In this document: piece by piece, positions 1 to 64,000 of the stretch
Layout of the letters: every line of letters begins with the position of its first letter
Numbering within the stretch: the stretch's first letter is position 1
NCBI RefSeq assembly: GCF_001570365.1
Contig: NZ_BBYK01000055.1
Location: forward strand, 98,932 to 162,931
Source of the DNA: Microtetraspora fusca
Lineage (GTDB): Bacteria > Actinomycetota > Actinomycetes > Streptosporangiales > Streptosporangiaceae
Length of the DNA: 64,000 nucleotides
Reading direction: 5' to 3'
Made by a program: the position numbers and the translations under genes
The notes under the pieces: model-generated
Told to the model about the DNA's origin: nothing
The model's input: only the letters and a program-made list of their open reading frames with translations
Database searches by the model: none

Positions 1-15
1 AGCCGGTACGCGACC

Positions 16-930
16 TCAGTGCGCGCGGTCCAGCAGCGGGTGTGAGCCGAGCAGGGTCAGCAGCTCGCGCAGCCGCTCCTTCTCCTCGGCGGGGAGGGGG
101 AGCAGCGGCGGGCGCGGCGGCCCGGCGTACCGGCCTTGGAGCTCCAGTCCTGCCTTGATCGCCCTGGGCAGCCCCTGGGCGACGATGAACTGGAGGAACG
201 GCAACTGGGCGGCCAGCAGGTCGTCGGCGCGCTGGTGCTCGCCTCGCTGTACGGCGGCGTAGAGCTCCAGGCACCAGCGCGGCAGCAGACAGGGCGCCGC
301 GGTGCACCAGCCGGCCGCGCCGGAGCGGAGGGCTTCGAGCGCGACCGGGTTGCTGCCGTTGTAGACGGACAGCTCGCCCCCGGACAGGTCGAGGATGGAG
401 CCGAAGCGCCACACCTCGCCCGAGCTCTCCTTCACCATCGTCAGGTTGGGGATCTTCCTGGAAAGCGTGACGATGGTCTGCGGGGAGAGGTCCACCCCGC
501 TGGTTTTGGGGTTGTTGTACAGCATCATGGGCAGGTCGGTCGCCGCCGCGACGGCGGCGAAGTGCCGTTCCAGCTCCGCCGGGGTCAGCTTCCAGTAGGC
601 GAGCGGCAGCATCATGATCGCGGTCGCCCCGTTGCGCGCCGCCATGCGGGCCCGCCGTACGGTGATCTCCGTGCTCCAGTGGGCGACGCCGACCAGGGTC
701 GGCACGCGGCCCGCGACGGCCTGCAGCGTGGTCTCGCAGACCGCGTCCCACTCGGCCTCGGTGAGGTAGGCGCTCTCGCCGGTGCTGCCGAGCGGGGCGA
801 CGCCGTGGCTGCCCGCCTTCACCAGGTCGTCGGTCAGCCCGCGCAGCGTGCCGAGGTCGATCTCGCCGGTGTCCGCGGCGAAGGGGGTGACCGGGTACGC
901 GATGATCCCCTTCAGGGGCGGGTTGGACAT
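16..930 (-). CDS. dihydrodipicolinate synthase/N-acetylneuraminate lyase family aldolase
   Basis: A 304-aa class I (Schiff-base) aldolase of the DapA/NanA superfamily, of normal family length. The family GSTGE loop is at residues 48-52, the catalytic Tyr in LYNNP at 138 and the Schiff-base Lys in VKESS at 167, so the TIM barrel looks active. The ATG at 930 overlaps by one base the stop of the upstream class II aldolase gene, so the two are probably cotranscribed and translationally coupled. Sitting in a catabolic pair with a divergent XRE-cupin regulator argues against lysine biosynthesis and for cleavage of a 2-oxo acid or sugar-acid intermediate. The substrate cannot be read from sequence. 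A longer upstream extension of the frame lies inside the neighbouring gene and is rejected. Confidence 0.88.
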   Translation of the reverse strand: MSNPPLKGIIAYPVTPFAADTGEIDLGTLRGLTDDLVKAGSHGVAPLGSTGESAYLTEAEWDAVCETTLQAVAGRVPTLVGVAHWSTEITVRRARMAARNGATAIMMLPLAYWKLTPAELERHFAAVAAATDLPMMLYNNPKTSGVDLSPQTIVTLSRKIPNLTMVKESSGEVWRFGSILDLSGGELSVYNGSNPVALEALRSGAAGWCTAAPCLLPRWCLELYAAVQRGEHQRADDLLAAQLPFLQFIVAQGLPRAIKAGLELQGRYAGPPRPPLLPLPAEEKERLRELLTLLGSHPLLDRAH

Positions 931-1727
931 CAGATCTCCGTTCCGGTGGCGACGCAGTCGGGGTGGTTGCGCAGGGCGCGGCGCGCGTAGTACGCGAAGT
1001 TGGCCTGGTTCCGCCGGGGCGTGGAGGTCCAGTCGTGGGCCTCCCGGGCGAGCGCCGGGGGCAGCGGCCGGACGGTCCCCGCGGACATGGCGAGGAGTTG
1101 CATGCGGGCGGCCCGCTCGATGAGGATCGCCAGGTTGCAGGCCTCCTCGACCGTGGTGCCGGTCACGAGCTGCCCGTGGTGGGCGAGCAGGATGGCCCGC
1201 TTGTCCCCGAGGGCTGCCGAGATGATCTCGCCCTCCTCGTTGCCGACGGGAACGCCGGGCCATTCCTTGAGGAAGGCGCAGTCGTCGTACAGGGGCGTGG
1301 TGTCCATCTGGGAGATCACCAGGGGGATCTCCAGCATGGCGAGGGACGCCGCGTGCAGCGGGTGCGTGTGAATGATGCAGTTGACGTCCTCGCGAGCGCG
1401 GTAGATCCAGGAGTGGAACCGGTTCGCGGGGTTGGGCATGCCCTCCCCTTCCAGGACGTTGAGGTCCTCGTCGACCAGCAGCAGGTTGGTCTCGGTGATC
1501 TCGTCGAACCCGAGGCCGAGCCGCTGGGTGTAGTAGGTGCCCGGCTCCTCACCGCGGGCGGTGATCTGGCCCGCGAGCCCCGAGTCGTGACCACCGTCGA
1601 ACAGGATGCGGCAGGTGAGGGCCAGCTTCTGCCGGGTGGTCAGCGTCGATTCGCCGAAGTGTTCGCGCATCTGCCGCTCGGCCCGGCCGACCAGGACGTC
1701 CTTCTTCTCGTGCAGTGTCTTCGCCAT
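930..1727 (-). CDS. class II aldolase/adducin family protein
   Basis: A 265-aa zinc-dependent aldolase-fold protein of the AraD/FucA/adducin family, cytosolic. The metal-binding histidines are visible as HTH at 120-122 plus H125, and the HH pair at 183-184. I start it at MAKTLHEKKD: the 30 extra upstream residues are Arg/Cys-rich and fall in the promoter region shared with the divergent regulator. It is the first gene of a two-gene operon with the DapA-like aldolase. Members act on sugar phosphates or decarboxylate/cleave hydroxy-oxo acids; with its partner it probably forms a short catabolic route. The exact substrate is unknown. Confidence 0.85.
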   Translation of the reverse strand: MAKTLHEKKDVLVGRAERQMREHFGESTLTTRQKLALTCRILFDGGHDSGLAGQITARGEEPGTYYTQRLGLGFDEITETNLLLVDEDLNVLEGEGMPNPANRFHSWIYRAREDVNCIIHTHPLHAASLAMLEIPLVISQMDTTPLYDDCAFLKEWPGVPVGNEEGEIISAALGDKRAILLAHHGQLVTGTTVEEACNLAILIERAARMQLLAMSAGTVRPLPPALAREAHDWTSTPRRNQANFAYYARRALRNHPDCVATGTEI

Positions 1728-1933
1728 TGTCAGCTCCACTTCCGGGCGCCGGTGTCTCCGGCCGCCCCGTCGCCCGATGTCGCGCGCCATCAGGAAACAT
1801 GGGCAACTATATGACACAAGGTTTCATGAAGAGAAGGGGGTCTCCTTTGCCGAGCCGACCGGCGGAACACCGCGTATACGATTCCTTCAGGCCGTCCGTC
1901 CGTTCAGGCGGCCGCGGGTAAAGGGGACTCAAG

Positions 1934-2506
1934 GTGATCAACCGGGTACGGCAGCTGCGCAAAGAGCGGCTGATGACCCTGGAAACCCTCGCGGAACGCG
2001 CCGGGGTCACCAAGAGCTACCTCTCCAAGGTCGAACGCGGCCAGAGCACACCGTCCATCGCGGTCAGCGTCGCGCTCGCGCGGGCGCTCGACGTCCACCT
2101 CGACCGGCTCTTCCTCGACTCCGAGCAGCTGAGCGACGTCACGGTGACCCGGGCGGGCGAGCGGCACCCGCTCACCCCGGACGAGGAGACCGGCTCCCGC
2201 TACGAGGGCATCGCGCTCCAGGCCGGCGCCAAGCGGATGACGCCGTTCATGCTGTATCCGCCGCACGACGCCGACCGCATCCCCTTCCGCGACCACCACG
2301 GCGAGGAGTTCCTCTTCGTTCACGAGGGGCGGGCCGAACTCCTCTTCCCGTCCTACGCCGTCGAACTCGCGCCCGGCGACTCCGTCTACTTCAGGGCGAC
2401 GACGCCGCACAAGGTCCGGTCGCTGAGCGAGTCCCGGGCCGGCGTGCTGCTCCTCGTCTGCGGCGACGAGGACGCCCCGGACGTCCCCCACCCCCACCTG
2501 CCGTGA
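1934..2506 (+). CDS. XRE-family transcriptional regulator with C-terminal cupin domain
   Basis: A 190-aa regulator with two parts: an N-terminal lambda-repressor-like helix-turn-helix (about residues 1-60, with the segment LAERAGVTKSYLSKVERG) and a C-terminal cupin_2 barrel (about residues 105-185, with the HHGEEFLFVHEG and PGDSVYFRA strands). This is the common XRE-cupin architecture in which the cupin senses a small metabolite. It is transcribed divergently from the aldolase pair across about 200 bp, which makes that pair its likely target. Start is ATG at 1934. Ligand unknown. Confidence 0.9.
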   Translation: MINRVRQLRKERLMTLETLAERAGVTKSYLSKVERGQSTPSIAVSVALARALDVHLDRLFLDSEQLSDVTVTRAGERHPLTPDEETGSRYEGIALQAGAKRMTPFMLYPPHDADRIPFRDHHGEEFLFVHEGRAELLFPSYAVELAPGDSVYFRATTPHKVRSLSESRAGVLLLVCGDEDAPDVPHPHLP

Positions 2507-2532
2507 CCTGCCCGTACGGCGTCCTGCCCGGG

Positions 2533-2562
2533 TTGTCCGCTTTACGCGCGGCGGCCTACGCT
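2533..2562 (+). promoter_or_regulatory. candidate promoter of the M-box/NRAMP transcript
   Basis: TTGTCC (2533-2538) and TACGCT (2557-2562) are separated by 18 bases, a fair match to an actinobacterial housekeeping promoter. The pair lies just upstream of the riboswitch. Assignment is by eye only. Confidence 0.35.
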
Positions 2563-2573
2563 TGGGGGAAGGC

Positions 2574-2736
2574 ACCTCGTTAGGTGAGGCGTCTGCTCCG
2601 GATACAGGCCACTGACCCCACGACGTCGAGAGACGCCCAGGGTCAGGACACCTTTCCCCGGCTTAAGGGGTGAGGCCAGGTGGCTTCCCGCGCGGGACGC
2701 GGGCATACGCCGGGCAGTGCCGAAGCTCTTACGAGA
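2574..2736 (+). ncRNA. M-box (ykoK leader) magnesium riboswitch
   Basis: The leader carries the hallmark conserved blocks of the M-box in the right order: CTCGTTAGGTGAGGC (2576-2590), GGATACAGGCCACTG (2600-2614), the GACGTCGAGAGACGCC hairpin (2622-2637), GGGTCAGGACACC, GCTTAAGGGGTGA (2661-2673) and GGGCAGTGCCGAAGCTCTTACGA (about 2712-2734). The M-box folds on Mg2+ binding and turns off Mg2+ transporter expression when Mg2+ is sufficient. It precedes an NRAMP-family gene by about 270 bases. No U-tract terminator follows, so control may act on translation or through Rho rather than by an intrinsic terminator (inference). Confidence 0.9.
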
Positions 2737-2826
2737 TGTGGGGTGCGCCGCCTGTCACGAGGCGGGCCCCGTCTTGGAAGCAGCGCCGCTTGGAATGGCG
2801 GCGCCCGGCCGGACGGAGGTGACGAC

Positions 2827-2898
2827 GTGTTCGAACGCAGTACCAGCCGAAGTCGGCTCAAGGTTCGCGTGTCCTCGTCCGCCTCCGGCATGCGGTAG
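2827..2898 (+). CDS. putative 23-aa leader peptide between the M-box and the NRAMP gene
   Basis: A GTG start (2827) follows a strong Shine-Dalgarno GGAGGT (2815-2820) at 6-base spacing, and the frame closes with TAG at 2896-2898. The peptide is short, basic and Ser/Arg-rich (starts MFERSTSRSRLKVRV). Both the start signal and the position, between a Mg2+ riboswitch and its target, are what one would expect of a regulatory leader peptide. Nothing else supports it. The same frame is open further upstream into the riboswitch, but no ribosome binding site favours a longer version. Confidence 0.4.
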   Translation: MFERSTSRSRLKVRVSSSASGMR

Positions 2899-2975
2899 CC
2901 GCCCACTCGCGTCCCTCCCCTGATCCCGTCGCGTACGGCAGGCGCGAAGACGGCGGCGCGACGCGTGCCCCGGTT

Positions 2976-2990
2976 GGCCCGCTTCGGGCC
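2976..2990 (+). promoter_or_regulatory. small hairpin next to the NRAMP ribosome binding site
   Basis: GGCCCG-CTT-CGGGCC is a perfect 6-bp stem ending directly before the purine-rich ribosome binding region GAGAGGGG (2991-2998) of the transporter. It could modulate access to the start, possibly in competition with riboswitch folding. This is an inference from position only. Confidence 0.3.
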
Positions 2991-3004
2991 GAGAGGGGTT
3001 CGTC

Positions 3005-4633
3005 ATGACCACAGAGTTCACCGCCCCCGGCCACGTCGGCGCGCCACCGGACCACGCCCACGCCGGCGACATCCGCGGCGCGCTCGGCACCATCCGGCAC
3101 GGCGAGACGACCGCCCCCGGCCTCTCCGCCAAGTTCAAGACGCTGCTGGCGATCATCGGCCCCGGCCTGATCGTGATGGTCGGCGACAACGACGCCGGCG
3201 CGTTCGCCACGTACGGGCAGGCCGGGCAGAACTACGGCACCGCCCTGATGTGGACGCTCCTGCTGCTCGTGCCGGTGCTGTACGTCAACCAGGAGATGGT
3301 GCTGCGCCTCGGCGCGGTCACCGGCATCGGACACGCCCGGCTCATCCTGGAGCGGTTCGGCCGGTTCTGGGGCGCGTTCAGCGTCATCGACCTGTTCATC
3401 CTCAACGCGCTCACCCTGGTCACCGAGTTCATCGGCATCACGCTGGCCGCCGGCTATCTGGGCCTGCCGAAGATCCCGTCGGTGATCCTCGCCGGGCTGG
3501 TCATCATGGCGGCCGCCTCCACCGGCTCCTTCCGCCGCTTCGAGCGGATCGCGATCGCGCTCTGCGGCGCGTCCCTGCTCCTGGTGCCCGTGTACGTCAT
3601 CGCGCACCCGGCCCCCTCCGAGGTGGCCCGCGGCTTCCTGCTGCCCTCGCTGCCCGCGGGCCCCGGCGGCATGGCCCCGCTCATGCTCCTCGTCATCGGC
3701 GTCGTCGGCACGACGGTCGCGCCGTGGCAGCTCTTCTTCCAGCAGTCCTACGTCATCGACAAGCGCATCACGCCGCGCTTCATCAAGTACGAGAAGGCCG
3801 ACCTGTGGATCGGCATCGCCGTGGTGATCGTCGGCGCGGCCGCCATGATGGGCGTCGCCGCCGCCGCGTTCGCCGGGACCGGGGCCGCCGGGAACTTCAC
3901 CGACTCCGCCGGCATCGCGCGCGGCCTTGAGACGTACGCGGGCCGGGCCGCGGGGGCGCTGTTCGCCGTGGCCCTGCTGGACGCCTGCGTGATCGGCGCC
4001 TTCGCGGTCTCCCTGTCCACCGCGTACGCCGTCGGGGACGTCCTCGACCTCAACCACTCGCTGCACCGCGGCATCCGGCACGCCAAGGGGTTCTACGCGG
4101 TGTACGCCGGGCTGGTCGCCGCCGCGGCGGCCGTCGTGCTGATCCCCGGCTCGCCGCTCGGCCTGCTCACCGAGGGCGTGCAGGCGCTGGCGGGGGTGCT
4201 CCTGCCCAGCGCGTCGGTGTTCCTGCTGCTGCTGTGCAACGACAGGGAGATCCTCGGGCCGTGGGTCAACGGCCGGGCCACCAACGCGTTCACCTCGCTG
4301 GTCGTCGGCGTCCTGGTCACCCTGTCGGTGATCCTCACCGCCGCCGTCCTGTTCCCGGGCATCGGCGAGAGCCAGATCTTCGTGATCATTGGCGGGTGCG
4401 CCGCCGCGGGCGCGGTCGTGACGGGTTGCGCCCTCGCGCGTCGGCGCCGCTCCGCCGCCGTGCCGATCGACCGTACGGGCCGGGACGACTGGCGGACGCC
4501 GCCGCCGGCCGAGCTGGGCAGGCCCGTCCTGTCCACGACACGCCGGCTCGGCATGGCCGTGCTGCGCATCTACCTGGCCGTCGCCACGGTGCTCGTCATC
4601 GTCAAGATCGTCCAGATGGCGCTCGGGCACTGA
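3005..4633 (+). CDS. NRAMP-family divalent metal transporter, Mg2+-type (NRMT-like)
   Basis: A 542-aa inner-membrane transporter with about 11 hydrophobic segments starting near residue 46. It belongs to the NRAMP/SLC11 superfamily, but the first-helix metal-site motif DPGN of Mn2+/Fe2+ NRAMPs is replaced by DNDAG (61-65), and the sixth-helix MPH motif reads APW (239-241), so the soft-metal-coordinating methionine is lost. Loss of that methionine is the change described for NRAMP-related magnesium transporters. The M-box upstream independently indicates Mg2+. The family is known; Mg2+ specificity here is inferred from these two signs. The hydrophilic N-terminal 45 residues and a C-terminal loop before the last helix are poorly conserved-looking. 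Confidence 0.85.
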   Translation: MTTEFTAPGHVGAPPDHAHAGDIRGALGTIRHGETTAPGLSAKFKTLLAIIGPGLIVMVGDNDAGAFATYGQAGQNYGTALMWTLLLLVPVLYVNQEMVLRLGAVTGIGHARLILERFGRFWGAFSVIDLFILNALTLVTEFIGITLAAGYLGLPKIPSVILAGLVIMAAASTGSFRRFERIAIALCGASLLLVPVYVIAHPAPSEVARGFLLPSLPAGPGGMAPLMLLVIGVVGTTVAPWQLFFQQSYVIDKRITPRFIKYEKADLWIGIAVVIVGAAAMMGVAAAAFAGTGAAGNFTDSAGIARGLETYAGRAAGALFAVALLDACVIGAFAVSLSTAYAVGDVLDLNHSLHRGIRHAKGFYAVYAGLVAAAAAVVLIPGSPLGLLTEGVQALAGVLLPSASVFLLLLCNDREILGPWVNGRATNAFTSLVVGVLVTLSVILTAAVLFPGIGESQIFVIIGGCAAAGAVVTGCALARRRRSAAVPIDRTGRDDWRTPPPAELGRPVLSTTRRLGMAVLRIYLAVATVLVIVKIVQMALGH

Positions 4634-4690
4634 CCCGGCCGTCGCCCTCCACCACCGTCCGGGAGAATGGCCAGGTAGCAGGTAGAGGGG

Positions 4691-4876
4691 GTGAGAGCGA
4701 TCGTCTACGGATCCCGCGCCTGCTCGCCGCCGCTCGCCTTCGGTGCGGCCCAGGCGCTCGCCGGGGAAGCGCGCCTGCCGCACTACAGCCCCACCGCGGG
4801 CCTGGTCGGCTTCTTGGTGCTGGTCGCCGTCTTCATCATCCTCGTGATCGCCATCGCCCGGTCCAGGAGGAGATGA
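4691..4876 (+). CDS. small single-pass membrane protein
   Basis: A 61-aa protein starting at GTG 4691, directly after the purine-rich stretch GTAGAGGGG. One strong membrane segment (about residues 36-57, LVGFLVLVAVFIILVIAIA) is followed by a basic RSRRR tail, which suggests an N-out/C-in topology. It lies 57 bases after the NRAMP gene and may be cotranscribed with it. No family recognised; function unknown. Confidence 0.5.
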   Translation: MRAIVYGSRACSPPLAFGAAQALAGEARLPHYSPTAGLVGFLVLVAVFIILVIAIARSRRR

Positions 4877-4930
4877 GCCACATGGGGACGCGGTCGGCGG
4901 CCCGTACGGCGTCGCCGGTACGGTCGGCGT

Positions 4931-5791
4931 GTGACCGAGGAAGAGTGGATCGGGCACCGTCCGGCGGTCTTCGGGGCGGCCTACCGGCTGCTGGGCAGCG
5001 TCGGCGACGCCGAGGACGTGGTGCAGGACGTGTGGTTGCGCGCCGCCGCGACGGACCTGTCCGAGGTCGAGGACCTGCGGGCCTGGCTGGTGACGGTCTC
5101 CGCCCGCCGGTGCTACGACATCCTCCGCTCCGCCCGCGTCCGGCGCGAGACGTACGCCGGTCCCTGGCTGCCCGAGCCGCTGCTGACCGGTCCGGACGCA
5201 TCGGCGCCGGTGCTCGTGGACGAGTCGGTGAGCACGGCGATGCTCCTCGTCATGGAGCGGCTCACGCCGCCGGAGCGGGTCGCGTTCGTGCTGCACGACG
5301 TCTTCGACGTGCCGTTCGCGCAGATCGCGAACGTCCTCGGAGTCACTCCCGCGGCTTCCCGCCAACTCGCCTCGCGGGCGCGGCGCCGGGTGGCCGCGAC
5401 GAAGGAGCGGCCTCGCGCGAGCCGCCGGGAGCACGAGCGGGTGCTCGCGGCGTTCCGCTCGGCGTACGAGGCAGGCGACATCAAGGGGCTGGTCGAGCTC
5501 CTGCATCCGGACGCGGTGTACGTCACCGACGGCGGCGGCAAGGTCTTCGCCGCCCGCAAGATCATCACGGGCGGCGAGCGCATCGCCATGGTGCTCGCCC
5601 GCGTGGCCCGGCACCGGGGGCTCGTCCCGCTCGCGCCGTACGAGGTGGGCGGCGAGCTCGCGCTGGTGGTGTGCCGCGACGAGCGGATCACGCTGGTCGA
5701 CACCTTCGACATCGCGCCCGACGGGCGGATCCTGGCCATCCGGCGGGTGGTCAACCCGGACAAGCTCGCGCACCTCACCCCGGCGCGCTGA
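4931..5791 (+). CDS. ECF41-family RNA polymerase sigma factor (SigJ-like)
   Basis: A 286-aa sigma factor with region 2 (about residues 8-75), region 4 (about 105-155, ending in an HTH) and a fused C-terminal SnoaL/NTF2-like domain (about 165-286). The C-terminal domain carries the group's DGGGK (200-204) and NPDKL (275-279) signatures, which are known in ECF41 to tune activity in place of an anti-sigma factor. Start is GTG 4931; no classical anti-sigma gene is adjacent. The next gene encodes an AhpD/carboxymuconolactone-decarboxylase-like protein, the usual genomic partner and target of ECF41. Confidence 0.9.
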   Translation: MTEEEWIGHRPAVFGAAYRLLGSVGDAEDVVQDVWLRAAATDLSEVEDLRAWLVTVSARRCYDILRSARVRRETYAGPWLPEPLLTGPDASAPVLVDESVSTAMLLVMERLTPPERVAFVLHDVFDVPFAQIANVLGVTPAASRQLASRARRRVAATKERPRASRREHERVLAAFRSAYEAGDIKGLVELLHPDAVYVTDGGGKVFAARKIITGGERIAMVLARVARHRGLVPLAPYEVGGELALVVCRDERITLVDTFDIAPDGRILAIRRVVNPDKLAHLTPAR

Positions 5792-5820
5792 GCCTCTCCG
5801 TGAAGATTTTCCGGCGAAGC

Positions 5821-5847
5821 CGTCACACTCGCCGGTGCTGTCCCGTC
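5821..5847 (+). promoter_or_regulatory. ECF41-type promoter of the AhpD-like gene
   Basis: CGTCACA-N16-CGTC, where the known ECF41 promoter consensus is TGTCACA at -35 and CGTC at -10. Only the first base differs and the spacing fits. The element ends 35 bases before the ATG of the AhpD-like gene and directly follows the sigma-factor gene. Confidence 0.7.
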
Positions 5848-5882
5848 TCCCTGGCGACAACCGAACGAGGAAGGGAAGCACG

Positions 5883-6323
5883 ATGACACGCTTGAACGTT
5901 CCCGAGCTGGCGCCCGAGGTGTACAAGGCGTTCATCCAGGCGGAGCAGGCGCTCCGGAAGGGGCCGCTGGACGGCGCGGTCCGCGAGCTGGTCAAGATCC
6001 GCGCCTCGCAGATCAACGGCTGCCTCTTCTGCATCGACATGCACATCCACGACGCCCTGCATCACGGCGAGACGCAGGATCGGATCTTCCAGCTCCCGGG
6101 CTGGCGGGAGTCCGAGCTGTACACCGACGCCGAGCGCGCCGCGCTGGCCTACGCCGAGGCCGCCACCAGGCAGCCCGACGGCGTGTCCGACGAGGTCTGG
6201 AACGCGGTGACCGCCGCGTACAAGCCGGAGGAGGCCGCGTACCTCGTCGCGTTGGTGGCGCAGATCAACATGTGGAACCGCCTCGGGGCGACCATGCACA
6301 CGCGTCCCCCGAAGCGGGGCTGA
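5883..6323 (+). CDS. carboxymuconolactone decarboxylase/AhpD-like peroxidase family protein
   Basis: A 146-aa all-helical AhpD-like protein. The redox motif CLFC (Cys47 and Cys50) followed by His54 matches the ExxCxxCxxxH pattern of alkylhydroperoxidase-like proteins, with the expected acidic residue replaced in this stretch. ATG 5883 follows a good ribosome binding site (GAGGAAGGGAAG). It is expressed from its own ECF41-type promoter, so a role in oxidative or related stress handled by that sigma factor is likely. Substrate unknown; members range from peroxidases to decarboxylases. Confidence 0.88.
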   Translation: MTRLNVPELAPEVYKAFIQAEQALRKGPLDGAVRELVKIRASQINGCLFCIDMHIHDALHHGETQDRIFQLPGWRESELYTDAERAALAYAEAATRQPDGVSDEVWNAVTAAYKPEEAAYLVALVAQINMWNRLGATMHTRPPKRG

Positions 6324-6373
6324 CGGGCACACGACCGCCCTTCAGCGGCTGTAACACCGCGGTGATCCGGGCC

Positions 6374-6395
6374 GGCCGTCGCGTCCGCGACGGCC
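6374..6395 (+). terminator. hairpin downstream of the AhpD-like gene
   Basis: GGCCGTCGCG / CGCGACGGCC is a perfect inverted repeat (effective loop 4 or more bases) about 50 bases after the stop. There is no T-tract, as is usual in high-GC actinobacteria. Confidence 0.5.
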
Positions 6396-6529
6396 GCGCC
6401 ACCTCCGGCCTGGCCGGCGCGGGCGGGAGCGCCGGGGCGCCGGAGATTATCTCCCCCGGCGGTTCATTAACCTGAAATATTTTGTCGCGATCCTCCTCAA
6501 ATGTGGTGTCGCGTGAGACGATCTGACCC

Positions 6530-7651
6530 GTGCGGGATGAGGTAAAATCCGGCCAATCGGCCGGAACACCGTTGACATCCCTCTACCGGGGGATGCGCCT
6601 GTTCACCGTCGCCTTTCTTCTGCTCGTCGTCACGCTCTGGCCCGATTTCGCCGCCGAGAATCCCGGCCTGTCACGATGTCTCGCCGCAGGATGTGGCCTG
6701 GTCGCCTTCGGCGCGTCCTACGTCCGCGTGGTGGTCCGCTCGATACCGCGTTCCGGACGGATCCACGTTCCGTGGGCGATGTCAATCCATATCATCAGCG
6801 GATTCGCACTGCTCGCCGTACTACCGCAGAATTGGATTTACTACCTGCCGTTTTATGTTCTGACCTGCATTGTTATCACGCAGGGACCGTACGCGGCGTT
6901 GCTGTCCGCCGCGGGGTTGGTGCTCGTCATGGTGTTCGTCGGGTTCACCCGGGGGCTGCCCCCGTCCCGGCTCGGCATGCTGGCGATCCAGCTCGGCGTC
7001 TTCACCCTCACTCTGACCGGGATCCACCGGGTGGCCGACTTCGCCGGCGCCCAGTGGGAGACCCGGAAGCTCTCCGAGCGCCTGGCGACCGAGCGCGAGC
7101 GCCGGCGCCTCTCCCGGGACCTGCACGACCTGGTCGGACGCGATCTGGTCGCGCTCGCCATGCACGCGGAACTGGTCGCGCGCAGCGACTCCGGGCGCGG
7201 GGCGGAGGAGGAGCTGCGCCAGATCGCCGCGCTCGCCCGTACGACCCTGGACAACACGCGGGCGGTCGTGGAGGAGATGCGCGAGCCGGACGTCCTGGCC
7301 GAGCTGGACGAGGCCCGCGAACTGCTGACGTGGGCGGGCATCGAGCTGTCCGTGTCCGGCGACCCCGCCGAGGCGCACCGGCAAGCGCCGTTCGCCTGGT
7401 TCTTACGGGAGGCCGTCACCAACGTGGTCAAGCACAGCGGCGCGCGGAACTGCCGGGTGATCTTCGGACCCGATCGCGTGACCGTGGAGGACGACGGACG
7501 GCCCGAGCGGCCGGTGGTGCCGGGCGCCGGGCTCACCGGACTGCGGGAACGGCTGGAGCAGGCCGACGCCGAACTCCTGCTCGAACGCTCCCATGACGGC
7601 CTTCTCCGCATCACCGCACGACTCGCAAAGGGAGGGCCCGCCCATGTCTGA
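6530..7651 (+). CDS. sensor histidine kinase (HisKA_3 type)
   Basis: A 373-aa membrane sensor kinase. About five hydrophobic segments (residues 20-170) form the sensor, a short coiled linker (about 175-195) leads to the HisKA_3 dimerisation helix with phospho-accepting His199 in SRDLHDL, and a HATPase domain follows with N-box NVVKHSG (from Asn298) and the GAGLTGLRERL G-box. The annotated GTG at 6530 lacks a clear ribosome binding site; ATG 6593 after CCGGGGG is an alternative. It overlaps the response-regulator gene by 8 bases. Located directly upstream of a RiPP precursor, it probably senses a signal controlling that cluster (inference). Confidence 0.88.
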   Translation: MRDEVKSGQSAGTPLTSLYRGMRLFTVAFLLLVVTLWPDFAAENPGLSRCLAAGCGLVAFGASYVRVVVRSIPRSGRIHVPWAMSIHIISGFALLAVLPQNWIYYLPFYVLTCIVITQGPYAALLSAAGLVLVMVFVGFTRGLPPSRLGMLAIQLGVFTLTLTGIHRVADFAGAQWETRKLSERLATERERRRLSRDLHDLVGRDLVALAMHAELVARSDSGRGAEEELRQIAALARTTLDNTRAVVEEMREPDVLAELDEARELLTWAGIELSVSGDPAEAHRQAPFAWFLREAVTNVVKHSGARNCRVIFGPDRVTVEDDGRPERPVVPGAGLTGLRERLEQADAELLLERSHDGLLRITARLAKGGPAHV

Positions 7652-8285
7652 GCCGCCGCTGAGCGTCCTCATCGCGGAGGACCAGAGCCTGATCCGGAAC
7701 GCCCTGAAGGAACTCCTTTCGGGATATCCGGGGCTGGAGGTCGTGGGCACCGCGGGCACCGTCGAGGAGGCCGTCTCGGTGGGCTCCGCGGTCCGCCCGC
7801 ATGTCGCGCTGGTGGATCTGCAGATGCCGCCCGCTCCCGGAGGGGAGGAGCGGCCGTCGAGCGGGGTCGAGGTGGTCGCGGCGCTGCGCCGCCGGTCGCC
7901 GGCGACGAGGTGCCTGATCCTCTCGGCGTTCCGCGAGCCCCGCGCGCTGCGCGCCGCGCTGGCCGCGGGCGCCTGCGGCTACCTCGTCAAGGACACCTCG
8001 CCGACCGAACTGGTCGCCGCGATCCGGCAGGTGGCCACCGGCGAACCCGTGATCGACGACAAGTTGGCCGCCCGCATCGCGCTGGCCGCGCCGTGCCCGC
8101 TCACTCCGCAGGAGGTGGCGGTCCTGCGGCACGCGCGTGACTTCCTCACCGTCGCCGACATCGCCCGGACCATGCGTCTCAGCACCGGCACGGTGCGCAA
8201 CTATCTCACCCGCGCCATCCGCAAGACCGGCGCGCGCAACCGCCACGAGGCCGTGCGGATCGCCGCGTCCCACGACTGGCTGTGA
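7644..8285 (+). CDS. LuxR/NarL-family response regulator
   Basis: A 213-aa response regulator. The receiver domain shows the acidic pair E12-D13, phospho-acceptor Asp58 (VDLQMP) and Lys116 (VKDTSP). A LuxR-type HTH covers about residues 150-213 (LTPQEVAVL through NRHEAVRIA). I choose ATG 7644, preceded by AAAGGGAGGG, rather than an upstream in-frame start inside the kinase gene. It is the cognate partner of the overlapping kinase gene. Direct repeats upstream of the RiPP precursor gene are candidate binding sites. Confidence 0.9.
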   Translation: MSEPPLSVLIAEDQSLIRNALKELLSGYPGLEVVGTAGTVEEAVSVGSAVRPHVALVDLQMPPAPGGEERPSSGVEVVAALRRRSPATRCLILSAFREPRALRAALAAGACGYLVKDTSPTELVAAIRQVATGEPVIDDKLAARIALAAPCPLTPQEVAVLRHARDFLTVADIARTMRLSTGTVRNYLTRAIRKTGARNRHEAVRIAASHDWL

Positions 8286-8701
8286 CGGGGGAACCCGGCC
8301 CGCCGCGCTGACGGACCACCCCGGCCGGGGACGCTCCGGCCATGCCGCGCATGCTCCCGCGGAGCGGGCGGCGGTGTCGGCGGTGTCCCATGTCATCTCC
8401 GTCAGGCCCTCCAGCGGTGCGCCACGGACGTGATCAGCCGTCACCGCCGCACACTACGGCCGGCCCCCGGGCCGCGAACAGATCCTCTTTCTCATCATTG
8501 AACGGTGATTTTTGTCACCGTCATTTCACCCGGATTCGCATCATTGACGGAATTCGGACCTGTGCTGATGATCGGTGCGTCCGGTCCAGAAAAGACGGAG
8601 CCTTTCGGGACTCGAGCGCGGACCCCGGGCCCGACATGAATCCGCACCTCGATTCCCGGCGGCGTTCCGCCGGCATCCGCGGAAGGGAGGGTGAATTCGG
8701 C
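8286..8701 (+). promoter_or_regulatory. 416-base regulatory region upstream of the RiPP precursor
   Basis: No gene is visible. The centre (about 8480-8560) is clearly more AT-rich than the surroundings. It holds a perfect inverted repeat ACGGTGA-N6-TCACCGT (8502-8521) and two direct repeats, CATCATTGAACGG (8493-8505) and CATCATTGACGG (8539-8550), 46 bases apart. These are plausible sites for the upstream response regulator or another factor. Confidence 0.45.
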
Positions 8702-8863
8702 ATGAAGCTTGAGAGCACTGCGACGGTTGACCACCGCAGCATGACTGCTCAGCCGCTTGGGGCCGGCCTGTCCGGCGCCGGTTTCGGCGTCGTCGTTCCC
8801 GGCGCGTCGTCGTGCTGCGCGGGCTGCACGTCCAGTTCGTGCGGCACCATCGTGCGGCCGTAG
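8702..8863 (+). CDS. putative azole-containing RiPP (LAP/TOMM) precursor peptide
   Basis: A 53-aa peptide at ATG 8702, downstream of GGAAGGGAGG. Residues 1-36 look like a leader, rich in Gly, Ala and Val with a short polar start (MKLESTATVDHRS). The last 18 residues are the likely core, with four Cys, five Ser and two Thr (SSCCAGCTSSSCG then TIVRP), just the residues a YcaO/E1 cyclodehydratase turns into thiazol(in)es and oxazol(in)es. All modification genes follow on the same strand. I do not recognise the peptide as a known family. The leader is unusually poor in acidic residues. The leader/core boundary is a guess. Confidence 0.75.
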   Translation: MKLESTATVDHRSMTAQPLGAGLSGAGFGVVVPGASSCCAGCTSSSCGTIVRP

Positions 8864-8879
8864 AGATGAAAGCGGTGCC

Positions 8880-8910
8880 CGGGGAGCCTCGGCCTCCGGG
8901 CTCCGCCCCC
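8880..8910 (+). terminator. possible attenuating hairpin after the precursor gene
   Basis: GGAGCC (8883-8888) pairs with GGCTCC (8899-8904), and flanking G and C runs extend the stem imperfectly. A leaky hairpin between a RiPP precursor and its enzymes is a common way to give excess precursor transcript. Weak evidence. Confidence 0.35.
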
Positions 8911-8948
8911 ACCATGGCCACTTAACGACAGAAAACGCGGTGTCAGGC

Positions 8949-9527
8949 ATGGAAATCAAATCGGAAATCGACGTCTCCGCCATTCCGAAGCCCGTTCTCA
9001 TCAACGTTCCCGTGGACGACATGGAACGCGGCCTGGAATTTTATCAGGCGTTTCTCGGAATGCCGGCGGCGCGTTCACTCTCGTACGAGATCTCCTATCA
9101 CGCCCCGGTGTCGAGCGACGGAATCCTGCTCACGGTGAACAAACGCAGGTTCCCCGGCGAGACGGTGACCGTCTATTTCCACGTCTACGACCTCGACGGC
9201 GTCCTGAAGAAGATCGTCGAGCTGGGCGGCGAGGTGACGGCCGGGCCGTACGACCTGCCGCTGCCCAAGCAGATCAAGCCGGAGTTCCAGGAGCAGTTCC
9301 GCGACAGCCCGTTCTACCGGGGCGACGCGGGCGACTCGATGGGGCTCGGCGCCAGCGTGGCCGACGCCGACGGCAACCGGTTCGGGTTGGTGCAGTTCAG
9401 CGAATGGGCCCACGCGACCTTCCGGCTCGGCCGATACGCGAACCCGGTCACCCCCGAGCAGCTCGTCGACCAGTCGATCGCGCTGAACCGGAACGTGCCC
9501 CCGCCCACCGAGATCTTCCAGGAGTGA
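8949..9527 (+). CDS. VOC (glyoxalase/bleomycin-resistance fold) family protein
   Basis: A 192-aa protein with the vicinal oxygen chelate fold: a beta-alpha-beta-beta-beta module near the N terminus (PVLINVPVDDMERGLEFYQAF) and a second module ending in the typical ADADGNRFGLVQ strand (about residues 138-150), with a long loop rich in Phe and Tyr between them. VOC proteins act as metal-dependent isomerases or dioxygenases, or bind and sequester antibiotics. Sitting between the precursor and the SagB-like dehydrogenase, it may modify the peptide or give self-protection (inference). Its role in an azole RiPP cluster is not established. Confidence 0.8.
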   Translation: MEIKSEIDVSAIPKPVLINVPVDDMERGLEFYQAFLGMPAARSLSYEISYHAPVSSDGILLTVNKRRFPGETVTVYFHVYDLDGVLKKIVELGGEVTAGPYDLPLPKQIKPEFQEQFRDSPFYRGDAGDSMGLGASVADADGNRFGLVQFSEWAHATFRLGRYANPVTPEQLVDQSIALNRNVPPPTEIFQE

Positions 9528-9535
9528 GCGCGCCC

Positions 9536-10456
9536 ATGGACCACGTCACCGATCCCCAGCTGGCCGAGGCGAGCGCCGGGGTCAGCGCGTACCGGTCGCT
9601 CAGCCCCGACCTCTCCGCGGTCGGGCTGCGCACCAACCAGGCCCGGTACGACAACCTGGGCGAGGCGCGGTTCCCCCGGCCCGCCGAGGAGTTCCTCGTC
9701 GCCAGCCGCTTCGCCCCTTGGGATCGCGAGGCCCAGCTCTCCGGCTCCGACTACTTCGGGGACGTGATGGCGACCGCGCTGTCCGTGGTCGACCAGGAGA
9801 CGCCGCCCGCCGCCGACACCGTCGAGCTGCCGCCGCCGCTGGAGGTGCCGATCGCGCTGGACGAGGCGGTCGCCCGCAGGCGGAGCGTACGCAGGTACAC
9901 CGGCGACCCGGTCGCCCTGGCCGAGATGGGCACGATGCTCCGCTTCGGCGCGGGCGTCACCGGCGAGGCCGACGCCGAGCTGATGCGCGGCGGCGCGGTC
10001 ACGTACCGGTTCCGGGCCGTCCCGAGTGGCGGCGGGCTCTACCCGGTCGAGGTCCACGTCGCCGCCCTGGACGTCCCCGAGCTGTCCGTGGGCACCTACC
10101 GCTACAGCCCCGTGGAGGACGTGCTCGTCCGCACCGGCGACCGGGCCACCGTGGACCGGCTGCGCGACGCGTTCGCGATCCCCGGCGGGATCATCTCCCT
10201 CGAGAGCGCGGCCTTCGTCGTCCTCCTCGTGGCCCGGCCGTGGCGGTCCATGCGCAAGTACGGCCCGCGCGGGATGCGCTTCGTCCTGCACGAATGCGGC
10301 GGGATCGCGCAGAACATGCACCTGACCGCCACGGGTTTCGGCCTGGGGACGACCGACTGCTCCAGCTACGTGGACGACCTGGCCAACGAGGCGCTCGGGC
10401 TGGACGGCGTGCTCGCCTTCCTGGCCCACACGATCGTGGTCGGATGGCCGGGATGA
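9536..10456 (+). CDS. SagB-type FMN-dependent azoline dehydrogenase
   Basis: A 306-aa nitroreductase-superfamily protein of the SagB/ThcOx type. The N-terminal third is the family's accessory region; the FMN-binding nitroreductase core starts near residue 105 with the RRRSVRRYTG motif and continues through PSGGGLYPVEVH. SagB enzymes oxidise azolines to azoles in LAP and thiopeptide pathways. I start at ATG 9536; a GTG at 9524 overlapping the VOC stop (GTGA) is a possible alternative. Its stop overlaps the radical SAM start (ATGA). The presence of a dehydrogenase implies a product with aromatic azoles. Confidence 0.88.
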   Translation: MDHVTDPQLAEASAGVSAYRSLSPDLSAVGLRTNQARYDNLGEARFPRPAEEFLVASRFAPWDREAQLSGSDYFGDVMATALSVVDQETPPAADTVELPPPLEVPIALDEAVARRRSVRRYTGDPVALAEMGTMLRFGAGVTGEADAELMRGGAVTYRFRAVPSGGGLYPVEVHVAALDVPELSVGTYRYSPVEDVLVRTGDRATVDRLRDAFAIPGGIISLESAAFVVLLVARPWRSMRKYGPRGMRFVLHECGGIAQNMHLTATGFGLGTTDCSSYVDDLANEALGLDGVLAFLAHTIVVGWPG

Positions 10457-11676
10457 GCGAGACCCGGCCGCTGCTGCTCTACGTGCACATCCCGTTCTGC
10501 CGGTCCAAGTGCCACTTCTGCGACTGGGTCACCGAGATCCCCACCGCCGAGCTGCTGCTGCGTCCCGCCGACTCCCCCCGGCGGGCCTACATCGCCGCGC
10601 TCTGCCGGGAGATCAGGGAGCGGGGCGCGGAGCTGACGGCGCGGGGATACCGCCCGGCCATCATGTACTGGGGCGGCGGCACCGCCAGCATCCTCGCCGA
10701 ACACGAGATCGCCCAGATCGGCGCGGCGCTGCACGACGTGTTCGACCTCTCCTCCGATCTGGAGGAGGCGACCATCGAGTGCAGCCCGGAGAGCCTCACC
10801 GCGGCCAAGCTGGCCGCCTTCCGCGAGGTGGGTTTCCTCCGCTGGAGCAGCGGCGTGCAGTCCTTCGACGACCGCCGGCTGCGCCGGCTGGGCCGCAGCC
10901 ACGACGCGGAGGAGGCCCGCCGCGCCGTTCACCTCGCCGCCGAGGCCGGCTTCGAGGACAGGTCGATCGATCTGATCTGCGGCCTTCCGGGAGAGGACCT
11001 CGACGAGGTCGCCGCGTCGGTGCGCACCGCCGTCGGGCTGCCCGTGACGCACATCGCGCTGTACCCGTACCGGCCGGCGCACGGCACGGTGCTGCGCCGG
11101 CAGGTGACCCGCGGCACCACCGCGATGCTGCGCTCCGAGCAGAAGGAGGCGTACGCGCTCGGCGCCTCGCTGCTGGTGGACGCCGGGTTCCCCGAGTACG
11201 CGATGAGCCATTTCGGCGACCAGCGGTGCCTCAGCGACCTCGCCTACTTCCAGCTCCGCATGGACTGGGCCGGGTTCGGCTCCGGCGCGACCTCGCTGAT
11301 CGGCGGCGAGTACCTCGCCCACCGGCGTGGCTTCCTCGCCGCCTACAACCGCGATCCGCTGAGTTTCGACGAGCGGTATCCCGCCGCCTCCCCGGCCATC
11401 GCGTCCCGGCTGCTCTACCAGTCGCTCACCACCTTCGAGGGCGCCTCGCGGGAGCTCTGGCGGGAACGCACCGGGGTCGAGCTGGACGAGGTGCTGGCCC
11501 TGGGGCCCTGCCGCCACCTGCTCGGCTTCCTGGAGCGGGTGGCCGAGGTGTGCTCGGACGAGGAGGGCGTCCGGCTGCGCCGCGACCAGATCGCCGGCGC
11601 CTTCATCGACCTGCAGTTCGCGGGCATCGCCGCCGCGGCCGGCGCCGAGTCCCGGGCCGCGGCGCTCCTGGGCTGA
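10453..11676 (+). CDS. HemN/HemW-like radical SAM protein in the RiPP cluster
   Basis: A 407-aa radical SAM enzyme. The [4Fe-4S] motif CxxxCxxC is at Cys16, Cys20 and Cys23 (HIPFCRSKCHFCDW), followed by the SAM-binding GGGT (about 76-79) and a C-terminal HemN-like domain. HemN-like proteins inside azole RiPP clusters are typically class C radical SAM methyltransferases acting on aromatic rings or thiazoles, so C-methylation of an azole is a reasonable guess; coproporphyrinogen oxidase activity is unlikely here. The start overlaps the SagB-like gene by four bases. An in-frame ATG at 10444 is an alternative. Confidence 0.82.
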   Translation: MSETRPLLLYVHIPFCRSKCHFCDWVTEIPTAELLLRPADSPRRAYIAALCREIRERGAELTARGYRPAIMYWGGGTASILAEHEIAQIGAALHDVFDLSSDLEEATIECSPESLTAAKLAAFREVGFLRWSSGVQSFDDRRLRRLGRSHDAEEARRAVHLAAEAGFEDRSIDLICGLPGEDLDEVAASVRTAVGLPVTHIALYPYRPAHGTVLRRQVTRGTTAMLRSEQKEAYALGASLLVDAGFPEYAMSHFGDQRCLSDLAYFQLRMDWAGFGSGATSLIGGEYLAHRRGFLAAYNRDPLSFDERYPAASPAIASRLLYQSLTTFEGASRELWRERTGVELDEVLALGPCRHLLGFLERVAEVCSDEEGVRLRRDQIAGAFIDLQFAGIAAAAGAESRAAALLG

Positions 11677-11767
11677 CGGCGTCCGGCGGCGCGGAGCGCC
11701 CCAGGTCTCAGGCAGGTACCAGGCAGGTCCCCGGCCAGGTAAGGCCAGTAAGGAAGGAATGGCACCC

Positions 11768-12793
11768 ATGCAACAGAGCAAGAACGTGCGGATCAAACCG
11801 TCCTTCAGCGTTGTCGCCCACGACGCGGACACCGTCGAGCTCCGCCACGGGGTCTGGAACGTCCGCTCGTACACCCTGACGGATCACGCCCGCACGGGCC
11901 GCCTGTACGGCCTGCTCCGCGGGCTCGACGGCACCACGAGCCGGGCCGAGGTGGCCAAGGCCAACGGCGTCACCCGGGCCGAGGTCGAGGCGCTGGTGGA
12001 CCACCTCGACCAGCTCGGCGTGATCGCCCGCGCTCCCGAAACCGCCTTGGACGCCTACATCGAGAGCACCGGCGGCTATGTCGCGGAATCGCCCGCTCCC
12101 CCAGTCGTCGTCCTGGGCGGGGGCGCGCTGGCCACCGCGACCGCCCGCGTTCTCGAGGCCAGCGCGCCCGGCGGCGTGGAGCTGGCCGAGGAGAGCGAGC
12201 CGCTGCACCATGCCCTGCTTGAGGCCGATCCGGTGGCCCTGGAGGACGGGCTGGCCTTCGAACGGTTCGTCGAGCGGTTCGAGCCGTGGCGGGGCAAACT
12301 CCTGGTCCACGTGGCCGAGGAGCCGCATCCCCTGCGACTCTCGACGCTCAACCGGATCGCCCTGGCGCTGCGCACGCCATGGATCCAGGCCGCCGTGGAC
12401 GGCCCGATGGTGCTGATCGGCCCGTCGTTCTCGCCTCCGACCTCGGCCTGCTTCGCCTGCTTCGAGACGCGGGTGCTGATGAACCTCCGCGAGTCGGCCG
12501 CGTACCAGCGGTACAAGGACGCCCTGGTCCGCCAGACGATCCGCGTCGGCGAGCCGCCCACCCTGGACGCGCTGCGCGCCCTGGTCGCCGGGCACGTGGG
12601 ACTGGAGGCGCTCAACCTCGCGCTGACCGGCACCACGACCACCCTCGGCAAGGTGCTCGGGATCTACGTGCCGACCATGGAGATCTCCTACTCCGAGGTG
12701 CTGCGGCTCCCGGGCTGCCGGGCCTGCGGGCCGGTGGTCGAGCGTGAGGCCACCGAACTGTACTTCGACGTGCGGCGGTGGATCGATGCCTGA
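11768..12793 (+). CDS. E1-like (ThiF/SagC-type) cyclodehydratase partner with leader-binding domain
   Basis: A 341-aa TOMM E1-like protein. The N-terminal about 85 residues form a winged-helix RiPP recognition element, which grips the precursor leader; then comes a degenerate Rossmann part (VVVLGGGALATATA) and zinc-binding Cys pairs at 228/231 (CFAC) and 317/320 (CRAC). These proteins present the precursor to the YcaO enzyme and have no catalytic activity of their own. ATG 11768 is preferred over 11759, because AAGGAAGG then lies at normal spacing. The gene overlaps the YcaO gene by 8 bases. Confidence 0.88.
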   Translation: MQQSKNVRIKPSFSVVAHDADTVELRHGVWNVRSYTLTDHARTGRLYGLLRGLDGTTSRAEVAKANGVTRAEVEALVDHLDQLGVIARAPETALDAYIESTGGYVAESPAPPVVVLGGGALATATARVLEASAPGGVELAEESEPLHHALLEADPVALEDGLAFERFVERFEPWRGKLLVHVAEEPHPLRLSTLNRIALALRTPWIQAAVDGPMVLIGPSFSPPTSACFACFETRVLMNLRESAAYQRYKDALVRQTIRVGEPPTLDALRALVAGHVGLEALNLALTGTTTTLGKVLGIYVPTMEISYSEVLRLPGCRACGPVVEREATELYFDVRRWIDA

Positions 12794-14132
12794 GCTGCTG
12801 GCCCCGCGCCTCCTGGAGTCGCCCGACCAGTTCACCGCGCGGCTGCGGGCGCGGATGCACTCCCCGCTGTGCGGGCTCATGCCGTCCATGGGCTTCCTGC
12901 AGCGCCAGCGGGGCGGCCCCCGGCTGATGGTGGCCGGCGGCGAGCTGACCGGGGTGCACGTGCTGCGCGGCCTGCCCGCGCCCAAGATCGGCGCGTACCA
13001 CATCGGCGGGTACGGGCTGCGCCCCTTCGAGTCGCACATCAGGACGCTCGGCGAGGTGGTGGAGCGGTACGGCGGCTACCTGGCCCCGGTGAGCGGGCGC
13101 TTCCCCATCCGGTACGCGTCGGTCGAGGAGCTGACCGCCGCCGGGGAGCTCTGCGACGCCGGCCCGGTCGCGCCGTACAGCGCCGAGCAGTACGCCCGCG
13201 AGGGGTTCCCGTTCCGGCCACGGGAGGACGGCCACCGGCTGGGCTGGGTGCGCGCCACCCGGCTCTCCGACGGCCGGGACTGCTGGGTGCCGGCGCAGCT
13301 CCTGCTGGTCGGGTACGTCGTCCAGGACCGGATGGGCGAGCCGTGGCTCGCGCCCGCGGTCTCCACCGGCACCGCGGCCCACACCGACCCGGACCGGGCC
13401 GCGCTCAACGCGCTGGAGGAGATGGTGCAGATCGACGCCGCCATCTGCCACTGGCACGGAGCGAGCAGGTCGACGCGGATCGGCGCGGGGGCCAGGACGG
13501 CCGCGCTCCAGCGCGTGGTCGAGTCCTCCTTCGACCCGCGGGGCGACCGGCCCGAGTTCCACCTGCTGCCGAGCGCCGACCTGCCGGGGTTCACCGTCGC
13601 CTGCCTCATCCGCAGCGCGGACGGCCGGCTGCCCGCCGTCGCCGTGGGGCTCGGCATCGACGGCGTGCTGGAGCGGGCGATGTACCGGGCACTGCTGGAG
13701 GCGGCCGGCGTGCGCGCGCTGGCCGTGTGGACCGCCCTACGGCAGCGGTTCGAGGACGCGTCCGCGACCCCCGAGGACATGTTCGACCTGGAGTCCAACG
13801 TCTCGTTCGCCGCGCTGCCGGAGGGCGCGCGGGTCGTCGAGGCCAGGTTCGCCGAGTGCGACGACGCCTCGGCCGACGACCTGCCACCTGACGACGAGCG
13901 GCCGCCCGGCGTCCGCACACGCGAGCTCGTCCGGGCGTTCCACCGGACCGGCAAGCGCCTGTACGCGGCCGACTTCACCACCGTGGACGTGGCCGACCTG
14001 GGCTTCGTCGTGGCCAGGTTCTGGTGTCCCGATCTTGTGACGCTGCCGCTGCCCGGCGCCCCGGCGGCGGCGCACCAGCGGTTCGCCGCGTACGGAGGGT
14101 TCCGCCGCCATGATCCCCACCCCTATCCCTGA
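12786..14132 (+). CDS. YcaO-family azoline-forming cyclodehydratase
   Basis: A 448-aa YcaO protein. It uses ATP to activate backbone amides so that Cys, Ser or Thr side chains cyclise to azolines. The characteristic ESHIRTLGEVVERY-type ATP/Mg2+ helix is seen near residues 80-95, and ALNALEEMVQIDA near 205-220. The protein ends in PHPYP, a PxPxP C terminus, which in the family marks azoline-forming cyclodehydratases as opposed to other YcaO types. It is separate from, and overlaps, its E1-like partner. The CPBP protease gene begins 23 bases before its stop. Confidence 0.92.
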   Translation: MPELLAPRLLESPDQFTARLRARMHSPLCGLMPSMGFLQRQRGGPRLMVAGGELTGVHVLRGLPAPKIGAYHIGGYGLRPFESHIRTLGEVVERYGGYLAPVSGRFPIRYASVEELTAAGELCDAGPVAPYSAEQYAREGFPFRPREDGHRLGWVRATRLSDGRDCWVPAQLLLVGYVVQDRMGEPWLAPAVSTGTAAHTDPDRAALNALEEMVQIDAAICHWHGASRSTRIGAGARTAALQRVVESSFDPRGDRPEFHLLPSADLPGFTVACLIRSADGRLPAVAVGLGIDGVLERAMYRALLEAAGVRALAVWTALRQRFEDASATPEDMFDLESNVSFAALPEGARVVEARFAECDDASADDLPPDDERPPGVRTRELVRAFHRTGKRLYAADFTTVDVADLGFVVARFWCPDLVTLPLPGAPAAAHQRFAAYGGFRRHDPHPYP

Positions 14133-14931
14133 CACGCGGGCGTACGCTCTGACGGCGCTCGCGCTGCTCTCCCTGTCCTGCCTGACGCTCGCGGCCCACC
14201 TGCACACCCGGTGGGCCTGGGTGCGACGGCTGCCGCTGCTCGCGGTGCACGTGCTGCTCATGAGCGCGCTCGTCCTCGCGGGCGCGGCGCTGCTCGGCCC
14301 GATGGCGCTGCTCCAGCCGGTGCCGGAGCATCCGGCGGGCTGGTGGGGGCTGCCCTCGGGAGCCCTGGTGGGCTTCGCGCTCGGCCTGTTGATCATCCGG
14401 GTGGACCGGGCGATCACCACGTCCTGGCGGCGGTCATCCACGCCACCTGCGCGGCCCCAGCCGCCGCGGATGACCGCCGCCCGCCCCGCCGGCTTCGCCG
14501 CCTCCGGCACCGGCCTCTCCGAGCGCCGCCGTACCGGCCTGGTCCGGGCCCGCAACGACTACGCGCCGACCAGGAGCGACCTGCAGGTCCGGCTGGAGCT
14601 GCTGGTCGCCGTGGCCGTGGGCGAGGAACTGGTCTTCCGCGGCCTGCTGACCCGGCTCGCCCTGCTGCTCGCGGACGGCCCGCTCGTGGTCGCCGGGCTC
14701 GCCGTCGCGGCGGCGGTCTTCGCCTGCTCCCACGTCTTCTTCGGCTGGGTCCAGGTGCTGGCCAAGATCCCGCTGGCGGTCGCGGCCTGCGCGGCCACGC
14801 TGCTCACCGGGAACGTCCTGGCGGCGATCGTCTGCCACGTCGTGTTCAACGTCTGGGTGTGGCGCTACCGGCGCAGCGAGCCGGTAGCCCGGCGCGTGCC
14901 CGCCCGCGGGATGTGGGGGGCGACGGCATGA
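14110..14931 (+). CDS. CPBP intramembrane glutamic protease (SagE-like), intact motifs
   Basis: A 273-aa multi-pass membrane protein of the CAAX/bacteriocin-processing (CPBP, ABI) family. All three motifs are present: EELVFRG (Glu172, Glu173, Arg177), FACSH (His208) and HVVFN (His243, Asn247), so an active glutamic protease is expected. In SagE-like roles it removes the leader or gives immunity. ATG 14110 follows GGAGG inside the end of the YcaO gene. The cluster encodes no dedicated peptidase other than the two CPBP proteins. Confidence 0.85.
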   Translation: MIPTPIPDTRAYALTALALLSLSCLTLAAHLHTRWAWVRRLPLLAVHVLLMSALVLAGAALLGPMALLQPVPEHPAGWWGLPSGALVGFALGLLIIRVDRAITTSWRRSSTPPARPQPPRMTAARPAGFAASGTGLSERRRTGLVRARNDYAPTRSDLQVRLELLVAVAVGEELVFRGLLTRLALLLADGPLVVAGLAVAAAVFACSHVFFGWVQVLAKIPLAVAACAATLLTGNVLAAIVCHVVFNVWVWRYRRSEPVARRVPARGMWGATA

Positions 14932-15734
14932 GCGCGCTGCCCTGGCCGCTGCGCGCCCTGACGCTGGCCGCCCTGGTGATCCTCTACTACAAGTACGCCA
15001 AGGCGGCCCTGTTCGCCGCCTGCCGCCGGGTCGCCCACCTGCTCCCCTTCGCCCGCCGCTGGGACGCCAGCGAGCGCGGCAGCGTGCTGGAACTCGCGGC
15101 GGCGGGGGCCAGCCACGTCCTCGTCGTCGTGCTTCTCGTCCTGGTCACCGGTGTCGACCTCACCGGGCTCGTCCTCGGCCTGAACCGGCCCGACCTGATC
15201 GCGCTCGGAGTCGCGGTCGGCGTCGGGGAGGTGGCACTCGGCTCGCTGCTGTGCCGGGTGCTGATCGAGGGCGTGCAGGCGATGGGCCGACGGCGGTCCG
15301 GGGCCGAGAACGTCCCGTCCGGCGCGCAGCCGGCGGCCGCGGCGAGCGCCGTCGCGAGCGGGGAACGGACGCGGCAGTGGCTCGGCCTCTCACGTGGCGG
15401 CTGGATCCGGCACCACCTCAAGACGATGGAGGTCATCTCCCTTCCCCTCGCCATCACGCTCACCGCCGTACAGGTGGGCAGCGAGGAGGTCGTCTTCCGC
15501 GGGCTGGTGCTGACCTGGCTGCGCGACGCCGGGCCGGTCCTGGCGATCGGGATCTCCTGCCTGCTGTTCACCGTCATGCAGATCTTCCTGATGTCCTCGT
15601 GGCGGGCCGCGATGTTCCCCGTCGTCGGCGCGATCGTGATGGGCCTCACCCACGGTGTCCTGTTCTGGCACTACCCCCTGCTGCTCCCCCTGGTGGTGGC
15701 GCACGTCACCTTCTTCCTGTTCGCGGTGGCCTAG
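14928..15734 (+). CDS. second CPBP-family membrane protein with altered active-site motifs
   Basis: A 268-aa multi-pass membrane protein starting at an ATGA overlap with the preceding CPBP gene. It keeps the first motif EEVVFRG (Glu186, Glu187, Arg191), but the second-motif His is Gln218 (FTVMQ) and the usual HxxxN reads HVTFF (His259 with Phe263). Two of the expected residues are therefore replaced. It may be inactive as a protease, act as partner of the first CPBP protein, or serve in immunity (inference). Confidence 0.8.
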   Translation: MSALPWPLRALTLAALVILYYKYAKAALFAACRRVAHLLPFARRWDASERGSVLELAAAGASHVLVVVLLVLVTGVDLTGLVLGLNRPDLIALGVAVGVGEVALGSLLCRVLIEGVQAMGRRRSGAENVPSGAQPAAAASAVASGERTRQWLGLSRGGWIRHHLKTMEVISLPLAITLTAVQVGSEEVVFRGLVLTWLRDAGPVLAIGISCLLFTVMQIFLMSSWRAAMFPVVGAIVMGLTHGVLFWHYPLLLPLVVAHVTFFLFAVA

Positions 15735-15762
15735 AAGGCCGCCCGCGGAGAAAGGCACCCAC

Positions 15763-16830
15763 ATGTTTCATGGCCTGTCCCTGCTCCCGGACTGTTCACC
15801 CGGGACGAAGGCGCCCGACGACTATTTCCGGGACGTGCTGCTGCTCAGCCGCCTCGCCGACCAGGGCGGGATGAGCCACGTCAAGATGACCGAGCACTAC
15901 CTCGGCGCTTATGGCGGCTACTGCCCGAGCCCGCTGGCCTTCCTGTCCGCCGTGGCCGCCGTGACCACCCGGATCCGGCTGATGACGGGATGCGTGCTGC
16001 CGGTCTTCCACCATCCCGTTCAGCTCGCGTCCGAGGCCGCCATGGTGGACGCGATCAGCGGGGGGAGGCTCGACGTCGGCTTCGCCCGCGCGTACCTGCC
16101 GCAGGAGTTCGAGACGTTCCAGGTGCCGCTGGACGGCAGCAGGGAGCGGTTCACCGCGACCGTGGACGCGGTGCTGCGGCTGTGGACGGAGGAGCGGGTC
16201 AGCGTCGACACGCCGTTCTTCCGGTTCCGCGACGTGACGATCCTGCCCCGGCCGGTGCAGCGCCCGCGCCCGCCCGTCTGGATCGCGGCGGTGCGCTCGC
16301 GCTCCAGCTTCGCCTGGATCGGCGAGCAGGGGCACAACCTGCTCGTCACCCCCGCCCTCACCCCGCTCAGCGAGATGAGCGACCACATCGCCGTCTACCG
16401 CGAGGCGTACGCCGAGGCGGGGCACGCGCGGCCGTCCCAGGTCGTGGCCAGCCTGCCGCTGTACGTCGGGGACTCCGACGAGGAGGCGCGGCGGACCGCC
16501 GACCCGCTGCTGCGCGGCTACCTCGACGTGTGGGCCGCCGCCACCGACCCGTGGGTCTCGGTCACCTCGGACGACTACCGCGGCTACACCGGGATGAGCC
16601 GGGCCATCCGGGCGCTGGACCCGGCGTCGTTCCGGACCATGGGCAGCGCGATCGTCGGAGCCCCGGCCACCGTCGCGGAGCGGATCCAGGAGGTCGCCGC
16701 GACGCTCGGAGCCGACGGGTTCCTCTGGCAGATGGACTTCGGAGCCGTCGCCGGGGACGTGGCCGTGGCGAGCCTCGAACGGTTCCTGGACAAGGTGCTG
16801 CCGAGCCTGCCCGCCGGCAGATCGCGCTGA
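15763..16830 (+). CDS. LLM-class flavin-dependent oxidoreductase
   Basis: A 355-aa luciferase-like (TIM-barrel) flavin monooxygenase, of normal length. The family segments AAVTTRIRLMTGCVLPVFHHP (about 65-86) and SGGRLDVGFARAY (about 98-110) are clear. ATG 15763 follows GGAGAAAGG. Encoded within the RiPP operon, it could hydroxylate or otherwise oxidise the peptide using FMNH2 or F420H2; the exact chemistry is unknown. A housekeeping role is possible, but the gene position argues for a tailoring function. Confidence 0.82.
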   Translation: MFHGLSLLPDCSPGTKAPDDYFRDVLLLSRLADQGGMSHVKMTEHYLGAYGGYCPSPLAFLSAVAAVTTRIRLMTGCVLPVFHHPVQLASEAAMVDAISGGRLDVGFARAYLPQEFETFQVPLDGSRERFTATVDAVLRLWTEERVSVDTPFFRFRDVTILPRPVQRPRPPVWIAAVRSRSSFAWIGEQGHNLLVTPALTPLSEMSDHIAVYREAYAEAGHARPSQVVASLPLYVGDSDEEARRTADPLLRGYLDVWAAATDPWVSVTSDDYRGYTGMSRAIRALDPASFRTMGSAIVGAPATVAERIQEVAATLGADGFLWQMDFGAVAGDVAVASLERFLDKVLPSLPAGRSR

Positions 16831-16840
16831 GGAGGCGTCG

Positions 16841-17878
16841 ATGACCGCGAACCGACTCTCGCGTTTCCTGGCGGCGGCCGTGGGCGGGCTGGCGCTCCTG
16901 CTCGCCGCCGTCCTGCCCGCGCCGGCCGGCGCCGCGACGCCGGCCGGGTGCCGCCTGGTCTCCGTCCCGGTGACCGTGGCCGCCCATCAGGTCACCCTCA
17001 GGGGGACCTTGTGCCGGCCGTCCGGTGCGGCCGTGGACACGGTCCAGCTCCTGGTCTCCGGCGTGACCTTCGACCAGACGTACTGGTTCACTCCGGGCGA
17101 CCCGAGCGGCCGGCCGTACGCCCGGCACATGACCGACGCCGGATACGCCGTGCTCGCCCTGGACCGGCCGGGCAGCGGGCTGAGCGACCGCCCGCCGGCG
17201 CCGGACGTCACCCTCGACACCGAGGTCGAGGCGATCCACCAGGTGCTCGGCCGGCTGCGGGACGGCACGCTGGGCGGCCACGCGTACCGGCGGGTGATCG
17301 GCGTCGGGCACTCGTTCGGCGCGGGCGCGCTGGTCGCCGAAGCCGCCCGGCACGGCGACCTGGACGCGGTGGTGGCGACCGGCTTCGTCCACTCGGTCGG
17401 CCCCAGGCTGGACGAGCTCAACCAGGCGATCGTGCCCGCCGCCGACGACCCCGTGCTGCGGCTGACCCGGCCGCCGGCCGGTTATCTCACCACGAAGGCG
17501 GGCACCCGGGCCGGGCTGTTCCTCGACGCGTCCGGCAGCTCTCCCCTGATGCGGTCGGCCATCGAGCTGACGAAGACGACGATGACGACCGGCGAGCAGT
17601 CCACGCTCGCCGACGCGGGCGATCCCGCCATCTCCGGCGCCGTACGCGTGCCGGTGTTCCTGGCGGTCGGGGAGCACGACGACCTGTTCTGCAACGGCCC
17701 GTACCTCCAGTGCACCGACGCCGCCGCGGTGAAGACGTGGGAGAGCTGGTTCTACGCGCCCGAGACCGGGCCGGAGACGTACGTGCTCAGCGGCGCGGGA
17801 CACGCGCTCAACCTGCACCGCAACGCCCCGGAGCTGTACGCGGCGATCATCCGCTGGCTGGGCGGCCTGGCCGGATAG
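16841..17878 (+). CDS. secreted alpha/beta hydrolase
   Basis: A 345-aa protein with a Sec signal peptide (residues 1-32, LAAAVGGLALLLAAVLPAPAGAA) and an alpha/beta-hydrolase fold. The nucleophile elbow GHSFGAG has Ser158; an acid in GEHDDLF and His in GAGHALNL complete a plausible triad. Several Cys residues near the termini could form disulfides outside the cell. It starts 10 bases after the LLM gene and is the last gene before a strong terminator, so it belongs to the operon. It may process or detoxify the product outside the cell; this is inference. Confidence 0.85.
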   Translation: MTANRLSRFLAAAVGGLALLLAAVLPAPAGAATPAGCRLVSVPVTVAAHQVTLRGTLCRPSGAAVDTVQLLVSGVTFDQTYWFTPGDPSGRPYARHMTDAGYAVLALDRPGSGLSDRPPAPDVTLDTEVEAIHQVLGRLRDGTLGGHAYRRVIGVGHSFGAGALVAEAARHGDLDAVVATGFVHSVGPRLDELNQAIVPAADDPVLRLTRPPAGYLTTKAGTRAGLFLDASGSSPLMRSAIELTKTTMTTGEQSTLADAGDPAISGAVRVPVFLAVGEHDDLFCNGPYLQCTDAAAVKTWESWFYAPETGPETYVLSGAGHALNLHRNAPELYAAIIRWLGGLAG

Positions 17879-17907
17879 CGATCCACCGGGCCTCGCGGGC
17901 GATCACA

Positions 17908-17945
17908 GGCGGCCTGTCCGCACCGGCGGGTGCGGACAGGCCGCC
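17908..17945 (+). terminator. strong terminator closing the RiPP operon
   Basis: A perfect 17-bp stem (17908-17924 with 17929-17945) and a GGCG tetraloop, 30 bases after the hydrolase stop. Confidence 0.85.
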
Positions 17946-17985
17946 GCCCGCTCAGGACGCCATCGGCGTCGGACGCGGGCGGCCG

Positions 17986-18111
17986 GGGCGCAAAGGCCGC
18001 GGGCGCAAAGGCCGCGGGCGCTCGGGGTTACGGGCGCTCGGGGTTACGGGCGCTCGGGGTTACGGGCGCTCGGGGTTACGGGCGCTCGGGGTTACGGGCG
18101 CTCGGGGTTAC
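17986..18111. repeat. compound minisatellite: 2 x 15 bp then 6 x 16 bp
   Basis: Two perfect copies of GGGCGCAAAGGCCGC (17986-18015) run straight into six perfect copies of GGGCGCTCGGGGTTAC (18016-18111). Both unit types begin GGGCGC. The array lies between the RiPP operon terminator and the end of the convergent methyltransferase gene. No spacer structure, so not CRISPR. Confidence 0.95.
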
Positions 18112-18148
18112 GGGCGGCAGGAGACGGGGCCGTCGGGGTTGCGAGCGG

Positions 18149-18874
18149 TCAGGGGCGCCGGGCAGCGACCATCGACGTCCGCGCGTGGGGGCCGCCGTAC
18201 CAGAACCGCCAGCCCAGGTCGTAGACCTCGACGTCCGCGGCACCGCACTCGCGCAGCACGGCGGCGTAGTCGCGGGCGTTCCGGAAGTCCGCCAGCCGGA
18301 GCCTGCCCCCGGGCTTGACCACCCGGAACGCCTCGCGGATCGCCGCCGCGCGCCCCTCGGCGTCGGGGATGTTGTGGACGGCCAGGCTGGACACCACCAG
18401 ATCGAACGTCCTGTCCTTGAACGGCAGGTGGCGCATGTCGTCGGTGACCAGTTCGACCCGGTCGGCGACCTTCTCGGCGCGGGCGTTGCCCCACGCGGCG
18501 TCCTGGCTGTTGCCCGACTGGTCGCGGGTCCACAGGTCGAGGCCGACGGCCTTCCCCCGGGGCACCCGCGCCGCCGCCTTGAAGAGGACGAGGCCACGGC
18601 CGCAGCCCAGGTCGAGGACGCGTTCGTCACCCTTGAGCCCCAGCCGGTCCAGCTCGGCGTCCCAGACCCGGAACTTCCCTCGGAGCGTGGTGTGCGCGAA
18701 CAGCGCCGCGCCCACGACCAGCATGACGCCGCCGAGCAGGAGCACCACCGCCGGGATCGGCCAGCCGATCCCGAAGAACACGGCGGCGACGGCCAGCTCC
18801 GCGACCCCGCCCGCGGCCAGACCGGCCAGCACCCCTGGAGCGTCCACACCATAGTTCGCACGGAGATCCACCAC
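18149..18874 (-). CDS. membrane-anchored class I SAM-dependent methyltransferase
   Basis: A 241-aa protein with two N-terminal hydrophobic segments (about residues 14-60) and then a Methyltransf_11/25-type domain. Motif I VLDLGCGRG is near 87-95, and the post-I acid is in VGLDLW. The fold covers about residues 75-240. The start is GTG 18874 (the second GTG just after it cannot be excluded). The membrane tether suggests a hydrophobic or lipid-like substrate. It is convergent with the RiPP operon and followed by the minisatellite, so not obviously part of the cluster. Confidence 0.78.
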   Translation of the reverse strand: MVDLRANYGVDAPGVLAGLAAGGVAELAVAAVFFGIGWPIPAVVLLLGGVMLVVGAALFAHTTLRGKFRVWDAELDRLGLKGDERVLDLGCGRGLVLFKAAARVPRGKAVGLDLWTRDQSGNSQDAAWGNARAEKVADRVELVTDDMRHLPFKDRTFDLVVSSLAVHNIPDAEGRAAAIREAFRVVKPGGRLRLADFRNARDYAAVLRECGAADVEVYDLGWRFWYGGPHARTSMVAARRP

Positions 18875-18955
18875 GGTTAGTTCTTACCGGTGTCAGACCC
18901 GCCGTGTACAGAGCGATCTTGACTTCTTTTTTGACGTTCTTTACCAGAGCGCGAG

Positions 18956-19200
18956 GGGCGCGGCGGTGTCTGGACTGAGGAACGAGTGGGCTGAGGGACG
19001 AAGCCCCGAGAGACGAGGGAAGACATCGCCTCAAGGCGCCCCGAGCCCGCGCGAGCGGAGCGAGCGCAAATAGACACGGGCGCGGCGGTGTCTGGACTGA
19101 GGAGCGAGCGGGGAGCGAGGGACGAGCGACTCCGAGCGACGAGGGAAGACATCGCCTGCGGGCGCCCCGAGCCGCCGAGCGAAGCGAGGCCAATACACAC
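18956..19200. repeat. two tandem copies of a ~122-bp non-coding unit
   Basis: Copy 1 (18956-19077) and copy 2 (19078-19200) both begin GGGCGCGGCGGTGTCTGGACTGAGGA-like, share GAAGACATCGCCT and GGCGCCCCGAGCC blocks at the same relative place, and end in an A-rich ACACAC/AGACAC tail. In copy 1 the ends GTGTCT and AGACAC are inverted repeats. Internal indels of a few bases separate the copies. Together with 18875-18955 and the hairpin at 19205 this fills the 418-base gap before lsr2; I see no gene in it. Confidence 0.75.
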
Positions 19201-19204
19201 AGCG

Positions 19205-19242
19205 GCCTCTCGCCGGGCCGCGTGCGCGGCCCGGCGAGAGGC
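19205..19242. terminator. 17-bp perfect hairpin between the repeats and lsr2
   Basis: Stem 19205-19221 pairs fully with 19226-19242 across a GTGC loop. It lies about 50 bases past the lsr2 stop on the minus strand and probably terminates it. Confidence 0.75.
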
Positions 19243-19292
19243 GGGTCCCCAGCCTCGGGAAACGATCCAGCGAACGATCCCGGGAGGTTGCC

Positions 19293-19778
19293 TCAGGAGG
19301 CTACGCTCACCCGCGCGGCGCCCTCTTCGGCGTCCTCCCTCGGGCCCTCTCCCTGGCCGTCCGCCCCGGCGCCGTCCGCCTCCGCGGCGGTCTCCGCGTC
19401 CTGGGCGGAGTCGGCCGCGGTCGCGTCCGCGTCGGGGTGCACCGCGATGAACTGCTCGATGATCTCGTCGGGGACCTTGCCCCGGACCGGGACCTCGATG
19501 CCCTGCTCCCGGGCCCATTCCCGGACGTCGGTGGCGGTGTAGCCGCGCAGCCGGGGCGAGACGTCGGTCGCCGCCTTCTTCGACCGGGACGCCTGCTTCA
19601 CCTCGCGGGAGTTCTCCAGGACCGTCTCGATGAACGCGAGCGCCTCGCCGAGCCGCTGCTGGTTGGCCTCCGACAGGTCGATGGCGAAGGTCCGGTTCAG
19701 CAGCGGGAACTCCCGTCTCGCCACGTCTTCGCCCTCGGAGTGGTCGAGGTCGTCAACCAGAATCACCTTCTGCGCCAC
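19293..19778 (-). CDS. lsr2: Lsr2 nucleoid-associated protein
   Basis: A 161-aa Lsr2 homologue that bridges AT-rich DNA and silences foreign genes. The N-terminal dimerisation domain (MAQKVILVDDLD start) covers about residues 1-60. The C-terminal DNA-binding domain holds VREWAREQGIEVPVRGKVPDEIIEQF (split across about 86-112), including the RGK-type AT-hook-like loop VRGKV. A roughly 45-residue acidic Ala/Asp/Glu tail makes it longer than typical Lsr2 (about 110 aa). Start is GTG 19778 after AAAGGG. Confidence 0.92.
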   Translation of the reverse strand: MAQKVILVDDLDHSEGEDVARREFPLLNRTFAIDLSEANQQRLGEALAFIETVLENSREVKQASRSKKAATDVSPRLRGYTATDVREWAREQGIEVPVRGKVPDEIIEQFIAVHPDADATAADSAQDAETAAEADGAGADGQGEGPREDAEEGAARVSVAS

Positions 19779-19854
19779 GTGCAGCCCTTTCCGGGTCGAT
19801 CTCCGTCTGTCTTGGACCGTGGCATCCTACTGGTGCTTCACCGTTTCGATCATG

Positions 19855-20880
19855 TTATCGAGTCGCGTCGGTCGTGGCGCGGCCGTCCTGCTCACGCAGG
19901 GGCCATTCGTCGCCCCACACGACCTCGCGCGCGGCGCGGTACGTCTCCCCCTGCCGCTTGGACACCGTCAGGTCGGCGACCTGGCCCTCGTCGGTGCAGA
20001 GCCGCAGCATCACCAGGCCCTTGCGCTTCTGCGGATGGCGCAGGACCCGGCTCTCCGCGCGCGGCCGCCGTTCGGCCGACACCGCGATGTAGGAGAACTT
20101 CTCGTCCTCGAAGCTCAGCGTGCCGTCCTTGATCTGCCGGTGCAGCGAGCCCCGGTTGAGCCGCACGGAGAAGTGGCACCAGTCCTGGGCGCCGCGGATC
20201 GAGCACTCCCGGTCGTGCGGGCACGGCGCGACCACGTGCGCCCCCAGCTCGGTCAGCAGGTCCCGGGCCGCGATGATCCGCTCGTGGCCGGCGGGCGTTC
20301 CGGGCTCGACGATCACGAGGACCCGGGCGTCCTTCGCCAGGGAGCGGACCACGTCCTCCTGGGCGGCGGGCGACAGCTCCCCCAGCGCGTACGACATGGT
20401 GACCAGGTCGGCCGGAGGCTTGGGGACCGCGCGGTCGATGACGACCTGCTGCCAGCGGGCCTCGCGAACGGCGGCCGTCGGCGACCGCTTCGCCAGCCGC
20501 CGGCCGAAGCCGATGGCCGACGGCGACTGCTCCAGCACGGTGACCTGCCGGAGCGTCGGCCAGACGTCGCTCGCGGCCCAGATCGCACTTCCGGTGCCGC
20601 CGCCCACGTCCACGTGCGTCTCCGGCGCGAAGCCGGGCGCGAGCGCGGCGACGTTGCGCAGCGCCGTGCGCACGGCCGCGTACGTCGCGGGCATCCGGTA
20701 CGCGGCGTACGCGGCCACCGCCGTCTCGGAGCCCAGCACGGGCGCGGCCCGGTCGAAGCCCTCCCGATACTGCGCGATGATGCTCTGCACCGAGCGCGTC
20801 AGTTCGGGTACGGCGAAGCGCCCGAGTGCCTCTTCCAGCACGTCTCTGAGGTCTTGGGGAGGGCCGGCCACGCGCACCAT
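19855..20880 (-). CDS. Rsm22-like small ribosomal subunit methyltransferase family protein
   Basis: A 341-aa protein of the Rsm22 family (SAM-dependent methyltransferase fold associated with small-subunit rRNA or ribosome assembly). Motif I HVDVGGGTGSAIWAA is near residues 88-102. The downstream Cys cluster CPHDREC...WC (about 215-230) is the family's metal or Fe-S binding region. The C-terminal part is basic (RHPQKRKG). It is 76 bases from lsr2 on the same strand. Family assignment from motifs; the exact target nucleotide is not known. Confidence 0.82.
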   Translation of the reverse strand: MVRVAGPPQDLRDVLEEALGRFAVPELTRSVQSIIAQYREGFDRAAPVLGSETAVAAYAAYRMPATYAAVRTALRNVAALAPGFAPETHVDVGGGTGSAIWAASDVWPTLRQVTVLEQSPSAIGFGRRLAKRSPTAAVREARWQQVVIDRAVPKPPADLVTMSYALGELSPAAQEDVVRSLAKDARVLVIVEPGTPAGHERIIAARDLLTELGAHVVAPCPHDRECSIRGAQDWCHFSVRLNRGSLHRQIKDGTLSFEDEKFSYIAVSAERRPRAESRVLRHPQKRKGLVMLRLCTDEGQVADLTVSKRQGETYRAAREVVWGDEWPLREQDGRATTDATR

Positions 20881-20951
20881 GATGCCCGCCGCCCGCTCCC
20901 GGTGTCGAAAACCCTTCGACGCGCCGCACGGCGGATTCGATACTCGGCCCC

Positions 20952-21464
20952 ATGGACTTCTCGGTACGGATGGGCGAGCCCGCCGAGGCGGCGGACGTGT
21001 TGCGGGTCAAGAACGCCTCGTGGCAGGAGGCGTACCGGGGCGTGGTGCCCGACGACTTTCTCGACGGCCTCACCGTCACCCCGGGGGCGGTCGCGCACTG
21101 GCAGGGGATGATGGCCGATCCCGCGTGCGGCGTCGTCGTCGGCGAGGCCGCCGGGCGGATCGTCGGGCTCAGCGCGTACGGCCCGGCGCGGAACGGGATC
21201 CCCGGCGGGGAGGTGTACGCGATCTACACGCTGAAGGAGTGCTGGTCGAGCGGGCTCGGGCCGGACCTCATGGCGTTGTCGCTGGCCCGGTTGACGGAGT
21301 TGGGGCATGGCGAGGCCGGGCTCTGGGTGCTCGAGGCCAACCCGCGGGCGCGCCGCTTCTATGAGAAGTCCGGGTTCGCCCTTTCGGGACGCGCCCAGGC
21401 GGCGGAGATCTCCGGGGTCTCGTTGCCCGAGGTCCACTACCGCATGACGCTCACCCAGGGCTGA
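20952..21464 (+). CDS. GNAT-family N-acetyltransferase
   Basis: A 170-aa acetyltransferase with the GNAT fold. The motif A region is seen as VYAIYTLKECWSSGLGPDLM (about 93-112), where the usual R/QxxGxG/A reads CWSSGLG, so acetyl-CoA binding is slightly atypical. The C-terminal LWVLEANPRARRFYEKSGF (about 125-143) is textbook for the family. It is divergent from the Rsm22-like gene over 71 bases. Substrate unknown. Confidence 0.87.
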   Translation: MDFSVRMGEPAEAADVLRVKNASWQEAYRGVVPDDFLDGLTVTPGAVAHWQGMMADPACGVVVGEAAGRIVGLSAYGPARNGIPGGEVYAIYTLKECWSSGLGPDLMALSLARLTELGHGEAGLWVLEANPRARRFYEKSGFALSGRAQAAEISGVSLPEVHYRMTLTQG

Positions 21465-21485
21465 GGCCGCCTCGGCCGAGCACGG

Positions 21486-23024
21486 TCACGCCTGACCGCT
21501 CAGGCGGGTGATCTCATCCCGTACGGCACGGCTGAGCCCGCTCACGAGCCGGTCGGCGCGGCCGTCCGAGGTCGCCGACAGCAGCGCCACGACGACCGCG
21601 GGCGGCACGTATCCGAGCACCCGGCAGGCGCGGCGCACCGTCATCGCCTCCACCAGGCGGACCGCGGCGGGGACGACGCCGAGCGCACCGAGGACGGCGG
21701 CCGTCACACGGTCGTCGGTGTGCGCCAGGATGCTCGCGCTCCGGCTGGGCGGCATCGCGCCCACCACCTTGGCCGCGCGGTCCGGGCTCATGTGGTCGAC
21801 CACGCGCGCGGCGCGCGGCGGCGGCAGCAACGCCAGCACCTCGGCCGCCGCGGCCGGGGCGCCGGCCATGCCGTCCATGAGGCGTCCCGCCGCCCTCGGA
21901 TCCGTCGAGGCGAGCAGCTCGGCGGCTTCCTGCCGCGGCTGTTCGAGCAGCGGGCGGTCCCTTTCCCGACCGCCCTCCCGACCGTTCTTCCGAGCGTCGT
22001 CCCGGCCGTCCTTCCGAACGGTCTCCCGGCTCGCGTCCGAAGGGACCGCGTCCGGTTGGGAGCCCGGGCCGCCCGCGCCGTGACCGCTCGCAGCGCTTCT
22101 CTCCGGACCGCGTCCACCCGGGGCCTGACCGCCCCCGCGCCGTCCCTCCGGGCCGGGGCCGCCGGGAACGCGTCCCCCCGGAAGGTGACAGATCGGGCCG
22201 CGTACGACCGGGGGGCGGGACACGGAAGTGAGGATCCCGTCCAGCCGCCGTCCGAGCTCGGACGCGCCCATCCGCCCGGCGGGGTCGGTGACGAGCAGGC
22301 CGGCGATCGCGTCGGCGAGCGGACCCGGTCGCCGGAAGCGCGGCAGTCGCCCGGCGGCGACCGCCCGCACGCTTTCGAGCGGCCTGTCACGCAGGAACGG
22401 TGAGTACCCCTCCAGCGCGCAGAACAACGTCACCCCGAGCGACCACAGGTCCGACGCCGGCCCCGCGGCGTGCCCGTCGATCCGCTCCGGCGCCATGAAC
22501 TCGACCGTTCCGAGCAGCATGTTGGTCGAGGTGAGGCCGCGCTCCCCCGAGATCCGCGCGATGCCGAAATCGACCAGGAAGACCCGGTCGCCGGGATCGA
22601 CGATGATGTTGGCCGGTTTGACGTCCCGGTGCAGCACCTGCGCTTGGTGCACGGCGGCCAGTCCGGCCAGCACGTCGCGCCCCACCCGGGCGATCTCCTG
22701 CTCGGAGAGGGGCTGCCGCTCGATCCGTCGGTCCAGCGACGTGCCCTCGATGTACGCCATGACGATCCACGGCGATCCGTCGTCCATGAAGGCGTCGTAG
22801 ATGTCGACGACCGCCGGATGGCTGATCCGCGCGGCGGCGCGCGCCTCGCGCAGCGCCCTCTCCCGGCGTACGGCCATGTCCTCGCCGTACGCCGCCAGCA
22901 CGACCTCCTTGAGCGCGACGGATCGCCGCAGCGTACGGTCCCAGGCGAGCCACACGGTGCCCATGCCGCCCCTGCCGAGCCGCGACCTCAGCTCGTACCG
23001 GCCGCGCACGATTCGTGCCGTCAC
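21486..23024 (-). CDS. cytosolic Ser/Thr protein kinase with C-terminal MgtE_N/FliG-like helical repeats
   Basis: A 512-aa Hanks-type kinase. The P-loop GRGGMG (18-23), Lys39, catalytic HRDVKPANI (Asp134) and DFG (Asp152) are intact. After the kinase domain (about 1-270) comes a Pro/Gly/Arg-rich linker (about 275-370). The last about 140 residues are repeated helical pairs of the type DPRAAGRLMDGM / PPPRAARVVDHM / SPDRAAKVVGAM, like MgtE_N or FliG-type armadillo repeats. There is no transmembrane helix, unlike typical PknB. The GTG start lies 9 bases after the DUF4407 gene, so they are one operon. Confidence 0.88.
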   Translation of the reverse strand: MTARIVRGRYELRSRLGRGGMGTVWLAWDRTLRRSVALKEVVLAAYGEDMAVRRERALREARAAARISHPAVVDIYDAFMDDGSPWIVMAYIEGTSLDRRIERQPLSEQEIARVGRDVLAGLAAVHQAQVLHRDVKPANIIVDPGDRVFLVDFGIARISGERGLTSTNMLLGTVEFMAPERIDGHAAGPASDLWSLGVTLFCALEGYSPFLRDRPLESVRAVAAGRLPRFRRPGPLADAIAGLLVTDPAGRMGASELGRRLDGILTSVSRPPVVRGPICHLPGGRVPGGPGPEGRRGGGQAPGGRGPERSAASGHGAGGPGSQPDAVPSDASRETVRKDGRDDARKNGREGGRERDRPLLEQPRQEAAELLASTDPRAAGRLMDGMAGAPAAAAEVLALLPPPRAARVVDHMSPDRAAKVVGAMPPSRSASILAHTDDRVTAAVLGALGVVPAAVRLVEAMTVRRACRVLGYVPPAVVVALLSATSDGRADRLVSGLSRAVRDEITRLSGQA

Positions 23025-23033
23025 CGGTGCGCC

Positions 23034-24434
23034 TCAGTCCTCGTCGGGAAGCAGCTCGACCCCGCCCGAGCGCTCCGCGCCCGGCCCCGGCATGCGGAGG
23101 GTACGGGTGTCCGCCATGCCGCGCAGGGCCTCGTCCTCCAGCGAGCCGTACGCGTAGCCGGAGTCGTCCGTGTCGGCCCGGGTGCCGTTCGGTCCCTCGG
23201 GCGGCCGCGCCTCCTCCCCGAAGCGGGCCGTGGGCCGGCGCGGCTCGTCCTCGCGCGGCGACCAGATGCGCCAGACGCTGTCCGACCCGCCGGGCTCGGC
23301 GGCCCGGGCCCGGAACGTCGAGCGGACGCCGAACTCGTCCCGCATGCCGTCCAGATCCCGGCGCTCGGCGAGCGCGAGCGCCTTCTCGTAGATGCCGGGC
23401 CGCTGCATGAGCTTCACCGCGACCGGCAGGCACTCGATGAGCAGGAACAACGCGAACAGCAGCAGCCGGGCCATGCTGAGGGTGAGGTCCTTGCCGGTGA
23501 GCTCGTTGAGCGCCCGGAGCCGGGTGAGCAGGCCGTCGGTGGCCAGGTTGTCCTCGTCGAAGGACCGCTGCATCCGGCCCTGCTGCTCGACCGCGGCGTC
23601 GAGCTGGCGCTGGACCTTGGGCAGGGCCTCCTTGGCGGCGACCAGCCGTGTCTCCTTGGCCTGCTCCCCGGACGAGTTCAGCTCGCGCTTTCGATCCTCT
23701 ATCTGCCGGGCGAGCAGGTCGATGCGCTTTTTGTCCTTTTCGTACGCTTGTTGGCTCTCCTGAGCGAGCGGGCCATTGCCCTTTTTGGGGCAGTTTGCTC
23801 CACCATAGAGCTGACACTGCCACTCTTTGTAGTGTTTGTCCGCTTGCTTCTGCTCATCGGCGCGCTGGGCGGACAGCGCCTTTATCTTCGAGTCCTGTTC
23901 TATGTCAAGAGGAACGTCGCCACCGGAGGAAATCACCCGCTGCAGGTCGGCGACCTCCTTGCGGAGCTGGTCGACACCCTTCCCCACCTCACCCTGCACC
24001 TGCTGCTTGGCGAAGTCGTCGGCGCGCCGCTGCTTCATCTCGACGATCTGCGTGTCGATCTCGGCCTTGAAAACCTGCAGCACCAGAGGAGTGGAGATCA
24101 CCAGGCCGAGCACGACGGCGATGACGATCCGCGGCGCGGCCAGCGCCCAGCGGTTCGGCGCGTCCGCCCTGATGGTGGAGACGAGCCACCGGTCGAGGCT
24201 GAGGATCGCCAGGCCCCACAGCAGCGCGGCCGCGACAGCGAGGACGATGTTGACGCCGAGCGCGCTGCTCAGGGCGAACGTCATGGAGACGACGGCGAGC
24301 ACGCTCGTGGTGAGCACGGCGCCACCGATGCCCTCGAACTTGCCGCGTTCGGTCGGGCACGTCCGGAGGACCTCGGGGCGCGCTCCCGACAGCGCGATCA
24401 GAACCGCGGACAGCCCGGCCAGGAAACGTCTCAT
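23034..24434 (-). CDS. DUF4407 membrane protein with long coiled coil
   Basis: A 466-aa protein of the DUF4407 family. Hydrophobic segments lie at about residues 35-80 (two) and 95-120, then a long charged coiled coil (about 125-290, Gln/Lys/Glu-rich, containing a Cys pair in CQLYGGANC), another membrane segment (about 312-332, LLLFALFLLIECLPVAV) and a charged disordered tail. ATG 24434 follows GAGGAGG; upstream extension is unlikely. It is the first gene of a kinase operon, divergent from the GTPase trio. It could be a membrane scaffold or kinase substrate (inference). Confidence 0.82.
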   Translation of the reverse strand: MRRFLAGLSAVLIALSGARPEVLRTCPTERGKFEGIGGAVLTTSVLAVVSMTFALSSALGVNIVLAVAAALLWGLAILSLDRWLVSTIRADAPNRWALAAPRIVIAVVLGLVISTPLVLQVFKAEIDTQIVEMKQRRADDFAKQQVQGEVGKGVDQLRKEVADLQRVISSGGDVPLDIEQDSKIKALSAQRADEQKQADKHYKEWQCQLYGGANCPKKGNGPLAQESQQAYEKDKKRIDLLARQIEDRKRELNSSGEQAKETRLVAAKEALPKVQRQLDAAVEQQGRMQRSFDEDNLATDGLLTRLRALNELTGKDLTLSMARLLLFALFLLIECLPVAVKLMQRPGIYEKALALAERRDLDGMRDEFGVRSTFRARAAEPGGSDSVWRIWSPREDEPRRPTARFGEEARPPEGPNGTRADTDDSGYAYGSLEDEALRGMADTRTLRMPGPGAERSGGVELLPDED

Positions 24435-24581
24435 GCTCCTCCTCGGGAATGGGAGTCTCACCACATCCGCAACGATCGGGCCGCCGCCGGTTCGCCCGGA
24501 GGGGTTATCATAGGCGCCCAATATCACATTTCCGGATACCCAATAGGAATTCGCCGAGGAAGTTCCACGACACCTCACCCG

Positions 24582-24612
24582 CTTAACGCAGCATAACGTT
24601 AAATGCGCTAAG
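24582..24612. promoter_or_regulatory. inverted repeat in the divergent promoter of the kinase and GTPase operons
   Basis: CTTAACGCA-N13-TGCGCTAAG matches in 8 of 9 arm positions, in a conspicuously AT-rich stretch of the 236-base intergenic region. It sits 59 bases before the GTG of the vWA-like gene. Candidate operator shared by both operons. Confidence 0.45.
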
Positions 24613-24670
24613 TAATCTGGATATCGGGGACGCAGCGCCGCTAATACGACATACCTATGGAGGACTCCTC

Positions 24671-26104
24671 GTGCCGGAGCCCGACAGGGATCTGAGCAGG
24701 AAGGCGATCGCCCAGGCTCTGGCCGACCTCGCCGACACCGGCCACCTCACCCTGGTGGTGGTCGCCGCCGACGGCGTCACCGCGTTCCTGCTCCACCGGG
24801 ATGACAACGGGTGCCCCCGCGGCCGGAGCTGGTCGGCGACCTGGGCGGACCTCGTGGGCGAACGCGGTTGGGACGCCGATCCGGCCGGAACCCGGGAGGC
24901 CGTGGTGCGTGCGTCCCGGGCCCCTTCGTCCTCCGGCGAGGTGATCCTGGTGGCCGTCTCCTCCGGCGATCCGAAGGCCGAGCAGGCCCTCGACTGGCTG
25001 CGCGCGGCGCATCCCGCCGCCCAGGTGCTGCGAGCCGAGCCCCCGATCGCCGCGCTCGTCCGGGAGGTCATGGCGGACGATCCGCTGACCCGGTCGTACG
25101 AGCTGGTGGTCGTCCTCGCCGACCCGGGCAGCGGACGGCCTCGGCTGACCAGCAGGCAACTCTTCCCCCTCGGCTCCCGCCCGGGGGCCCGGACCAGGGT
25201 CGCCGTCCGCTGCGAAGCCGCCGGCCCCTACGGCACCGCGTTCGCCGTGGTCACCTGGCAGGGTCCCGCGCCGCGACTGCTGTCCGTCCAGTCCGCCCCG
25301 CTCGTGCCCGGCCGCTACGAGGTGACCGCCGAGCTGGTACGGCCCGGCCGGGTGAGGTTCACCGGCCTGCCCGAGCTCTCACCCGACCCCAGAGACTGGG
25401 ACCAGCTCGTCTCCGCGCTCCCGGACCGGCTGCCGGGGGGCGTCGGCCCCGCGCACCTCGTCTGCGCGGTGGAGGTCTGCGGAGCGGACGACCAGGTCGC
25501 GGAACGGCTGAGCCGGGCCCGCCAGGTGATCAGCTTCGCCTCCGGCGAGCTCGGCGACCTGCTCCGGGTCTCCCTCCTCGCCTACGGGGCGCACTCGTAC
25601 GACCCGTCGGCGCCGGAGCTCCCGGTGCGCGTCGCGGCCTGGAAGACCGACGCGGGCGAGGCCCTCGACGCGCTCGACGCGCTGGAGGAGCGGGGAGCGG
25701 TGGCCGGGGGATACCCGTACCACCCCCACGCGGCGCAGCTCGAAGACATGCTCGCGGTGGTCGTCGAGCGGCTCGACTGGGCGGATCCGACGCCCGCCGT
25801 CGTCCTCACGGTCGGGGGCCGCCCGCCGCATCCGGCGCGTACCGACCCATCCAGGCTCCTGCCCTGCCCCCACCGGCACGACTGGCGGAAACTCCTCGCC
25901 CTCCTGCGAAAGCGGCAGGGCACGGTCCTGGGCGCGATCTGCGACCAGGCCGCCGACCAGGCGCACCAGGCGTGGCACGGGATCGGCGCGGCTGCCCTGG
26001 CCCCCCTGGAGGCGGTGGACGTGCGCGGGCTGGCCGCCGCTCTCGGCCTGGTCACCCCCTCTCCCGTCCATCTCCCGTTCCCCCTGCTCGACGAGACGGA
26101 GTGA
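24671..26104 (+). CDS. vWA-like protein of a GTPase-linked system (unknown function)
   Basis: A 477-aa soluble protein with no clear family match by eye. The segment HLVCAVEVCGADDQVAERLSR followed by GDLLRVSLLAYGAH (about 258-310) resembles the first half of a von Willebrand A fold with a degenerate MIDAS; the N-terminal half has Rossmann-like beta/alpha strands (HLTLVVVAADG, ELVVVLAD). GTG 24671 follows TGGAGGAC. Its stop overlaps the next gene as GTGA. The trio arrangement recalls GTPase-centred NTP-dependent conflict systems. The name is structural only. Confidence 0.6.
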   Translation: MPEPDRDLSRKAIAQALADLADTGHLTLVVVAADGVTAFLLHRDDNGCPRGRSWSATWADLVGERGWDADPAGTREAVVRASRAPSSSGEVILVAVSSGDPKAEQALDWLRAAHPAAQVLRAEPPIAALVREVMADDPLTRSYELVVVLADPGSGRPRLTSRQLFPLGSRPGARTRVAVRCEAAGPYGTAFAVVTWQGPAPRLLSVQSAPLVPGRYEVTAELVRPGRVRFTGLPELSPDPRDWDQLVSALPDRLPGGVGPAHLVCAVEVCGADDQVAERLSRARQVISFASGELGDLLRVSLLAYGAHSYDPSAPELPVRVAAWKTDAGEALDALDALEERGAVAGGYPYHPHAAQLEDMLAVVVERLDWADPTPAVVLTVGGRPPHPARTDPSRLLPCPHRHDWRKLLALLRKRQGTVLGAICDQAADQAHQAWHGIGAAALAPLEAVDVRGLAAALGLVTPSPVHLPFPLLDETE

Positions 26105-27123
26105 CAGAGCGCATGCAGCCCGAACCGAGCCGGGGGCGTCCCGATCACAACATCTCCATGTGGGGCGCCCCCGGCAGTGGCAAGACCACTCTGCTGGCGG
26201 CGTTGTTCATCGCCCTGACCAGGAGGAACGACGACTGGAAGATCGTCGGGTCCGACCCGGCGTCGTCGGACTACCTGATCGACAGAACCAACGCCCTCTC
26301 GCGGGGCAAGGTGTTCCCCGAGGCGAGCATGACCCTGGAGCGCTATCACTGGACGCTGATCGGCCCCGCTCCGCAGAAGACCGGTTTCTGGGGCAGGAAG
26401 GCCAAACCCGGACCGCCGGCCCGGATCGGCCTCAGCATGATCGACGCTCCCGGAGGGTTGTTCGGCACGGGCCGGCGCCCGGCGGGCGGCGTGAGCGCTC
26501 CGGACGGCGCGGGCGACCCGCGCCGGCAGGAACTGCTCGACAACCTTGAGCGGAGCCGGGGCATCGTCTTCCTCTTCGACCCGATCAGGGAGTTCACCTT
26601 CGGGGACGCCTTCGACCACATGCACGCCCCGCTCACCCGGCTCGCGGAGCGGATGCTCGCCTCCGGGGAGTTCACCGACGGGAAGCTGCCGCACCACATC
26701 GCCGTGTGCGTCACCAAGTTCGACGACCCCCGGGTGCTGGAGACGGCCGAGAAGCGGCGGCTGCTCACGGTGGACCTCGACGATCCGTACCGGCTGCCCC
26801 GGGTGGACAGCGAGGACGCGCGGGAGCTGTTCCGCGAGCTGTGCCAGGTGTCGGCCAGCGGCAACGCCGACATGGTGCTCAACGCGCTCGACCAGTTCTT
26901 CCACCCGGATCGGATCCGGTTCTTCGCCACGTCCTCGATCGGCTTCTACGTGGACCGGCGTACCAAGCGCTTCGACTGGGACGACTTCCAGAACATGGTC
27001 CCCGGGGAGGCGGACGAGGACTCCCGCATCCGGGGGCAGTTGCATCCGATCAACGTGGTGGAGCCGATGCTGTGGCTGGGGCAGCGGCTCGCCGCGATCC
27101 GGCCGGCGACGGAGATCTCGTGA
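26101..27123 (+). CDS. P-loop GTPase-like protein (TRAFAC/double-GTPase-2-like)
   Basis: A 340-aa nucleotide-binding protein. Walker A GAPGSGKTT (22-30), a switch II-like DAPGG (115-119) and TKFD (205-208, in the place of NKxD) support a GTPase rather than an AAA ATPase. A loop of unusual length rich in Gly/Arg separates the switch from the helical region. I choose GTG 26101, because both trio junctions are then GTGA overlaps; ATG 26113 is the alternative. It is probably the switch of the system, acting with the two flanking gene products. Confidence 0.8.
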   Translation: MTERMQPEPSRGRPDHNISMWGAPGSGKTTLLAALFIALTRRNDDWKIVGSDPASSDYLIDRTNALSRGKVFPEASMTLERYHWTLIGPAPQKTGFWGRKAKPGPPARIGLSMIDAPGGLFGTGRRPAGGVSAPDGAGDPRRQELLDNLERSRGIVFLFDPIREFTFGDAFDHMHAPLTRLAERMLASGEFTDGKLPHHIAVCVTKFDDPRVLETAEKRRLLTVDLDDPYRLPRVDSEDARELFRELCQVSASGNADMVLNALDQFFHPDRIRFFATSSIGFYVDRRTKRFDWDDFQNMVPGEADEDSRIRGQLHPINVVEPMLWLGQRLAAIRPATEIS

Positions 27124-29387
27124 CCCGGCGCGAGATCGGCTTCGAGTGGGCGCTGGAGGGGAAGCGGCCCGGCGCCCACGACGACTACGAGCTGCTCTCC
27201 TGGAGCGACGACCGCCTCGGGCCCGAGGTCTTCGAGGAGATCAGGAGCAGGTACGCCACGGGTCTGTCGGCGGATCTGCCCCAGGTGACGATCGCGGTCG
27301 CGGCGACCAGGGAACGCGAGCGGGTGTCGCGCCACATCGTGCTCGCGATCCAGGAGTGGTCCGGGCACCGGGACGCCACCAACCGCAAGATCGTCTATAC
27401 CCGATGGTTCTACGTCCCGTACCACGAGCTGGCCGCCCACCCGGTGTCCTACGAGGCGCTCTACCACGCCCTCGCGGGCCTTCCGGTGACCCCGTCCCCT
27501 CCCCTGGCCGTTCAGGTGCCGGAGTTCGACCCCGCGGCCGTCGCCCCCGGGCCGGACGCGCGGTGCGCCGCCGCGCTGTTGCTGACCGGGCGGCCTGTCT
27601 GCGTCGTGGGCGCGGACGGCGTCCCCATGATCGAGCGGTTGCGCTTCCTGGACACCGTCGCCGCGCTCCTGCCGTACGGCATGCGGGCACGGCTGACCGC
27701 GGCGACCTGGACCAGCAGCACGGCCCGGCACAAGATCAGGCTCTCCTTCGCGCGGCACGCGCCGGAGGACGCCTACGAGGTGCGCTGGGGGTACGGCGCG
27801 GAGATCACCCAGCGGGACACCCCGGCCCCCCTGTGCCTGGACCTGCTGACCCGGTCCGACGTCCGGCTCGCGGACATGCTCCGGGGGCTGGCCGGGCGGA
27901 CCGAGCCGCTGTCGTTCGGCCCCGCCGACCGTCCGGTCGCCGTACGGCTGCTCGAACACTCCGGCTATCCCGAGCTGCTGTCCGGCTCCGCGGACGAAGC
28001 GGAGCGGGAGCCCCAAGAGACGGAGGACCCCCGGGACGGCGGTGGACCGGACGATCCGGCGGGGCGGGGCACGGTGGCACCCGCCTCCGGCGCGCCCGAT
28101 CTGCCGGGACGCGAGCCGGCTCCGGAGCGGAACGGCGGTGACGTCGGGCCGGCCGGAGCGTCCCCACCCGCCGGGAACGCGCGGCGGCCGACCCTGCCAC
28201 GGAGCGTGTTGAGCCGGCTGGGCCGCGGCCGCGGCAGGGCGCCCGCACCCGGCGCGCCGCCCGGGGACACCGCCGCGCCCACCACGCCCTACCGGCGGAC
28301 GGCGGACGAGGGGCCGGCGCCGGGCGCCGTGCCGCTCTCGATGCAGGCCGCGCTCGGCGGGCTGGAACAGGCCGGTCACGGGAAGCGGGCCCGGTCCGGC
28401 CGAGGTCCGCACGCCAAGGTCACGGTGACGGTGGCCTTCGCGACGCTGGGCATCACCTTGATCGGTCTCGGCGTGGTCATGCTGGTGCGCTCTTCCGGGG
28501 GCGATCCCCCTACCGGCCCGGACATCGCCGGGGCGCAGCCGGGCACCGTCGTCATCCAGGCGGCGGACCGGCCGGAGGACGCGTTCGCGACGAACGTGGT
28601 GGCCGAGGTCGTCCGGCGCTCGGGCTATCGGTTCGAGATCCGGCGGAGCGACACCCCCACCGCCGCCGCGCCCGTCGAGAAGCCGACCGTGGTCCTCGTC
28701 GAGGGCCCGGCCTCCGCGCTCGCGGGAGAACCGCCGGCGGCGCGGGGGTTCGTCCAGGTCGGCTCCATCCCGGTGCCGACCCCGGACGTCCTGGTCTACG
28801 ACATCGGGCTGATCACGCCGGAGAAGTTGCGCGCGGCCTTCCAGGGGCAGGACAAGGACGTCCGTGTCTCGCTGCCGGACACCGCCCCGGGGGAGCTGGC
28901 GGAGGCCCTGAAGCGGCGCTCTCCCTCGCTGCGACTGGAATCCGTCTCAGGGCGGGACCCGCTGCGCGCCCTTCGGGACAAGGCGGTGCAGGCCGCCGTC
29001 GTTCCCCGCTCCGCCGCCGGCGACGGCGGCTACGCGCGCTTGGACGGGCCTGACGGGCTGCCGGGCCGTACGCTGCTCGTCCTTTGCAACGAGGCCGCCC
29101 TCGATGTGCTCCACGACGCGCTGGGCAAGGTCGCCGGGGCCATCGACCCGGGCGTTCTGGCATCGGCGGAGTTCGACTGGCCCGGGAAGGCGGCCGCCCG
29201 CGTGGTCGGCGCGGTCTTGCCGCCGGGCCGTCCGTCCGTCGTCTCGCGGGACGGTGAGCAGGAGAGCGACCAGGGGCAGGGCTCGTTCTGGCTCGCCCTT
29301 GTCCTGATCTCCGCCGGAGGCGCGGCCGGTTTCCTGGCCTTCATCGTGGCGATACGCGGTCCCTCCCGCTTCGAGTCGCGCCCGTAG
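27120..29387 (+). CDS. two-TM GTPase-associated protein with extracytoplasmic domain
   Basis: A 755-aa protein. The cytosolic N-terminal domain (about 1-285) begins REIGFEWALEG and resembles the N-terminal domains of GTPase-associated proteins; a long Pro/Gly/Arg-rich linker (about 290-430) leads to a membrane helix at about 435-457. A roughly 260-residue external domain follows (about 460-715), with alternating beta strands and helices like a substrate-binding protein; a second membrane helix lies at about 721-745. It is translationally coupled (GTGA) to the GTPase gene. Topology suggests transmembrane signalling to the GTPase. Both domain comparisons are tentative. Confidence 0.6.
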   Translation: MTRREIGFEWALEGKRPGAHDDYELLSWSDDRLGPEVFEEIRSRYATGLSADLPQVTIAVAATRERERVSRHIVLAIQEWSGHRDATNRKIVYTRWFYVPYHELAAHPVSYEALYHALAGLPVTPSPPLAVQVPEFDPAAVAPGPDARCAAALLLTGRPVCVVGADGVPMIERLRFLDTVAALLPYGMRARLTAATWTSSTARHKIRLSFARHAPEDAYEVRWGYGAEITQRDTPAPLCLDLLTRSDVRLADMLRGLAGRTEPLSFGPADRPVAVRLLEHSGYPELLSGSADEAEREPQETEDPRDGGGPDDPAGRGTVAPASGAPDLPGREPAPERNGGDVGPAGASPPAGNARRPTLPRSVLSRLGRGRGRAPAPGAPPGDTAAPTTPYRRTADEGPAPGAVPLSMQAALGGLEQAGHGKRARSGRGPHAKVTVTVAFATLGITLIGLGVVMLVRSSGGDPPTGPDIAGAQPGTVVIQAADRPEDAFATNVVAEVVRRSGYRFEIRRSDTPTAAAPVEKPTVVLVEGPASALAGEPPAARGFVQVGSIPVPTPDVLVYDIGLITPEKLRAAFQGQDKDVRVSLPDTAPGELAEALKRRSPSLRLESVSGRDPLRALRDKAVQAAVVPRSAAGDGGYARLDGPDGLPGRTLLVLCNEAALDVLHDALGKVAGAIDPGVLASAEFDWPGKAAARVVGAVLPPGRPSVVSRDGEQESDQGQGSFWLALVLISAGGAAGFLAFIVAIRGPSRFESRP

Positions 29388-29576
29388 CCGGAGCGCCGCG
29401 CTTCATCGGGTCGTGTTCCCAGAGCGCCGACGCGCCGGTTCTTGCCAATCTGCCCACCTCCGCGACGCGAACCGACCCGGAAACTGCCGATCTGGCAGTG
29501 AATCGGGCCGCCTGTTGCCCGGTCTGACCCGGCAAACCACACTACGCGTGCATAAACGACAGCCGTGGAGGTTGCG

Positions 29577-30257
29577 ATGGCACGCCAGCATTCCCACCCG
29601 TTCATCCCGTACCGCCCGCAGCGGTACGACGAGCAGGAGACGATCGCCCGAGGACGGGCGTTCTACGAGCACCTCGACCGGCGCAGGAGCGTGCGCTTCT
29701 TCAGCGACGAGCCGGTGCCGCGTGAGTGCGTGGAACTCGCGGTGCGCGCCGCGAACACCGCGCCGTCGGGCGCCCACCAGCAGCCGTGGAAGTTCGTGCT
29801 GGTCGGCGACGCGGCGACCAAGAAGCGCATCAGGGAGGCCGCCGAGATCGAGGAACGGCAGAACTACGAGGGCGGCCGGCTCACCCCGGAGTGGCGGGAG
29901 GCGCTGGCCCCGCTGGAGACGACCTCGGACAAGGGCTATCTGGAGGTGGCGCCCTGGCTGGTCGTCTGCTTCGCCGAGAAGTACGGCGTGCGGCCTGACG
30001 GCACCCGGGTCAAGCACTACTACGTCAACGAGAGCGTCGGCATCGCGTGCGGCCTGTTCATCGCGGCGCTGCACGAGATGGGCCTGTCCACGCTCACCCA
30101 CACGCCGAACCCGATGGCGTTCCTCAGCGAGATCTGCGCGCGGCCGGCGAACGAGCGGCCGTACATCCTCTTCCCGGTCGGGTACGCGGCGGCCGACGCG
30201 GAGGTGCCCGACCTGACGCGCAAGCCCGACGCGCTGGTGGAGTTCACCCCGAGCTGA
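29577..30257 (+). CDS. nitroreductase family protein, iodotyrosine deiodinase-like
   Basis: A 226-aa FMN enzyme. The RRRSVRFFSDEPVP motif (about 35-48) and NTAPSGAHQQPWKFVLVGD (about 59-77) match the IYD-like branch of the nitroreductase superfamily. The NESVGIACGLFIAALHEMGL helix follows near 150-170. ATG 29577 is preceded by GGAGG at 29567-29571. Many actinobacterial members reduce nitro or halogenated aromatics, or act as flavin reductases; the substrate is unknown. It is not linked to the SagB-like enzyme in the RiPP cluster. Confidence 0.85.
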   Translation: MARQHSHPFIPYRPQRYDEQETIARGRAFYEHLDRRRSVRFFSDEPVPRECVELAVRAANTAPSGAHQQPWKFVLVGDAATKKRIREAAEIEERQNYEGGRLTPEWREALAPLETTSDKGYLEVAPWLVVCFAEKYGVRPDGTRVKHYYVNESVGIACGLFIAALHEMGLSTLTHTPNPMAFLSEICARPANERPYILFPVGYAAADAEVPDLTRKPDALVEFTPS

Positions 30258-30288
30258 CCGCCGCCGCCCCTATCGGCGTCGGCCCGGC

Positions 30289-30354
30289 TTTTGGGCCTTG
30301 TAACGGCGGGATGTCAAAGCTACGATCGCCACAACTCTTAGGAAACTTTCTTAA
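30289..30354 (+). promoter_or_regulatory. chitinase promoter/operator, copy 1
   Basis: TTTTGGGCCTTG (30289-30300) contributes a -35 (TTGTAA, 30298-30303), TACGAT (30321-30326) is the -10, and an AT-rich near-palindrome TTAGGAAACTTTCTTAA (30338-30354) follows. The same three blocks with identical 20- and 10-base gaps precede the third chitinase. The last block is probably the operator of a sugar-responsive repressor. Confidence 0.7.
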
Positions 30355-30478
30355 AAGATTCACTGACACCTCCCACCCCCCCGATCCCCCTTCACCTGGC
30401 CTGACGAGACCGGTGGAGCCGCCGCCGTCCTCAGGCCGGTCACGCGGCCGCGGCGCACTCTCCCGCCCGGCCGCCGCC

Positions 30479-30523
30479 CCGTACGGCTCGCGTCCGCCAC
30501 CTCCTCGGACGCGAGCCGTACGG
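30479..30523 (+). repeat. 18-bp-stem hairpin in the 5' leader of the first chitinase
   Basis: A perfect 18-bp inverted repeat (30479-30496 with 30506-30523, 9-base loop) built on GTACGGCTCGCGT. It lies only 28 bases before the ATG. Its arms recur at 34143-34186, after the second chitinase. Confidence 0.8.
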
Positions 30524-30550
30524 CACCCCCCACTCCGACCCGAGGTGAAC

Positions 30551-32380
30551 ATGAAGTTACGCGCCACCCTGGTCGCCCTGGCGACCCTCTTCCTGAGCCT
30601 CGTCGCGCTGCCCGCCCAGGCCGCGTCGGTCACCGCCACCTTCACCAAGACCCAGGACTGGGGCTCCGGGTTCGAGGGCCGGGTGACCGTGACCAACGGG
30701 ACGTCCTCACCCGTGAACTGGTCCGTCCAGTTCGACCTGCCGTCCGGGTTCTCCATCCCGTCCGCGTGGGACGCGACCATGGCCCGCAGCGGCCAGCACT
30801 ACACCTTCACCCCGCCCTCCTGGGCCGGGGCGCTCGCCGCCGGGGCCAGCCAGAGCTTCGGCTTCAACGGCACGCCCGGCAACTTCCCCGGCATCTCCGG
30901 GTGCACGGTGAACGGCGCCGCCTGCGGCGGATCGGACGTCCAGGTCCCCGGCAAGCCGGGCGCGGCGACCGTCACGGGCGCGACCGACGGGTCGATCTCC
31001 CTGAGCTGGGGCGCGGCCGGCGGCACCGTGACCGGCTACCGCGTCTACGAGGGCGGCACGCAGGTCGCCCAGGTGACCGGGACCACCGCCACGATCACCG
31101 GCCTGGCCGCCTGCACATCGCACACCTACACGGTCAAGGCGTACAACTCGGCGGGCGAGTCGGCGGCCGGCGACCCGGTCTCGGGCTCGACGACCGGCTG
31201 CTCCAGCGGCGTGCCGGGCAAGGTGGGGACGGTCACCGCCGGGCAGATCGGCGACACCGGCCTCACCCTGAGCTGGCCGGCCGCGACCGGCACGGTCTCC
31301 GGCTACCGGATCCGCACCGGCGGCACGGTGGCGGCCACCGTCACCGGCACCTCACACGCGATCACCGGCCTGACCGCCTGCACGCCCTACACCTACACGG
31401 TCGCGGCGTACAACTCGGTCGGCGAGGGCCCGGCGAGCGACCCGGTCACCGCCACCACGACCGGGTGCCCGATCGGCCCGCTGCCCAAGCACTTCCTCAC
31501 CGGGTACTGGCACAACTTCGACAACAAAGCGGCCAAGCTGCTGAAGCTGTCGGCCGTGCCGGACGAGTACGACCTGATCGCGGTGGCCTTCGGCGAGGCG
31601 ACCTCCACCGCCGGTGAGGTGAGCTTCACCGTGGGCGCCGACCTGGCGGCCGGGCTCGGCGGCTACACCGACGCGCAGTTCAAGGCGGACGTGCAGTCCC
31701 TGCACAACCGGGGCAAGAAGGTCATCCTCTCCGTCGGCGGTGAGAAGGGCCGGATCCAGGTCGGCAGCACCGCCGCCGCGACCAAGTTCGCCGACTCGGT
31801 GTACGCGCTGATGCAGAGCTACGGCTTCGACGGCGTGGACATCGACCTGGAGAACGGCCTCAACTCCACCTACATGGCCCAGGCGCTGCGCTCCCTGCAG
31901 GCCAAGGCCGGCGCGGGGCTGATCATCACGATGGCACCGCAGACCATCGACATGCAGTCGACCGGGATGGAGTACTTCAAGCTCGCGCTGAACATCAAGG
32001 ACATCCTCACCGTCGTCCACACGCAGTACTACAACTCCGGCTCCATGCTCGGCTGCGACCAGTCCGCCGCGTACTCGCAGGGGACGGTCAACTTCATGAC
32101 CGCGCTGGCCTGCATCCAGCTCGAGAAGGGCCTGCGCCCCGACCAGGTCGCGCTCGGCCTGCCCGCCGGGCCCGGTGCGGCCAGGGGCGGCGTCGTGTCC
32201 CCCTCCCTGGTCAACCAGGCCCTCACCTGCCTGGCGACCCGTACCAGCTGCGGGACCTTCGTGCCGCCGCGCGCCTACCCCGAGATCAGGGGCGCGATGA
32301 CCTGGTCGATCAACTGGGACGCCAGCAACAACTGGAACTTCTCCAAGATTGTCAAGCCTCACCTCGCCACCCTCCCTTAA
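30551..32380 (+). CDS. secreted GH18 chitinase (CBM2-FnIII-FnIII-GH18)
   Basis: A 609-aa exported chitinase. Signal peptide 1-28 ends in PAQA; a CBM2-type carbohydrate-binding module covers about 29-130, two fibronectin III modules about 135-305 and a GH18 barrel about 315-609. The catalytic signature DGVDIDLE is at 427-434, with Glu434 as acid/base. ATG 30551 follows CGAGGTGAAC. It hydrolyses chitin outside the cell and has its own promoter with an operator-like element. The next chitinase gene starts 17 bases downstream, so the two are cotranscribed. Confidence 0.93.
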   Translation: MKLRATLVALATLFLSLVALPAQAASVTATFTKTQDWGSGFEGRVTVTNGTSSPVNWSVQFDLPSGFSIPSAWDATMARSGQHYTFTPPSWAGALAAGASQSFGFNGTPGNFPGISGCTVNGAACGGSDVQVPGKPGAATVTGATDGSISLSWGAAGGTVTGYRVYEGGTQVAQVTGTTATITGLAACTSHTYTVKAYNSAGESAAGDPVSGSTTGCSSGVPGKVGTVTAGQIGDTGLTLSWPAATGTVSGYRIRTGGTVAATVTGTSHAITGLTACTPYTYTVAAYNSVGEGPASDPVTATTTGCPIGPLPKHFLTGYWHNFDNKAAKLLKLSAVPDEYDLIAVAFGEATSTAGEVSFTVGADLAAGLGGYTDAQFKADVQSLHNRGKKVILSVGGEKGRIQVGSTAAATKFADSVYALMQSYGFDGVDIDLENGLNSTYMAQALRSLQAKAGAGLIITMAPQTIDMQSTGMEYFKLALNIKDILTVVHTQYYNSGSMLGCDQSAAYSQGTVNFMTALACIQLEKGLRPDQVALGLPAGPGAARGGVVSPSLVNQALTCLATRTSCGTFVPPRAYPEIRGAMTWSINWDASNNWNFSKIVKPHLATLP

Positions 32381-32397
32381 CCCCCCAAGGAGCGCGA

Positions 32398-34086
32398 ATG
32401 AGATTGCGTCGCATGGCGACGGCGGCCCTCGCCGCCGCCGCGATGTCCACCCTCGGCGTCGCCGCCGCCACTCCGGCGGCACTCGGCGCCTCGACCACGC
32501 TGGCCGCGTATCCGGCCTGGCAGGCGTGGACGGCCTACAGCGTCGGCGCGCGCGTCACGTACAACGGCGTCGACTACGAGTGCATCCAGGCGCACACCTC
32601 GCAGCCCGGGTGGGAGCCGTCGAACGTCCCGGCCCTGTGGAAGGTCGCGAGCGGCGGCGGCGACACCACGCCGCCGTCGGTCCCCGGGAACCTGCGCAGC
32701 ACGGGCAGCACGACCAGCAGCATCTCGCTGGCCTGGAACGCCTCCACCGACAACGTCGGCGTCACCGGCTACAACGTCTACCGGAACGGCAACCTGGTGA
32801 CGACCGTCACCGGGACGACGTACACCGACACCGGCCTGTCAGCGGGCACCTCCTACAACTACACGGTCCGCGCCCGGGACGCGGCGAACAACCTCTCCGA
32901 CCCCAGCAACACGCTGACCGCGAGCACCCAGAGCGGCAACGGCGCGCCGGGCGCGCCCGGCACGCCGACCGTCAGCGGCAGCACGGACTCGTCGATCTCG
33001 CTGTCCTGGCCGGCCTCCAGCGGCACCGTGACCGGCTACCGCGTCTACGAGGGCGGCACGCAGGTCGCCCAGGTGACCGGGACCACCGCCACGATCTCCA
33101 ACCTGACGACCTGCTCGTCGCACACCTACACCGTCAAGGCGTACAACGCGAGCGGCGAGTCGGCGGCGAGCGGCGCGGTCAGCGGCAGCACCACCGGCTG
33201 CCCGACCGGCGGCCGGATGCCGGGCGCGCCGTACCTCTACATGGGCTGGGGCGACCCGCCGAGCGCGGCGACGGTCATGGACGCGACGGGGATCAAGTCC
33301 TTCACCATGGCGTTCATCCTGTCCGGCGGCGGCTGCACGCCGAAGTGGGACGGCCAGCGGCAGCTCTCCGGCGGCGTCGACGCCCAGACGATCTCGACGA
33401 TCAAGTCCAAGGGCGGCAGCGTCCAGGTCTCGTTCGGTGGCTGGCAGGGCAACAAGCTCGGCCCGAACTGCTCCACCCCGGCCGCCTTCGCCGGAGCGGT
33501 GCAGCAGGTCATCGACGCGGTGGGCCCGGCGGTGGTCGACTTCGACATCGAGAACACCGACGAGTTCGAGAACTACACGGTGCAGGACCGCATCCTCAAC
33601 GGCCTGAAGACCGTCAAGCAGAACAACCCGAACGTCAAGGTCGTGGTCACCTTCGGCACCACCACCTCGGGGCCGAACTCGCACGGCGTCCGCCTGATCA
33701 ACCAGGCGAAGGCGCTGGGAGTCCCGATCGACAACTACACGATCATGCCGTTCGACTTCGGTGGCGGCGCGAACATGTACCAGAGCACGGTCAACGCCGC
33801 CGAGGGCCTGAAGAACGCGCTCAAGTCCGCCAACGGCTGGACCGACGCCCAGGCGTACGCGCACATGGGCATCTCCGGCATGAACGGCCTGTCCGACCAG
33901 CAGGAGCAGACCAGCCCGGCGACGTGGACGCAGATCCGTGACTGGGCGCTGTCCAAGGGCCTGACCCGCCTCGCGTTCTGGTCGGCCAACCGCGACCGGC
34001 CGTGCCCGGGCGGCGGCGTGGCCGAGAACTGCAGCGGCATCGCGCAGCAGAACTGGGAGTTCACCAAGATCACGGCCGGTTTCTGA
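32398..34086 (+). CDS. secreted GH18 chitinase (CBM5/12-FnIII-FnIII-GH18)
   Basis: A 562-aa exported chitinase of the other GH18 subtype. Signal peptide about 1-35; a CBM5/12 module (about 37-85, aromatic-rich AWTAYSVGARVTYNGVDYEC); two FnIII modules (about 95-265); and a GH18 domain (about 275-562) with active site DFDIE at about 381-385. ATG 32398 follows AAGGAGCG. A 77-base stretch of its second FnIII module is identical to one in the upstream chitinase. The pair, with different binding modules and GH18 subtypes, would attack chitin synergistically. Confidence 0.92.
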   Translation: MRLRRMATAALAAAAMSTLGVAAATPAALGASTTLAAYPAWQAWTAYSVGARVTYNGVDYECIQAHTSQPGWEPSNVPALWKVASGGGDTTPPSVPGNLRSTGSTTSSISLAWNASTDNVGVTGYNVYRNGNLVTTVTGTTYTDTGLSAGTSYNYTVRARDAANNLSDPSNTLTASTQSGNGAPGAPGTPTVSGSTDSSISLSWPASSGTVTGYRVYEGGTQVAQVTGTTATISNLTTCSSHTYTVKAYNASGESAASGAVSGSTTGCPTGGRMPGAPYLYMGWGDPPSAATVMDATGIKSFTMAFILSGGGCTPKWDGQRQLSGGVDAQTISTIKSKGGSVQVSFGGWQGNKLGPNCSTPAAFAGAVQQVIDAVGPAVVDFDIENTDEFENYTVQDRILNGLKTVKQNNPNVKVVVTFGTTTSGPNSHGVRLINQAKALGVPIDNYTIMPFDFGGGANMYQSTVNAAEGLKNALKSANGWTDAQAYAHMGISGMNGLSDQQEQTSPATWTQIRDWALSKGLTRLAFWSANRDRPCPGGGVAENCSGIAQQNWEFTKITAGF

Positions 34087-34095
34087 TCGGCGGGC

Positions 34096-34129
34096 TCCGT
34101 GGATCCGCGTCGCTTCGCGGGTCCACGGA
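34096..34129 (+). terminator. terminator after the chitinase pair
   Basis: A 14-bp stem with one internal mismatch (34096-34109 with 34116-34129), about 10 bases after the stop of the second chitinase. Confidence 0.7.
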
Positions 34130-34142
34130 CCGCCCCCGGCCG

Positions 34143-34186
34143 GTACGGCTCGCGTGCCCGACCGCGCCCGCGGACGCGAGCCGTAC
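34143..34186. repeat. second copy of the GTACGGCTCGCGT inverted repeat
   Basis: GTACGGCTCGCGT (34143-34155) and ACGCGAGCCGTAC (34174-34186) are perfectly complementary 13-bp arms around an 18-base loop. The arms equal those of the hairpin at 30479-30523, so the two chitinase genes are bracketed by related palindromes. Confidence 0.8.
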
Positions 34187-34213
34187 AGTCACGTCGGCGT
34201 CCGGAGCGACGTA

Positions 34214-34321
34214 GCGGCATTCACGCGCCGCCTCCCTCCTGACCGCGAAGCCCGCGATGGTCTCCGTCCACCCCTCCACGTGCAGGCGGCATTCACGCGC
34301 CGCCCCCTCCTGAACGCGAAG
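34214..34321. repeat. 36-bp imperfect direct repeats in the gap before the P450 gene
   Basis: GCGGCATTCACGCGCCGCC starts both 34214-34250 and 34286-34321; the copies continue with CCCTCCTGA and CGCGAAG with two or three differences. The rest of the 34130-34484 gap holds no visible gene. Confidence 0.7.
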
Positions 34322-34484
34322 CGCCGGTGGGCTGCCCACCACGCGCGTCGACCTCGCGTGAAAGTCACATCCGCACGGCGAGCAGAAGATCTGCGAATCC
34401 CCACTGTTATCCGCAAAAGCCGCAGAACAAGTCGGTGAATGGTCCGCGCACGAAAGGGATGACGGAGGGCGCCGCGCCGCGATG

Positions 34485-35660
34485 TCACCAGGCGACGGGC
34501 AGCGCGGCGAACCCGCCGGTGAGCCGGTCGGAGCGCACCTCCAGCTCCTCGTACGGCACCGCCAGGCTCAAGGTGGGGAAGCGTGGGAAGAGCGCCTGGA
34601 ACACGGCGCGCAGCTCGATCCTGGCCAGGCTCGCGCCCAGGCAGTAGCGGCCCGCGTAGCCGAACCCGACGTGCGCGTTCTCGCTCTCACGCCCGATGTC
34701 GAACCGTTCCGGGTCGGGGAAGGCCCGCTCGTCCCGGTTGGCGGCGAACGTCGCCAGCACCACCAGCTCACCGGCGCGGACCGTCACGCCGCCGATCTCG
34801 ACGTCCTCGTGCGCGTACCGGACCAGCCCGTGCTGGCTGGGCGCGGCCATCCGCAGGATCTCCTCCACCGCGGCGGGGACCCGCCCGGGGTCGCGGGCCA
34901 GGGCGTCCCGCTGCTCCGGATCGCGCAGGAGGAGCAGCACGCCGTAGTCGATCTGGTTGACGGTCGTCTCGTGCCCGGCGAACAGGAGGCCGCCCGCGAT
35001 CCTGGCGATCTCCGCCTCGGGCAGCTCCGCGGTGGCGAGGTCGGAGTACACGTCCTCGCCCGGACGCTCCCGCTTGGATCGCACCACGGCGAAGCTGTAC
35101 GCGTTCATCTCCGCCTGGGCGGCCGCGGACCGCGCCGGGTCGGTCAGGTCCGTCATCTCCTCCGCGATCGCCCGGAACCGCTCCCTGTCCCTGTACGGCA
35201 CGCCCAGCAGCTCGCAGATCACGTGGACGGGCAGCGGGGCGGACAGGGTGCCGTGCAGGTCGGCGGGCGGCCCCTGCGCGGCCATCCGGTCGAGCAGCGC
35301 GTCCACGAGCAGTTCCACGCGCCCGGTGAGGCGCCGTACGCGCCGCGCGGAGAAGGCGGGCGTGAGCAGCCGCCGCATGGAGTCATGGACCTCGCGTTCG
35401 GTGGCGTGGTCGCCGGTCGGGCCGCCCGCGAACGCGCTGTTGGACAGCCGCGGCGCCGACGCGGGGGTGGGATGCGACCGGCCGAACCGCTCGTCCGCGA
35501 AGACCTGCCTGATCTCCTCCCAGCCGGTCACCAGCCAGGCCTCGTCGCCGGTCGCGGTGCGCACCCGGGTGATCGGCTCGGCGGCCCTGAGCTGCCCGAA
35601 CTCGGGAGCGATCTCCAGGACGTCGTTCCGCGCGAACGGCAGCCGAGGGAGTCCGGACAT
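34485..35660 (-). CDS. cytochrome P450
   Basis: A 391-aa class I bacterial P450. The I-helix oxygen-activation motif is AGHETT (about 230-235), the K-helix ExxR is EEILR, and the heme loop reads FGYAGRYCLG with the thiolate Cys. The fourth loop position is Ala instead of the usual Gly, and Arg replaces the usual His two residues before Cys. ATG 35660 (MSGLPRLPF) is preferred over a further upstream start. No ferredoxin gene is adjacent. It faces a secreted protein gene across a promoter region with a perfect palindrome. Substrate unknown. Confidence 0.9.
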   Translation of the reverse strand: MSGLPRLPFARNDVLEIAPEFGQLRAAEPITRVRTATGDEAWLVTGWEEIRQVFADERFGRSHPTPASAPRLSNSAFAGGPTGDHATEREVHDSMRRLLTPAFSARRVRRLTGRVELLVDALLDRMAAQGPPADLHGTLSAPLPVHVICELLGVPYRDRERFRAIAEEMTDLTDPARSAAAQAEMNAYSFAVVRSKRERPGEDVYSDLATAELPEAEIARIAGGLLFAGHETTVNQIDYGVLLLLRDPEQRDALARDPGRVPAAVEEILRMAAPSQHGLVRYAHEDVEIGGVTVRAGELVVLATFAANRDERAFPDPERFDIGRESENAHVGFGYAGRYCLGASLARIELRAVFQALFPRFPTLSLAVPYEELEVRSDRLTGGFAALPVAW

Positions 35661-35796
35661 GGTCGTTTCCCTTCGCGAGTGGACCTTTCCCAGATCTCTC
35701 CGCTCCGCGCCGGAACAAGCCAAGTAAAGCACCCTTTGACGCTGTTTTCACCATTGTGCGGGGAATGACGCTTTAGGCCGCCTTTATATGACCATG

Positions 35797-35822
35797 TCGT
35801 ATTTATAAGATCATAAATACGA
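35797..35822. promoter_or_regulatory. perfect AT-rich palindromic operator
   Basis: TCGTATTTAT-AAGATC-ATAAATACGA has perfect 10-bp arms around a 6-base spacer in a region far more AT-rich than the genome average. It lies between the divergent P450 (137 bases away) and the DUF732-like gene (77 bases away). Confidence 0.65.
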
Positions 35823-35898
35823 TTAGCGCCGACCAAAAGTGGACATTTGGGCGCGTGGCCGGGACAAGGCGGAGTCCGGGGCTCTACGGTTCCAAATC

Positions 35899-36447
35899 AT
35901 GCACCAAACGCCTGGCTATCAGCAGCCGTACGACCCCCCACAGCAGCAATGGCACCAGCAGGCGCCGCAGCCGCAGCCACACACCCCGATGCAGCCCCCC
36001 ACGCCCACGCCTCCCACGCCACCGCCACCCGCCTCCCGCCGCAAGTCCGGCAGCAAGGCGCCGTTGCTGATCGTCATCGCGATCGTGGTCGTGGCCGCCG
36101 CCGTCGGCGCGTTCTTTTTCCTTACCGGCGGCGAGGACCCCGCGCCGCAGGCGAAGCCGGCCAAGAGCGGGGCGGCCCGCACCGCCGAGGCCCTGCCCAC
36201 CCCGAGCCCCGGACAGCGCGCGGTCTACCTGGAGACCCTCCGGGCGATCTCGCCCGAACTCGCCGAAGACGAGGATCAGGCGATCCGGCAGGCCGGCCTG
36301 GTGTGCCAGCGCGTCCTCAAGCCCGAGGACGGCGGCATGAGCCTCCCTCAGTTCACGGTCGCGGAGCTGTCCAAGGGCGGCGCGTCGATCAACCGCGTGC
36401 AGGCGTTCAAGGTGATCATCGCGGTCAAGGTGTGGTGTAAGCCCTGA
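35899..36447 (+). CDS. single-pass membrane protein with DUF732-like external domain
   Basis: A 182-aa protein. A Gln/Pro-rich cytosolic N terminus (1-50, with PPTPTPPTPPPP) leads to one membrane helix (about 53-77, LLIVIAIVVVAAAVGAFFFL). The external domain (about 80-182) has two Cys (in GLVCQRV and VWCKP) in DUF732-like positions, probably disulfide bonded. I choose ATG 35899; the frame stays open to GTG 35839. It is divergent from the P450 gene. DUF732 function is unknown. Confidence 0.65.
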   Translation: MHQTPGYQQPYDPPQQQWHQQAPQPQPHTPMQPPTPTPPTPPPPASRRKSGSKAPLLIVIAIVVVAAAVGAFFFLTGGEDPAPQAKPAKSGAARTAEALPTPSPGQRAVYLETLRAISPELAEDEDQAIRQAGLVCQRVLKPEDGGMSLPQFTVAELSKGGASINRVQAFKVIIAVKVWCKP

Positions 36448-36506
36448 CCCGGAACCGGCACTCCCCCGGGCCTCCCGGGGCGGGACGCCGCGACACGTCG
36501 GATCAC

Positions 36507-36541
36507 GGGCCGGGTCCGGGCTTCGGGTCCGGACCGGGCCC
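36507..36541. terminator. bidirectional terminator between convergent genes
   Basis: Arms 36507-36519 and 36529-36541 pair in 12 of 13 positions around a 9-base loop, between the ends of the DUF732-like gene and the dehydrogenase gene. Confidence 0.6.
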
Positions 36542-36603
36542 GGGACCGGCGCTCCCCGCGAGACCGCGCGCCTCGGCCGGTTTCGGTGGCGCGCGCCTCG
36601 CGG

Positions 36604-37659
36604 TCAGGGCGAGGGGACGAAGCCGAGGTGCTTGTCCACCACGTTGATCAGTGGGGCACCCGCGACGTACCTGCGCAGGTTCTCCAGGAAGGTCTCGGCG
36701 AGGGCGTCCTGCCACCCCGCCGCGTCGCCGCTCATGTGCGGGGAGATCAGCACCTGGGGGAACGACCACAACGGATGCCCGGCGGGGAGCGGCTCATCCT
36801 CGAACACGTCGAGCGCCGCCCCGGCGAGCCGTCCCGCTCGCAGCGCCTCGACCAGGGCGTCGGTGTCCACCGTCTCGCCCCTGCCGACGTTGATCAGCCG
36901 GGCCGACGGCTTCAGCGCCCCGATGACGTCGGCGTCGATCAGCTTCCGGGTCTCGGGGGTCAGCGGCGTGACGTTGACCAGATAGTCGATGTCCGCGACC
37001 AGCGACGGGAGCCGCGAGGAGTCGAACACCTCGCCGAAGTCGGTGTCGCCGTCCCGCGTCGAGCGGCCCGCGCCGAGCACCGTGAGCCCCACCGCGCGCA
37101 GCATGCGGGCGATCGCCCGCCCGATGGCCCCGGTGCCGACGATCATGACGGTCTTCCCGTCGAGCCGCTCCGTCACGCGGTGCTCCCACCGGCGCTCCCG
37201 CTGCAGGCGCCACGATTCCGGCAGGTCCTTGGCGAAGGCCAGGACGCACGCGAGGACGTACTCGGCGATGGGCCGGTCGAAGACGCCGCGCGAGTTCGTC
37301 ACGACGACGTCGGAGGCGCGCAGCTCGTCGAAGAGCAGCCGATCCACGCCCGCCGCCGTGACGTGAATCCAGCGCAGCGCCTCGGCGTGGTGCCAGACCC
37401 CGCGCAGGGCGGGCGAGAACGAGTCCCAGACCAGCAGCGCGTCACTCCCCGGCAGGGCGTCGCCCAGCTCCGTTCCCCGGGCGTACCGGACCTCGCCCGC
37501 CAGATCGTGCAGGCGATCCCGCGAAGGCGGCAGGTCGTCCCCGTGAAGAACGGTGAGGACGACGCCGCTCCCGGCCCCGTTACCGGTGCCGTGTCGCGTT
37601 CCGGACAGAGCGACCAGGCCGGGCCCGAGTGGCTTCGTGACAGGCAGACGTGCCCGCAT
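36604..37659 (-). CDS. D-2-hydroxyacid dehydrogenase
   Basis: A 351-aa NAD(P)-dependent dehydrogenase of the D-isomer-specific family. The nucleotide-binding motif GTGAIG is near 172-177, catalytic Arg in NVGRGE, Glu in DVFEDEPLP and His in SPHMSG. About 25 residues longer at the N terminus than usual; the ATG at 37659 has AGGAG at a rather long distance, and an internal start is possible. It interconverts 2-oxo acids and D-2-hydroxy acids; substrate unknown. Confidence 0.86.
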   Translation of the reverse strand: MRARLPVTKPLGPGLVALSGTRHGTGNGAGSGVVLTVLHGDDLPPSRDRLHDLAGEVRYARGTELGDALPGSDALLVWDSFSPALRGVWHHAEALRWIHVTAAGVDRLLFDELRASDVVVTNSRGVFDRPIAEYVLACVLAFAKDLPESWRLQRERRWEHRVTERLDGKTVMIVGTGAIGRAIARMLRAVGLTVLGAGRSTRDGDTDFGEVFDSSRLPSLVADIDYLVNVTPLTPETRKLIDADVIGALKPSARLINVGRGETVDTDALVEALRAGRLAGAALDVFEDEPLPAGHPLWSFPQVLISPHMSGDAAGWQDALAETFLENLRRYVAGAPLINVVDKHLGFVPSP

Positions 37660-38029
37660 AGGTACGGTGGCTCCTTCGGTGGATGGGGAGGGTGAGGCTC
37701 GTCGGTCTCACCGCACACGCCTGATCGCGCTCGCATCGTGCGGGAGGTTCGGCGGCCTCTTCGGCGAGGACGTCCGGCGGTTCACGAGGCGGCCGGGGCG
37801 GCCGCCCTCCGGTCCGCGCGCCGCGTGATCTCCTGTGCCGTCGCCGGGTTCACCTCGCTCTACCAGCCAACGGGGCAACATAGCCACCTATTCCCCCAAA
37901 TCCGGCAAATGGGAGGCGGCTGGCCGTCCCTCCCGGTGGGGATAAGCCTCTTCAGCCGGTCGAACGCGTGGCCGGGGGACGGCCGCCCGACCGATCGTCG
38001 GGAAGGCGGCCGTCTCGTCCGGGGCTCGA
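37660..38029. other. 370-base region without a visible gene
   Basis: It holds the promoter side of the dehydrogenase gene and the region after the HAD gene. A run of moderate AT content (about 37870-37910) could contain a minus-strand promoter, but no motif is convincing. The open frames here are high-GC artefacts. Confidence 0.5.
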
Positions 38030-38758
38030 TCAGCGCGCGGTCGGGTCCGACAGCGTGTCCGACAGCCGGTCCGACGGCGGGGCCAGCAGCGGGGCCAGCA
38101 GCGGGGCCAGCGCCGCCTCCAGGTCCGCGACACCGCCGAACAGCACGCCGGTCATGCCGAGCGCCACAGCGGCCTCGACGTTCTCCGCCCGGTCGTCCAC
38201 GAAGAGGCACCGGTCCATCGGGACGCCGGCCCGCTCGGCGGCGATCGCGTAGATGGCCGGATCGGGCTTGACCACGCCGACCCGGGCGCTGTTCACCACG
38301 TCGTCCGCGAAGTACGCGAGCCCCAGCCCGGCGAGGTCGTCCTCCACCTCGGGGGTCGCGTTGGTCACCAGCACGACGGGCACGTACGCCTGGGCGAGGC
38401 GGAGCAGTTCCAGCACCTTCTCGTCCGCGCGGAACGGCGTCCGGGTGAACATGACGGCCAGCTCGCGGGCCTGCTCCTCGGACACGTGATCGGCCAGCGC
38501 GGCGGCGATGGCGTCCCGCCACTGCTCCACGGTGTGCTCGCCCCGGAGCACCGGCAGATCGTTCGCCGGCGCGAGCGCGATCTCGGCGGTCGTTCCCTCC
38601 GCCAGCCCGGCCGCGCGTTCCATCCGGGTCAACTCGGTCATGTCGTAGAAGCGGATCACGCCGTCGAGGTCGCACAGGACGGCGTCGAAGGGCCTGCCGT
38701 TCAGATCGTGAACATCGGCGTGAGCATCGGCGTGGGGTACGGCCTGGGGATTCGTCAC
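38030..38758 (-). CDS. HAD-superfamily hydrolase (phosphatase)
   Basis: A 242-aa HAD hydrolase, subfamily IA-like. Motif I DLDGV carries the nucleophile Asp, motif II is VTNA, motif III Lys in VKPDP, motif IV DDR. The C-terminal tail contains a short repeat APLLAPLLAP and ends DRLSDTLSDPTAR. GTG 38758 follows GGAGGA at short spacing; ATG 38776 is an alternative with a weaker site. Substrate unknown; relatives dephosphorylate phosphoglycolate, sugar phosphates and similar small molecules. Confidence 0.85.
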   Translation of the reverse strand: MTNPQAVPHADAHADVHDLNGRPFDAVLCDLDGVIRFYDMTELTRMERAAGLAEGTTAEIALAPANDLPVLRGEHTVEQWRDAIAAALADHVSEEQARELAVMFTRTPFRADEKVLELLRLAQAYVPVVLVTNATPEVEDDLAGLGLAYFADDVVNSARVGVVKPDPAIYAIAAERAGVPMDRCLFVDDRAENVEAAVALGMTGVLFGGVADLEAALAPLLAPLLAPPSDRLSDTLSDPTAR

Positions 38759-38849
38759 GGCTCCTCCATAGCACATCCGCGACCTGCCCTCTCTCCGCGG
38801 CCGCGGATCAGCCGGTCCGTCCCCGTGATACCGGACGCCCCCGGGCGGG

Positions 38850-39059
38850 TCAGCCCGTCGGGACGTCCGGCTCCTCGGTCCGGTCTGCCGCTCCCCCTCC
38901 GGCGTCGCGCCTCGCCTCGCGGCCCGCCTGTTTGAGCGCGAGGCGCAGCGCGTACTCGATCTGGGCGTTGACGCTGCGCAGATCGTCGGCGGCCCATTTG
39001 GCGATCGCCTCGTAGACGGCCGGGTCGAGCCGGAGCAGGAGCTTCTTGCGTTCGACCAT
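38850..39059 (-). CDS. Arc/RHH-like small protein paired with SPFH gene
   Basis: A 69-aa protein with the ribbon-helix-helix pattern: short basic strand KKLLLRLDP, helix VYEAIAKWAADDLRSV, and second helix NAQIEYALRLALKQAG. The C-terminal 20 residues are disordered. It lies 12 bases after the SPFH gene on the same strand and is surely cotranscribed. Such RHH proteins are DNA-binding regulators or antitoxin-like. No toxin gene is present. Confidence 0.7.
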   Translation of the reverse strand: MVERKKLLLRLDPAVYEAIAKWAADDLRSVNAQIEYALRLALKQAGREARRDAGGGAADRTEEPDVPTG

Positions 39060-39071
39060 GGTCAGGACGGG

Positions 39072-39971
39072 TCAGGCATAGAGGCTGCCGGCGTTGACCA
39101 CCGGCTGGGTCGCCCGGTCGCCACAGAGGACGACCAGGAGGTTGGACACCATCTGGGCCTTGCGCTCCTCGTCGAGTTCGACCACGCCCTGCTCCGAGAG
39201 GCGGTCCAGGGCGAGACCCACCATACTGACAGCGCCCTCGACGATGTGGGTGCGCGCGGCGACCACCTGAGCGGCCTGCTGCCGGACCAGCATGGCCTGG
39301 GCGATCTCGGGGGCGTACGCCAGGTGGGTGATCCGGGCCTCGATCACCTCGATCCCGGCGAGGCCGGTGCGCTCGCGCAGCTCGGCGGTGAGCTCCCCGG
39401 CCACCTCGGCGCCGTCCCGCAGGCTGGTCCGGCCCTCCTCATGGGAGTCGTACGGGTGGCTGGTGGCCAGGTGCCGCACCGCGGCCTCCGACTGGATGGC
39501 CACGTACTCCTCGTAGTCGTCCACCGCGAACGCGGCCCGCCCGGTGTCGACGACCTTGTAGACGACGACCGCGGCGATCTCGACCGGGTTGCCGTCGGCG
39601 TCGTTGACCTTGAGCTTGGTCGTCTCGAAGTTGCGCACGCGCCGGCTCACCCGCTGCTTGGTCGTCAGCGGGAGCACCCACTGGAAGCCGGCCTCGCTCA
39701 CCGAGCCGACGTACCGGCCGAGGAACTGCACGACCTTGGCCTCGTTGGGGTTGATCACGGTGAAACCGGTGGCCGCGACGAAGAAGACCACGATCCACGC
39801 GATCACCGCCAGGCCCGGGAGCCCGAAGTCGCTGGGGTCGTCGCCGAAGGATCCACCGTCCATCCCGTCTCCCGACCAGCCGCGCAGCGCGAACACGGCG
39901 ACGACGCCACCGAGTACCAGCAGTCCGAGCAGCACGGCGAAGCCGTTCAGACGGAACGCCCGACGCTCCAT
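39072..39971 (-). CDS. SPFH/Band 7 membrane protein
   Basis: A 299-aa stomatin/prohibitin-type protein. Two N-terminal hydrophobic segments (about 12-30 and 52-72) anchor it; the SPFH domain runs about 75-240 ([21 protein letters not shown] at its start, [17 protein letters not shown] near its end), then a helical tail. ATG 39971 follows AAGGAGGAACG. SPFH proteins organise membrane microdomains and proteases. It is the first gene of a pair with the RHH protein. Confidence 0.88.
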
Positions 39972-39991
39972 CGTTCCTCCTTGCTATTGAA

Positions 39992-40001
39992 GTGATATCA
40001 C
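39992..40001. promoter_or_regulatory. palindrome upstream of the SPFH gene
   Basis: GTGATATCAC is a perfect 10-bp palindrome 20 bases upstream of the SPFH start, followed (reading into the intergenic region) by two AGATAGCCCA repeats (40004-40013 and 40015-40024). Possible regulator site, perhaps for the RHH protein. Confidence 0.35.
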
Positions 40002-40057
40002 CAAGATAGCCCAAAGATAGCCCATCCACGCAAGCCAGACATTTCCCGCCTCGACGG

Positions 40058-40124
40058 TTTTGGGCCTTGCCGCAGTCATGAGCGGGAGTTACGATCCGGC
40101 TAATTATTAGGAAACTTTCCTTAA
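40058..40124 (+). promoter_or_regulatory. chitinase promoter/operator, copy 2
   Basis: TTTTGGGCCTTG (40058-40069), TACGAT (40090-40095) and TTAGGAAACTTTCCTTAA (40107-40124) with gaps of 20 and 10 bases, exactly as at 30289-30354. The last block is a near-perfect palindrome about GGAAACTTTCC. Confidence 0.75.
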
Positions 40125-40139
40125 GGAAAGAGCCGTCAC

Positions 40140-42707
40140 ATGCGCCGATTAGCCGTTCTACTGCTCCCGATCGCCATGATGGTCGCGTTCGTCGCGGCCC
40201 CCGCACACGCCGCCGGCCGTCTCACCGCCGCCTTCACCCTCACCGGGAACCAGGGCAAGTTCGTGGTGAGCAACCCCGACAGCTCACCCGTCACCGGATG
40301 GTCCATCCAGTTCGAACTGCCCGCCGGGGTCACCGTCAGCAACGCCCAGAACGCCACGACCACGCAGACCGGCACGCGGGTCAAGCTCACGCCGGCGTTC
40401 TACATCAACACCGTGCGGGCGAACGGGAACACCGAGCCGTACAGCCCGACCTTCACCCTCAGCTCGCCCGTGCAGCCGACGAAATGTCTGATCAACAACG
40501 CGAACTGCGACGGCAGCGGCGACCCTCCGCCCCCTGCCGCGCCGGTCGTGGCGAGCTTCTCGCTCAGCGGCAACCAGGGCAAGTTCGTCGTCGAGAACAA
40601 CGGCGACGCCGCGCTCGACAGCTGGTCGATCCAGTTCGAGCTGCCCGCCGGCGTCACCGCGAGCAACGCCCAGAACGGCTCGCTGAGCCAGAGCGGCCGC
40701 CAGGTCACGCTCAGCCCGGCCTTCTACAACACCAAGGTGAACGCGCACGCCACCACGGAGCCGTACAGCCCGACGTTCACGCTCAGCTCCCCGGTGGAGC
40801 CGACGAGCTGCCGGGTCAACGACGTGCCGTGTGACGGCTCGGCCGACACCCCGCCGTCGGCGCCGGGCAACCTGCGCTCACCGGTCAAGACCACCAAGAC
40901 GGTCTCCCTCGCCTGGGACGCCGCGACCCCCGGCACCCTGCCCATCACCGCGTACGAGGTCTACCGGAGCGGCGACTTGGCCACGACGGTCAGCGGCACC
41001 ACCGCGACGGTCACCGGCCTCACCCCGAACACCGAGTACACGTTCACGGTGAAGGCCAAGGACCGCAAGGGCACCCTCTCCCCGCCCAGCACGCCGCTGA
41101 GGGTGACCACCAACAACCCGGCCGACGACACCCAGCCGCCGACCGTCCCCGCGAACCTGCGCAGCACCGGCAAGACCTCGTCCAGCGTCTCCCTCGCCTG
41201 GGACGCCTCGACCGACAACAAGGGCGTCGCCGGATACGACGTGTACGTCGGCTCGACCCTGGCCATGAGCGTCCTCGGCACGACCGCCACGGTCACCGGG
41301 CTCTCCCCGTCCACGGAGTACTCCTTCACCGTGCGGGCCCGCGACCTGTACGACAACACGTCGGCGGCCAGCGCGGCCGTGAAGGCGACCACCGCCGACA
41401 TCGTCGAGAACGGGTACGCCCGGGTCGGCTACTTCGTCCAGTGGGGCATCTACGGCCGGCAGTACTTCGTGAAGAACCTCGACACGACCGGGGCGGCGGC
41501 GAAGCTGACCCACCTCAACTACGCCTTCGCCAACATCGACCCGGTCAAGCTGACCTGCCTCAACGGCGTCACCAAGGGCACCACGTCCGATCCGGAGGAC
41601 CCGAACCAGGGTGACGGCGCGGGCGACGCCGACGCCGACTACGGCCGGCCGATGAGCTCGGCCCAGTCCGTGGACGGCGTCGCCGACACCGGCTGGGAGA
41701 AGCTGCGCGGCAACTACAACCAGCTCCGCAAGCTCAAGGCGAAGTACCCGAACCTGAAGGTCCTGATCTCGATCGGCGGCTGGACGTACTCGAAGTACTT
41801 CTCCGACGTCGCCGCCACCGACGCGGCCCGCAAGAAGTTCGTCAGCTCGTGCATCGACATGTACATCAAGGGCAACCTGCCCGAGTACAACAGCGCGGGC
41901 GGGCCGGGCAGCGCCGCCGGGATCTTCGACGGCATCGACCTCGACTGGGAGTGGCCGGGCGCCGAGGGGCACCCGGGCAACCACATCGGGGCGAACGACA
42001 AGGCGAACAACACCGCCCTGATCGCCGAGTTCCGCAAGCAGCTCGACGCGCTGACCGCGGAGACCGGGAAGCGCTACCAGCTCACCGCGTTCACGCCGGC
42101 CGACCCGGCGAAGATCGCGGCCGGCTGGGACCTGCCCGAGGTGGCCAAGTCCCTGGACATCTTCAACGTCCAGGGCTACGACTTCCACGGCTCGGGCAGC
42201 GACAACTCCTGGGAGCCGAACCGGACCGGCCACCAGGGCAACCTGTACGCCGACGTCGACGACCCCTACTCGTTCCACTTCAGCGTCGAGAACGCGGTCA
42301 ACGCGTACCTGCAGGCCGGGGTGAACCCGCGCAAGCTCACCATCGGGCTCGCGTACTACGGCCGCGGCTGGCAGGGCGTGGCCGACGGCGGCAAGTACGG
42401 CGAGTGGCAGTCCGCCAACGGCGCGGCGCCGGGCCAGTTCCAGGAGGAGGCGGGCACCCGGGGCTACAGCAACCTGCTGGCGAGCGTGCCCGGCTGCACC
42501 GTACGGCACGACGAGCAGGCGGTGGCCACCTTCTGCTACACCGGCAGCGCGAGCCAGCCGGGCCAGTGGTGGACCTTCGACGACACATGGTCGATCGGCA
42601 AGAAGACCGCGTGGCTGCGTACCAAGGGGCTGCTCGGCGTGATGATCTGGGAGATGTCCGGTGACACCGGCACGCTGACCAGTGCCGTGGACACCGGCCT
42701 GAAGTAA
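40140..42707 (+). CDS. secreted GH18 chitinase (CBM2-CBM2-FnIII-FnIII-GH18)
   Basis: An 855-aa exported multimodular chitinase. Signal peptide 1-24 (ends AHA); two tandem CBM2-like modules (about 26-125 and 130-230, each with GNQGKFVV...WSIQFELPAGV...EPYSPTFTLSSPV), clearly an internal duplication; FnIII modules about 237-322 and 328-416; GH18 domain about 422-855 with DGIDLDWE at about 597-604, Glu604 catalytic. Its promoter shares sequence and spacing with that of the chitinase pair 10 kb away, so the three genes are probably coregulated. Confidence 0.94.
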   Translation: MRRLAVLLLPIAMMVAFVAAPAHAAGRLTAAFTLTGNQGKFVVSNPDSSPVTGWSIQFELPAGVTVSNAQNATTTQTGTRVKLTPAFYINTVRANGNTEPYSPTFTLSSPVQPTKCLINNANCDGSGDPPPPAAPVVASFSLSGNQGKFVVENNGDAALDSWSIQFELPAGVTASNAQNGSLSQSGRQVTLSPAFYNTKVNAHATTEPYSPTFTLSSPVEPTSCRVNDVPCDGSADTPPSAPGNLRSPVKTTKTVSLAWDAATPGTLPITAYEVYRSGDLATTVSGTTATVTGLTPNTEYTFTVKAKDRKGTLSPPSTPLRVTTNNPADDTQPPTVPANLRSTGKTSSSVSLAWDASTDNKGVAGYDVYVGSTLAMSVLGTTATVTGLSPSTEYSFTVRARDLYDNTSAASAAVKATTADIVENGYARVGYFVQWGIYGRQYFVKNLDTTGAAAKLTHLNYAFANIDPVKLTCLNGVTKGTTSDPEDPNQGDGAGDADADYGRPMSSAQSVDGVADTGWEKLRGNYNQLRKLKAKYPNLKVLISIGGWTYSKYFSDVAATDAARKKFVSSCIDMYIKGNLPEYNSAGGPGSAAGIFDGIDLDWEWPGAEGHPGNHIGANDKANNTALIAEFRKQLDALTAETGKRYQLTAFTPADPAKIAAGWDLPEVAKSLDIFNVQGYDFHGSGSDNSWEPNRTGHQGNLYADVDDPYSFHFSVENAVNAYLQAGVNPRKLTIGLAYYGRGWQGVADGGKYGEWQSANGAAPGQFQEEAGTRGYSNLLASVPGCTVRHDEQAVATFCYTGSASQPGQWWTFDDTWSIGKKTAWLRTKGLLGVMIWEMSGDTGTLTSAVDTGLK

Positions 42708-42735
42708 CCCTTGTCGGGAGATTTCAGGAAATGAA

Positions 42736-42801
42736 GGTTCTCCCGGCGGGGACGGGCGAGGGACACGCCCGCACAACGGGCGCGTCCCCGCCGGGAGAAC
42801 C
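42736..42801. terminator. strong bidirectional terminator
   Basis: Perfect 19-bp arms 42736-42754 and 42783-42801, enclosing a smaller hairpin. It separates the third chitinase from the convergent small membrane protein gene. Confidence 0.85.
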
Positions 42802-42821
42802 GCAAGCCCGGTGGTCGCGGG

Positions 42822-43061
42822 TCAGAGCTGGGCCGGAGGCTGCGGGCCCCTGGCGTACATGTCGGCGATGTGACCGGCGAGCACCGTGAAGAAGCCGATG
42901 AAGCCGAGCAAGGCCAGAACCGCGCCGACGATCACGTCGTTGCGCGTGGCCGCCGTCCAGGCCGCGCCCTCCGGCTGCTGGCCGGTCACGAACGGCGCCG
43001 CGACCAGCCATACCCCCGTCGCGAAGAGCAGGCCGACGCCGGCGATCCCCCATCTGCTCAC
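42822..43061 (-). CDS. small two-TM membrane protein (SPW-repeat-like)
   Basis: A 79-aa protein with two membrane helices (about 6-26 and 42-66). The pattern GVWLVAAPFVTG...NDVIVGAVLALLGF resembles the SPW-repeat family. The start GTG 43061 overlaps the stop of the preceding gene (GTGA). Last gene of a three-gene operon headed by an MFS exporter. Function unknown. Confidence 0.65.
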   Translation of the reverse strand: MSRWGIAGVGLLFATGVWLVAAPFVTGQQPEGAAWTAATRNDVIVGAVLALLGFIGFFTVLAGHIADMYARGPQPPAQL

Positions 43062-43453
43062 CAGTCCTCCTCGTTGTGCCTGTTGCCGGTCCGCTCAAGC
43101 TGGTCCGCGGCGAGCGCCGCCACCAGCGGCTTGAGCAGGCTGTGCAGGTCCTCTGTCGTCGGTGCGGCCACCGGCGCGGGAGCGGGCGGCTGCTCCGGCT
43201 CGGCCGCCGCGGCGGGCTCCTCGGCGGGACGCTCGGGCAGGAGCCCGTCAGCGCGGAGCTGCCCGCGCCAGGCCCGCGCCCACACCACGACGGTGGCGAG
43301 GGCGATCACGCACACGCCCGCTCCCGTCCACATGTCCACCTGCACCGCCGTCCCGCCCGAGGGATAGTCCAGCCCGTACGGCGCGAGCATCAGCCAGACA
43401 CCGGCGGCGAGCGCGGCGGTCGCCGTGATCAGGCCGGCCAGATAGCGGGTCAT
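43058..43453 (-). CDS. membrane protein with SPW-like hairpin and acidic/proline tail
   Basis: A 131-aa protein. Two membrane helices (about 5-25 and 42-62) share the GVWLMLAPYGLDYPSG...WTGAGVCVIALATVVVWARAW pattern with the next small protein, so they are probably paralogous. A cytosolic Pro/Ala/Glu-rich tail (about 70-131) ends in a short helix. It overlaps the MFS gene (ATGA) and the following gene (GTGA). Function unknown. Confidence 0.7.
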   Translation of the reverse strand: MTRYLAGLITATAALAAGVWLMLAPYGLDYPSGGTAVQVDMWTGAGVCVIALATVVVWARAWRGQLRADGLLPERPAEEPAAAAEPEQPPAPAPVAAPTTEDLHSLLKPLVAALAADQLERTGNRHNEEDW

Positions 43454-45162
43454 TTCTTCTCCTTTTCCGTCAATGCCGCGAGCAGCACCTGGCCGGCCAA
43501 CGGCCTGAGCAGCCTGCGCGAGGCCAGCCGGGCCCGCACGCGGTCGTCCCCGCCCCCGTCCGGACCCTGGTCCGGGAGGAGCCGGGCCGCGGCCGCGACC
43601 AGCCGGGGCGAGTGCCCGCGTTCGAGGCGGTCGGCCAGCCAGGCGAGGGCGACGCCGGTGACCGCGAGCGTCACCGCGCTCGGCCGCGTGGTCACCTCGC
43701 CGCGCAGCGGCACCTCCTTCAGGAAGAGCGCGAGCAGCAGGCTCGCCACGGCGAACGGGATCGCCCACAGGTAGACGCTCTGGACCGCCGTGGTGAACGC
43801 TTCGAGCAGGCCGTGGAGCTGCGCGGCGGGCAGCCGGGCGAGCAGGGCGGGATCGAGCTGGGCGGCCCGCGCCGGCAGCCCGGCCCTGGCCAGCTCGTCC
43901 TCCAGGGTGCGGATCTGGATCGTGCCGAACAGCGCGGTGCCCAGCGAGCCGCCCAGCGTGCGGAAGAACGCGATGGCGCTGGAGGCGGTGCCGATGTCGC
44001 GGGGGCGCACCGCGTTCTGCGTCGCCACCAGCGGAACCTGGATGAAGGCGCCCACCCCCAGGCCGACCACGACGGTGAAGCCCATGATCAACGCCATCGA
44101 GGTGTCGATCTTGACCAGGCTGAGCAGGTAGAGCCCCGCGGCCAGCACCGCCGCGCCGATGACGGGCATCGCCTTGTAGCGGCCCGTCTTGGAGATCGCC
44201 ATGCCGCTCGCCAGGGAGGCGGCGATCACCCCGCCGGTCAGCGGGACCAGGGCGAGGCCGGACTCCGTCGCCGACTGCCCGCGCACGATCTGGAAGTAGG
44301 TGGGCAGGTAGACGACCGCGCCGAACAGCGCCACGCCGGACAGCAGCGACAGGCCCGCGCTCACCGCGACCACCGGGTCGGCGATCACCCGCGGCGGCAG
44401 GATCGGCTCGGCCGCGCTGCGCTGGCGGGCGGCGAAGGCCGCCGTCAGACCCACCCCGGCGACCGCCAGCCCGATGATCTGCGGCGATCCCCAGTCGTAC
44501 GTCCGGCCGCCCCACACGGTGACCATGAGGATGGCGCACACCGCGGCGACCAGGAGGACGGCCCCCGGATAGTCGATGCTGTGCCGCACCGTGGCGCGGG
44601 GCAGGTGCAGCGCGACCGCGATCACGGCGAGCGCGGCCACGCCCACGGGAAGGTTGATCCAGAAGATCCAGCGCCAGGTGGCGTGGTCGGTGAAGAAGCC
44701 GCCGACGAGCGGGCCCGCGACGCTGGCCAGGCCGAAGACGCCGCCGAAGAGGCCCTGGTAGCGGCCCCGGTCACGTGGCGGGACGACGTCCGCGATCACC
44801 GCCATCGCCAGCGCCATGAGCCCGCCGCCGCCGAGCCCCTGGACGCCCCGGAACACGATCAACTGGGCCATGTTCTGGGCGAGGCCGCACAGGATCGAGC
44901 CGATCAGGAAGATGACGATCGCGCCCTGGAAGATCTGCTTGCGGCCGTACAGGTCGGAGAGCTTGCCGTAGAGCGGGGTCCCGGCCGTGGAGGCGAGCAG
45001 GTAGGACGTGACCACCCAGGAGAGCTGATCCAGCCCGCCGAGCTCCTGCGCGATCATCGGCAGCGCGGTGGCCACGATCATCTGGTCCAGGGCGGCGAGC
45101 AGCATGGCGAGCATGAGTCCGGCCATGACGAGCCGGATCTGCGCGCGAGTCAACAACGACAA
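43450..45162 (-). CDS. MFS exporter, DHA2 (EmrB/QacA) 14-TM family
   Basis: A 570-aa drug:H+ antiporter-like protein. Motif A GKLSDLYGRKQIF (about 66-78), motif B/C regions (RGVQGLGGGGLMAL, GPLVGGFF) and the long 14-helix layout are typical. The C-terminal about 60 residues are a charged cytosolic tail. The start appears to be TTG 45162 behind AAGCGGGGG; a downstream ATG would delete part of the first helix. It is cotranscribed with two small membrane proteins. Substrate unknown, likely a lipophilic compound. Confidence 0.88.
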   Translation of the reverse strand: MSLLTRAQIRLVMAGLMLAMLLAALDQMIVATALPMIAQELGGLDQLSWVVTSYLLASTAGTPLYGKLSDLYGRKQIFQGAIVIFLIGSILCGLAQNMAQLIVFRGVQGLGGGGLMALAMAVIADVVPPRDRGRYQGLFGGVFGLASVAGPLVGGFFTDHATWRWIFWINLPVGVAALAVIAVALHLPRATVRHSIDYPGAVLLVAAVCAILMVTVWGGRTYDWGSPQIIGLAVAGVGLTAAFAARQRSAAEPILPPRVIADPVVAVSAGLSLLSGVALFGAVVYLPTYFQIVRGQSATESGLALVPLTGGVIAASLASGMAISKTGRYKAMPVIGAAVLAAGLYLLSLVKIDTSMALIMGFTVVVGLGVGAFIQVPLVATQNAVRPRDIGTASSAIAFFRTLGGSLGTALFGTIQIRTLEDELARAGLPARAAQLDPALLARLPAAQLHGLLEAFTTAVQSVYLWAIPFAVASLLLALFLKEVPLRGEVTTRPSAVTLAVTGVALAWLADRLERGHSPRLVAAAARLLPDQGPDGGGDDRVRARLASRRLLRPLAGQVLLAALTEKEKK

Positions 45163-45342
45163 CCCCCGCTTCGATCACAATGAGTGATGCAGACACTACG
45201 CAGAGATGAGAATCGCTGTACGAGAAATGACCATTCTTCTCCTCCCCACCTGCCTCCCGCCCCTCCGCTGAACCGCCACTGAACCGCCACGACCCAGCCG
45301 GATACAAGGTGCTTCCAAGTCGGCGGGACTACTCATGGGTCC

Positions 45343-45891
45343 ATGAAGAACAGCACCATCACCCCCTCGTTCACGACCGCCCGGGGAGCCGTCTCCCGTG
45401 GAATCGCCGCCGCCGCGCTGCTCACGCTGGCCGCCACGAGCGCTTTGGCGACTCCGGCGGCTGCCACGACTACGACCACGAAGGCCACCACCAATGCCAC
45501 CACCACGGCCACCGTGAAGGCGGCCGGGGCACGGCTCCACTGGGGGCAGGTCCGTTCCAAGGGCGGCCACGGCGGGTACGCCACGGCAGACGTGTGGATC
45601 ACCGATTTCAGCGCCGAGACGTTCGTCGTCTCCGGCACGCTGTACGACCGCGACCGGCACCGCGACCACTGCGCGTACATCCGCGCTCGCTTCCACTACG
45701 CGGGCGGCGGCACGGGCTGGGCGCAGCCCAGGACGACCTGCGCGGCGAGCAGCGGCTTCCGGCTCTCCTCGGACGGCGAGATCACCCGGGTGGACGTCAA
45801 GGTCTGCGTGCTCGACCGGGCCCGGCGTACGACGCTGAGCTGCTACATCGACCCGATCAAGGCCGAGACGGTGGCGAACTGGCCCCGCTGA
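45343..45891 (+). CDS. secreted protein of unknown function
   Basis: A 182-aa exported protein. The signal peptide (about 1-41) is followed by a Thr/Ala-rich linker (about 42-62) and a compact domain with four Cys (in HCAYI, TTCAAS, KVCVL, SCYID), suggesting two disulfides, and beta-rich segments (TADVWITDF, ETFVVSGTLYD). No family recognised. It is divergent from the MFS operon. Confidence 0.65.
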   Translation: MKNSTITPSFTTARGAVSRGIAAAALLTLAATSALATPAAATTTTTKATTNATTTATVKAAGARLHWGQVRSKGGHGGYATADVWITDFSAETFVVSGTLYDRDRHRDHCAYIRARFHYAGGGTGWAQPRTTCAASSGFRLSSDGEITRVDVKVCVLDRARRTTLSCYIDPIKAETVANWPR

Positions 45892-45943
45892 CCACGGACG
45901 TGACCGCGGCGCCGGAAAAATCTCGCGAAAGCCGTCGAGAACA

Positions 45944-45970
45944 TGTCGAGAACCCGGCGACCGCTCCGTC
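45944..45970 (+). promoter_or_regulatory. ECF42-type promoter of the RibD-like reductase gene
   Basis: TGTCGAG-N16-CGTC fits the known ECF42 promoter consensus (TGTCGA at -35, CGA/TC at -10). It lies 60 bases before the ATG of the reductase gene, and the ECF42 gene is the next gene downstream on the other strand. Confidence 0.65.
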
Positions 45971-46030
45971 TCCTTGGTGACAGCGCGCATGGAGGGCGCG
46001 AGAGACCCACAGATACGGGAGGACGCCGCC

Positions 46031-46600
46031 ATGGGCGAGCTCATCCACTTCGTGCACCAGTCCCTGGACGGTTTCATCGAGGGCCCGAACGGCGAGTTCG
46101 ACTGGCCGCTGATGGGCCCGGAGCTGTCCGCCTACTCGCAGGAGCTGTCCAGCGGGGGAAAGACCTTCCTCTACGGGCGCGTGGTCTGGGAAGTGATGTC
46201 GAACTACTGGCCGCGGGCCGAGCAGTACTCGACGCACGAGCACGACCTGGCCTTCGCCCCGATCTGGCGCGAGACGCCCAAGGTCGTCGTCTCCCGAACG
46301 CTGGAGGAAGCCGGGTGGAACACCCGGATCATCCGCGAGAACGCGGTCAAGGAGCTGACCGCGCTCAAGGAGTCGGGCGCGACGCTGCTGCTGTTCGGCG
46401 GCTCCGAGCTGGCGTCCCACCTCAGCGAGCACGGCGTGATCGACGAGTACCGGGTCTTCGTCCATCCCGTGGTCCTGGGCGGGGGGAAGCCGGCCTTCCG
46501 GGAGGGCATCCCCAGGACCGGCCTCGACCTGGTCGAGTCGCGCGTGCTCGACGACCAGGTCGTGCTGCTCCGCCACCGGCGGACCGGCGAGCGGGCGTGA
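46031..46600 (+). CDS. dihydrofolate reductase (RibD C-terminal) family protein
   Basis: A 189-aa protein of the RibD_C/DHFR-like family, common in actinobacteria as stress or resistance-linked NADPH reductases. Typical parts: VHQSLDGFIEGPNGEFDW at the start, TFLYGRVVWEVM (about 49-60), KVVVSRTLEEAGW and LLLFGGSELASHLSEHGVIDEYRVFVHPVVLGGGKP. ATG 46031 follows GGGAGGA. It has an ECF42-type promoter and is convergent with the ECF42 gene, so it likely belongs to that regulon. Confidence 0.87.
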   Translation: MGELIHFVHQSLDGFIEGPNGEFDWPLMGPELSAYSQELSSGGKTFLYGRVVWEVMSNYWPRAEQYSTHEHDLAFAPIWRETPKVVVSRTLEEAGWNTRIIRENAVKELTALKESGATLLLFGGSELASHLSEHGVIDEYRVFVHPVVLGGGKPAFREGIPRTGLDLVESRVLDDQVVLLRHRRTGERA

Positions 46601-46674
46601 TCCCGGCACGGGCCCTCGCCCCCCGTCCGGCGCGCCCGGGAAGGACGCAGGGAAGACAGTGGGGCGGGCCCGTA

Positions 46675-47940
46675 TCAGCGGCGGCCCGCGGCGAGGCGTG
46701 CCGCGCGGGCGGTGAGGTGGCGCCGCTCGGGGGCGCTGCCGGTGCGCCGGGCCGCGTCGCGGTAGGCCTCCGCCGCCGCCGCGTCCTCACCCAGCAGTTC
46801 CAGCAGGTGGGCGCGGGTGGCGAGCAGACGGTGGTGGCGCGCCATCCGCTTGTCGGCCGCGAGAGCGGCCAGCAGATCCAGGCCGGCTGCGGGGCCGTCC
46901 ACCATCGCGACGGCGACCGCCCGGTTGAGGGTGACCATCGGGTTCGGCTCGACCCGTTCCAGCAGGTCGTACAGCAGGAGAATCTGCGGCCAGTCCGTGG
47001 CGTCCACGTGCTCCGCCTCGGCGTGGACGGCGGCGATCGCGGCCTGGAGCTGGTACGGGCCGACCCGCCCCCGGGGCAGCGTCCGGCTGATCAGCTCGAT
47101 GCCCTCCGTGATGAGGCTCCGGTCCCAGCGGGCGCGGTCCTGCTCCGCCAGCGGCACCAGGTCGCCGCCCGGTCCGGTGCGCGCGGCGCGCCGGGCGTCG
47201 GTGAGCAGCATCAGCGCCAGCAGGCCCGCGGTCTCGCCGTCGCCGGGCAGCAGGCGGTGCAGCAGCCGGGTGAGCCGGATTCCCTCCTCCGCCAGCGCGG
47301 GCGCGGTCAGGTCGTCCCCGCCGGAGGTCGTGTACCCCTCGTTGAAGATCAGGTACAGCACGTGCCGCACCTCGCCGAGCCGCTCGGCGTGCTCGGCGGG
47401 CCCCAGTGAGCCGAACGGCGTGCCCGTCTGGTCGACCGTCTGTCTGATCGTCTGCTTGGCCCGGCTGATGCGCTGAGCCATGGTCGCCTCGGGCACCAGG
47501 AACGCCGCCGCGATCTGGGCGGTGGTCAGGCCACCGACGGCGCGCAGCGTCAGCGCGATCCGGCTCGGCGCGGACAGCGCCGGATGGCAGCACAGGAACA
47601 GCAATGCGAGGGAGTCGTCCCTGTCCGCGTCCCGGTCGGCGTCGGCGGCGCGGCTGAGCAGCTCCGCCTGCGGGGTGGCCAGCACGACGTGGTCCTCGCG
47701 CCGCCGGCGCGCCTGCTCGCTGCGTACCTCGTCCACCAGGCGGCGCGAGGCGACGGTGACCAGCCAGGCCCGGGGGTTCTCCGGCACGCCCTCGTCCGGC
47801 CACCGCAGCGCCGCGGCCAGCAACGCCTCCTGTACGGCGTCCTCGCAGGTGTCGAAGACGGCGTACCGGCGGACCAGAGCGCCGAGGACCTGCGGCGCCA
47901 GCTCACGCAGCAGGTCCTCGATGTCGCGGTCCACGCTCAC
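46675..47940 (-). CDS. ECF42-family RNA polymerase sigma factor
   Basis: A 421-aa sigma factor. Regions 2 and 4 (about 1-170) are followed by the long C-terminal TPR-like extension typical of ECF42 (about 190-421), with LYLIFNEGYTT, LLLYDLLERVEPNPMVTLNRAVAVAMVDGP and a terminal TPR helix pair. In this group the extension replaces an anti-sigma factor. The GTG start overlaps the stop of the DGPF gene (GTGA), the usual ECF42 operon arrangement. Confidence 0.92.
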   Translation of the reverse strand: MSVDRDIEDLLRELAPQVLGALVRRYAVFDTCEDAVQEALLAAALRWPDEGVPENPRAWLVTVASRRLVDEVRSEQARRRREDHVVLATPQAELLSRAADADRDADRDDSLALLFLCCHPALSAPSRIALTLRAVGGLTTAQIAAAFLVPEATMAQRISRAKQTIRQTVDQTGTPFGSLGPAEHAERLGEVRHVLYLIFNEGYTTSGGDDLTAPALAEEGIRLTRLLHRLLPGDGETAGLLALMLLTDARRAARTGPGGDLVPLAEQDRARWDRSLITEGIELISRTLPRGRVGPYQLQAAIAAVHAEAEHVDATDWPQILLLYDLLERVEPNPMVTLNRAVAVAMVDGPAAGLDLLAALAADKRMARHHRLLATRAHLLELLGEDAAAAEAYRDAARRTGSAPERRHLTARAARLAAGRR

Positions 47941-48299
47941 ATGTCCGCCGCGGACTCGTGCAGGATCGGCCACAGCTCCACCGGATCCACGTCGGCGAAG
48001 GGTATGTCGGCCGCGATCTCCTGCGCGCGCTCCAGGCTCTCGCAGTCGAGCAGGTAGAAGCTGGCCAGGTACTCCTTGGTCTCCAGGTAGGGCCCGTCGG
48101 TCGCCACCGCGGCCCCGTCCTTGCGCCGGATGAGCTGCGCGCTCGCCGCGTCCGCCAGGCCGTAGGCGCCCAGGAGCTCGCCGGTCTCGCGGTACTTGCG
48201 GTTGAACGCCTCCTGCTTGGCGATGGCCTCCGGCCACTCCTCCGCGGGGAAGGAGTCCCACTTGGCCTGGTTGCCGTAGATCATCGCCACGTACTTCAT
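47937..48299 (-). CDS. YCII-related DGPF-domain protein
   Basis: A 120-aa YCII/DGPF protein. Its signature appears as ATDGPYLETKEYLASFYLLDC (about 62-82). It is the normal partner and target of ECF42 sigma factors and directly precedes one here with a 4-base overlap. ATG 48299 follows AGGAAGACCGAG. Its biochemical activity is unknown. Confidence 0.9.
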   Translation of the reverse strand: MKYVAMIYGNQAKWDSFPAEEWPEAIAKQEAFNRKYRETGELLGAYGLADAASAQLIRRKDGAAVATDGPYLETKEYLASFYLLDCESLERAQEIAADIPFADVDPVELWPILHESAADM

Positions 48300-48350
48300 C
48301 TCGGTCTTCCTCTCGGTCCCGCGCGCCCCGTCGGCCGCTGCCACCCCTCA

Positions 48351-48377
48351 GTCGGGGTGGGAAAGGCTTCCTCTACA
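48351..48377 (-). promoter_or_regulatory. ECF42-type promoter of the DGPF/sigma operon
   Basis: On the minus strand TGTAGAG-N16-CGAC: one mismatch to TGTCGA and an allowed CGAC -10, with the same 16-base gap as the element at 45944. It ends 51 bases before the DGPF start, suggesting autoregulation. Confidence 0.6.
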
Positions 48378-48456
48378 TCCGGCGTCGATTATTTCCCGAG
48401 CGGTTTCGCTGGGCTCTTTCCGGTGCTGTCGTGGTGCTGTTTCGCCGGGCGGACGC

Positions 48457-48488
48457 GAACAGCGCCGCCCCGGAAGGCGGCGCTGTTC
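48457..48488 (-). terminator. terminator after asparagine synthase
   Basis: A perfect 13-bp stem (48457-48469 with 48476-48488) with a 6-base loop, 24 bases past the asnB stop on the minus strand. Confidence 0.8.
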
Positions 48489-48511
48489 CGTGGTGCTCGC
48501 GGAGTCCGGGG

Positions 48512-50353
48512 TCAGATGGTGACCCGCACCCCGTACTCCTCCATCCAGGCGTTGAACTGGACGAACTGCTCCATGGCGGTCCTGTTCTCCTGGAGGCTGG
48601 TCGTGCCCACCTCGTGGTCGAGGACGTTCCGTGCCTTGGTCAGATCGAGCAGCGGCGCGAGCGCGAGGTCGTCCCGGCCGAGCAGCCGAGCCGTCTCCGC
48701 CTGGAGCGCCCGCTCGTACGCCGGGTCCTGCGTCGAGGGGTACGGGCTCTTGCGGCGCTCGACGACGGAGCGGGGGAGGACATCCTGGGTCGCGGCGCGC
48801 AGGAGGCTCTTCTCCCGGCCGTCGAACGTCTTCATCGCCCACGGGGTGTTGAAGACGTACTCCACCAGGCGGTGGTCGCAGAACGGGACACGCACCTCAA
48901 GGCCGACGGCCATGCTCATCCGGTCCTTGCGGTCGAGCAGGATCTGCACGAAGCGGGTGAGGTGCATGTGGCTCACCTCGCGCATCCGCTTCTGCAGGCC
49001 GCTCTCTCCGGGCAGCGACTCCACCTCGGCCAGCGCCTGCTGGTACGCGTCCGCCCGGTAGGCGGGGATGTCCAGCTTGCGCAGCAGCGGCTCGTCGAAC
49101 AGCGTGGTGAGGCCGTTGCGGTGGCCGACGCCGACGGTGGCCAGCCAGGGGAAGGTCCCCGCGTTCACCGTCTCCGGGTCGTGGAACCATCGGTAGCCGC
49201 CGAACACCTCGTCCGCGGACTCGCCGGACAGCGCCACCGTCGAGCGCTCCCTGATCGCCTTGAACAGCAGGTAGAGCGACGTGTCCATGTCGCCCATGCC
49301 CGCCGGGATGTCACGCGCCCGCAGCGCCGCGGCGCGTACGACCGGGTTCATCAGGTCGGCGGAGTTCAGCACGATGTCGGTGTGGTCCGCGCCGATGTGC
49401 TCGACCACGTCCTTGACGTACGGCCCGTCGGGGGTGTCGCGCATGGTGTCGGGCTGGAAGTTCTCGGTGTACCCGGCGAAGTCGACGGAGAACGAGCGCA
49501 CCTTGGTCGATCCCAGGGACCGTGCGGCCAGCGCGGTCACCGCGCTGGAGTCGAGACCACCGGACAGCAGCGTGCACAGCGGCACGTCCGAGATGAGCTG
49601 GCGGCCGACGATGTCGTCCAGCAGCCCGCGGATCGTGGAGATCGTGGTGGGGAGGTCGTCGGTGTGCTCGCGGGACTCGAGCCGCCAGTAGCGGCGCTTG
49701 GTCAGCCCCTCACGGCGGACCCGGACAATCTGGCCGGGACGGACCTCGTACATGCCCCGGTAGACGGCGCTCTCGGGCGTCTTGACGAAGGCGAGCAGCT
49801 CGCGCAGCCCGTCGGCGTCGACCACCCGCTCGGCGAGCGGGTTGGCGAGGATCGCCTTGGGCTCGGAGCCGAACAGCACCCCGGACGGGGTCGGGTAGTA
49901 GTACAGCGGCTTGATGCCCATCCGGTCGCGGACCAGGAGCAGCTCCTCGCGGCGCGCGTCCCAGATCGCGAAGGCGTACATGCCGTTGAACCGGTCGACG
50001 AAGTCCTCGCCCCACTCCAGGTACGCCTCCAGGACGACCTCGGTGTCGCTCTCGGTGCGGAAGCGGTGGCCGCGGGCGGCCAGTTCGGCGCGCAGCTCGC
50101 GGAAGTTGTAGACCTCGCCGCTGTAGGTGAGGACGGCGAGCACCCGCCCGTCGTGTTCCGCCGCCATCGGCTGGCGGCCGCCCTCGATGTCGATGATGGC
50201 GAGCCTGCGGTGACCGAGTGCCGCGTGCGGCTCCGTCCACAGTCCCTCGGCGTCCGGGCCCCGGCACGACATGGTCTCGGTCATGGCGAGAGCGACGTCG
50301 CGCTCGGCTCTCAAATCACGGTCGTAGTCGACCCAACCGGCTATACCGCACAT
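48512..50353 (-). CDS. asnB: asparagine synthase (glutamine-hydrolysing)
   Basis: A 613-aa class II glutamine amidotransferase/asparagine synthetase. The mature N-terminal nucleophile Cys2 (MCGIAGW) and glutaminase domain (about 1-215, RGPDAEG, YSGEVYNFRELR) are followed by an ATP-pyrophosphatase domain with PP-loop SGGLDSSA (about 260). ATG 50353 follows GGGGGCAAAGAAG. It makes Asn from Asp and Gln. It stands alone and is not linked to the RiPP cluster, although lasso-type clusters use similar proteins. Confidence 0.92.
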   Translation of the reverse strand: MCGIAGWVDYDRDLRAERDVALAMTETMSCRGPDAEGLWTEPHAALGHRRLAIIDIEGGRQPMAAEHDGRVLAVLTYSGEVYNFRELRAELAARGHRFRTESDTEVVLEAYLEWGEDFVDRFNGMYAFAIWDARREELLLVRDRMGIKPLYYYPTPSGVLFGSEPKAILANPLAERVVDADGLRELLAFVKTPESAVYRGMYEVRPGQIVRVRREGLTKRRYWRLESREHTDDLPTTISTIRGLLDDIVGRQLISDVPLCTLLSGGLDSSAVTALAARSLGSTKVRSFSVDFAGYTENFQPDTMRDTPDGPYVKDVVEHIGADHTDIVLNSADLMNPVVRAAALRARDIPAGMGDMDTSLYLLFKAIRERSTVALSGESADEVFGGYRWFHDPETVNAGTFPWLATVGVGHRNGLTTLFDEPLLRKLDIPAYRADAYQQALAEVESLPGESGLQKRMREVSHMHLTRFVQILLDRKDRMSMAVGLEVRVPFCDHRLVEYVFNTPWAMKTFDGREKSLLRAATQDVLPRSVVERRKSPYPSTQDPAYERALQAETARLLGRDDLALAPLLDLTKARNVLDHEVGTTSLQENRTAMEQFVQFNAWMEEYGVRVTI

Positions 50354-50520
50354 CTTCTTTGCCCCCTAGCGTGAAGAAGTTAGTACAGCTAAGCAAACGC
50401 GTGACCAGGGCGAATTATGCCCGGCCTGCCCCTGAGCCAGCTCCACGATCTCCGTAAATCCCGACAAATGACAGATAAAGTGACCTGTTGCCACTTATGT
50501 GACAGATGGGGTGCGTCATC

Positions 50521-50555
50521 GCCCCTCGCCGAGCCGTTCAGGCTCGACTCGGGGC
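50521..50555 (-). terminator. likely terminator of the trkH-trkA operon
   Basis: GCCCC and CGAGCC pair with GGCTCG and GGGGC around a GTTCA loop (one internal bulge), about 60 bases past the trkA stop. A short purine-rich triplication (GCAGAGGCAGGG-like, 50557-50601) lies between. Confidence 0.5.
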
Positions 50556-50611
50556 CCAGAGGCAGGGCGCAGAGGCAGGGGGGCAGAGGCAGGGGGCAGG
50601 GGAGCTTGGGC

Positions 50612-51274
50612 TTAGGGGAGTTCGGCGAAGCGCTCGACGTTGTCGCTCCTGCCGGAGACGAGCACGATGTCGCCGTACGACAGCTCGGTGTCGGGGGTGG
50701 CGTAGGTGAACTCCTCGCCGGGGCTCTTCACCGCGACGATCGTCACGCCGTACTTGCGGCGCAGCTTGGACTCCCCCAGCGGGACGCCCACGAACTCCTT
50801 GGGCGGGTGCGTCTTGACCAGGGCGAAGTCCTCGTCCACCTCGAGATAGTCGAGCATCCGGCCGCTGACCATGTGCGCGACCCGCTCGCCCATGTCGTGC
50901 TCGGGGAAGACGACGTGGTGGGCGCCGATCCGGTTCAGGATCTGGCCGTGCTGCCGGCTGACCGCCTTGGCCCAGATGTCCTCGAGCTCCAGCTCCACCA
51001 GCAGCGAGGTGGCGAGGATGCTCGCCTCCAGGTCGCTGCCGATGGCGACCACGGCGCGGAAGAAGTCGGGCACGCCGAGCTGGCGCAGCGCCTCGATGTC
51101 GGTCGCGTCGGCGGCCGCGATGTTCGTGATCTGCCCGGCCAGGCTCTGCACCTTCTTGGGCCTACTGTCGATGGCCAGAACCTCGGTGCCCCTGCGCGCC
51201 AACTCCAGCGCGAGGGAGCTGCCGAAGCGGCCGAGCCCGATGACCACGACCGGGTCGTTTCTCTTGTCAGCCAA
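50612..51274 (-). CDS. TrkA/KtrA-type potassium uptake regulatory subunit
   Basis: A 220-aa cytosolic RCK protein. The Rossmann motif GLGRFG is near 13-18, the RCK_N domain spans 1-125 and RCK_C about 140-220. It gates the K+ channel subunit in response to nucleotides. The start seems to be TTG 51274, inside the last codons of the TrkH gene (8-base overlap), which implies translational coupling. Confidence 0.9.
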   Translation of the reverse strand: MADKRNDPVVVIGLGRFGSSLALELARRGTEVLAIDSRPKKVQSLAGQITNIAAADATDIEALRQLGVPDFFRAVVAIGSDLEASILATSLLVELELEDIWAKAVSRQHGQILNRIGAHHVVFPEHDMGERVAHMVSGRMLDYLEVDEDFALVKTHPPKEFVGVPLGESKLRRKYGVTIVAVKSPGEEFTYATPDTELSYGDIVLVSGRSDNVERFAELP

Positions 51275-52631
51275 CGATCACTCGCTCCTCGGGTAGTTCG
51301 TATCGCCGCGTGCGCTCCTTGAGGGCGAGCGCCGAGCCGAGCGTGAGGGGGCCGATCCTGCCGATGAACATGAGCACCACCAGTAGCAGGTGTCCGGCCG
51401 GGGGCACATCGGCGGTGATGCCGGTGGACAGGCCCGTCGTGCTGAACGCCGAGACGGCCTCGAACAGCACTCGATCCAGGCTGTGCGGGGTCATGACGAG
51501 CAGCACGTACGTGGACACGGCGACCAGGGCGACGCCGAGCATGCAGATGGCCACCGCCTGGCGCTGCGCGGACTCGGTGAGCCTGCGGTGTCCGATGTTG
51601 ACCTGGGTCTCGCCCCGCATCTCGGCCCAGATGACGAAGGCGAGCAGCCCGAACGTGGTGACCTTGACCCCGCCCCCGGTGCCGGCGCTGCCCGCGCCGA
51701 TGAACATGAGGACGTCGGTGGCCAGCCAGCTCGACGGCGCCATCTGGGAGACGTCGATGGTGTTGAAACCGGACGAGCGCGGCATGACGGCCGTGAAGAA
51801 GCTGGCCAGCAGCTTGTCGGAGTCGTCGAGGGCGCCCATGGTGCCGGGGTTGCGCCACTCGGTCATCAGGAACACCAGCGTTCCCATCGAGAGCAGGAGC
51901 GCGGTGACGACGACCGTGACCCGGGTGAGCACCGACCAGTGGCTGGGCCGCCGCCAGGAGCGCAGCAGCTCGAACACCACAGGGACGCCCAGCCCGCCGA
52001 CGATCACCGCTCCGGCGACGGTCAGGCAGATCCACGGATCGGACACGAACCGCGTCAAACTGTCTGGCCACAGCGAGAATCCGGCGTTGTTGAACGCGGA
52101 GATGGCGTGGAAGACGCCATGGTAGACCGCCTCACCGAACGGCTCGCCGTACCCGATCATCAGCCTGCCGGTGAGGATCACCGCCACGATCGTCTCGGAG
52201 ACGAGGCTGAAGGCGATGACGTTGCGGACCACCCGGCGAGCGTCGGCCACGGTGAGCGTACTGGTCTGGGCCTGGGCCATGAGGCGGGCGCGCAACCCCA
52301 TCCGGTTCGAGACGAGCATGGTGAACAGGGTGGCCAGCATCATGATCCCGAACCCGCCGACCTGAACGAGCCCGGCGATCACTCCCTCGCCGAAGCCCGA
52401 CCAGTGCCCGCCGGTGTCGACGATGGCCAGCCCCGTCACACAGACGGCGGAGGTCGCGGTGAACAGCGCGGCCCCCCAGTCAGCGGGCTCACCCGAGGTA
52501 GTGGCGATCGGGAGCCGTAGGAGAAGGGTGCCGACAAGGATCACGCTGCCGAACACGGTCGCCAGGACCTGTGTCGGGTTCTGGAACCGGTCGAGTACGG
52601 CCGAGCCCCACCCGGCCTGCCGCACCTTCAC
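51267..52631 (-). CDS. TrkH/KtrB-type potassium transporter subunit
   Basis: A 454-aa membrane protein with four M1-P-M2 repeats. Filter-like turns are seen as TSAVCVTGLA, ISAFNNAGFS, MPRSSGFNT and VSAFSTTGLS, so a K+-conducting pore is expected. I use GTG 52631, 15 residues before FQNPTQV; earlier starts (ATG 52712, or 52865) would add an unusual basic Leu/Cys segment and none has a good ribosome site. The start is uncertain. Operon with trkA; divergent from gdhA. Confidence 0.88.
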   Translation of the reverse strand: MKVRQAGWGSAVLDRFQNPTQVLATVFGSVILVGTLLLRLPIATTSGEPADWGAALFTATSAVCVTGLAIVDTGGHWSGFGEGVIAGLVQVGGFGIMMLATLFTMLVSNRMGLRARLMAQAQTSTLTVADARRVVRNVIAFSLVSETIVAVILTGRLMIGYGEPFGEAVYHGVFHAISAFNNAGFSLWPDSLTRFVSDPWICLTVAGAVIVGGLGVPVVFELLRSWRRPSHWSVLTRVTVVVTALLLSMGTLVFLMTEWRNPGTMGALDDSDKLLASFFTAVMPRSSGFNTIDVSQMAPSSWLATDVLMFIGAGSAGTGGGVKVTTFGLLAFVIWAEMRGETQVNIGHRRLTESAQRQAVAICMLGVALVAVSTYVLLVMTPHSLDRVLFEAVSAFSTTGLSTGITADVPPAGHLLLVVLMFIGRIGPLTLGSALALKERTRRYELPEERVIVG

Positions 52632-52852
52632 TTCGTCGGCCCTGTCAGAGAAGACCGCCGCACCACGGAACGCCTCCGTCAAGAGAGCATCAAGAGACCT
52701 ACAACAGAGCATGGCAGAGAGGCCACGTAAGCGACCCACCGTAACAGGAGCCGCAGGTAAAAGCCGACGCCAACCGCCTTTGTCCGAAATATGGACGCAA
52801 AGCGGCCTTGACGTGCCGATCCGGCATAACAACGCCAAGTCGGGACTCATAA

Positions 52853-54244
<1,392 letters not shown>

Positions 54245-54475
54245 GCGACCGGCACGCGTGATCCGAGCATGACCTGAGCGTGATCTGAGCAGATCCGAGC
54301 AGGATGTCTCCCGTCCCGGGGAAGCCGCCGCACCTTCCTCCGGCGACGGGCGAGACGCCGCACCCCCCTCGCGTACTCCCCTGGTCGTACTCGACGTGTC
54401 TCTGGCCGGACGACGACGGCACGGGCGTGATGGGACAGGATCCTCCCGAACCCACGTATCTGAAGGGAGCGCACC

Positions 54476-54919
54476 GTGCGCAGGGTCTACGTCGCGCTGG
54501 CCGGCCTGCAACTGCTCGCCGTACTCGCGCAGTTCTACTTCGCGGGGATCGGCGCCTTCGACAAGCCACAGGCCGACGACTCGTACGGGCTGCACGCCAC
54601 GCTCGGGATGATGGTCATCCCGGTCCTGTCTCTGGTGGTCACCGTGGTGGCCACGCTGGCGAAGGCACCGGGCCGCCTGATCGGCCTGAGCATCCTGCCG
54701 CTCGGCCTGGTCGTCGTCCAGATGTTGATCATCATCCTGGGCCGGGCGCTGAACGACAGCACCGGCAACACCACCGCCGGGTCGCTCGCCGTGCTCGGCC
54801 TGCACGCGGTCAACGGCCTGGCGATCATGGGCGTCGCCGGGCAGGTGCTCGCCGGAGCCCGCCGGCTCGCGTCCGCTGACGGAGCGGCTCCGAAGAACGT
54901 GACGGCGCCGGTGTCATGA
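54476..54919 (+). CDS. DUF6220-like four-TM membrane protein
   Basis: A 147-aa integral membrane protein with four helices (about 4-24, 42-62, 70-92 and 102-124). His residues in the second and fourth helices (YGLHATLG, VLGLHAVNG) are spaced like heme or metal ligands in small cytochrome-like membrane proteins, though this is speculative. GTG 54476 follows AAGGGAGC. It overlaps the multicopper oxidase gene (ATGA) and is probably its partner. Confidence 0.65.
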   Translation: MRRVYVALAGLQLLAVLAQFYFAGIGAFDKPQADDSYGLHATLGMMVIPVLSLVVTVVATLAKAPGRLIGLSILPLGLVVVQMLIIILGRALNDSTGNTTAGSLAVLGLHAVNGLAIMGVAGQVLAGARRLASADGAAPKNVTAPVS

Positions 54920-56913
54920 CCGTTTCGGGGCTGCTCGCGCTCGACCTTCTCGCCTCGGCCCTGACCACGCTCGCGTGGCTCGGGGCCGGGGCGGCGGCCG
55001 CCGTCCGGCGTCCGAAAACGGCGCTGGCCGTGCTTCCCGTGGCCGTGCTGCTGACGCTGGCCCGGATGGGCTGCGTGATCATGCTCGCCCGGGCCGGCTG
55101 GTGGTTCGTCCAGGAGAAGGTCATCATCGCGGTGCCCCTTCTCGGCCTCGCCGTCCTGGTCGCGGCCGTGCTCGCCGGGCCGCGCCTGGTCCGGGCGGCC
55201 CGCGGGCGCGGGGTCGCCGCGGCCCGGCCGATCGTGGTCATGCCCCTGTTCGGCGCCGGATTCGCCGCCGCGGCCGGGCTGGCGCACACCCTCCTGCTCG
55301 GCTATCCCGCGACCTGGAGTACCGGCCTGCTCACGATCGCGTTCCTCGGGGTGGCCCTGCTGGTGAGCTGGCGGATCGCCTGCCCTCCCGTACGCGGCCT
55401 GCGCCCCGGCATGTCCGCGATCCTCGCGGTCGGCCTGCTCGGGACCGGGCTGGCGCTCGCGCCGGGCGAGACGAGCGACCTCGGCGGCGTCTCCGAGGAA
55501 CAGCACGCGCAGCACGACCGGCACGGGCAGCAGGCCGTGCCGGTGACCTCGCTGCGCGGCCCGGCCGCCCCGGCCGAGGGCAGCAGGGTGCGCCGGTACA
55601 TGCTGACCGCGCGCACCTCCACCATCGCCCTGTCGTCCGGGCAGCAGGTCTCCGCCTGGACGTTCAACGGCCAGGTGCCCGGCCCGCCGATCATCGCCGT
55701 CGAGGGCGACCTGATCGAGGTACGGCTGCGCAACGCCGACATCGAGTCGGGCGTGACGCTCCACTGGCACGGCTACGACGTGCCCTCCGGCGAGGACGGC
55801 GTCCCCGGCCTGACCCAGAACGCGGTCATGCCCGGCGAGGAGTTCGTCTATCGCTTCCTCGCCACCCAGGTCGGCACGTACTGGTACCACACCCACGAGG
55901 TGTCCGACCTCGGCGTGCGGATGGGGTTGTACGGCACCCTCGTGGTCCGCCCGCGTTCCGCCCCCAGAACCGAGGGCGTGGACCTCACCCTCCCTGTGCA
56001 CACGTTCTCCGGGAGGACCGTCCTCGGCAACCACGACCAGCCCATCGAGCAGCGGGCCGCCCCCGGCATGCCGGTGCGCCTGCGCCTGGTCAACACCGAC
56101 AACACGCCGCACCGGTTCGCCCTGACCGGCACGCCGTACCGGCTGGCGGCGATCGACGGCAACAACGTGAACGAGCCCGGCGAGATCAGCGAGGTGGGCC
56201 TGCGGCTACCCGCCGGGAGCCGGTACGACCTCGTCTTCACCATGCCGCTCGAACTCGAGCCGTCCCGGGACGGAGGGGTGCGGCTGATCGTGGACGACCG
56301 CACCGAGGGGCTGCGGCTGGTGCCCCCGGCATCGGGCACGTCCCAGGCCAGGACTCCCTCCGAGACCCCGGGGACCGCCGCCACTCCCTCCCCAGGACCG
56401 TCCGGCCCGGTGACGTCCACCGCGAGCTGGCCGGAGCTCGACCCCCTCGCGTACGGGCGGCCCACAGCGCCGCCGTTCGACCCCGGCGCACCGGACGACC
56501 GCAGGTTCACCCTCGTCCTGGACCAGGGCCTGGCCATGGTCAACGGCCGACCGGCGTACGCCCACACGGTCAACGGGCAGGCGTTCCCCTCCATCCCCAC
56601 GCAGATGGTGGCGGAGGGTGACCTCGTCCGGATCAAGGTCGTGAACCGGGGCCGCGAGACCCACCCCTGGCACCTCCACGGGCACCGGGTGCTCGTGCTC
56701 AGCCGCGACGGCCGCCCGCCGACCGGCAGCCCCCTGTACGTCGACACCTTCGACGTACGCCCCGGAGAGGTGTGGGAGGTGGCCTTCCGCGCCACCAACC
56801 CCGGCATGTGGATGAACCACTGCCACAACCTCGCCCACGCCGACATGGGCATGGCCCTCCACCTCGCGTACGAGGGCGTCACCACGCCCTTCCACGGAGC
56901 ACACGGCGGGTGA
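54916..56913 (+). CDS. membrane-anchored multicopper oxidase
   Basis: A 665-aa protein. About five N-terminal membrane helices (1-180) carry an external multicopper oxidase with cupredoxin modules. All four copper motifs are present: LHWHGY, YWYHTHE, HPWHLHGH and HCHNLAHADMGM, giving a T1 site with Met and a full trinuclear cluster. A Pro/Thr/Ser-rich spacer (about 475-505) separates the modules. It oxidises metals or phenolic compounds outside the membrane using O2. The membrane-helix fusion is less usual than the soluble laccase form. Confidence 0.9.
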   Translation: MTVSGLLALDLLASALTTLAWLGAGAAAAVRRPKTALAVLPVAVLLTLARMGCVIMLARAGWWFVQEKVIIAVPLLGLAVLVAAVLAGPRLVRAARGRGVAAARPIVVMPLFGAGFAAAAGLAHTLLLGYPATWSTGLLTIAFLGVALLVSWRIACPPVRGLRPGMSAILAVGLLGTGLALAPGETSDLGGVSEEQHAQHDRHGQQAVPVTSLRGPAAPAEGSRVRRYMLTARTSTIALSSGQQVSAWTFNGQVPGPPIIAVEGDLIEVRLRNADIESGVTLHWHGYDVPSGEDGVPGLTQNAVMPGEEFVYRFLATQVGTYWYHTHEVSDLGVRMGLYGTLVVRPRSAPRTEGVDLTLPVHTFSGRTVLGNHDQPIEQRAAPGMPVRLRLVNTDNTPHRFALTGTPYRLAAIDGNNVNEPGEISEVGLRLPAGSRYDLVFTMPLELEPSRDGGVRLIVDDRTEGLRLVPPASGTSQARTPSETPGTAATPSPGPSGPVTSTASWPELDPLAYGRPTAPPFDPGAPDDRRFTLVLDQGLAMVNGRPAYAHTVNGQAFPSIPTQMVAEGDLVRIKVVNRGRETHPWHLHGHRVLVLSRDGRPPTGSPLYVDTFDVRPGEVWEVAFRATNPGMWMNHCHNLAHADMGMALHLAYEGVTTPFHGAHGG

Positions 56914-56920
56914 GGCGGTT

Positions 56921-57892
56921 TCAGGTGGTCGCCGGCGCTTCCGGCGTGACGACCGGCTTGCGGCGCGGTGATCCGAGGAGGCCCTGCGAGACGGCGACTC
57001 CGAACAGGACGATGAGGCCGCCGACGGGCTGGTACCAAGCGATCTGCTCGTGCAGCACGATCACGCCGACCACGATCGAGAACACCGGCATCAGGTACGT
57101 CACCATCGACGACCGGCTCGCCCCGATCAGCCGGATGTTCCGCATGCTGAGCACGAACGCGAGCCCGCTGCCGAGCGCACCCAGCGCCACCACACTCCCG
57201 ACCACCTCGATCGACAACGACCACGGCGCGGGTGGTGCCTGCCCGGTGACGATCGGCGCCACGATCGCGAGCTGGATCGTCGCCGACAGCAACAAGCTGG
57301 CGGAAAGCGCGGTCCCGGACAAGGCCGTCCCGGCGATGAACCGCTTCTGATACGGAATCGCCAGCCCGTAGGAGACCGCCGCGAGCATGCACAGCGCCTG
57401 CCCGGTCAGGTCCGCGCCGCCCTGGACATGCCACGCACCGAGCACGACCAGCATCCCGGCGAACCCGATGACGAGACCGAGCCCCCGCTGCACCGAGAAC
57501 GTCTCGGTCCGGAAGATCAGTACCGCGATCGGTAGCACGATGAGTGGGGTGATCCCGTTCCAGATCCCCGCGAGGAGGGAGGGGATGCGCTCCTCGCCGT
57601 ACCCGAAGAGCGTCCACGGGATCGCCGAACCGATCGCGCCGACTACGAACGAGTGCATCCACAGCTTCGGGTCGCGGGGGAGTGATTCGCGCTTCACCAC
57701 GAGGATCGCGAGTAGTACGACGGAGCCGGTGCTCACCCGCCCGAGCGCGAGGTAGAGCGGCGGGAGTTCCCGCACGCCGACGGAGATGAACAGGAAACTG
57801 CAACCCCAGATCGCGGCCAACGTCAGCATCGTCGGCAACCAAGCCCGCACCGGAGCCTTGTCAGTAGTCGTCACGGCCCTCAATCCTGACAT
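56921..57892 (-). CDS. EamA/DMT-family transporter
   Basis: A 323-aa ten-helix protein made of two EamA repeats (about 15-150 and 160-305). Typical motifs: WGCSFLFISVGVRELPPLYLALGRV at the first helix and LMPVFSIVVGVIVLHEQI in the ninth. I use ATG 57892 (MSGLRAV). It is convergent with the multicopper oxidase gene, ending 7 bases from it. It probably exports metabolites or amino acids. Confidence 0.87.
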   Translation of the reverse strand: MSGLRAVTTTDKAPVRAWLPTMLTLAAIWGCSFLFISVGVRELPPLYLALGRVSTGSVVLLAILVVKRESLPRDPKLWMHSFVVGAIGSAIPWTLFGYGEERIPSLLAGIWNGITPLIVLPIAVLIFRTETFSVQRGLGLVIGFAGMLVVLGAWHVQGGADLTGQALCMLAAVSYGLAIPYQKRFIAGTALSGTALSASLLLSATIQLAIVAPIVTGQAPPAPWSLSIEVVGSVVALGALGSGLAFVLSMRNIRLIGASRSSMVTYLMPVFSIVVGVIVLHEQIAWYQPVGGLIVLFGVAVSQGLLGSPRRKPVVTPEAPATT

Positions 57893-58035
57893 CCCGCACC
57901 ACTTCACCAACAAACGGTGCTTTTCTCTCCGGATCCGGGCGCATTCGATCACGACGCGGACGTGCACCCATGGGTGCGAACAGGCTTCAGACGCCGCGCA
58001 AGGTAGAGGTGGAGTTCCAAGGGCAGGAGGGCGTC

Positions 58036-58233
58036 ATGGCTGAGACCGATCCGGAGCGCACCTCGGGTGAGCCCACGCCTCAGGTGCCCGATGACCGCGA
58101 AGACACCGGCGGGGCCGAGGCCCCGGCCGGCATCGACGCCGAAGGCCCCCCGCCTCACGTGCCCGACGACCGCAAGGGCGCGGCCGGGTTCGAGGCCTGG
58201 AGCAAGGAGGGGTCGGACCGCGAAGAAGAGTGA
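58036..58233 (+). CDS. small acidic low-complexity protein
   Basis: A 65-aa hydrophilic protein with a strong ribosome site (GGCAGGAGG) before ATG 58036. It contains an internal repeat, EPTPQVPDDRED and GPPPHVPDDRKG, and no helix-forming hydrophobic core, so it is probably disordered. Function unknown. Confidence 0.6.
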   Translation: MAETDPERTSGEPTPQVPDDREDTGGAEAPAGIDAEGPPPHVPDDRKGAAGFEAWSKEGSDREEE

Positions 58234-58320
58234 CCGTTCCTCAGCGATCCGGCAAAACATGCGGCGACCGACGTCGTCGGCCACCCGGGTCAGCGGACGT
58301 GTACGGCGACGCCGATGTGG

Positions 58321-58965
58321 CTATTCCGTGGGGGTGGCCTCGAATGCCTGGGCGACCACCCGCCGGGTCTCGTCCATCGAGGCCTGGCCGCGCTCACGTG
58401 CCACTGACGTCATCTCGACGTCGGGCATCCCGCAGGGGATGGCGAGATCCCATGGGGTGAGATCGCCGTCCACGTTGAGCGCGAACCCATGGCTGGTCAC
58501 GGCGCGGCTGGCACGCATGCCGATCGATACGATCTTGCGCCCGGTCTCCTTGGTCCAGACCCCCGTGAGCAGTTCCGAGCCCGGAGGGGTGTCACGGCGC
58601 TCAGCGGCGATCCTCAGTTCGCCGAGCGCCTCGACCAGCCGAAGCTCGACCTCGCGGATGTAGTCGACGACGCCCTCGTCGGCCCGGAGCTTCACGATCA
58701 GGTAGCCGACCAGTTGCCCAGGACCGTGATAGGTCAGCTGCCCGCCACGGCCGGTCTGCATGACGGGGATTCCGTGGGTGGGGTCGGGAAGGTGCTCCGT
58801 AGGCGTGCGCTTCCCGATCGTGAACACGCTGGGGTGGCTGAGCAACCAGAGAGTGTCCGGACGGGCGTCCTCCTGCCGCTCTTCGACCAGAGCGGCCATT
58901 CGCTCCATGGCCTTCTCATAGTCGACCAGATCATCCTGAATCAACGTCAACGGTCGTTCACGCAT
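58321..58965 (-). CDS. lipB: lipoyl(octanoyl) transferase
   Basis: A 214-aa LipB. The GRGGQLTYHGPGQ motif (72-84), Lys144 (GRKIVSIG) and the acyl-accepting Cys178 (IPCGMPD) are all present. It moves octanoyl from ACP to lipoyl domains. ATG 58965 follows GGAGGTGCCCC; the long upstream extension is rejected. No lipA is adjacent, which is unusual because actinobacteria often have lipB-lipA together. Confidence 0.94.
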   Translation of the reverse strand: MRERPLTLIQDDLVDYEKAMERMAALVEERQEDARPDTLWLLSHPSVFTIGKRTPTEHLPDPTHGIPVMQTGRGGQLTYHGPGQLVGYLIVKLRADEGVVDYIREVELRLVEALGELRIAAERRDTPPGSELLTGVWTKETGRKIVSIGMRASRAVTSHGFALNVDGDLTPWDLAIPCGMPDVEMTSVARERGQASMDETRRVVAQAFEATPTE

Positions 58966-59217
58966 GGGGCACCTCCATTCGCGAGCATAGAACGGCCCTG
59001 CAAAACGAACGCACGCACCCCGGAGCAAGGCCGCCCCCGCACCGCAAAGACGGTCCGTACCGGCGCTGGAGCCCTGATCAGCGCGTTCGGGGCACAGAGC
59101 GCGTACAGGCGCGGCACGTCGAGGCGCGCGGAGACACAGACGGAGGCCGCGGCGCGTCGACGCGCCCAGGTGGCCTGGACGCGGCGGCGCGGACGGCACA
59201 GCACCGGATGCCGAGGA

Positions 59218-59406
59218 TCAGTAGTACGTGCGCGGGGGCGCGACGGGGATGAAGACCCACATGATCAGGTAGATGACGAACTGCGGTCCGGGAAGCAGAC
59301 AGGACAGGAGGAACAGCAGCCGGACAAGGGTGGGCGGCATACCGAAGCGCTCCGCGATGCCTCCGCAGACCCCCGCGATCACCCTGTGTTCTCTGGATCG
59401 GTACAT
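59218..59406 (-). CDS. PspC-domain membrane protein
   Basis: A 62-aa protein almost entirely made of a PspC domain: RVIAGVCGGIAERFGMPPTLVRLLF and a membrane helix (about 35-55, GPQFVIYLIMWVFIPV). PspC proteins take part in envelope stress responses. ATG 59406 follows GGGGG at a longer spacing. It is a single gene, divergent from the CsbD gene. Confidence 0.88.
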   Translation of the reverse strand: MYRSREHRVIAGVCGGIAERFGMPPTLVRLLFLLSCLLPGPQFVIYLIMWVFIPVAPPRTYY

Positions 59407-59570
59407 GAAGATTGACCCCCTTCTCACCTGGTCGAACGAACCTCCAGGAAGATCCGGTTCCGCCGCGAACCCTGACAAAACCCTGAGATAGTCCAGGGGT
59501 TTGCTTGCCCTTACAACGGACAGTTCTCCACATGGCGGACAATCCGCCACATAACGGAAGGAAGTCTGAC

Positions 59571-59744
59571 ATGGGTAAGGATGACAAGATTTCCAACAAG
59601 GCTCAGGAACTCAAGGGCAAGGCCAAGGAGCGCCTCGGCGAGATGACCGACGACGAGCGCCAGCAAGCCGAGGGCAAGGCCGAGAAGACCAAGGGCAACA
59701 TCAAGCAGGCCGGCGAGAAGATAAAGGACGCGTTCAAGGACTGA
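59571..59744 (+). CDS. CsbD-family stress protein
   Basis: A 57-aa hydrophilic CsbD-like protein rich in Lys, Glu and Gly: NKAQELKGKAKERLGEMTDDERQQAEGKAEKTKGNIKQ split over two amphipathic segments. ATG 59571 follows GGAAGGAAG. In its leader, TGGCGGA-CAA-TCCGCCA (59533-59549) forms an inverted repeat. It is usually part of the general stress response and sits beside PspC. Confidence 0.9.
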   Translation: MGKDDKISNKAQELKGKAKERLGEMTDDERQQAEGKAEKTKGNIKQAGEKIKDAFKD

Positions 59745-59758
59745 TCGGCATGAACGAG

Positions 59759-59792
59759 CGGGCGGCGGGGCTTCCACGGGCCCCGTCGCCCG
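59759..59792 (+). terminator. terminator after the CsbD gene
   Basis: CGGGCGGCGGGGC pairs with GCCCCGTCGCCCG (one internal mismatch), followed by TTT, 15 bases after the stop. Confidence 0.75.
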
Positions 59793-59969
59793 TTTGGCGT
59801 CGCCGGGTTCCCATCCCCGCCTGCTCCCCCACCGATGAGGCCGCGTATGCGGACGCGGTCCGCCGTCATTCCGAGAGGGACGATTTTCTTCGACGCACCT
59901 GCGACTTGATGCTGCCTTAATAAGGATCTCGCGATATAGGCTGATTAATCGGAAACCATGGAGCGTGTC

Positions 59970-60548
59970 ATGGATATTTCGGTTCTTCAGCAGCAGAAGC
60001 GCCTGATCGTGCGCCAGAAGATCACCATGATGGTGAACCGTTATGTCGTCCACGCGGTCCGGCCGGACGGTTCACCCGGCGAGGAGGTCGCCTTCGCGGA
60101 GCAGAAACGGTTGGCCTTCAAGGAGCAGGTCACGCTCTTCACCGACGAGTCACGACAACATGTGCTCGCGGGGTTCAAGGCACGCAACGTGCTCGACGTC
60201 GCCGGCGAGTACGACGTGACCGACCAGGACGGCACGCCGCTCGGCTCGTTCCGCAAGGATTTCGGCCGGTCGCTGCTGCGCTCGACCTGGCATGTCCGGC
60301 AGCCGGGACTACCGACGTACACGGGCGCCGAGCGCAACGTCGCCGTCGGGCTCCTTCGCCGCTTCAGCGACTCGCTGTCCTGGCTGCCCTACCACTTCGA
60401 TTTCAGCGTGGGGGCGTCGATCGCGTTCTCCGTCGAGCGACGCCGGTCTCTCCGGGACAGCTATCTCGTGAAGATCCGCGACCCCCGCCTGGACCGCCGC
60501 CTGGTCATCGCCACGGCCGTCGCGCTCGACGCGCTCCAGTCCCGCTGA
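59970..60548 (+). CDS. LURP-one-related family protein
   Basis: A 192-aa protein with the tubby-like LOR beta-barrel pattern: a run of about ten short strands (KITMMVNRYVVHAV, VTLFTDESRQHVLAGFKAR, YDVTDQDGTPLGSFRKD) around a C-terminal helix region (DALQSR end). ATG 59970 has GGAG at 6-base spacing and is preferred over ATG 59958. Function in bacteria is unknown, possibly phospholipid scramblase-like membrane binding. Confidence 0.78.
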   Translation: MDISVLQQQKRLIVRQKITMMVNRYVVHAVRPDGSPGEEVAFAEQKRLAFKEQVTLFTDESRQHVLAGFKARNVLDVAGEYDVTDQDGTPLGSFRKDFGRSLLRSTWHVRQPGLPTYTGAERNVAVGLLRRFSDSLSWLPYHFDFSVGASIAFSVERRRSLRDSYLVKIRDPRLDRRLVIATAVALDALQSR

Positions 60549-60602
60549 CCCGTCGAGAGCCCCCGAGCCCCGCCAGAAGACCCGAGCCCTACCGCCGAAA
60601 GC

Positions 60603-60665
60603 GTGAGCGTCTCCCGGCCGGGGCAGGCCAAGCCATTGACTCGGCCCCGGCCGGAAGACGCTCAC
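60603..60665. terminator. strong bidirectional terminator
   Basis: GTGAGCGTCT and CCGGCCGGGGC pair with GCCCCGGCCGG and AGACGCTCAC, one mismatch in more than 20 pairs, between the convergent LOR and aldehyde dehydrogenase genes. Confidence 0.85.
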
Positions 60666-60668
60666 CGC

Positions 60669-61535
60669 TCAGACGCCGATCGGATGCCAGACGGTCTTCG
60701 TCTCCAGGAAGGCCGTCATGCGGTCCGTGCCCGGGTCGGCCAGCCAGTCGATCCGGTCGAGCGGGGGACGCAGGACGCGCTTGAGGTTCTCCGCGGCGAG
60801 TTCCTCGCACCGCACCGCGACGTCCGCGTCAGCGCCGGTGAGATCGACGGCGTTGACGTCCATGTGCCCGGCCAGCCAGGGGGCGATCTCCCCCGCCGAT
60901 CCCGTCAGGATGTTCACCACGCCGCCCGGCAGGTCCGACGTGGCCAGTACCTCGGCGAGCGTGATCGACGGCAGCGGCGCCCGCTCCGAGGCGACCACGA
61001 CACAGGTGTTCCCGGTGACGATCACCGGAGCGATCACGCTGACCAGGCCGAGCAGCGGCCCCGTCGGCGGCGCGACCACCGCCACGACGCCGGTCGGCTC
61101 GACCGTGGACAGGTTGAAGTACGGCCCGGCGACCGGGTTGGCGGCGCCTCGGATAGCGCCGATCTTGTCCGACCAGCCCGCGTACCAGACGAGCCGGTCG
61201 ACGGCCGCGTCCACCAGCTCGCCCGCCTTCTTGGCGGTGACGCCGTCGGCGTCGACCACCTCGGCCACGAACTGGGCCCGGCGTCCCTCCAGCATCTCGG
61301 CGACGCGGTAGAGGATCTGCCCCCGGTTGTACGGCGTGGCCGACGACCAGCCGGGGAACGCCTTGCGGGCGGCGGCGACGGCGTCCCGGGCGTCCTTGCG
61401 GGACGCCTTGGCCGCGTTCGCCAGGAAGTCACCCTTTGAGGAGGTCACGGCGTAGGACCTTCCGCTCTCCGAGCGCGGGAACGCCCCGCCGATGAACAGC
61501 TTGTACGTCTTGCGCACGGCCAGGCGCTCACTCAT
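60669..61535 (-). CDS. truncated aldehyde dehydrogenase-family protein (probable pseudoenzyme)
   Basis: A 288-aa protein that matches only the N-terminal part of aldehyde dehydrogenases (NAD-binding region, APPTGPLLGLVSVIAPVIVTGNTCVVV, DLPGGVVNILTG). It ends before the region where the catalytic Cys would lie and lacks an ELGGK motif. The frame is intact and the ends are clean (good stop, terminator), so it does not look like recent decay. It follows a full-length dehydrogenase gene in the same operon and may be a subunit or structural partner. ATG 61535 used. Confidence 0.8.
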   Translation of the reverse strand: MSERLAVRKTYKLFIGGAFPRSESGRSYAVTSSKGDFLANAAKASRKDARDAVAAARKAFPGWSSATPYNRGQILYRVAEMLEGRRAQFVAEVVDADGVTAKKAGELVDAAVDRLVWYAGWSDKIGAIRGAANPVAGPYFNLSTVEPTGVVAVVAPPTGPLLGLVSVIAPVIVTGNTCVVVASERAPLPSITLAEVLATSDLPGGVVNILTGSAGEIAPWLAGHMDVNAVDLTGADADVAVRCEELAAENLKRVLRPPLDRIDWLADPGTDRMTAFLETKTVWHPIGV

Positions 61536-61714
61536 CGAAGGTTCCAATCTGGAGTGGACGGGCCGGCTGGTAGACCTGGCCGCACCGGCAGACCCCGCCG
61601 CGGTGCGCGAACCAGCCGTGCCGTACGGCGAAGCGACGGGAGCGGCGGCCGCGGGCGTACCCGGTTCCCGCCCCGGCGACGGCCCGTCGGATCAGGCGGC
61701 GACGACGGCGATGG

Positions 61715-63169
61715 TCACACTGCAAGGTACGCCTCCAGTCCGTGTCGTCCGCCCTCCCGGCCGTAGCCGGACTCCTTGTACCCGCCGAACGGCGAGGTCG
61801 GGTCGAACCGGTTGAAGGTGTTGGCCCAGACGACCCCGGCCCGCAGCCGGTCCGCCATCCACAGGATGCGGGACCCCTTCTCCGTCCAGATCCCGGCGGA
61901 CAGGCCGTACGGCGTGTTGTTGGCCTTCTCGACCGCCTCGGCGGGGGTGCGGAAGGTCAGCACGGACAGCACCGGCCCGAAGATCTCCTCGCGGGCGATC
62001 CGGTGCGACTGGGCGACGCCGGTGAAGACGGTCGGCGGGAACCAGAAGCCACGCTCGGGGATCGGGCAGGCGGGCGACCACCGCTCGGCCCCCTCGTTGA
62101 CACCGGCCTCGGCCAGCTCGCGGATCTTGGCGAGCTGCGCGGCGGAGTTGATCGCGCCGATGTCGGTGTTCTTGTCCATCGGGTCGCCGAGCCGCAGGGT
62201 GGACAGCCGCCGCTTGAGGGCGTCGAGCACCTCGTCGGCGACCGACTCCTGCACCAGCAGCCGAGAACCGGCGCAGCACACGTGGCCCTGGTTGAAGAAG
62301 ATGCCGTTGACGATGCCCTCGACCGCCTGGTCGAGCGGAGCGTCCTCGAACACGATGTTCGCGGCCTTGCCGCCCAGCTCCAGCGAGAGCCTCTTGCCGG
62401 TGCCGGCCACCGACCTGGCGATCATCCGGCCGACCTCGGTCGAACCGGTGAAGGCGACCTTGTCCACGCCTGGGTGGTTGACCAGGGCCGCGCCGGTCTC
62501 GCCCGCGCCGGTCACGATGTTCACCACGCCGGGCGGGAGGTCGGCCTGGCGGCAGATGTCGGCGAACGCGAGCGCGGTCAGCGGGGTCGTCTCGGCGGGC
62601 TTGAGCACCACCGTGTTGCCGCAGGCCAGCGCGGGAGCGATCTTCCAGGCGAGCATGAGCAGGGGGAAGTTCCACGGGATGACCTGCCCGGCCACGCCCA
62701 GCGGTCGCGGATCCTCACCACTGTGCCCGTCTGTCGTCCTCCGGCCGAACCCCGCGTAGCGCAGCTTGTCCGCCCAGCCCGCGTAGTAGAAGAAGTGCGC
62801 GGCCACCAGCGGCAGGTCGACGTCCCGCGACTCGCGGATCGGCTTGCCGTTGTCCAGCGTCTCCAGTACGGCCAGCTCGCGCGAGCGCTCCTGGATGATC
62901 CGGGCGATCCGGAAGATGTACTTGGCCCGCTCGGAGCCGGGCAGCGCGGACCACGTGGTGAACGCGGCGCGGGCCGCCCGGACCGCGCGGTCGACGTCCG
63001 CCTCGGTCGCCCAGGCGACCTCGGCCAGGACCTCCTCGGACGCCGGGTTGATGGTCTTGTGGTGGTTCTCGCCCTGGGAGTCGACCCATTCGCCGCCGAT
63101 GAACAGCCCGTACGACGGCTTGATGTCGACGATCTCCCGCGATTCGGGCGCAGGTGCGTACTCGAACAT
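61715..63169 (-). CDS. aldehyde dehydrogenase, full length
   Basis: A 484-aa NAD(P)-dependent aldehyde dehydrogenase. VIPWNFPLLMLAWKIAPALACGNTVV, catalytic Glu264 (LELGGK) and Cys298 (NQGHVC) are intact. Located 8 bases after deoC, it most likely oxidises acetaldehyde made by deoxyribose-phosphate cleavage. A 179-base gap with no gene separates it from the truncated homologue downstream. Confidence 0.92.
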   Translation of the reverse strand: MFEYAPAPESREIVDIKPSYGLFIGGEWVDSQGENHHKTINPASEEVLAEVAWATEADVDRAVRAARAAFTTWSALPGSERAKYIFRIARIIQERSRELAVLETLDNGKPIRESRDVDLPLVAAHFFYYAGWADKLRYAGFGRRTTDGHSGEDPRPLGVAGQVIPWNFPLLMLAWKIAPALACGNTVVLKPAETTPLTALAFADICRQADLPPGVVNIVTGAGETGAALVNHPGVDKVAFTGSTEVGRMIARSVAGTGKRLSLELGGKAANIVFEDAPLDQAVEGIVNGIFFNQGHVCCAGSRLLVQESVADEVLDALKRRLSTLRLGDPMDKNTDIGAINSAAQLAKIRELAEAGVNEGAERWSPACPIPERGFWFPPTVFTGVAQSHRIAREEIFGPVLSVLTFRTPAEAVEKANNTPYGLSAGIWTEKGSRILWMADRLRAGVVWANTFNRFDPTSPFGGYKESGYGREGGRHGLEAYLAV

Positions 63170-63177
63170 GGGCCGCC

Positions 63178-64000
63178 TCAGTCCAGGGTGAAGTAGTCGG
63201 GGCCGGCGTACCGGCCGGTGGCCATCTTCTGCCGTTGCATGAGCAGGTCGTTCAGCAGGGTCGAGGCGCCCAGCCGGAACAGGTCGGGGGTGAGCCAGTC
63301 GGCGCCCGCCGTCTCGTTGACGAGCACGAGGTACTTGATCGCGTCCTTCGTCGTGCGGATGCCACCGGCGGGCTTGACCCCCACCACGCGGCCGGTGCGC
63401 AGCCGGAAGTCCCGGACCGCCTCCAGCATGACCAGTGTCACGGGGAGCGTGGCGGCGGGCTGCACCTTGCCGGTGGAGGTCTTGATGAAGTCGGCCCCGG
63501 CCAGCATCGCGAGCCAGGAGGCCCGGCGCACGTTGTCGTACGTGGCCAGCTCGCCGGTCTCCAGGATCACCTTGAGGTGCGCACTGTGCTCGCCTTCCTG
63601 CGCGCCTCCGGCAGGACCACACGCGGCCTTGATCGCGGTGATCTCCTCGAACACCTTCAGGTAGTCGCCCGACAGGAACGCGCCGCGGTCGATCACCATG
63701 TCGATCTCGGCGGCTCCGGCGGCCACGGCGAGCGCGGTGTCGGCGACCTTCACGTCCAGGGATGACCGCCCGCTCGGGAACGCCGTCGCCACGGAGGCCA
63801 CCTTCACCCCCGAACCGTCCAGGGCGCGTACGGCGGTCGCCACGAGGTCGGGGTAGACGCACACGGCGGCGACACGGGGAACGGAAGGGTCGGTGGGATC
63901 GGGGTGAACCGCCTTGGCGCACATCGCCCGGACCTTGCCCGGGGTGTCGGCGCCTTCCAGAGTGGTCAGGTCCACCATCGAGATGGCCAGGTCGATCGCC
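63178..64000 (-). CDS. deoC: deoxyribose-phosphate aldolase, 5' end outside the window
   Basis: At least 274 aa; the frame is still open at the right edge (AIDLAISMVDL continues upstream), so the start is beyond the window. The Schiff-base Lys is in ADFIKTSTGK and the second Lys in VGVKPAGGI; the barrel looks complete otherwise. It splits 2-deoxyribose-5-phosphate into glyceraldehyde-3-phosphate and acetaldehyde. It heads, or is upstream in, the operon with the two aldehyde dehydrogenase-family genes. Confidence 0.95.
   Translation of the reverse strand, partial: AIDLAISMVDLTTLEGADTPGKVRAMCAKAVHPDPTDPSVPRVAAVCVYPDLVATAVRALDGSGVKVASVATAFPSGRSSLDVKVADTALAVAAGAAEIDMVIDRGAFLSGDYLKVFEEITAIKAACGPAGGAQEGEHSAHLKVILETGELATYDNVRRASWLAMLAGADFIKTSTGKVQPAATLPVTLVMLEAVRDFRLRTGRVVGVKPAGGIRTTKDAIKYLVLVNETAGADWLTPDLFRLGASTLLNDLLMQRQKMATGRYAGPDYFTLD

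Follow-up and report, generated by a model that had tools for sequence, protein, structure and literature searches.

Within the window, the whole 64,000-nucleotide stretch of Microtetraspora fusca DNA analysed here, ten genes join azole-forming enzymes to a radical SAM enzyme, a luciferase-like monooxygenase (LLM), a VOC-fold protein and a hydrolase, which raises the question of what kind of peptide the locus makes. Comparison with related loci leads us to regard it as very probably an undescribed family of linear azol(in)e-containing peptides (LAPs), putatively thiazole-C-methylated and flavin-oxygenated.

Gene content, boundaries and precursor

As a sequence-only reading of this DNA had claimed, the ten ORFs lie on the + strand at 8702-17878, and their Pfam and NCBIfam families match those assigned before; the description of the genes as mostly overlapping holds at four of the nine junctions, the other five being gaps of 8-85 bp. 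The same gene order was found in six other loci, one per genome (the hydrolase is absent from one, and one contig stops short of the precursor), which together with the window copy form subfamily A. This conserved order and the strong purifying selection on the precursor establish that the cluster is real and beyond chance. The genes other than the precursor are intact ORFs with dN/dS values of 0.13-0.51 against the five closest relatives; neighbourhood ORFs were taken from a GC3-based gene caller, so that their starts are rough. The perfect 17-bp hairpin reported downstream was also recovered (17908..17945, arms 17908-17924 and 17929-17945), a putative terminator with no T-run on its 3' side. 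It was found here only, a check of the 37-185 nt following the cluster in six relatives having given no perfect hairpin with arms of at least 9 bp.

Cluster-free relatives revealed a single gain/loss block that is larger than the ten genes, since it includes a kinase/regulator pair at 6530-8285. The pair consists of a HisKA_3 histidine kinase (6530..7651, +; PF07730; 63-70% in four relatives) and a NarL/LuxR-type response regulator (7644..8285, +; PF00072 and PF00196; 74-79% in four relatives), whose longest ORF spans 7593-8285, although comparison with the relatives makes the start at 7644 likelier. In the cluster-free sister genome (G368), a kinase fragment adjoins the right flank, and no match to the window was found to the left of it; another genome (G141) has an empty site showing the block boundary. 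In all six family loci the cluster is followed by a SAM methyltransferase gene (18149-18874, -, in the window), which was nevertheless rejected as a member because cluster-free relatives have it too (G368 89%, G369 83%, G141 81%, G016 77%) and because the G141 empty site places it beyond the block; the G369 (L053) and G016 (L055) neighbourhoods contain it with no clear empty site.

The precursor (8702..8863, +; 53 aa), present in five other loci, was the most constrained gene, with dN/dS values of 0.02-0.13 against four close relatives and 0.21 against L022. Its leader follows the pattern M-K-L/I-x-S/N...HR[SN]xxxQ, and both PGASSCCAGCTSSSCG, which is identical, and ASSCCAGCTSSSCG, which is invariant, are shared by all six subfamily A precursors. 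The likeliest core, ASSCCAGCTSSSCGTIVRP, follows VVVPG, contains many Ser and Cys residues, SSSC among them, and is near-identical across genera and in two families. In agreement with its earlier designation as unrecognised, neither Pfam nor NCBIfam offered a model matching the precursor at E<=0.01, and of five core strings sought in the literature one occurred, in a single unrelated paper. The literature searched, which covered few subscription journals, gave no description of the cluster, and the locus points to an azole-peptide family not described there; Microbispora catharanthi, Sphaerimonospora mesophila and Sphaerisporangium melleum carry it and are candidates for culture.

Five further loci (L041-L045), designated subfamily B, share with the window a similar leader, SagB, E1, YcaO (49-52%), a CPBP1 with all motifs, a degenerate CPBP2-like protein and an LLM (51-52%), and resemble subfamily A around the PG|[AT] junction. 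Their cores are of the type TCCCSAAIVR or TSCCSAAVTR. Unlike the cluster here, they carry P450-like and TetR-like genes, and at E<=1e-3 they gave no match to the VOC protein, the radical SAM enzyme or the hydrolase.

Predicted azole formation, methylation and leader removal

The prior assignment to the azole RiPPs was supported at the sequence level by the presence of all three azole-forming families. The SagB-like azoline dehydrogenase (9536..10456, +; TIGR03605, 5.3e-30), with McbC among its solved relatives, retains the Lys-Tyr motif, KYG being present in all seven loci. The E1-like (SagC/TOMM C-type) leader-binding partner (11759..12793, +) matched MusD and TruD as well as TIGR03882 above its cut-off (2.2e-15) and TIGR03603 below it, and has CxxC twice in 7/7 loci. 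The YcaO cyclodehydratase (12786..14132, +; PF02624, 6.5e-36; TIGR03604 below its cut-off), the only YcaO match in the whole genome, showed no PDB match at E<=0.001; it ends in PHPYP, and a PxPxP end occurs in all 12 loci of subfamilies A and B.

The radical SAM enzyme (10453..11676, +; PF04055, 3.4e-20), already taken for a methylase, could be assigned to class C, alongside NocN. HemN-like models matched it below their cut-offs, whereas NocN (PDB 9p2u) matched with E=1.3e-110 and 192 of 382 residues identical (50%). CX3CX2C, the Fe-S residues and most SAM residues are retained (14 of 17 residues checked, with 12 positions followed in all seven loci and four more examined in addition), so that the HemN-like sequence and the two-SAM binding residues of class C are both found, with differences at Ser225 and at Ile302, a backbone contact. 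As in NocN/NosN of nocathiacin and nosiheptide, Tyr227, Tyr287, Phe288 and the thiazole-stacking Arg230 are kept (PMC12871812). In contrast to NocN, Tyr276 is His and Ser225 is Ala in 7/7 loci, and Phe283 is Leu and Ile302 is Thr in the window copy. Since Tyr276 and Phe283 are on the substrate side, substrate and outcome may differ from those of NocN; simple methylation is expected, since the core lacks a Glu with which a ring could be closed and the ten genes include none for indolic acid. It would be a radical SAM enzyme of class C that probably acts on a thiazole without an indole.

Two CPBP proteins had been noted, and both belong to the Rce1/CPBP family but are unequal. CPBP1 (14110..14931, +) keeps EExxxR, FxxxH and HxxxN and is a candidate leader protease, whereas a motif check showed that CPBP2 (14928..15734, +), likewise a predicted membrane protein, has lost two catalytic motifs (FxxxQ, HxxxF). 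A CPBP protease is a trait of LAP clusters such as those of streptolysin S and plantazolicin. The VOC-fold protein (8949..9527, +; PF00903, 5.7e-5) is specific to subfamily A by alignment, being found only in the six cluster-bearing genomes among 341 (E<=1e-12); its structure prediction was poor (mean pLDDT 49). The alpha/beta hydrolase (16841..17878, +; PF12697, 2.5e-12), with GHSFG and an N-terminus that by eye suggests secretion, occurs in 6/7 loci, with no match in L022.

The claim that the cluster lacks a lantibiotic-type dehydratase and a pyridine synthase, and hence is not a standard thiopeptide, also stood: searches with working controls gave no LanB-, TbtD- or F-protein-like match in the window, nor in any of the six further A loci and five B loci. 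Together with this result, the LAP reading rests on the enzyme families, the lone YcaO, the order kept in six loci, the constraint on the precursor with its invariant segment, the similar leader and SagB-E1-YcaO-CPBP-LLM set of subfamily B, the presence or absence of the whole block, the NocN match and residues, the PxPxP ends, the CPBP motifs and the LLM relatives in azole-RiPP loci. LAP clusters likewise combine a precursor, an E1-like partner, YcaO, a SagB dehydrogenase and a CPBP protease with no macrocyclising enzyme; the window differs in the additional NocN-like enzyme, VOC protein and LLM, and in a core string absent from the literature searched.

The sequence itself shows the gene content, the conserved precursor, the boundaries of the block, the enzyme families and which catalytic residues are retained or lost; from these we infer each chemical step, where the leader is cut, and what the VOC protein, CPBP2, the hydrolase and the kinase/regulator pair do. 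The leader would be bound by the E1-like protein, upon which YcaO with ATP would cyclodehydrate Cys and probably some Ser/Thr in the core, and the SagB-like enzyme would convert azolines to azoles. The class C enzyme would methylate an sp2 carbon of a ring, most likely a thiazole. Oxygenation of the azole peptide would fall to the LLM, probably using reduced FMN, and CPBP1 would act at the membrane, cutting off the leader near VVVPG|A. The VOC protein would most likely bind the product or protect the producer, the kinase/regulator pair may serve regulation, and the secreted hydrolase is presumably accessory.

The luciferase-like monooxygenase and its relatives

The LLM (15763..16830, +; PF00296, 1.4e-58) is the flavin enzyme claimed for the cluster and, by its matches and tree position, a putative FMN-dependent tailoring oxygenase. 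Its best solved relative is RslO1 (PDB 7bip, E=8e-69) of rishirilide biosynthesis, described as an FMN-dependent luciferase-like monooxygenase (PMC8093152), which differs in acting on a polyketide and is thought to work with the flavin reductase RslO2. No flavin reductase gene is among the ten cluster genes.

The tree placed the subfamily A LLMs and those of 15 other loci (L086-L097, L101-L103; 54-60% identity to the window LLM) on one side of a branch (100/99). These thiopeptide-like and LanB/F-protein/YcaO loci differ from the window in having LanB-like genes and mostly also a pyridine-synthase- or F-protein-like gene. In all 23 full-length cases, the closest LLM relatives outside the family (at least 54% identity) have LanB-, pyridine-synthase- or F-protein-like genes alongside. 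The LLM, part of a combination with VOC and hydrolase that had not been recognised before, is therefore no newcomer to azole RiPPs. The subfamily B LLM is not the nearest relative of the window LLM, so that LLM chemistry may differ between the subfamilies. It is conceivable, and we propose it tentatively, that the LLMs form a dedicated clade performing one oxygenation of polyazole peptides common to thiopeptide-like, LanB/F-protein and LAP clusters, and that here a linear azole peptide additionally undergoes radical methylation by a class C enzyme. For a flavin monooxygenase clade shared by several azole-RiPP kinds, this small cluster would offer a tractable setting in which to define the reaction.

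Competing readings of the locus

An unlikely but serious alternative is a LAP resembling azolemycin, whose freed N-terminal amine the LLM would N-hydroxylate to give an oxime. The oxime of azolemycin is reportedly made by a flavin monooxygenase, and its core, VVSTCTI, is absent from the window precursor on direct reading and, as a DNA pattern, was not found in 394 genomes. Azolemycin is itself a LAP with an N-terminal oxime and C-terminal O-methylation (PMC7136475), which favours this reading, as does the retention of the LLM in both subfamilies, alike around the PG|[AT] junction. Against it, the nearest LLM relatives include nine loci with TbtD-like pyridine synthases. Mature thiopeptides are not known to retain a free N-terminus on the core.

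It is distinctly unlikely that the cluster is decaying or silent in this strain, its exporter gone and no product made. The reported lack of an ABC transporter is true of this copy and of L024 but is not a family trait, an ABC exporter lying upstream of the precursor in four relatives, and M. catharanthi and S. melleum being relatives that retain it; at most a short remnant is left, a weak candidate for the start of an ABC-ATPase gene (8380..8412, -; 33 bp, 82%, E=0.01 to L025, with a 34-bp match at the same spot to L024). The rest of the genome offers the L034 permease a best match of 34%, so that export from this copy may take a different path, or the copy may be inactive. The loss of the block from the sister genome, with the kinase fragment left behind, is compatible with decay, but the remaining genes are open and constrained, and L024 likewise lacks the ABC pair yet is otherwise complete.

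That the LLM is instead a LanJC-type reductase, converting dehydroalanine to D-Ala after LanB dehydration from elsewhere in the genome, is highly unlikely. LLM-family LanJC enzymes are proposed to do so in lanthipeptides (PMC7268733), relatives of the window LLM adjoin LanB-like genes, and two LanB-type ORFs on another contig of the same genome (C75) make dehydration in trans possible. Within the cluster itself, however, as in the other subfamily A and B loci, no dehydratase was found, and the best solved relative is described as a monooxygenase. Furthermore, the LLM scored 45 bits with TIGR03564, under which, with PF00296, daptide luciferase-like reductases are listed (PMC10036551), whereas its best NCBIfam model, TIGR04020, describes monooxygenases and gave 150 bits; neither score reached its cut-off.

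A thiopeptide with pyridine synthase and dehydratase encoded elsewhere, as the NocN-like enzyme, the thiopeptide-associated LLM kind, the Ser/Cys-rich core and the LanB ORFs on the other contig might suggest, is barely credible, given that neither a LanB dehydratase nor a TbtD-like pyridine synthase was found in the cluster, that the one YcaO of the genome adjoins a SagC-type partner and that the CPBP protease is a LAP trait.

Beyond subfamilies A and B, 22 plasmid records gave YcaO matches, each below 60% identity (22-27% among the 15 listed). At E<=1e-4, the distant SagB-E1-YcaO loci L027-L033 (YcaO 32-44%) showed a single, partial LLM match (L027) and nothing matching the VOC protein, the radical SAM enzyme or the CPBP proteins; in three of them, SagB is preceded by a short ORF of a different type.

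Gene content, distribution and precursor of the cluster

The ten open reading frames that the sequence-only reading had placed at 8702-17878 of the window, within a host genome of 9.0 Mb in 108 contigs, were all found, open and in the claimed order: precursor, VOC protein, SagB, radical SAM enzyme, E1, YcaO, two Rce1-type membrane proteins (CPBP1 and CPBP2), luciferase-like monooxygenase (LLM) and hydrolase. Profile searches recovered the proposed protein families for nine of them, with the TIGR03603, TIGR03604, TIGR04020 and HemN-type models scoring below the NCBIfam cut-offs, and the precursor alone had no family match. The genes had been described as mostly overlapping, which held at four of the nine junctions but not at the other five. 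The downstream hairpin was confirmed in the window, but no counterpart was detected in short stretches examined in six relatives.

Of the 341 genomes of the window's family, 13 had a YcaO match at E ≤ 1e-40; six of these 13, window counted, held the cluster, and VOC matches at E ≤ 1e-12 occurred only in these six of the 341. The carriers included Microbispora catharanthi, a Microbispora MAG, Sphaerimonospora mesophila and Sphaerisporangium melleum. A YcaO match was detected in 4 of 296 genomes of a class-wide sample (E ≤ 1e-20, window's own counted), one of them G199, which belongs to a second family. In that family, 6 of 249 genomes matched at E ≤ 1e-40, G199 again among them; the G199 cluster (YcaO 66%) lacks the hydrolase. 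Identities across the family loci were 84-91% for VOC, SagB, radical SAM, E1, YcaO and LLM, and 67-84% for the CPBP and hydrolase proteins.

The precursor lay at the same position in five other loci, and was not visible in the seventh, L007, because that contig stops just upstream of VOC. Synonymous differences from its four close relatives numbered 8-21 and nonsynonymous ones 1-4 (dN/dS 0.02-0.13), and against the more distant L022 dN/dS was 0.21; in every pairwise comparison, the value was below that of the other genes tested. The segment PGASSCCAGCTSSSCG was unchanged in all six precursors, and the tail was slightly variable (TIVRP, TIARP and AVVRPTA). Judged by its sequence, the precursor is a real gene. 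The cluster is a genuine, conserved family of the linear azol(in)e-containing peptide (LAP) type, in which every sequence feature of LAP membership tested was found, and its product is predicted accordingly. No description of this family was found in the literature searched, and its novelty is a new combination of known machinery.

Radical SAM, CPBP, YcaO and VOC proteins

The radical SAM protein matched NocN, a class C radical SAM methylase (PDB 9p2u), with E = 1.3e-110 and 192 identities in 382 aligned residues. The first 17 NocN positions compared gave 14 identities, among them the three cluster cysteines, Tyr34, Tyr96, Arg153, Asp196 and the thiazole-stacking Arg230, whereas Ser225, Tyr276 and Ile302 were replaced by Ala, His and Thr, respectively. 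Of four further NocN residues named in PMC12871812, Tyr227, Tyr287 and Phe288 were the same but Phe283 was Leu. Comparison of 12 positions across the seven loci of subfamily A (the window and L007, L022, L024, L025, L026 and L034) revealed Ser225Ala and Tyr276His in every one. That source ties ring closure in NosN/NocN to Tyr276 and a substrate glutamate, and reports methylated products from a substrate analogue lacking that carboxylate. Since the core of the window precursor contains no acidic residue, plain methylation would be the natural expectation for the radical SAM enzyme here.

CPBP1 retained EExxxR, FxxxH and HxxxN in all 12 loci of subfamilies A and B (the latter comprising L041-L045), and CPBP2 carried FxxxQ and HxxxF in all seven of subfamily A. 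YcaO terminated in PHPYP in 11 of the 12 loci and in PHPFP in L022. By-eye alignment with the usual VOC pattern suggested that the first metal-binding His is missing, which might suit a bleomycin-resistance-type binding protein somewhat better than an enzyme.

Boundaries of the cluster and the ABC exporter

The Microbispora-like genome G141 lacked a YcaO match, and in it the sequences that flank the M. catharanthi cluster (L034 1-1882 and 15133-17379) were separated by about 100 bp. G368, from the window's genus, had part of the kinase gene (window 6845-7158) directly beside the right flank (18146 onward); the sequence to the left of this fragment did not match the window. From these two arrangements, we conclude that the kinase and regulator (6530-8285), the ABC exporter where present, and the genes from precursor through hydrolase are gained or lost as one block. 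In L025, L026 and L034, divergent ABC permease and ATPase genes separated the regulator from the precursor; L022 also had the pair upstream of its precursor, and L024 and the window (8285-8702) lacked it. Both of the latter contained 33-34 bp resembling the ATPase start (E 0.01 in the window and 0.002 in L024), which may be a remnant of it. Outside this region, the window genome matched the L034 permease at 34% at best.

The SAM methyltransferase gene at 18149-18874 (-), whose product has a hydrophobic N-terminal part, lies beside the cluster in six loci of the family; it was rejected as a cluster member, being also present in cluster-free relatives. Between the hydrolase and this convergent gene, a perfect 16-bp tandem repeat of 6.4 copies (18015-18116) adjoined a 15-bp repeat (17981-18021). 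An Lsr2-type nucleoid protein gene at 19293-19778 (-), 1.4 kb right of the cluster and conceivably able to silence it, was kept in cluster-free G368 too.

Relatives of the LLM and the second subfamily

The surprising part was that the LLM belongs to a clade common to other azole RiPPs. Its best solved relative was RslO1, an FMN-dependent luciferase-like monooxygenase according to PMC8093152. LLM relatives at E ≤ 1e-60 were present in 54 of 287 second-family genomes, with 23 full-length matches of at least 54% identity, excluding G199 and the partial match G765 (68% over 149 residues), which the neighborhood counts leave out. Eighteen 18-kb neighborhoods were fetched, 15 of them from these 23, and all 15 contained azole-RiPP-like genes: nine had a TbtD-like pyridine synthase and LanB (with YcaO also in range in four), five had LanB-like, F-protein-like, YcaO and KedN5-like B12 radical SAM genes, and one had LanB and YcaO. 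Scores fell below the NCBIfam cut-offs for TbtD (97 and 117 bits), for the F-protein and for the B12 enzyme, and LanB was called by similarity except in L091, where it exceeded the Pfam cut-off. The remaining eight of the 23, viewed with 1.5-kb flanks, all had LanB- or F-protein-like neighbors. No azole-RiPP-like genes were found in the 18-kb neighborhoods of L098-L100 (LLM identity 46-50%) or within the 3.5-kb stretch of L082 (53%).

Precursor-like ORFs in the LLM-relative loci ended in CCSSSSSTCCC, SSCCCCCPCCSCT and similar sequences. The five LanB/F-protein loci (L090, L093, L094, L095 and L103) had two such ORFs each, ending in SSCCCCCPCCSCT, and possibly lead to polythiazole products; the thiopeptide-like L087, L089 and L091 had at least three similar ones each, with CCSSSSS(A)TCCC ends. 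Since the LLM is common to thiopeptide-like and LAP loci, an azole, backbone or C-terminal site is more likely to be its target than a free N-terminus. Elsewhere in the window's genome, which has one YcaO match, two LanB-type dehydratase ORFs (contig C75, 36309-40477) perhaps represent a separate lanthipeptide-type cluster.

Each of the five second-family loci of subfamily B had a short precursor with a leader similar to that of A and cores of the types TCCCSAAIVR(ES) and TSCCSAAV(T/ASK)R. The precursors matched that of A at 39-48% identity, with E values of 2e-6 to 2e-4 when only these five loci were searched. They shared SagB (43-47%), E1 (45-47%), YcaO (49-52%), LLM (51-52%) and CPBP1 with A; in all five, a degenerate protein resembling CPBP2, with QE as its first motif, was encoded between CPBP1 and LLM. 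Genes named from sequence as P450-like (divergent) and TetR-like occurred in all five, and an O-methyltransferase-like gene in three. Since VOC and the radical SAM enzyme, like the hydrolase, had no match at E ≤ 1e-3 in these loci, the SagB-E1-YcaO-CPBP-LLM set may predate the arrival of VOC and the radical SAM enzyme; loss of both from B is equally possible. The unrooted LLM tree, of 37 rows that passed the filter, separated A and the thiopeptide-like and LanB/F-protein kinds from B and three unplaced rows (support 100/99), set the thiopeptide-like rows alone on one side with weak support (67/82), and leaves room for LLM exchange. Three more distant SagB-E1-YcaO loci (L027, L028 and L029) had short upstream ORFs with APITSSSSSAA or APLSTTTIA near the C-terminus, and are possibly an oxazole-type LAP family.
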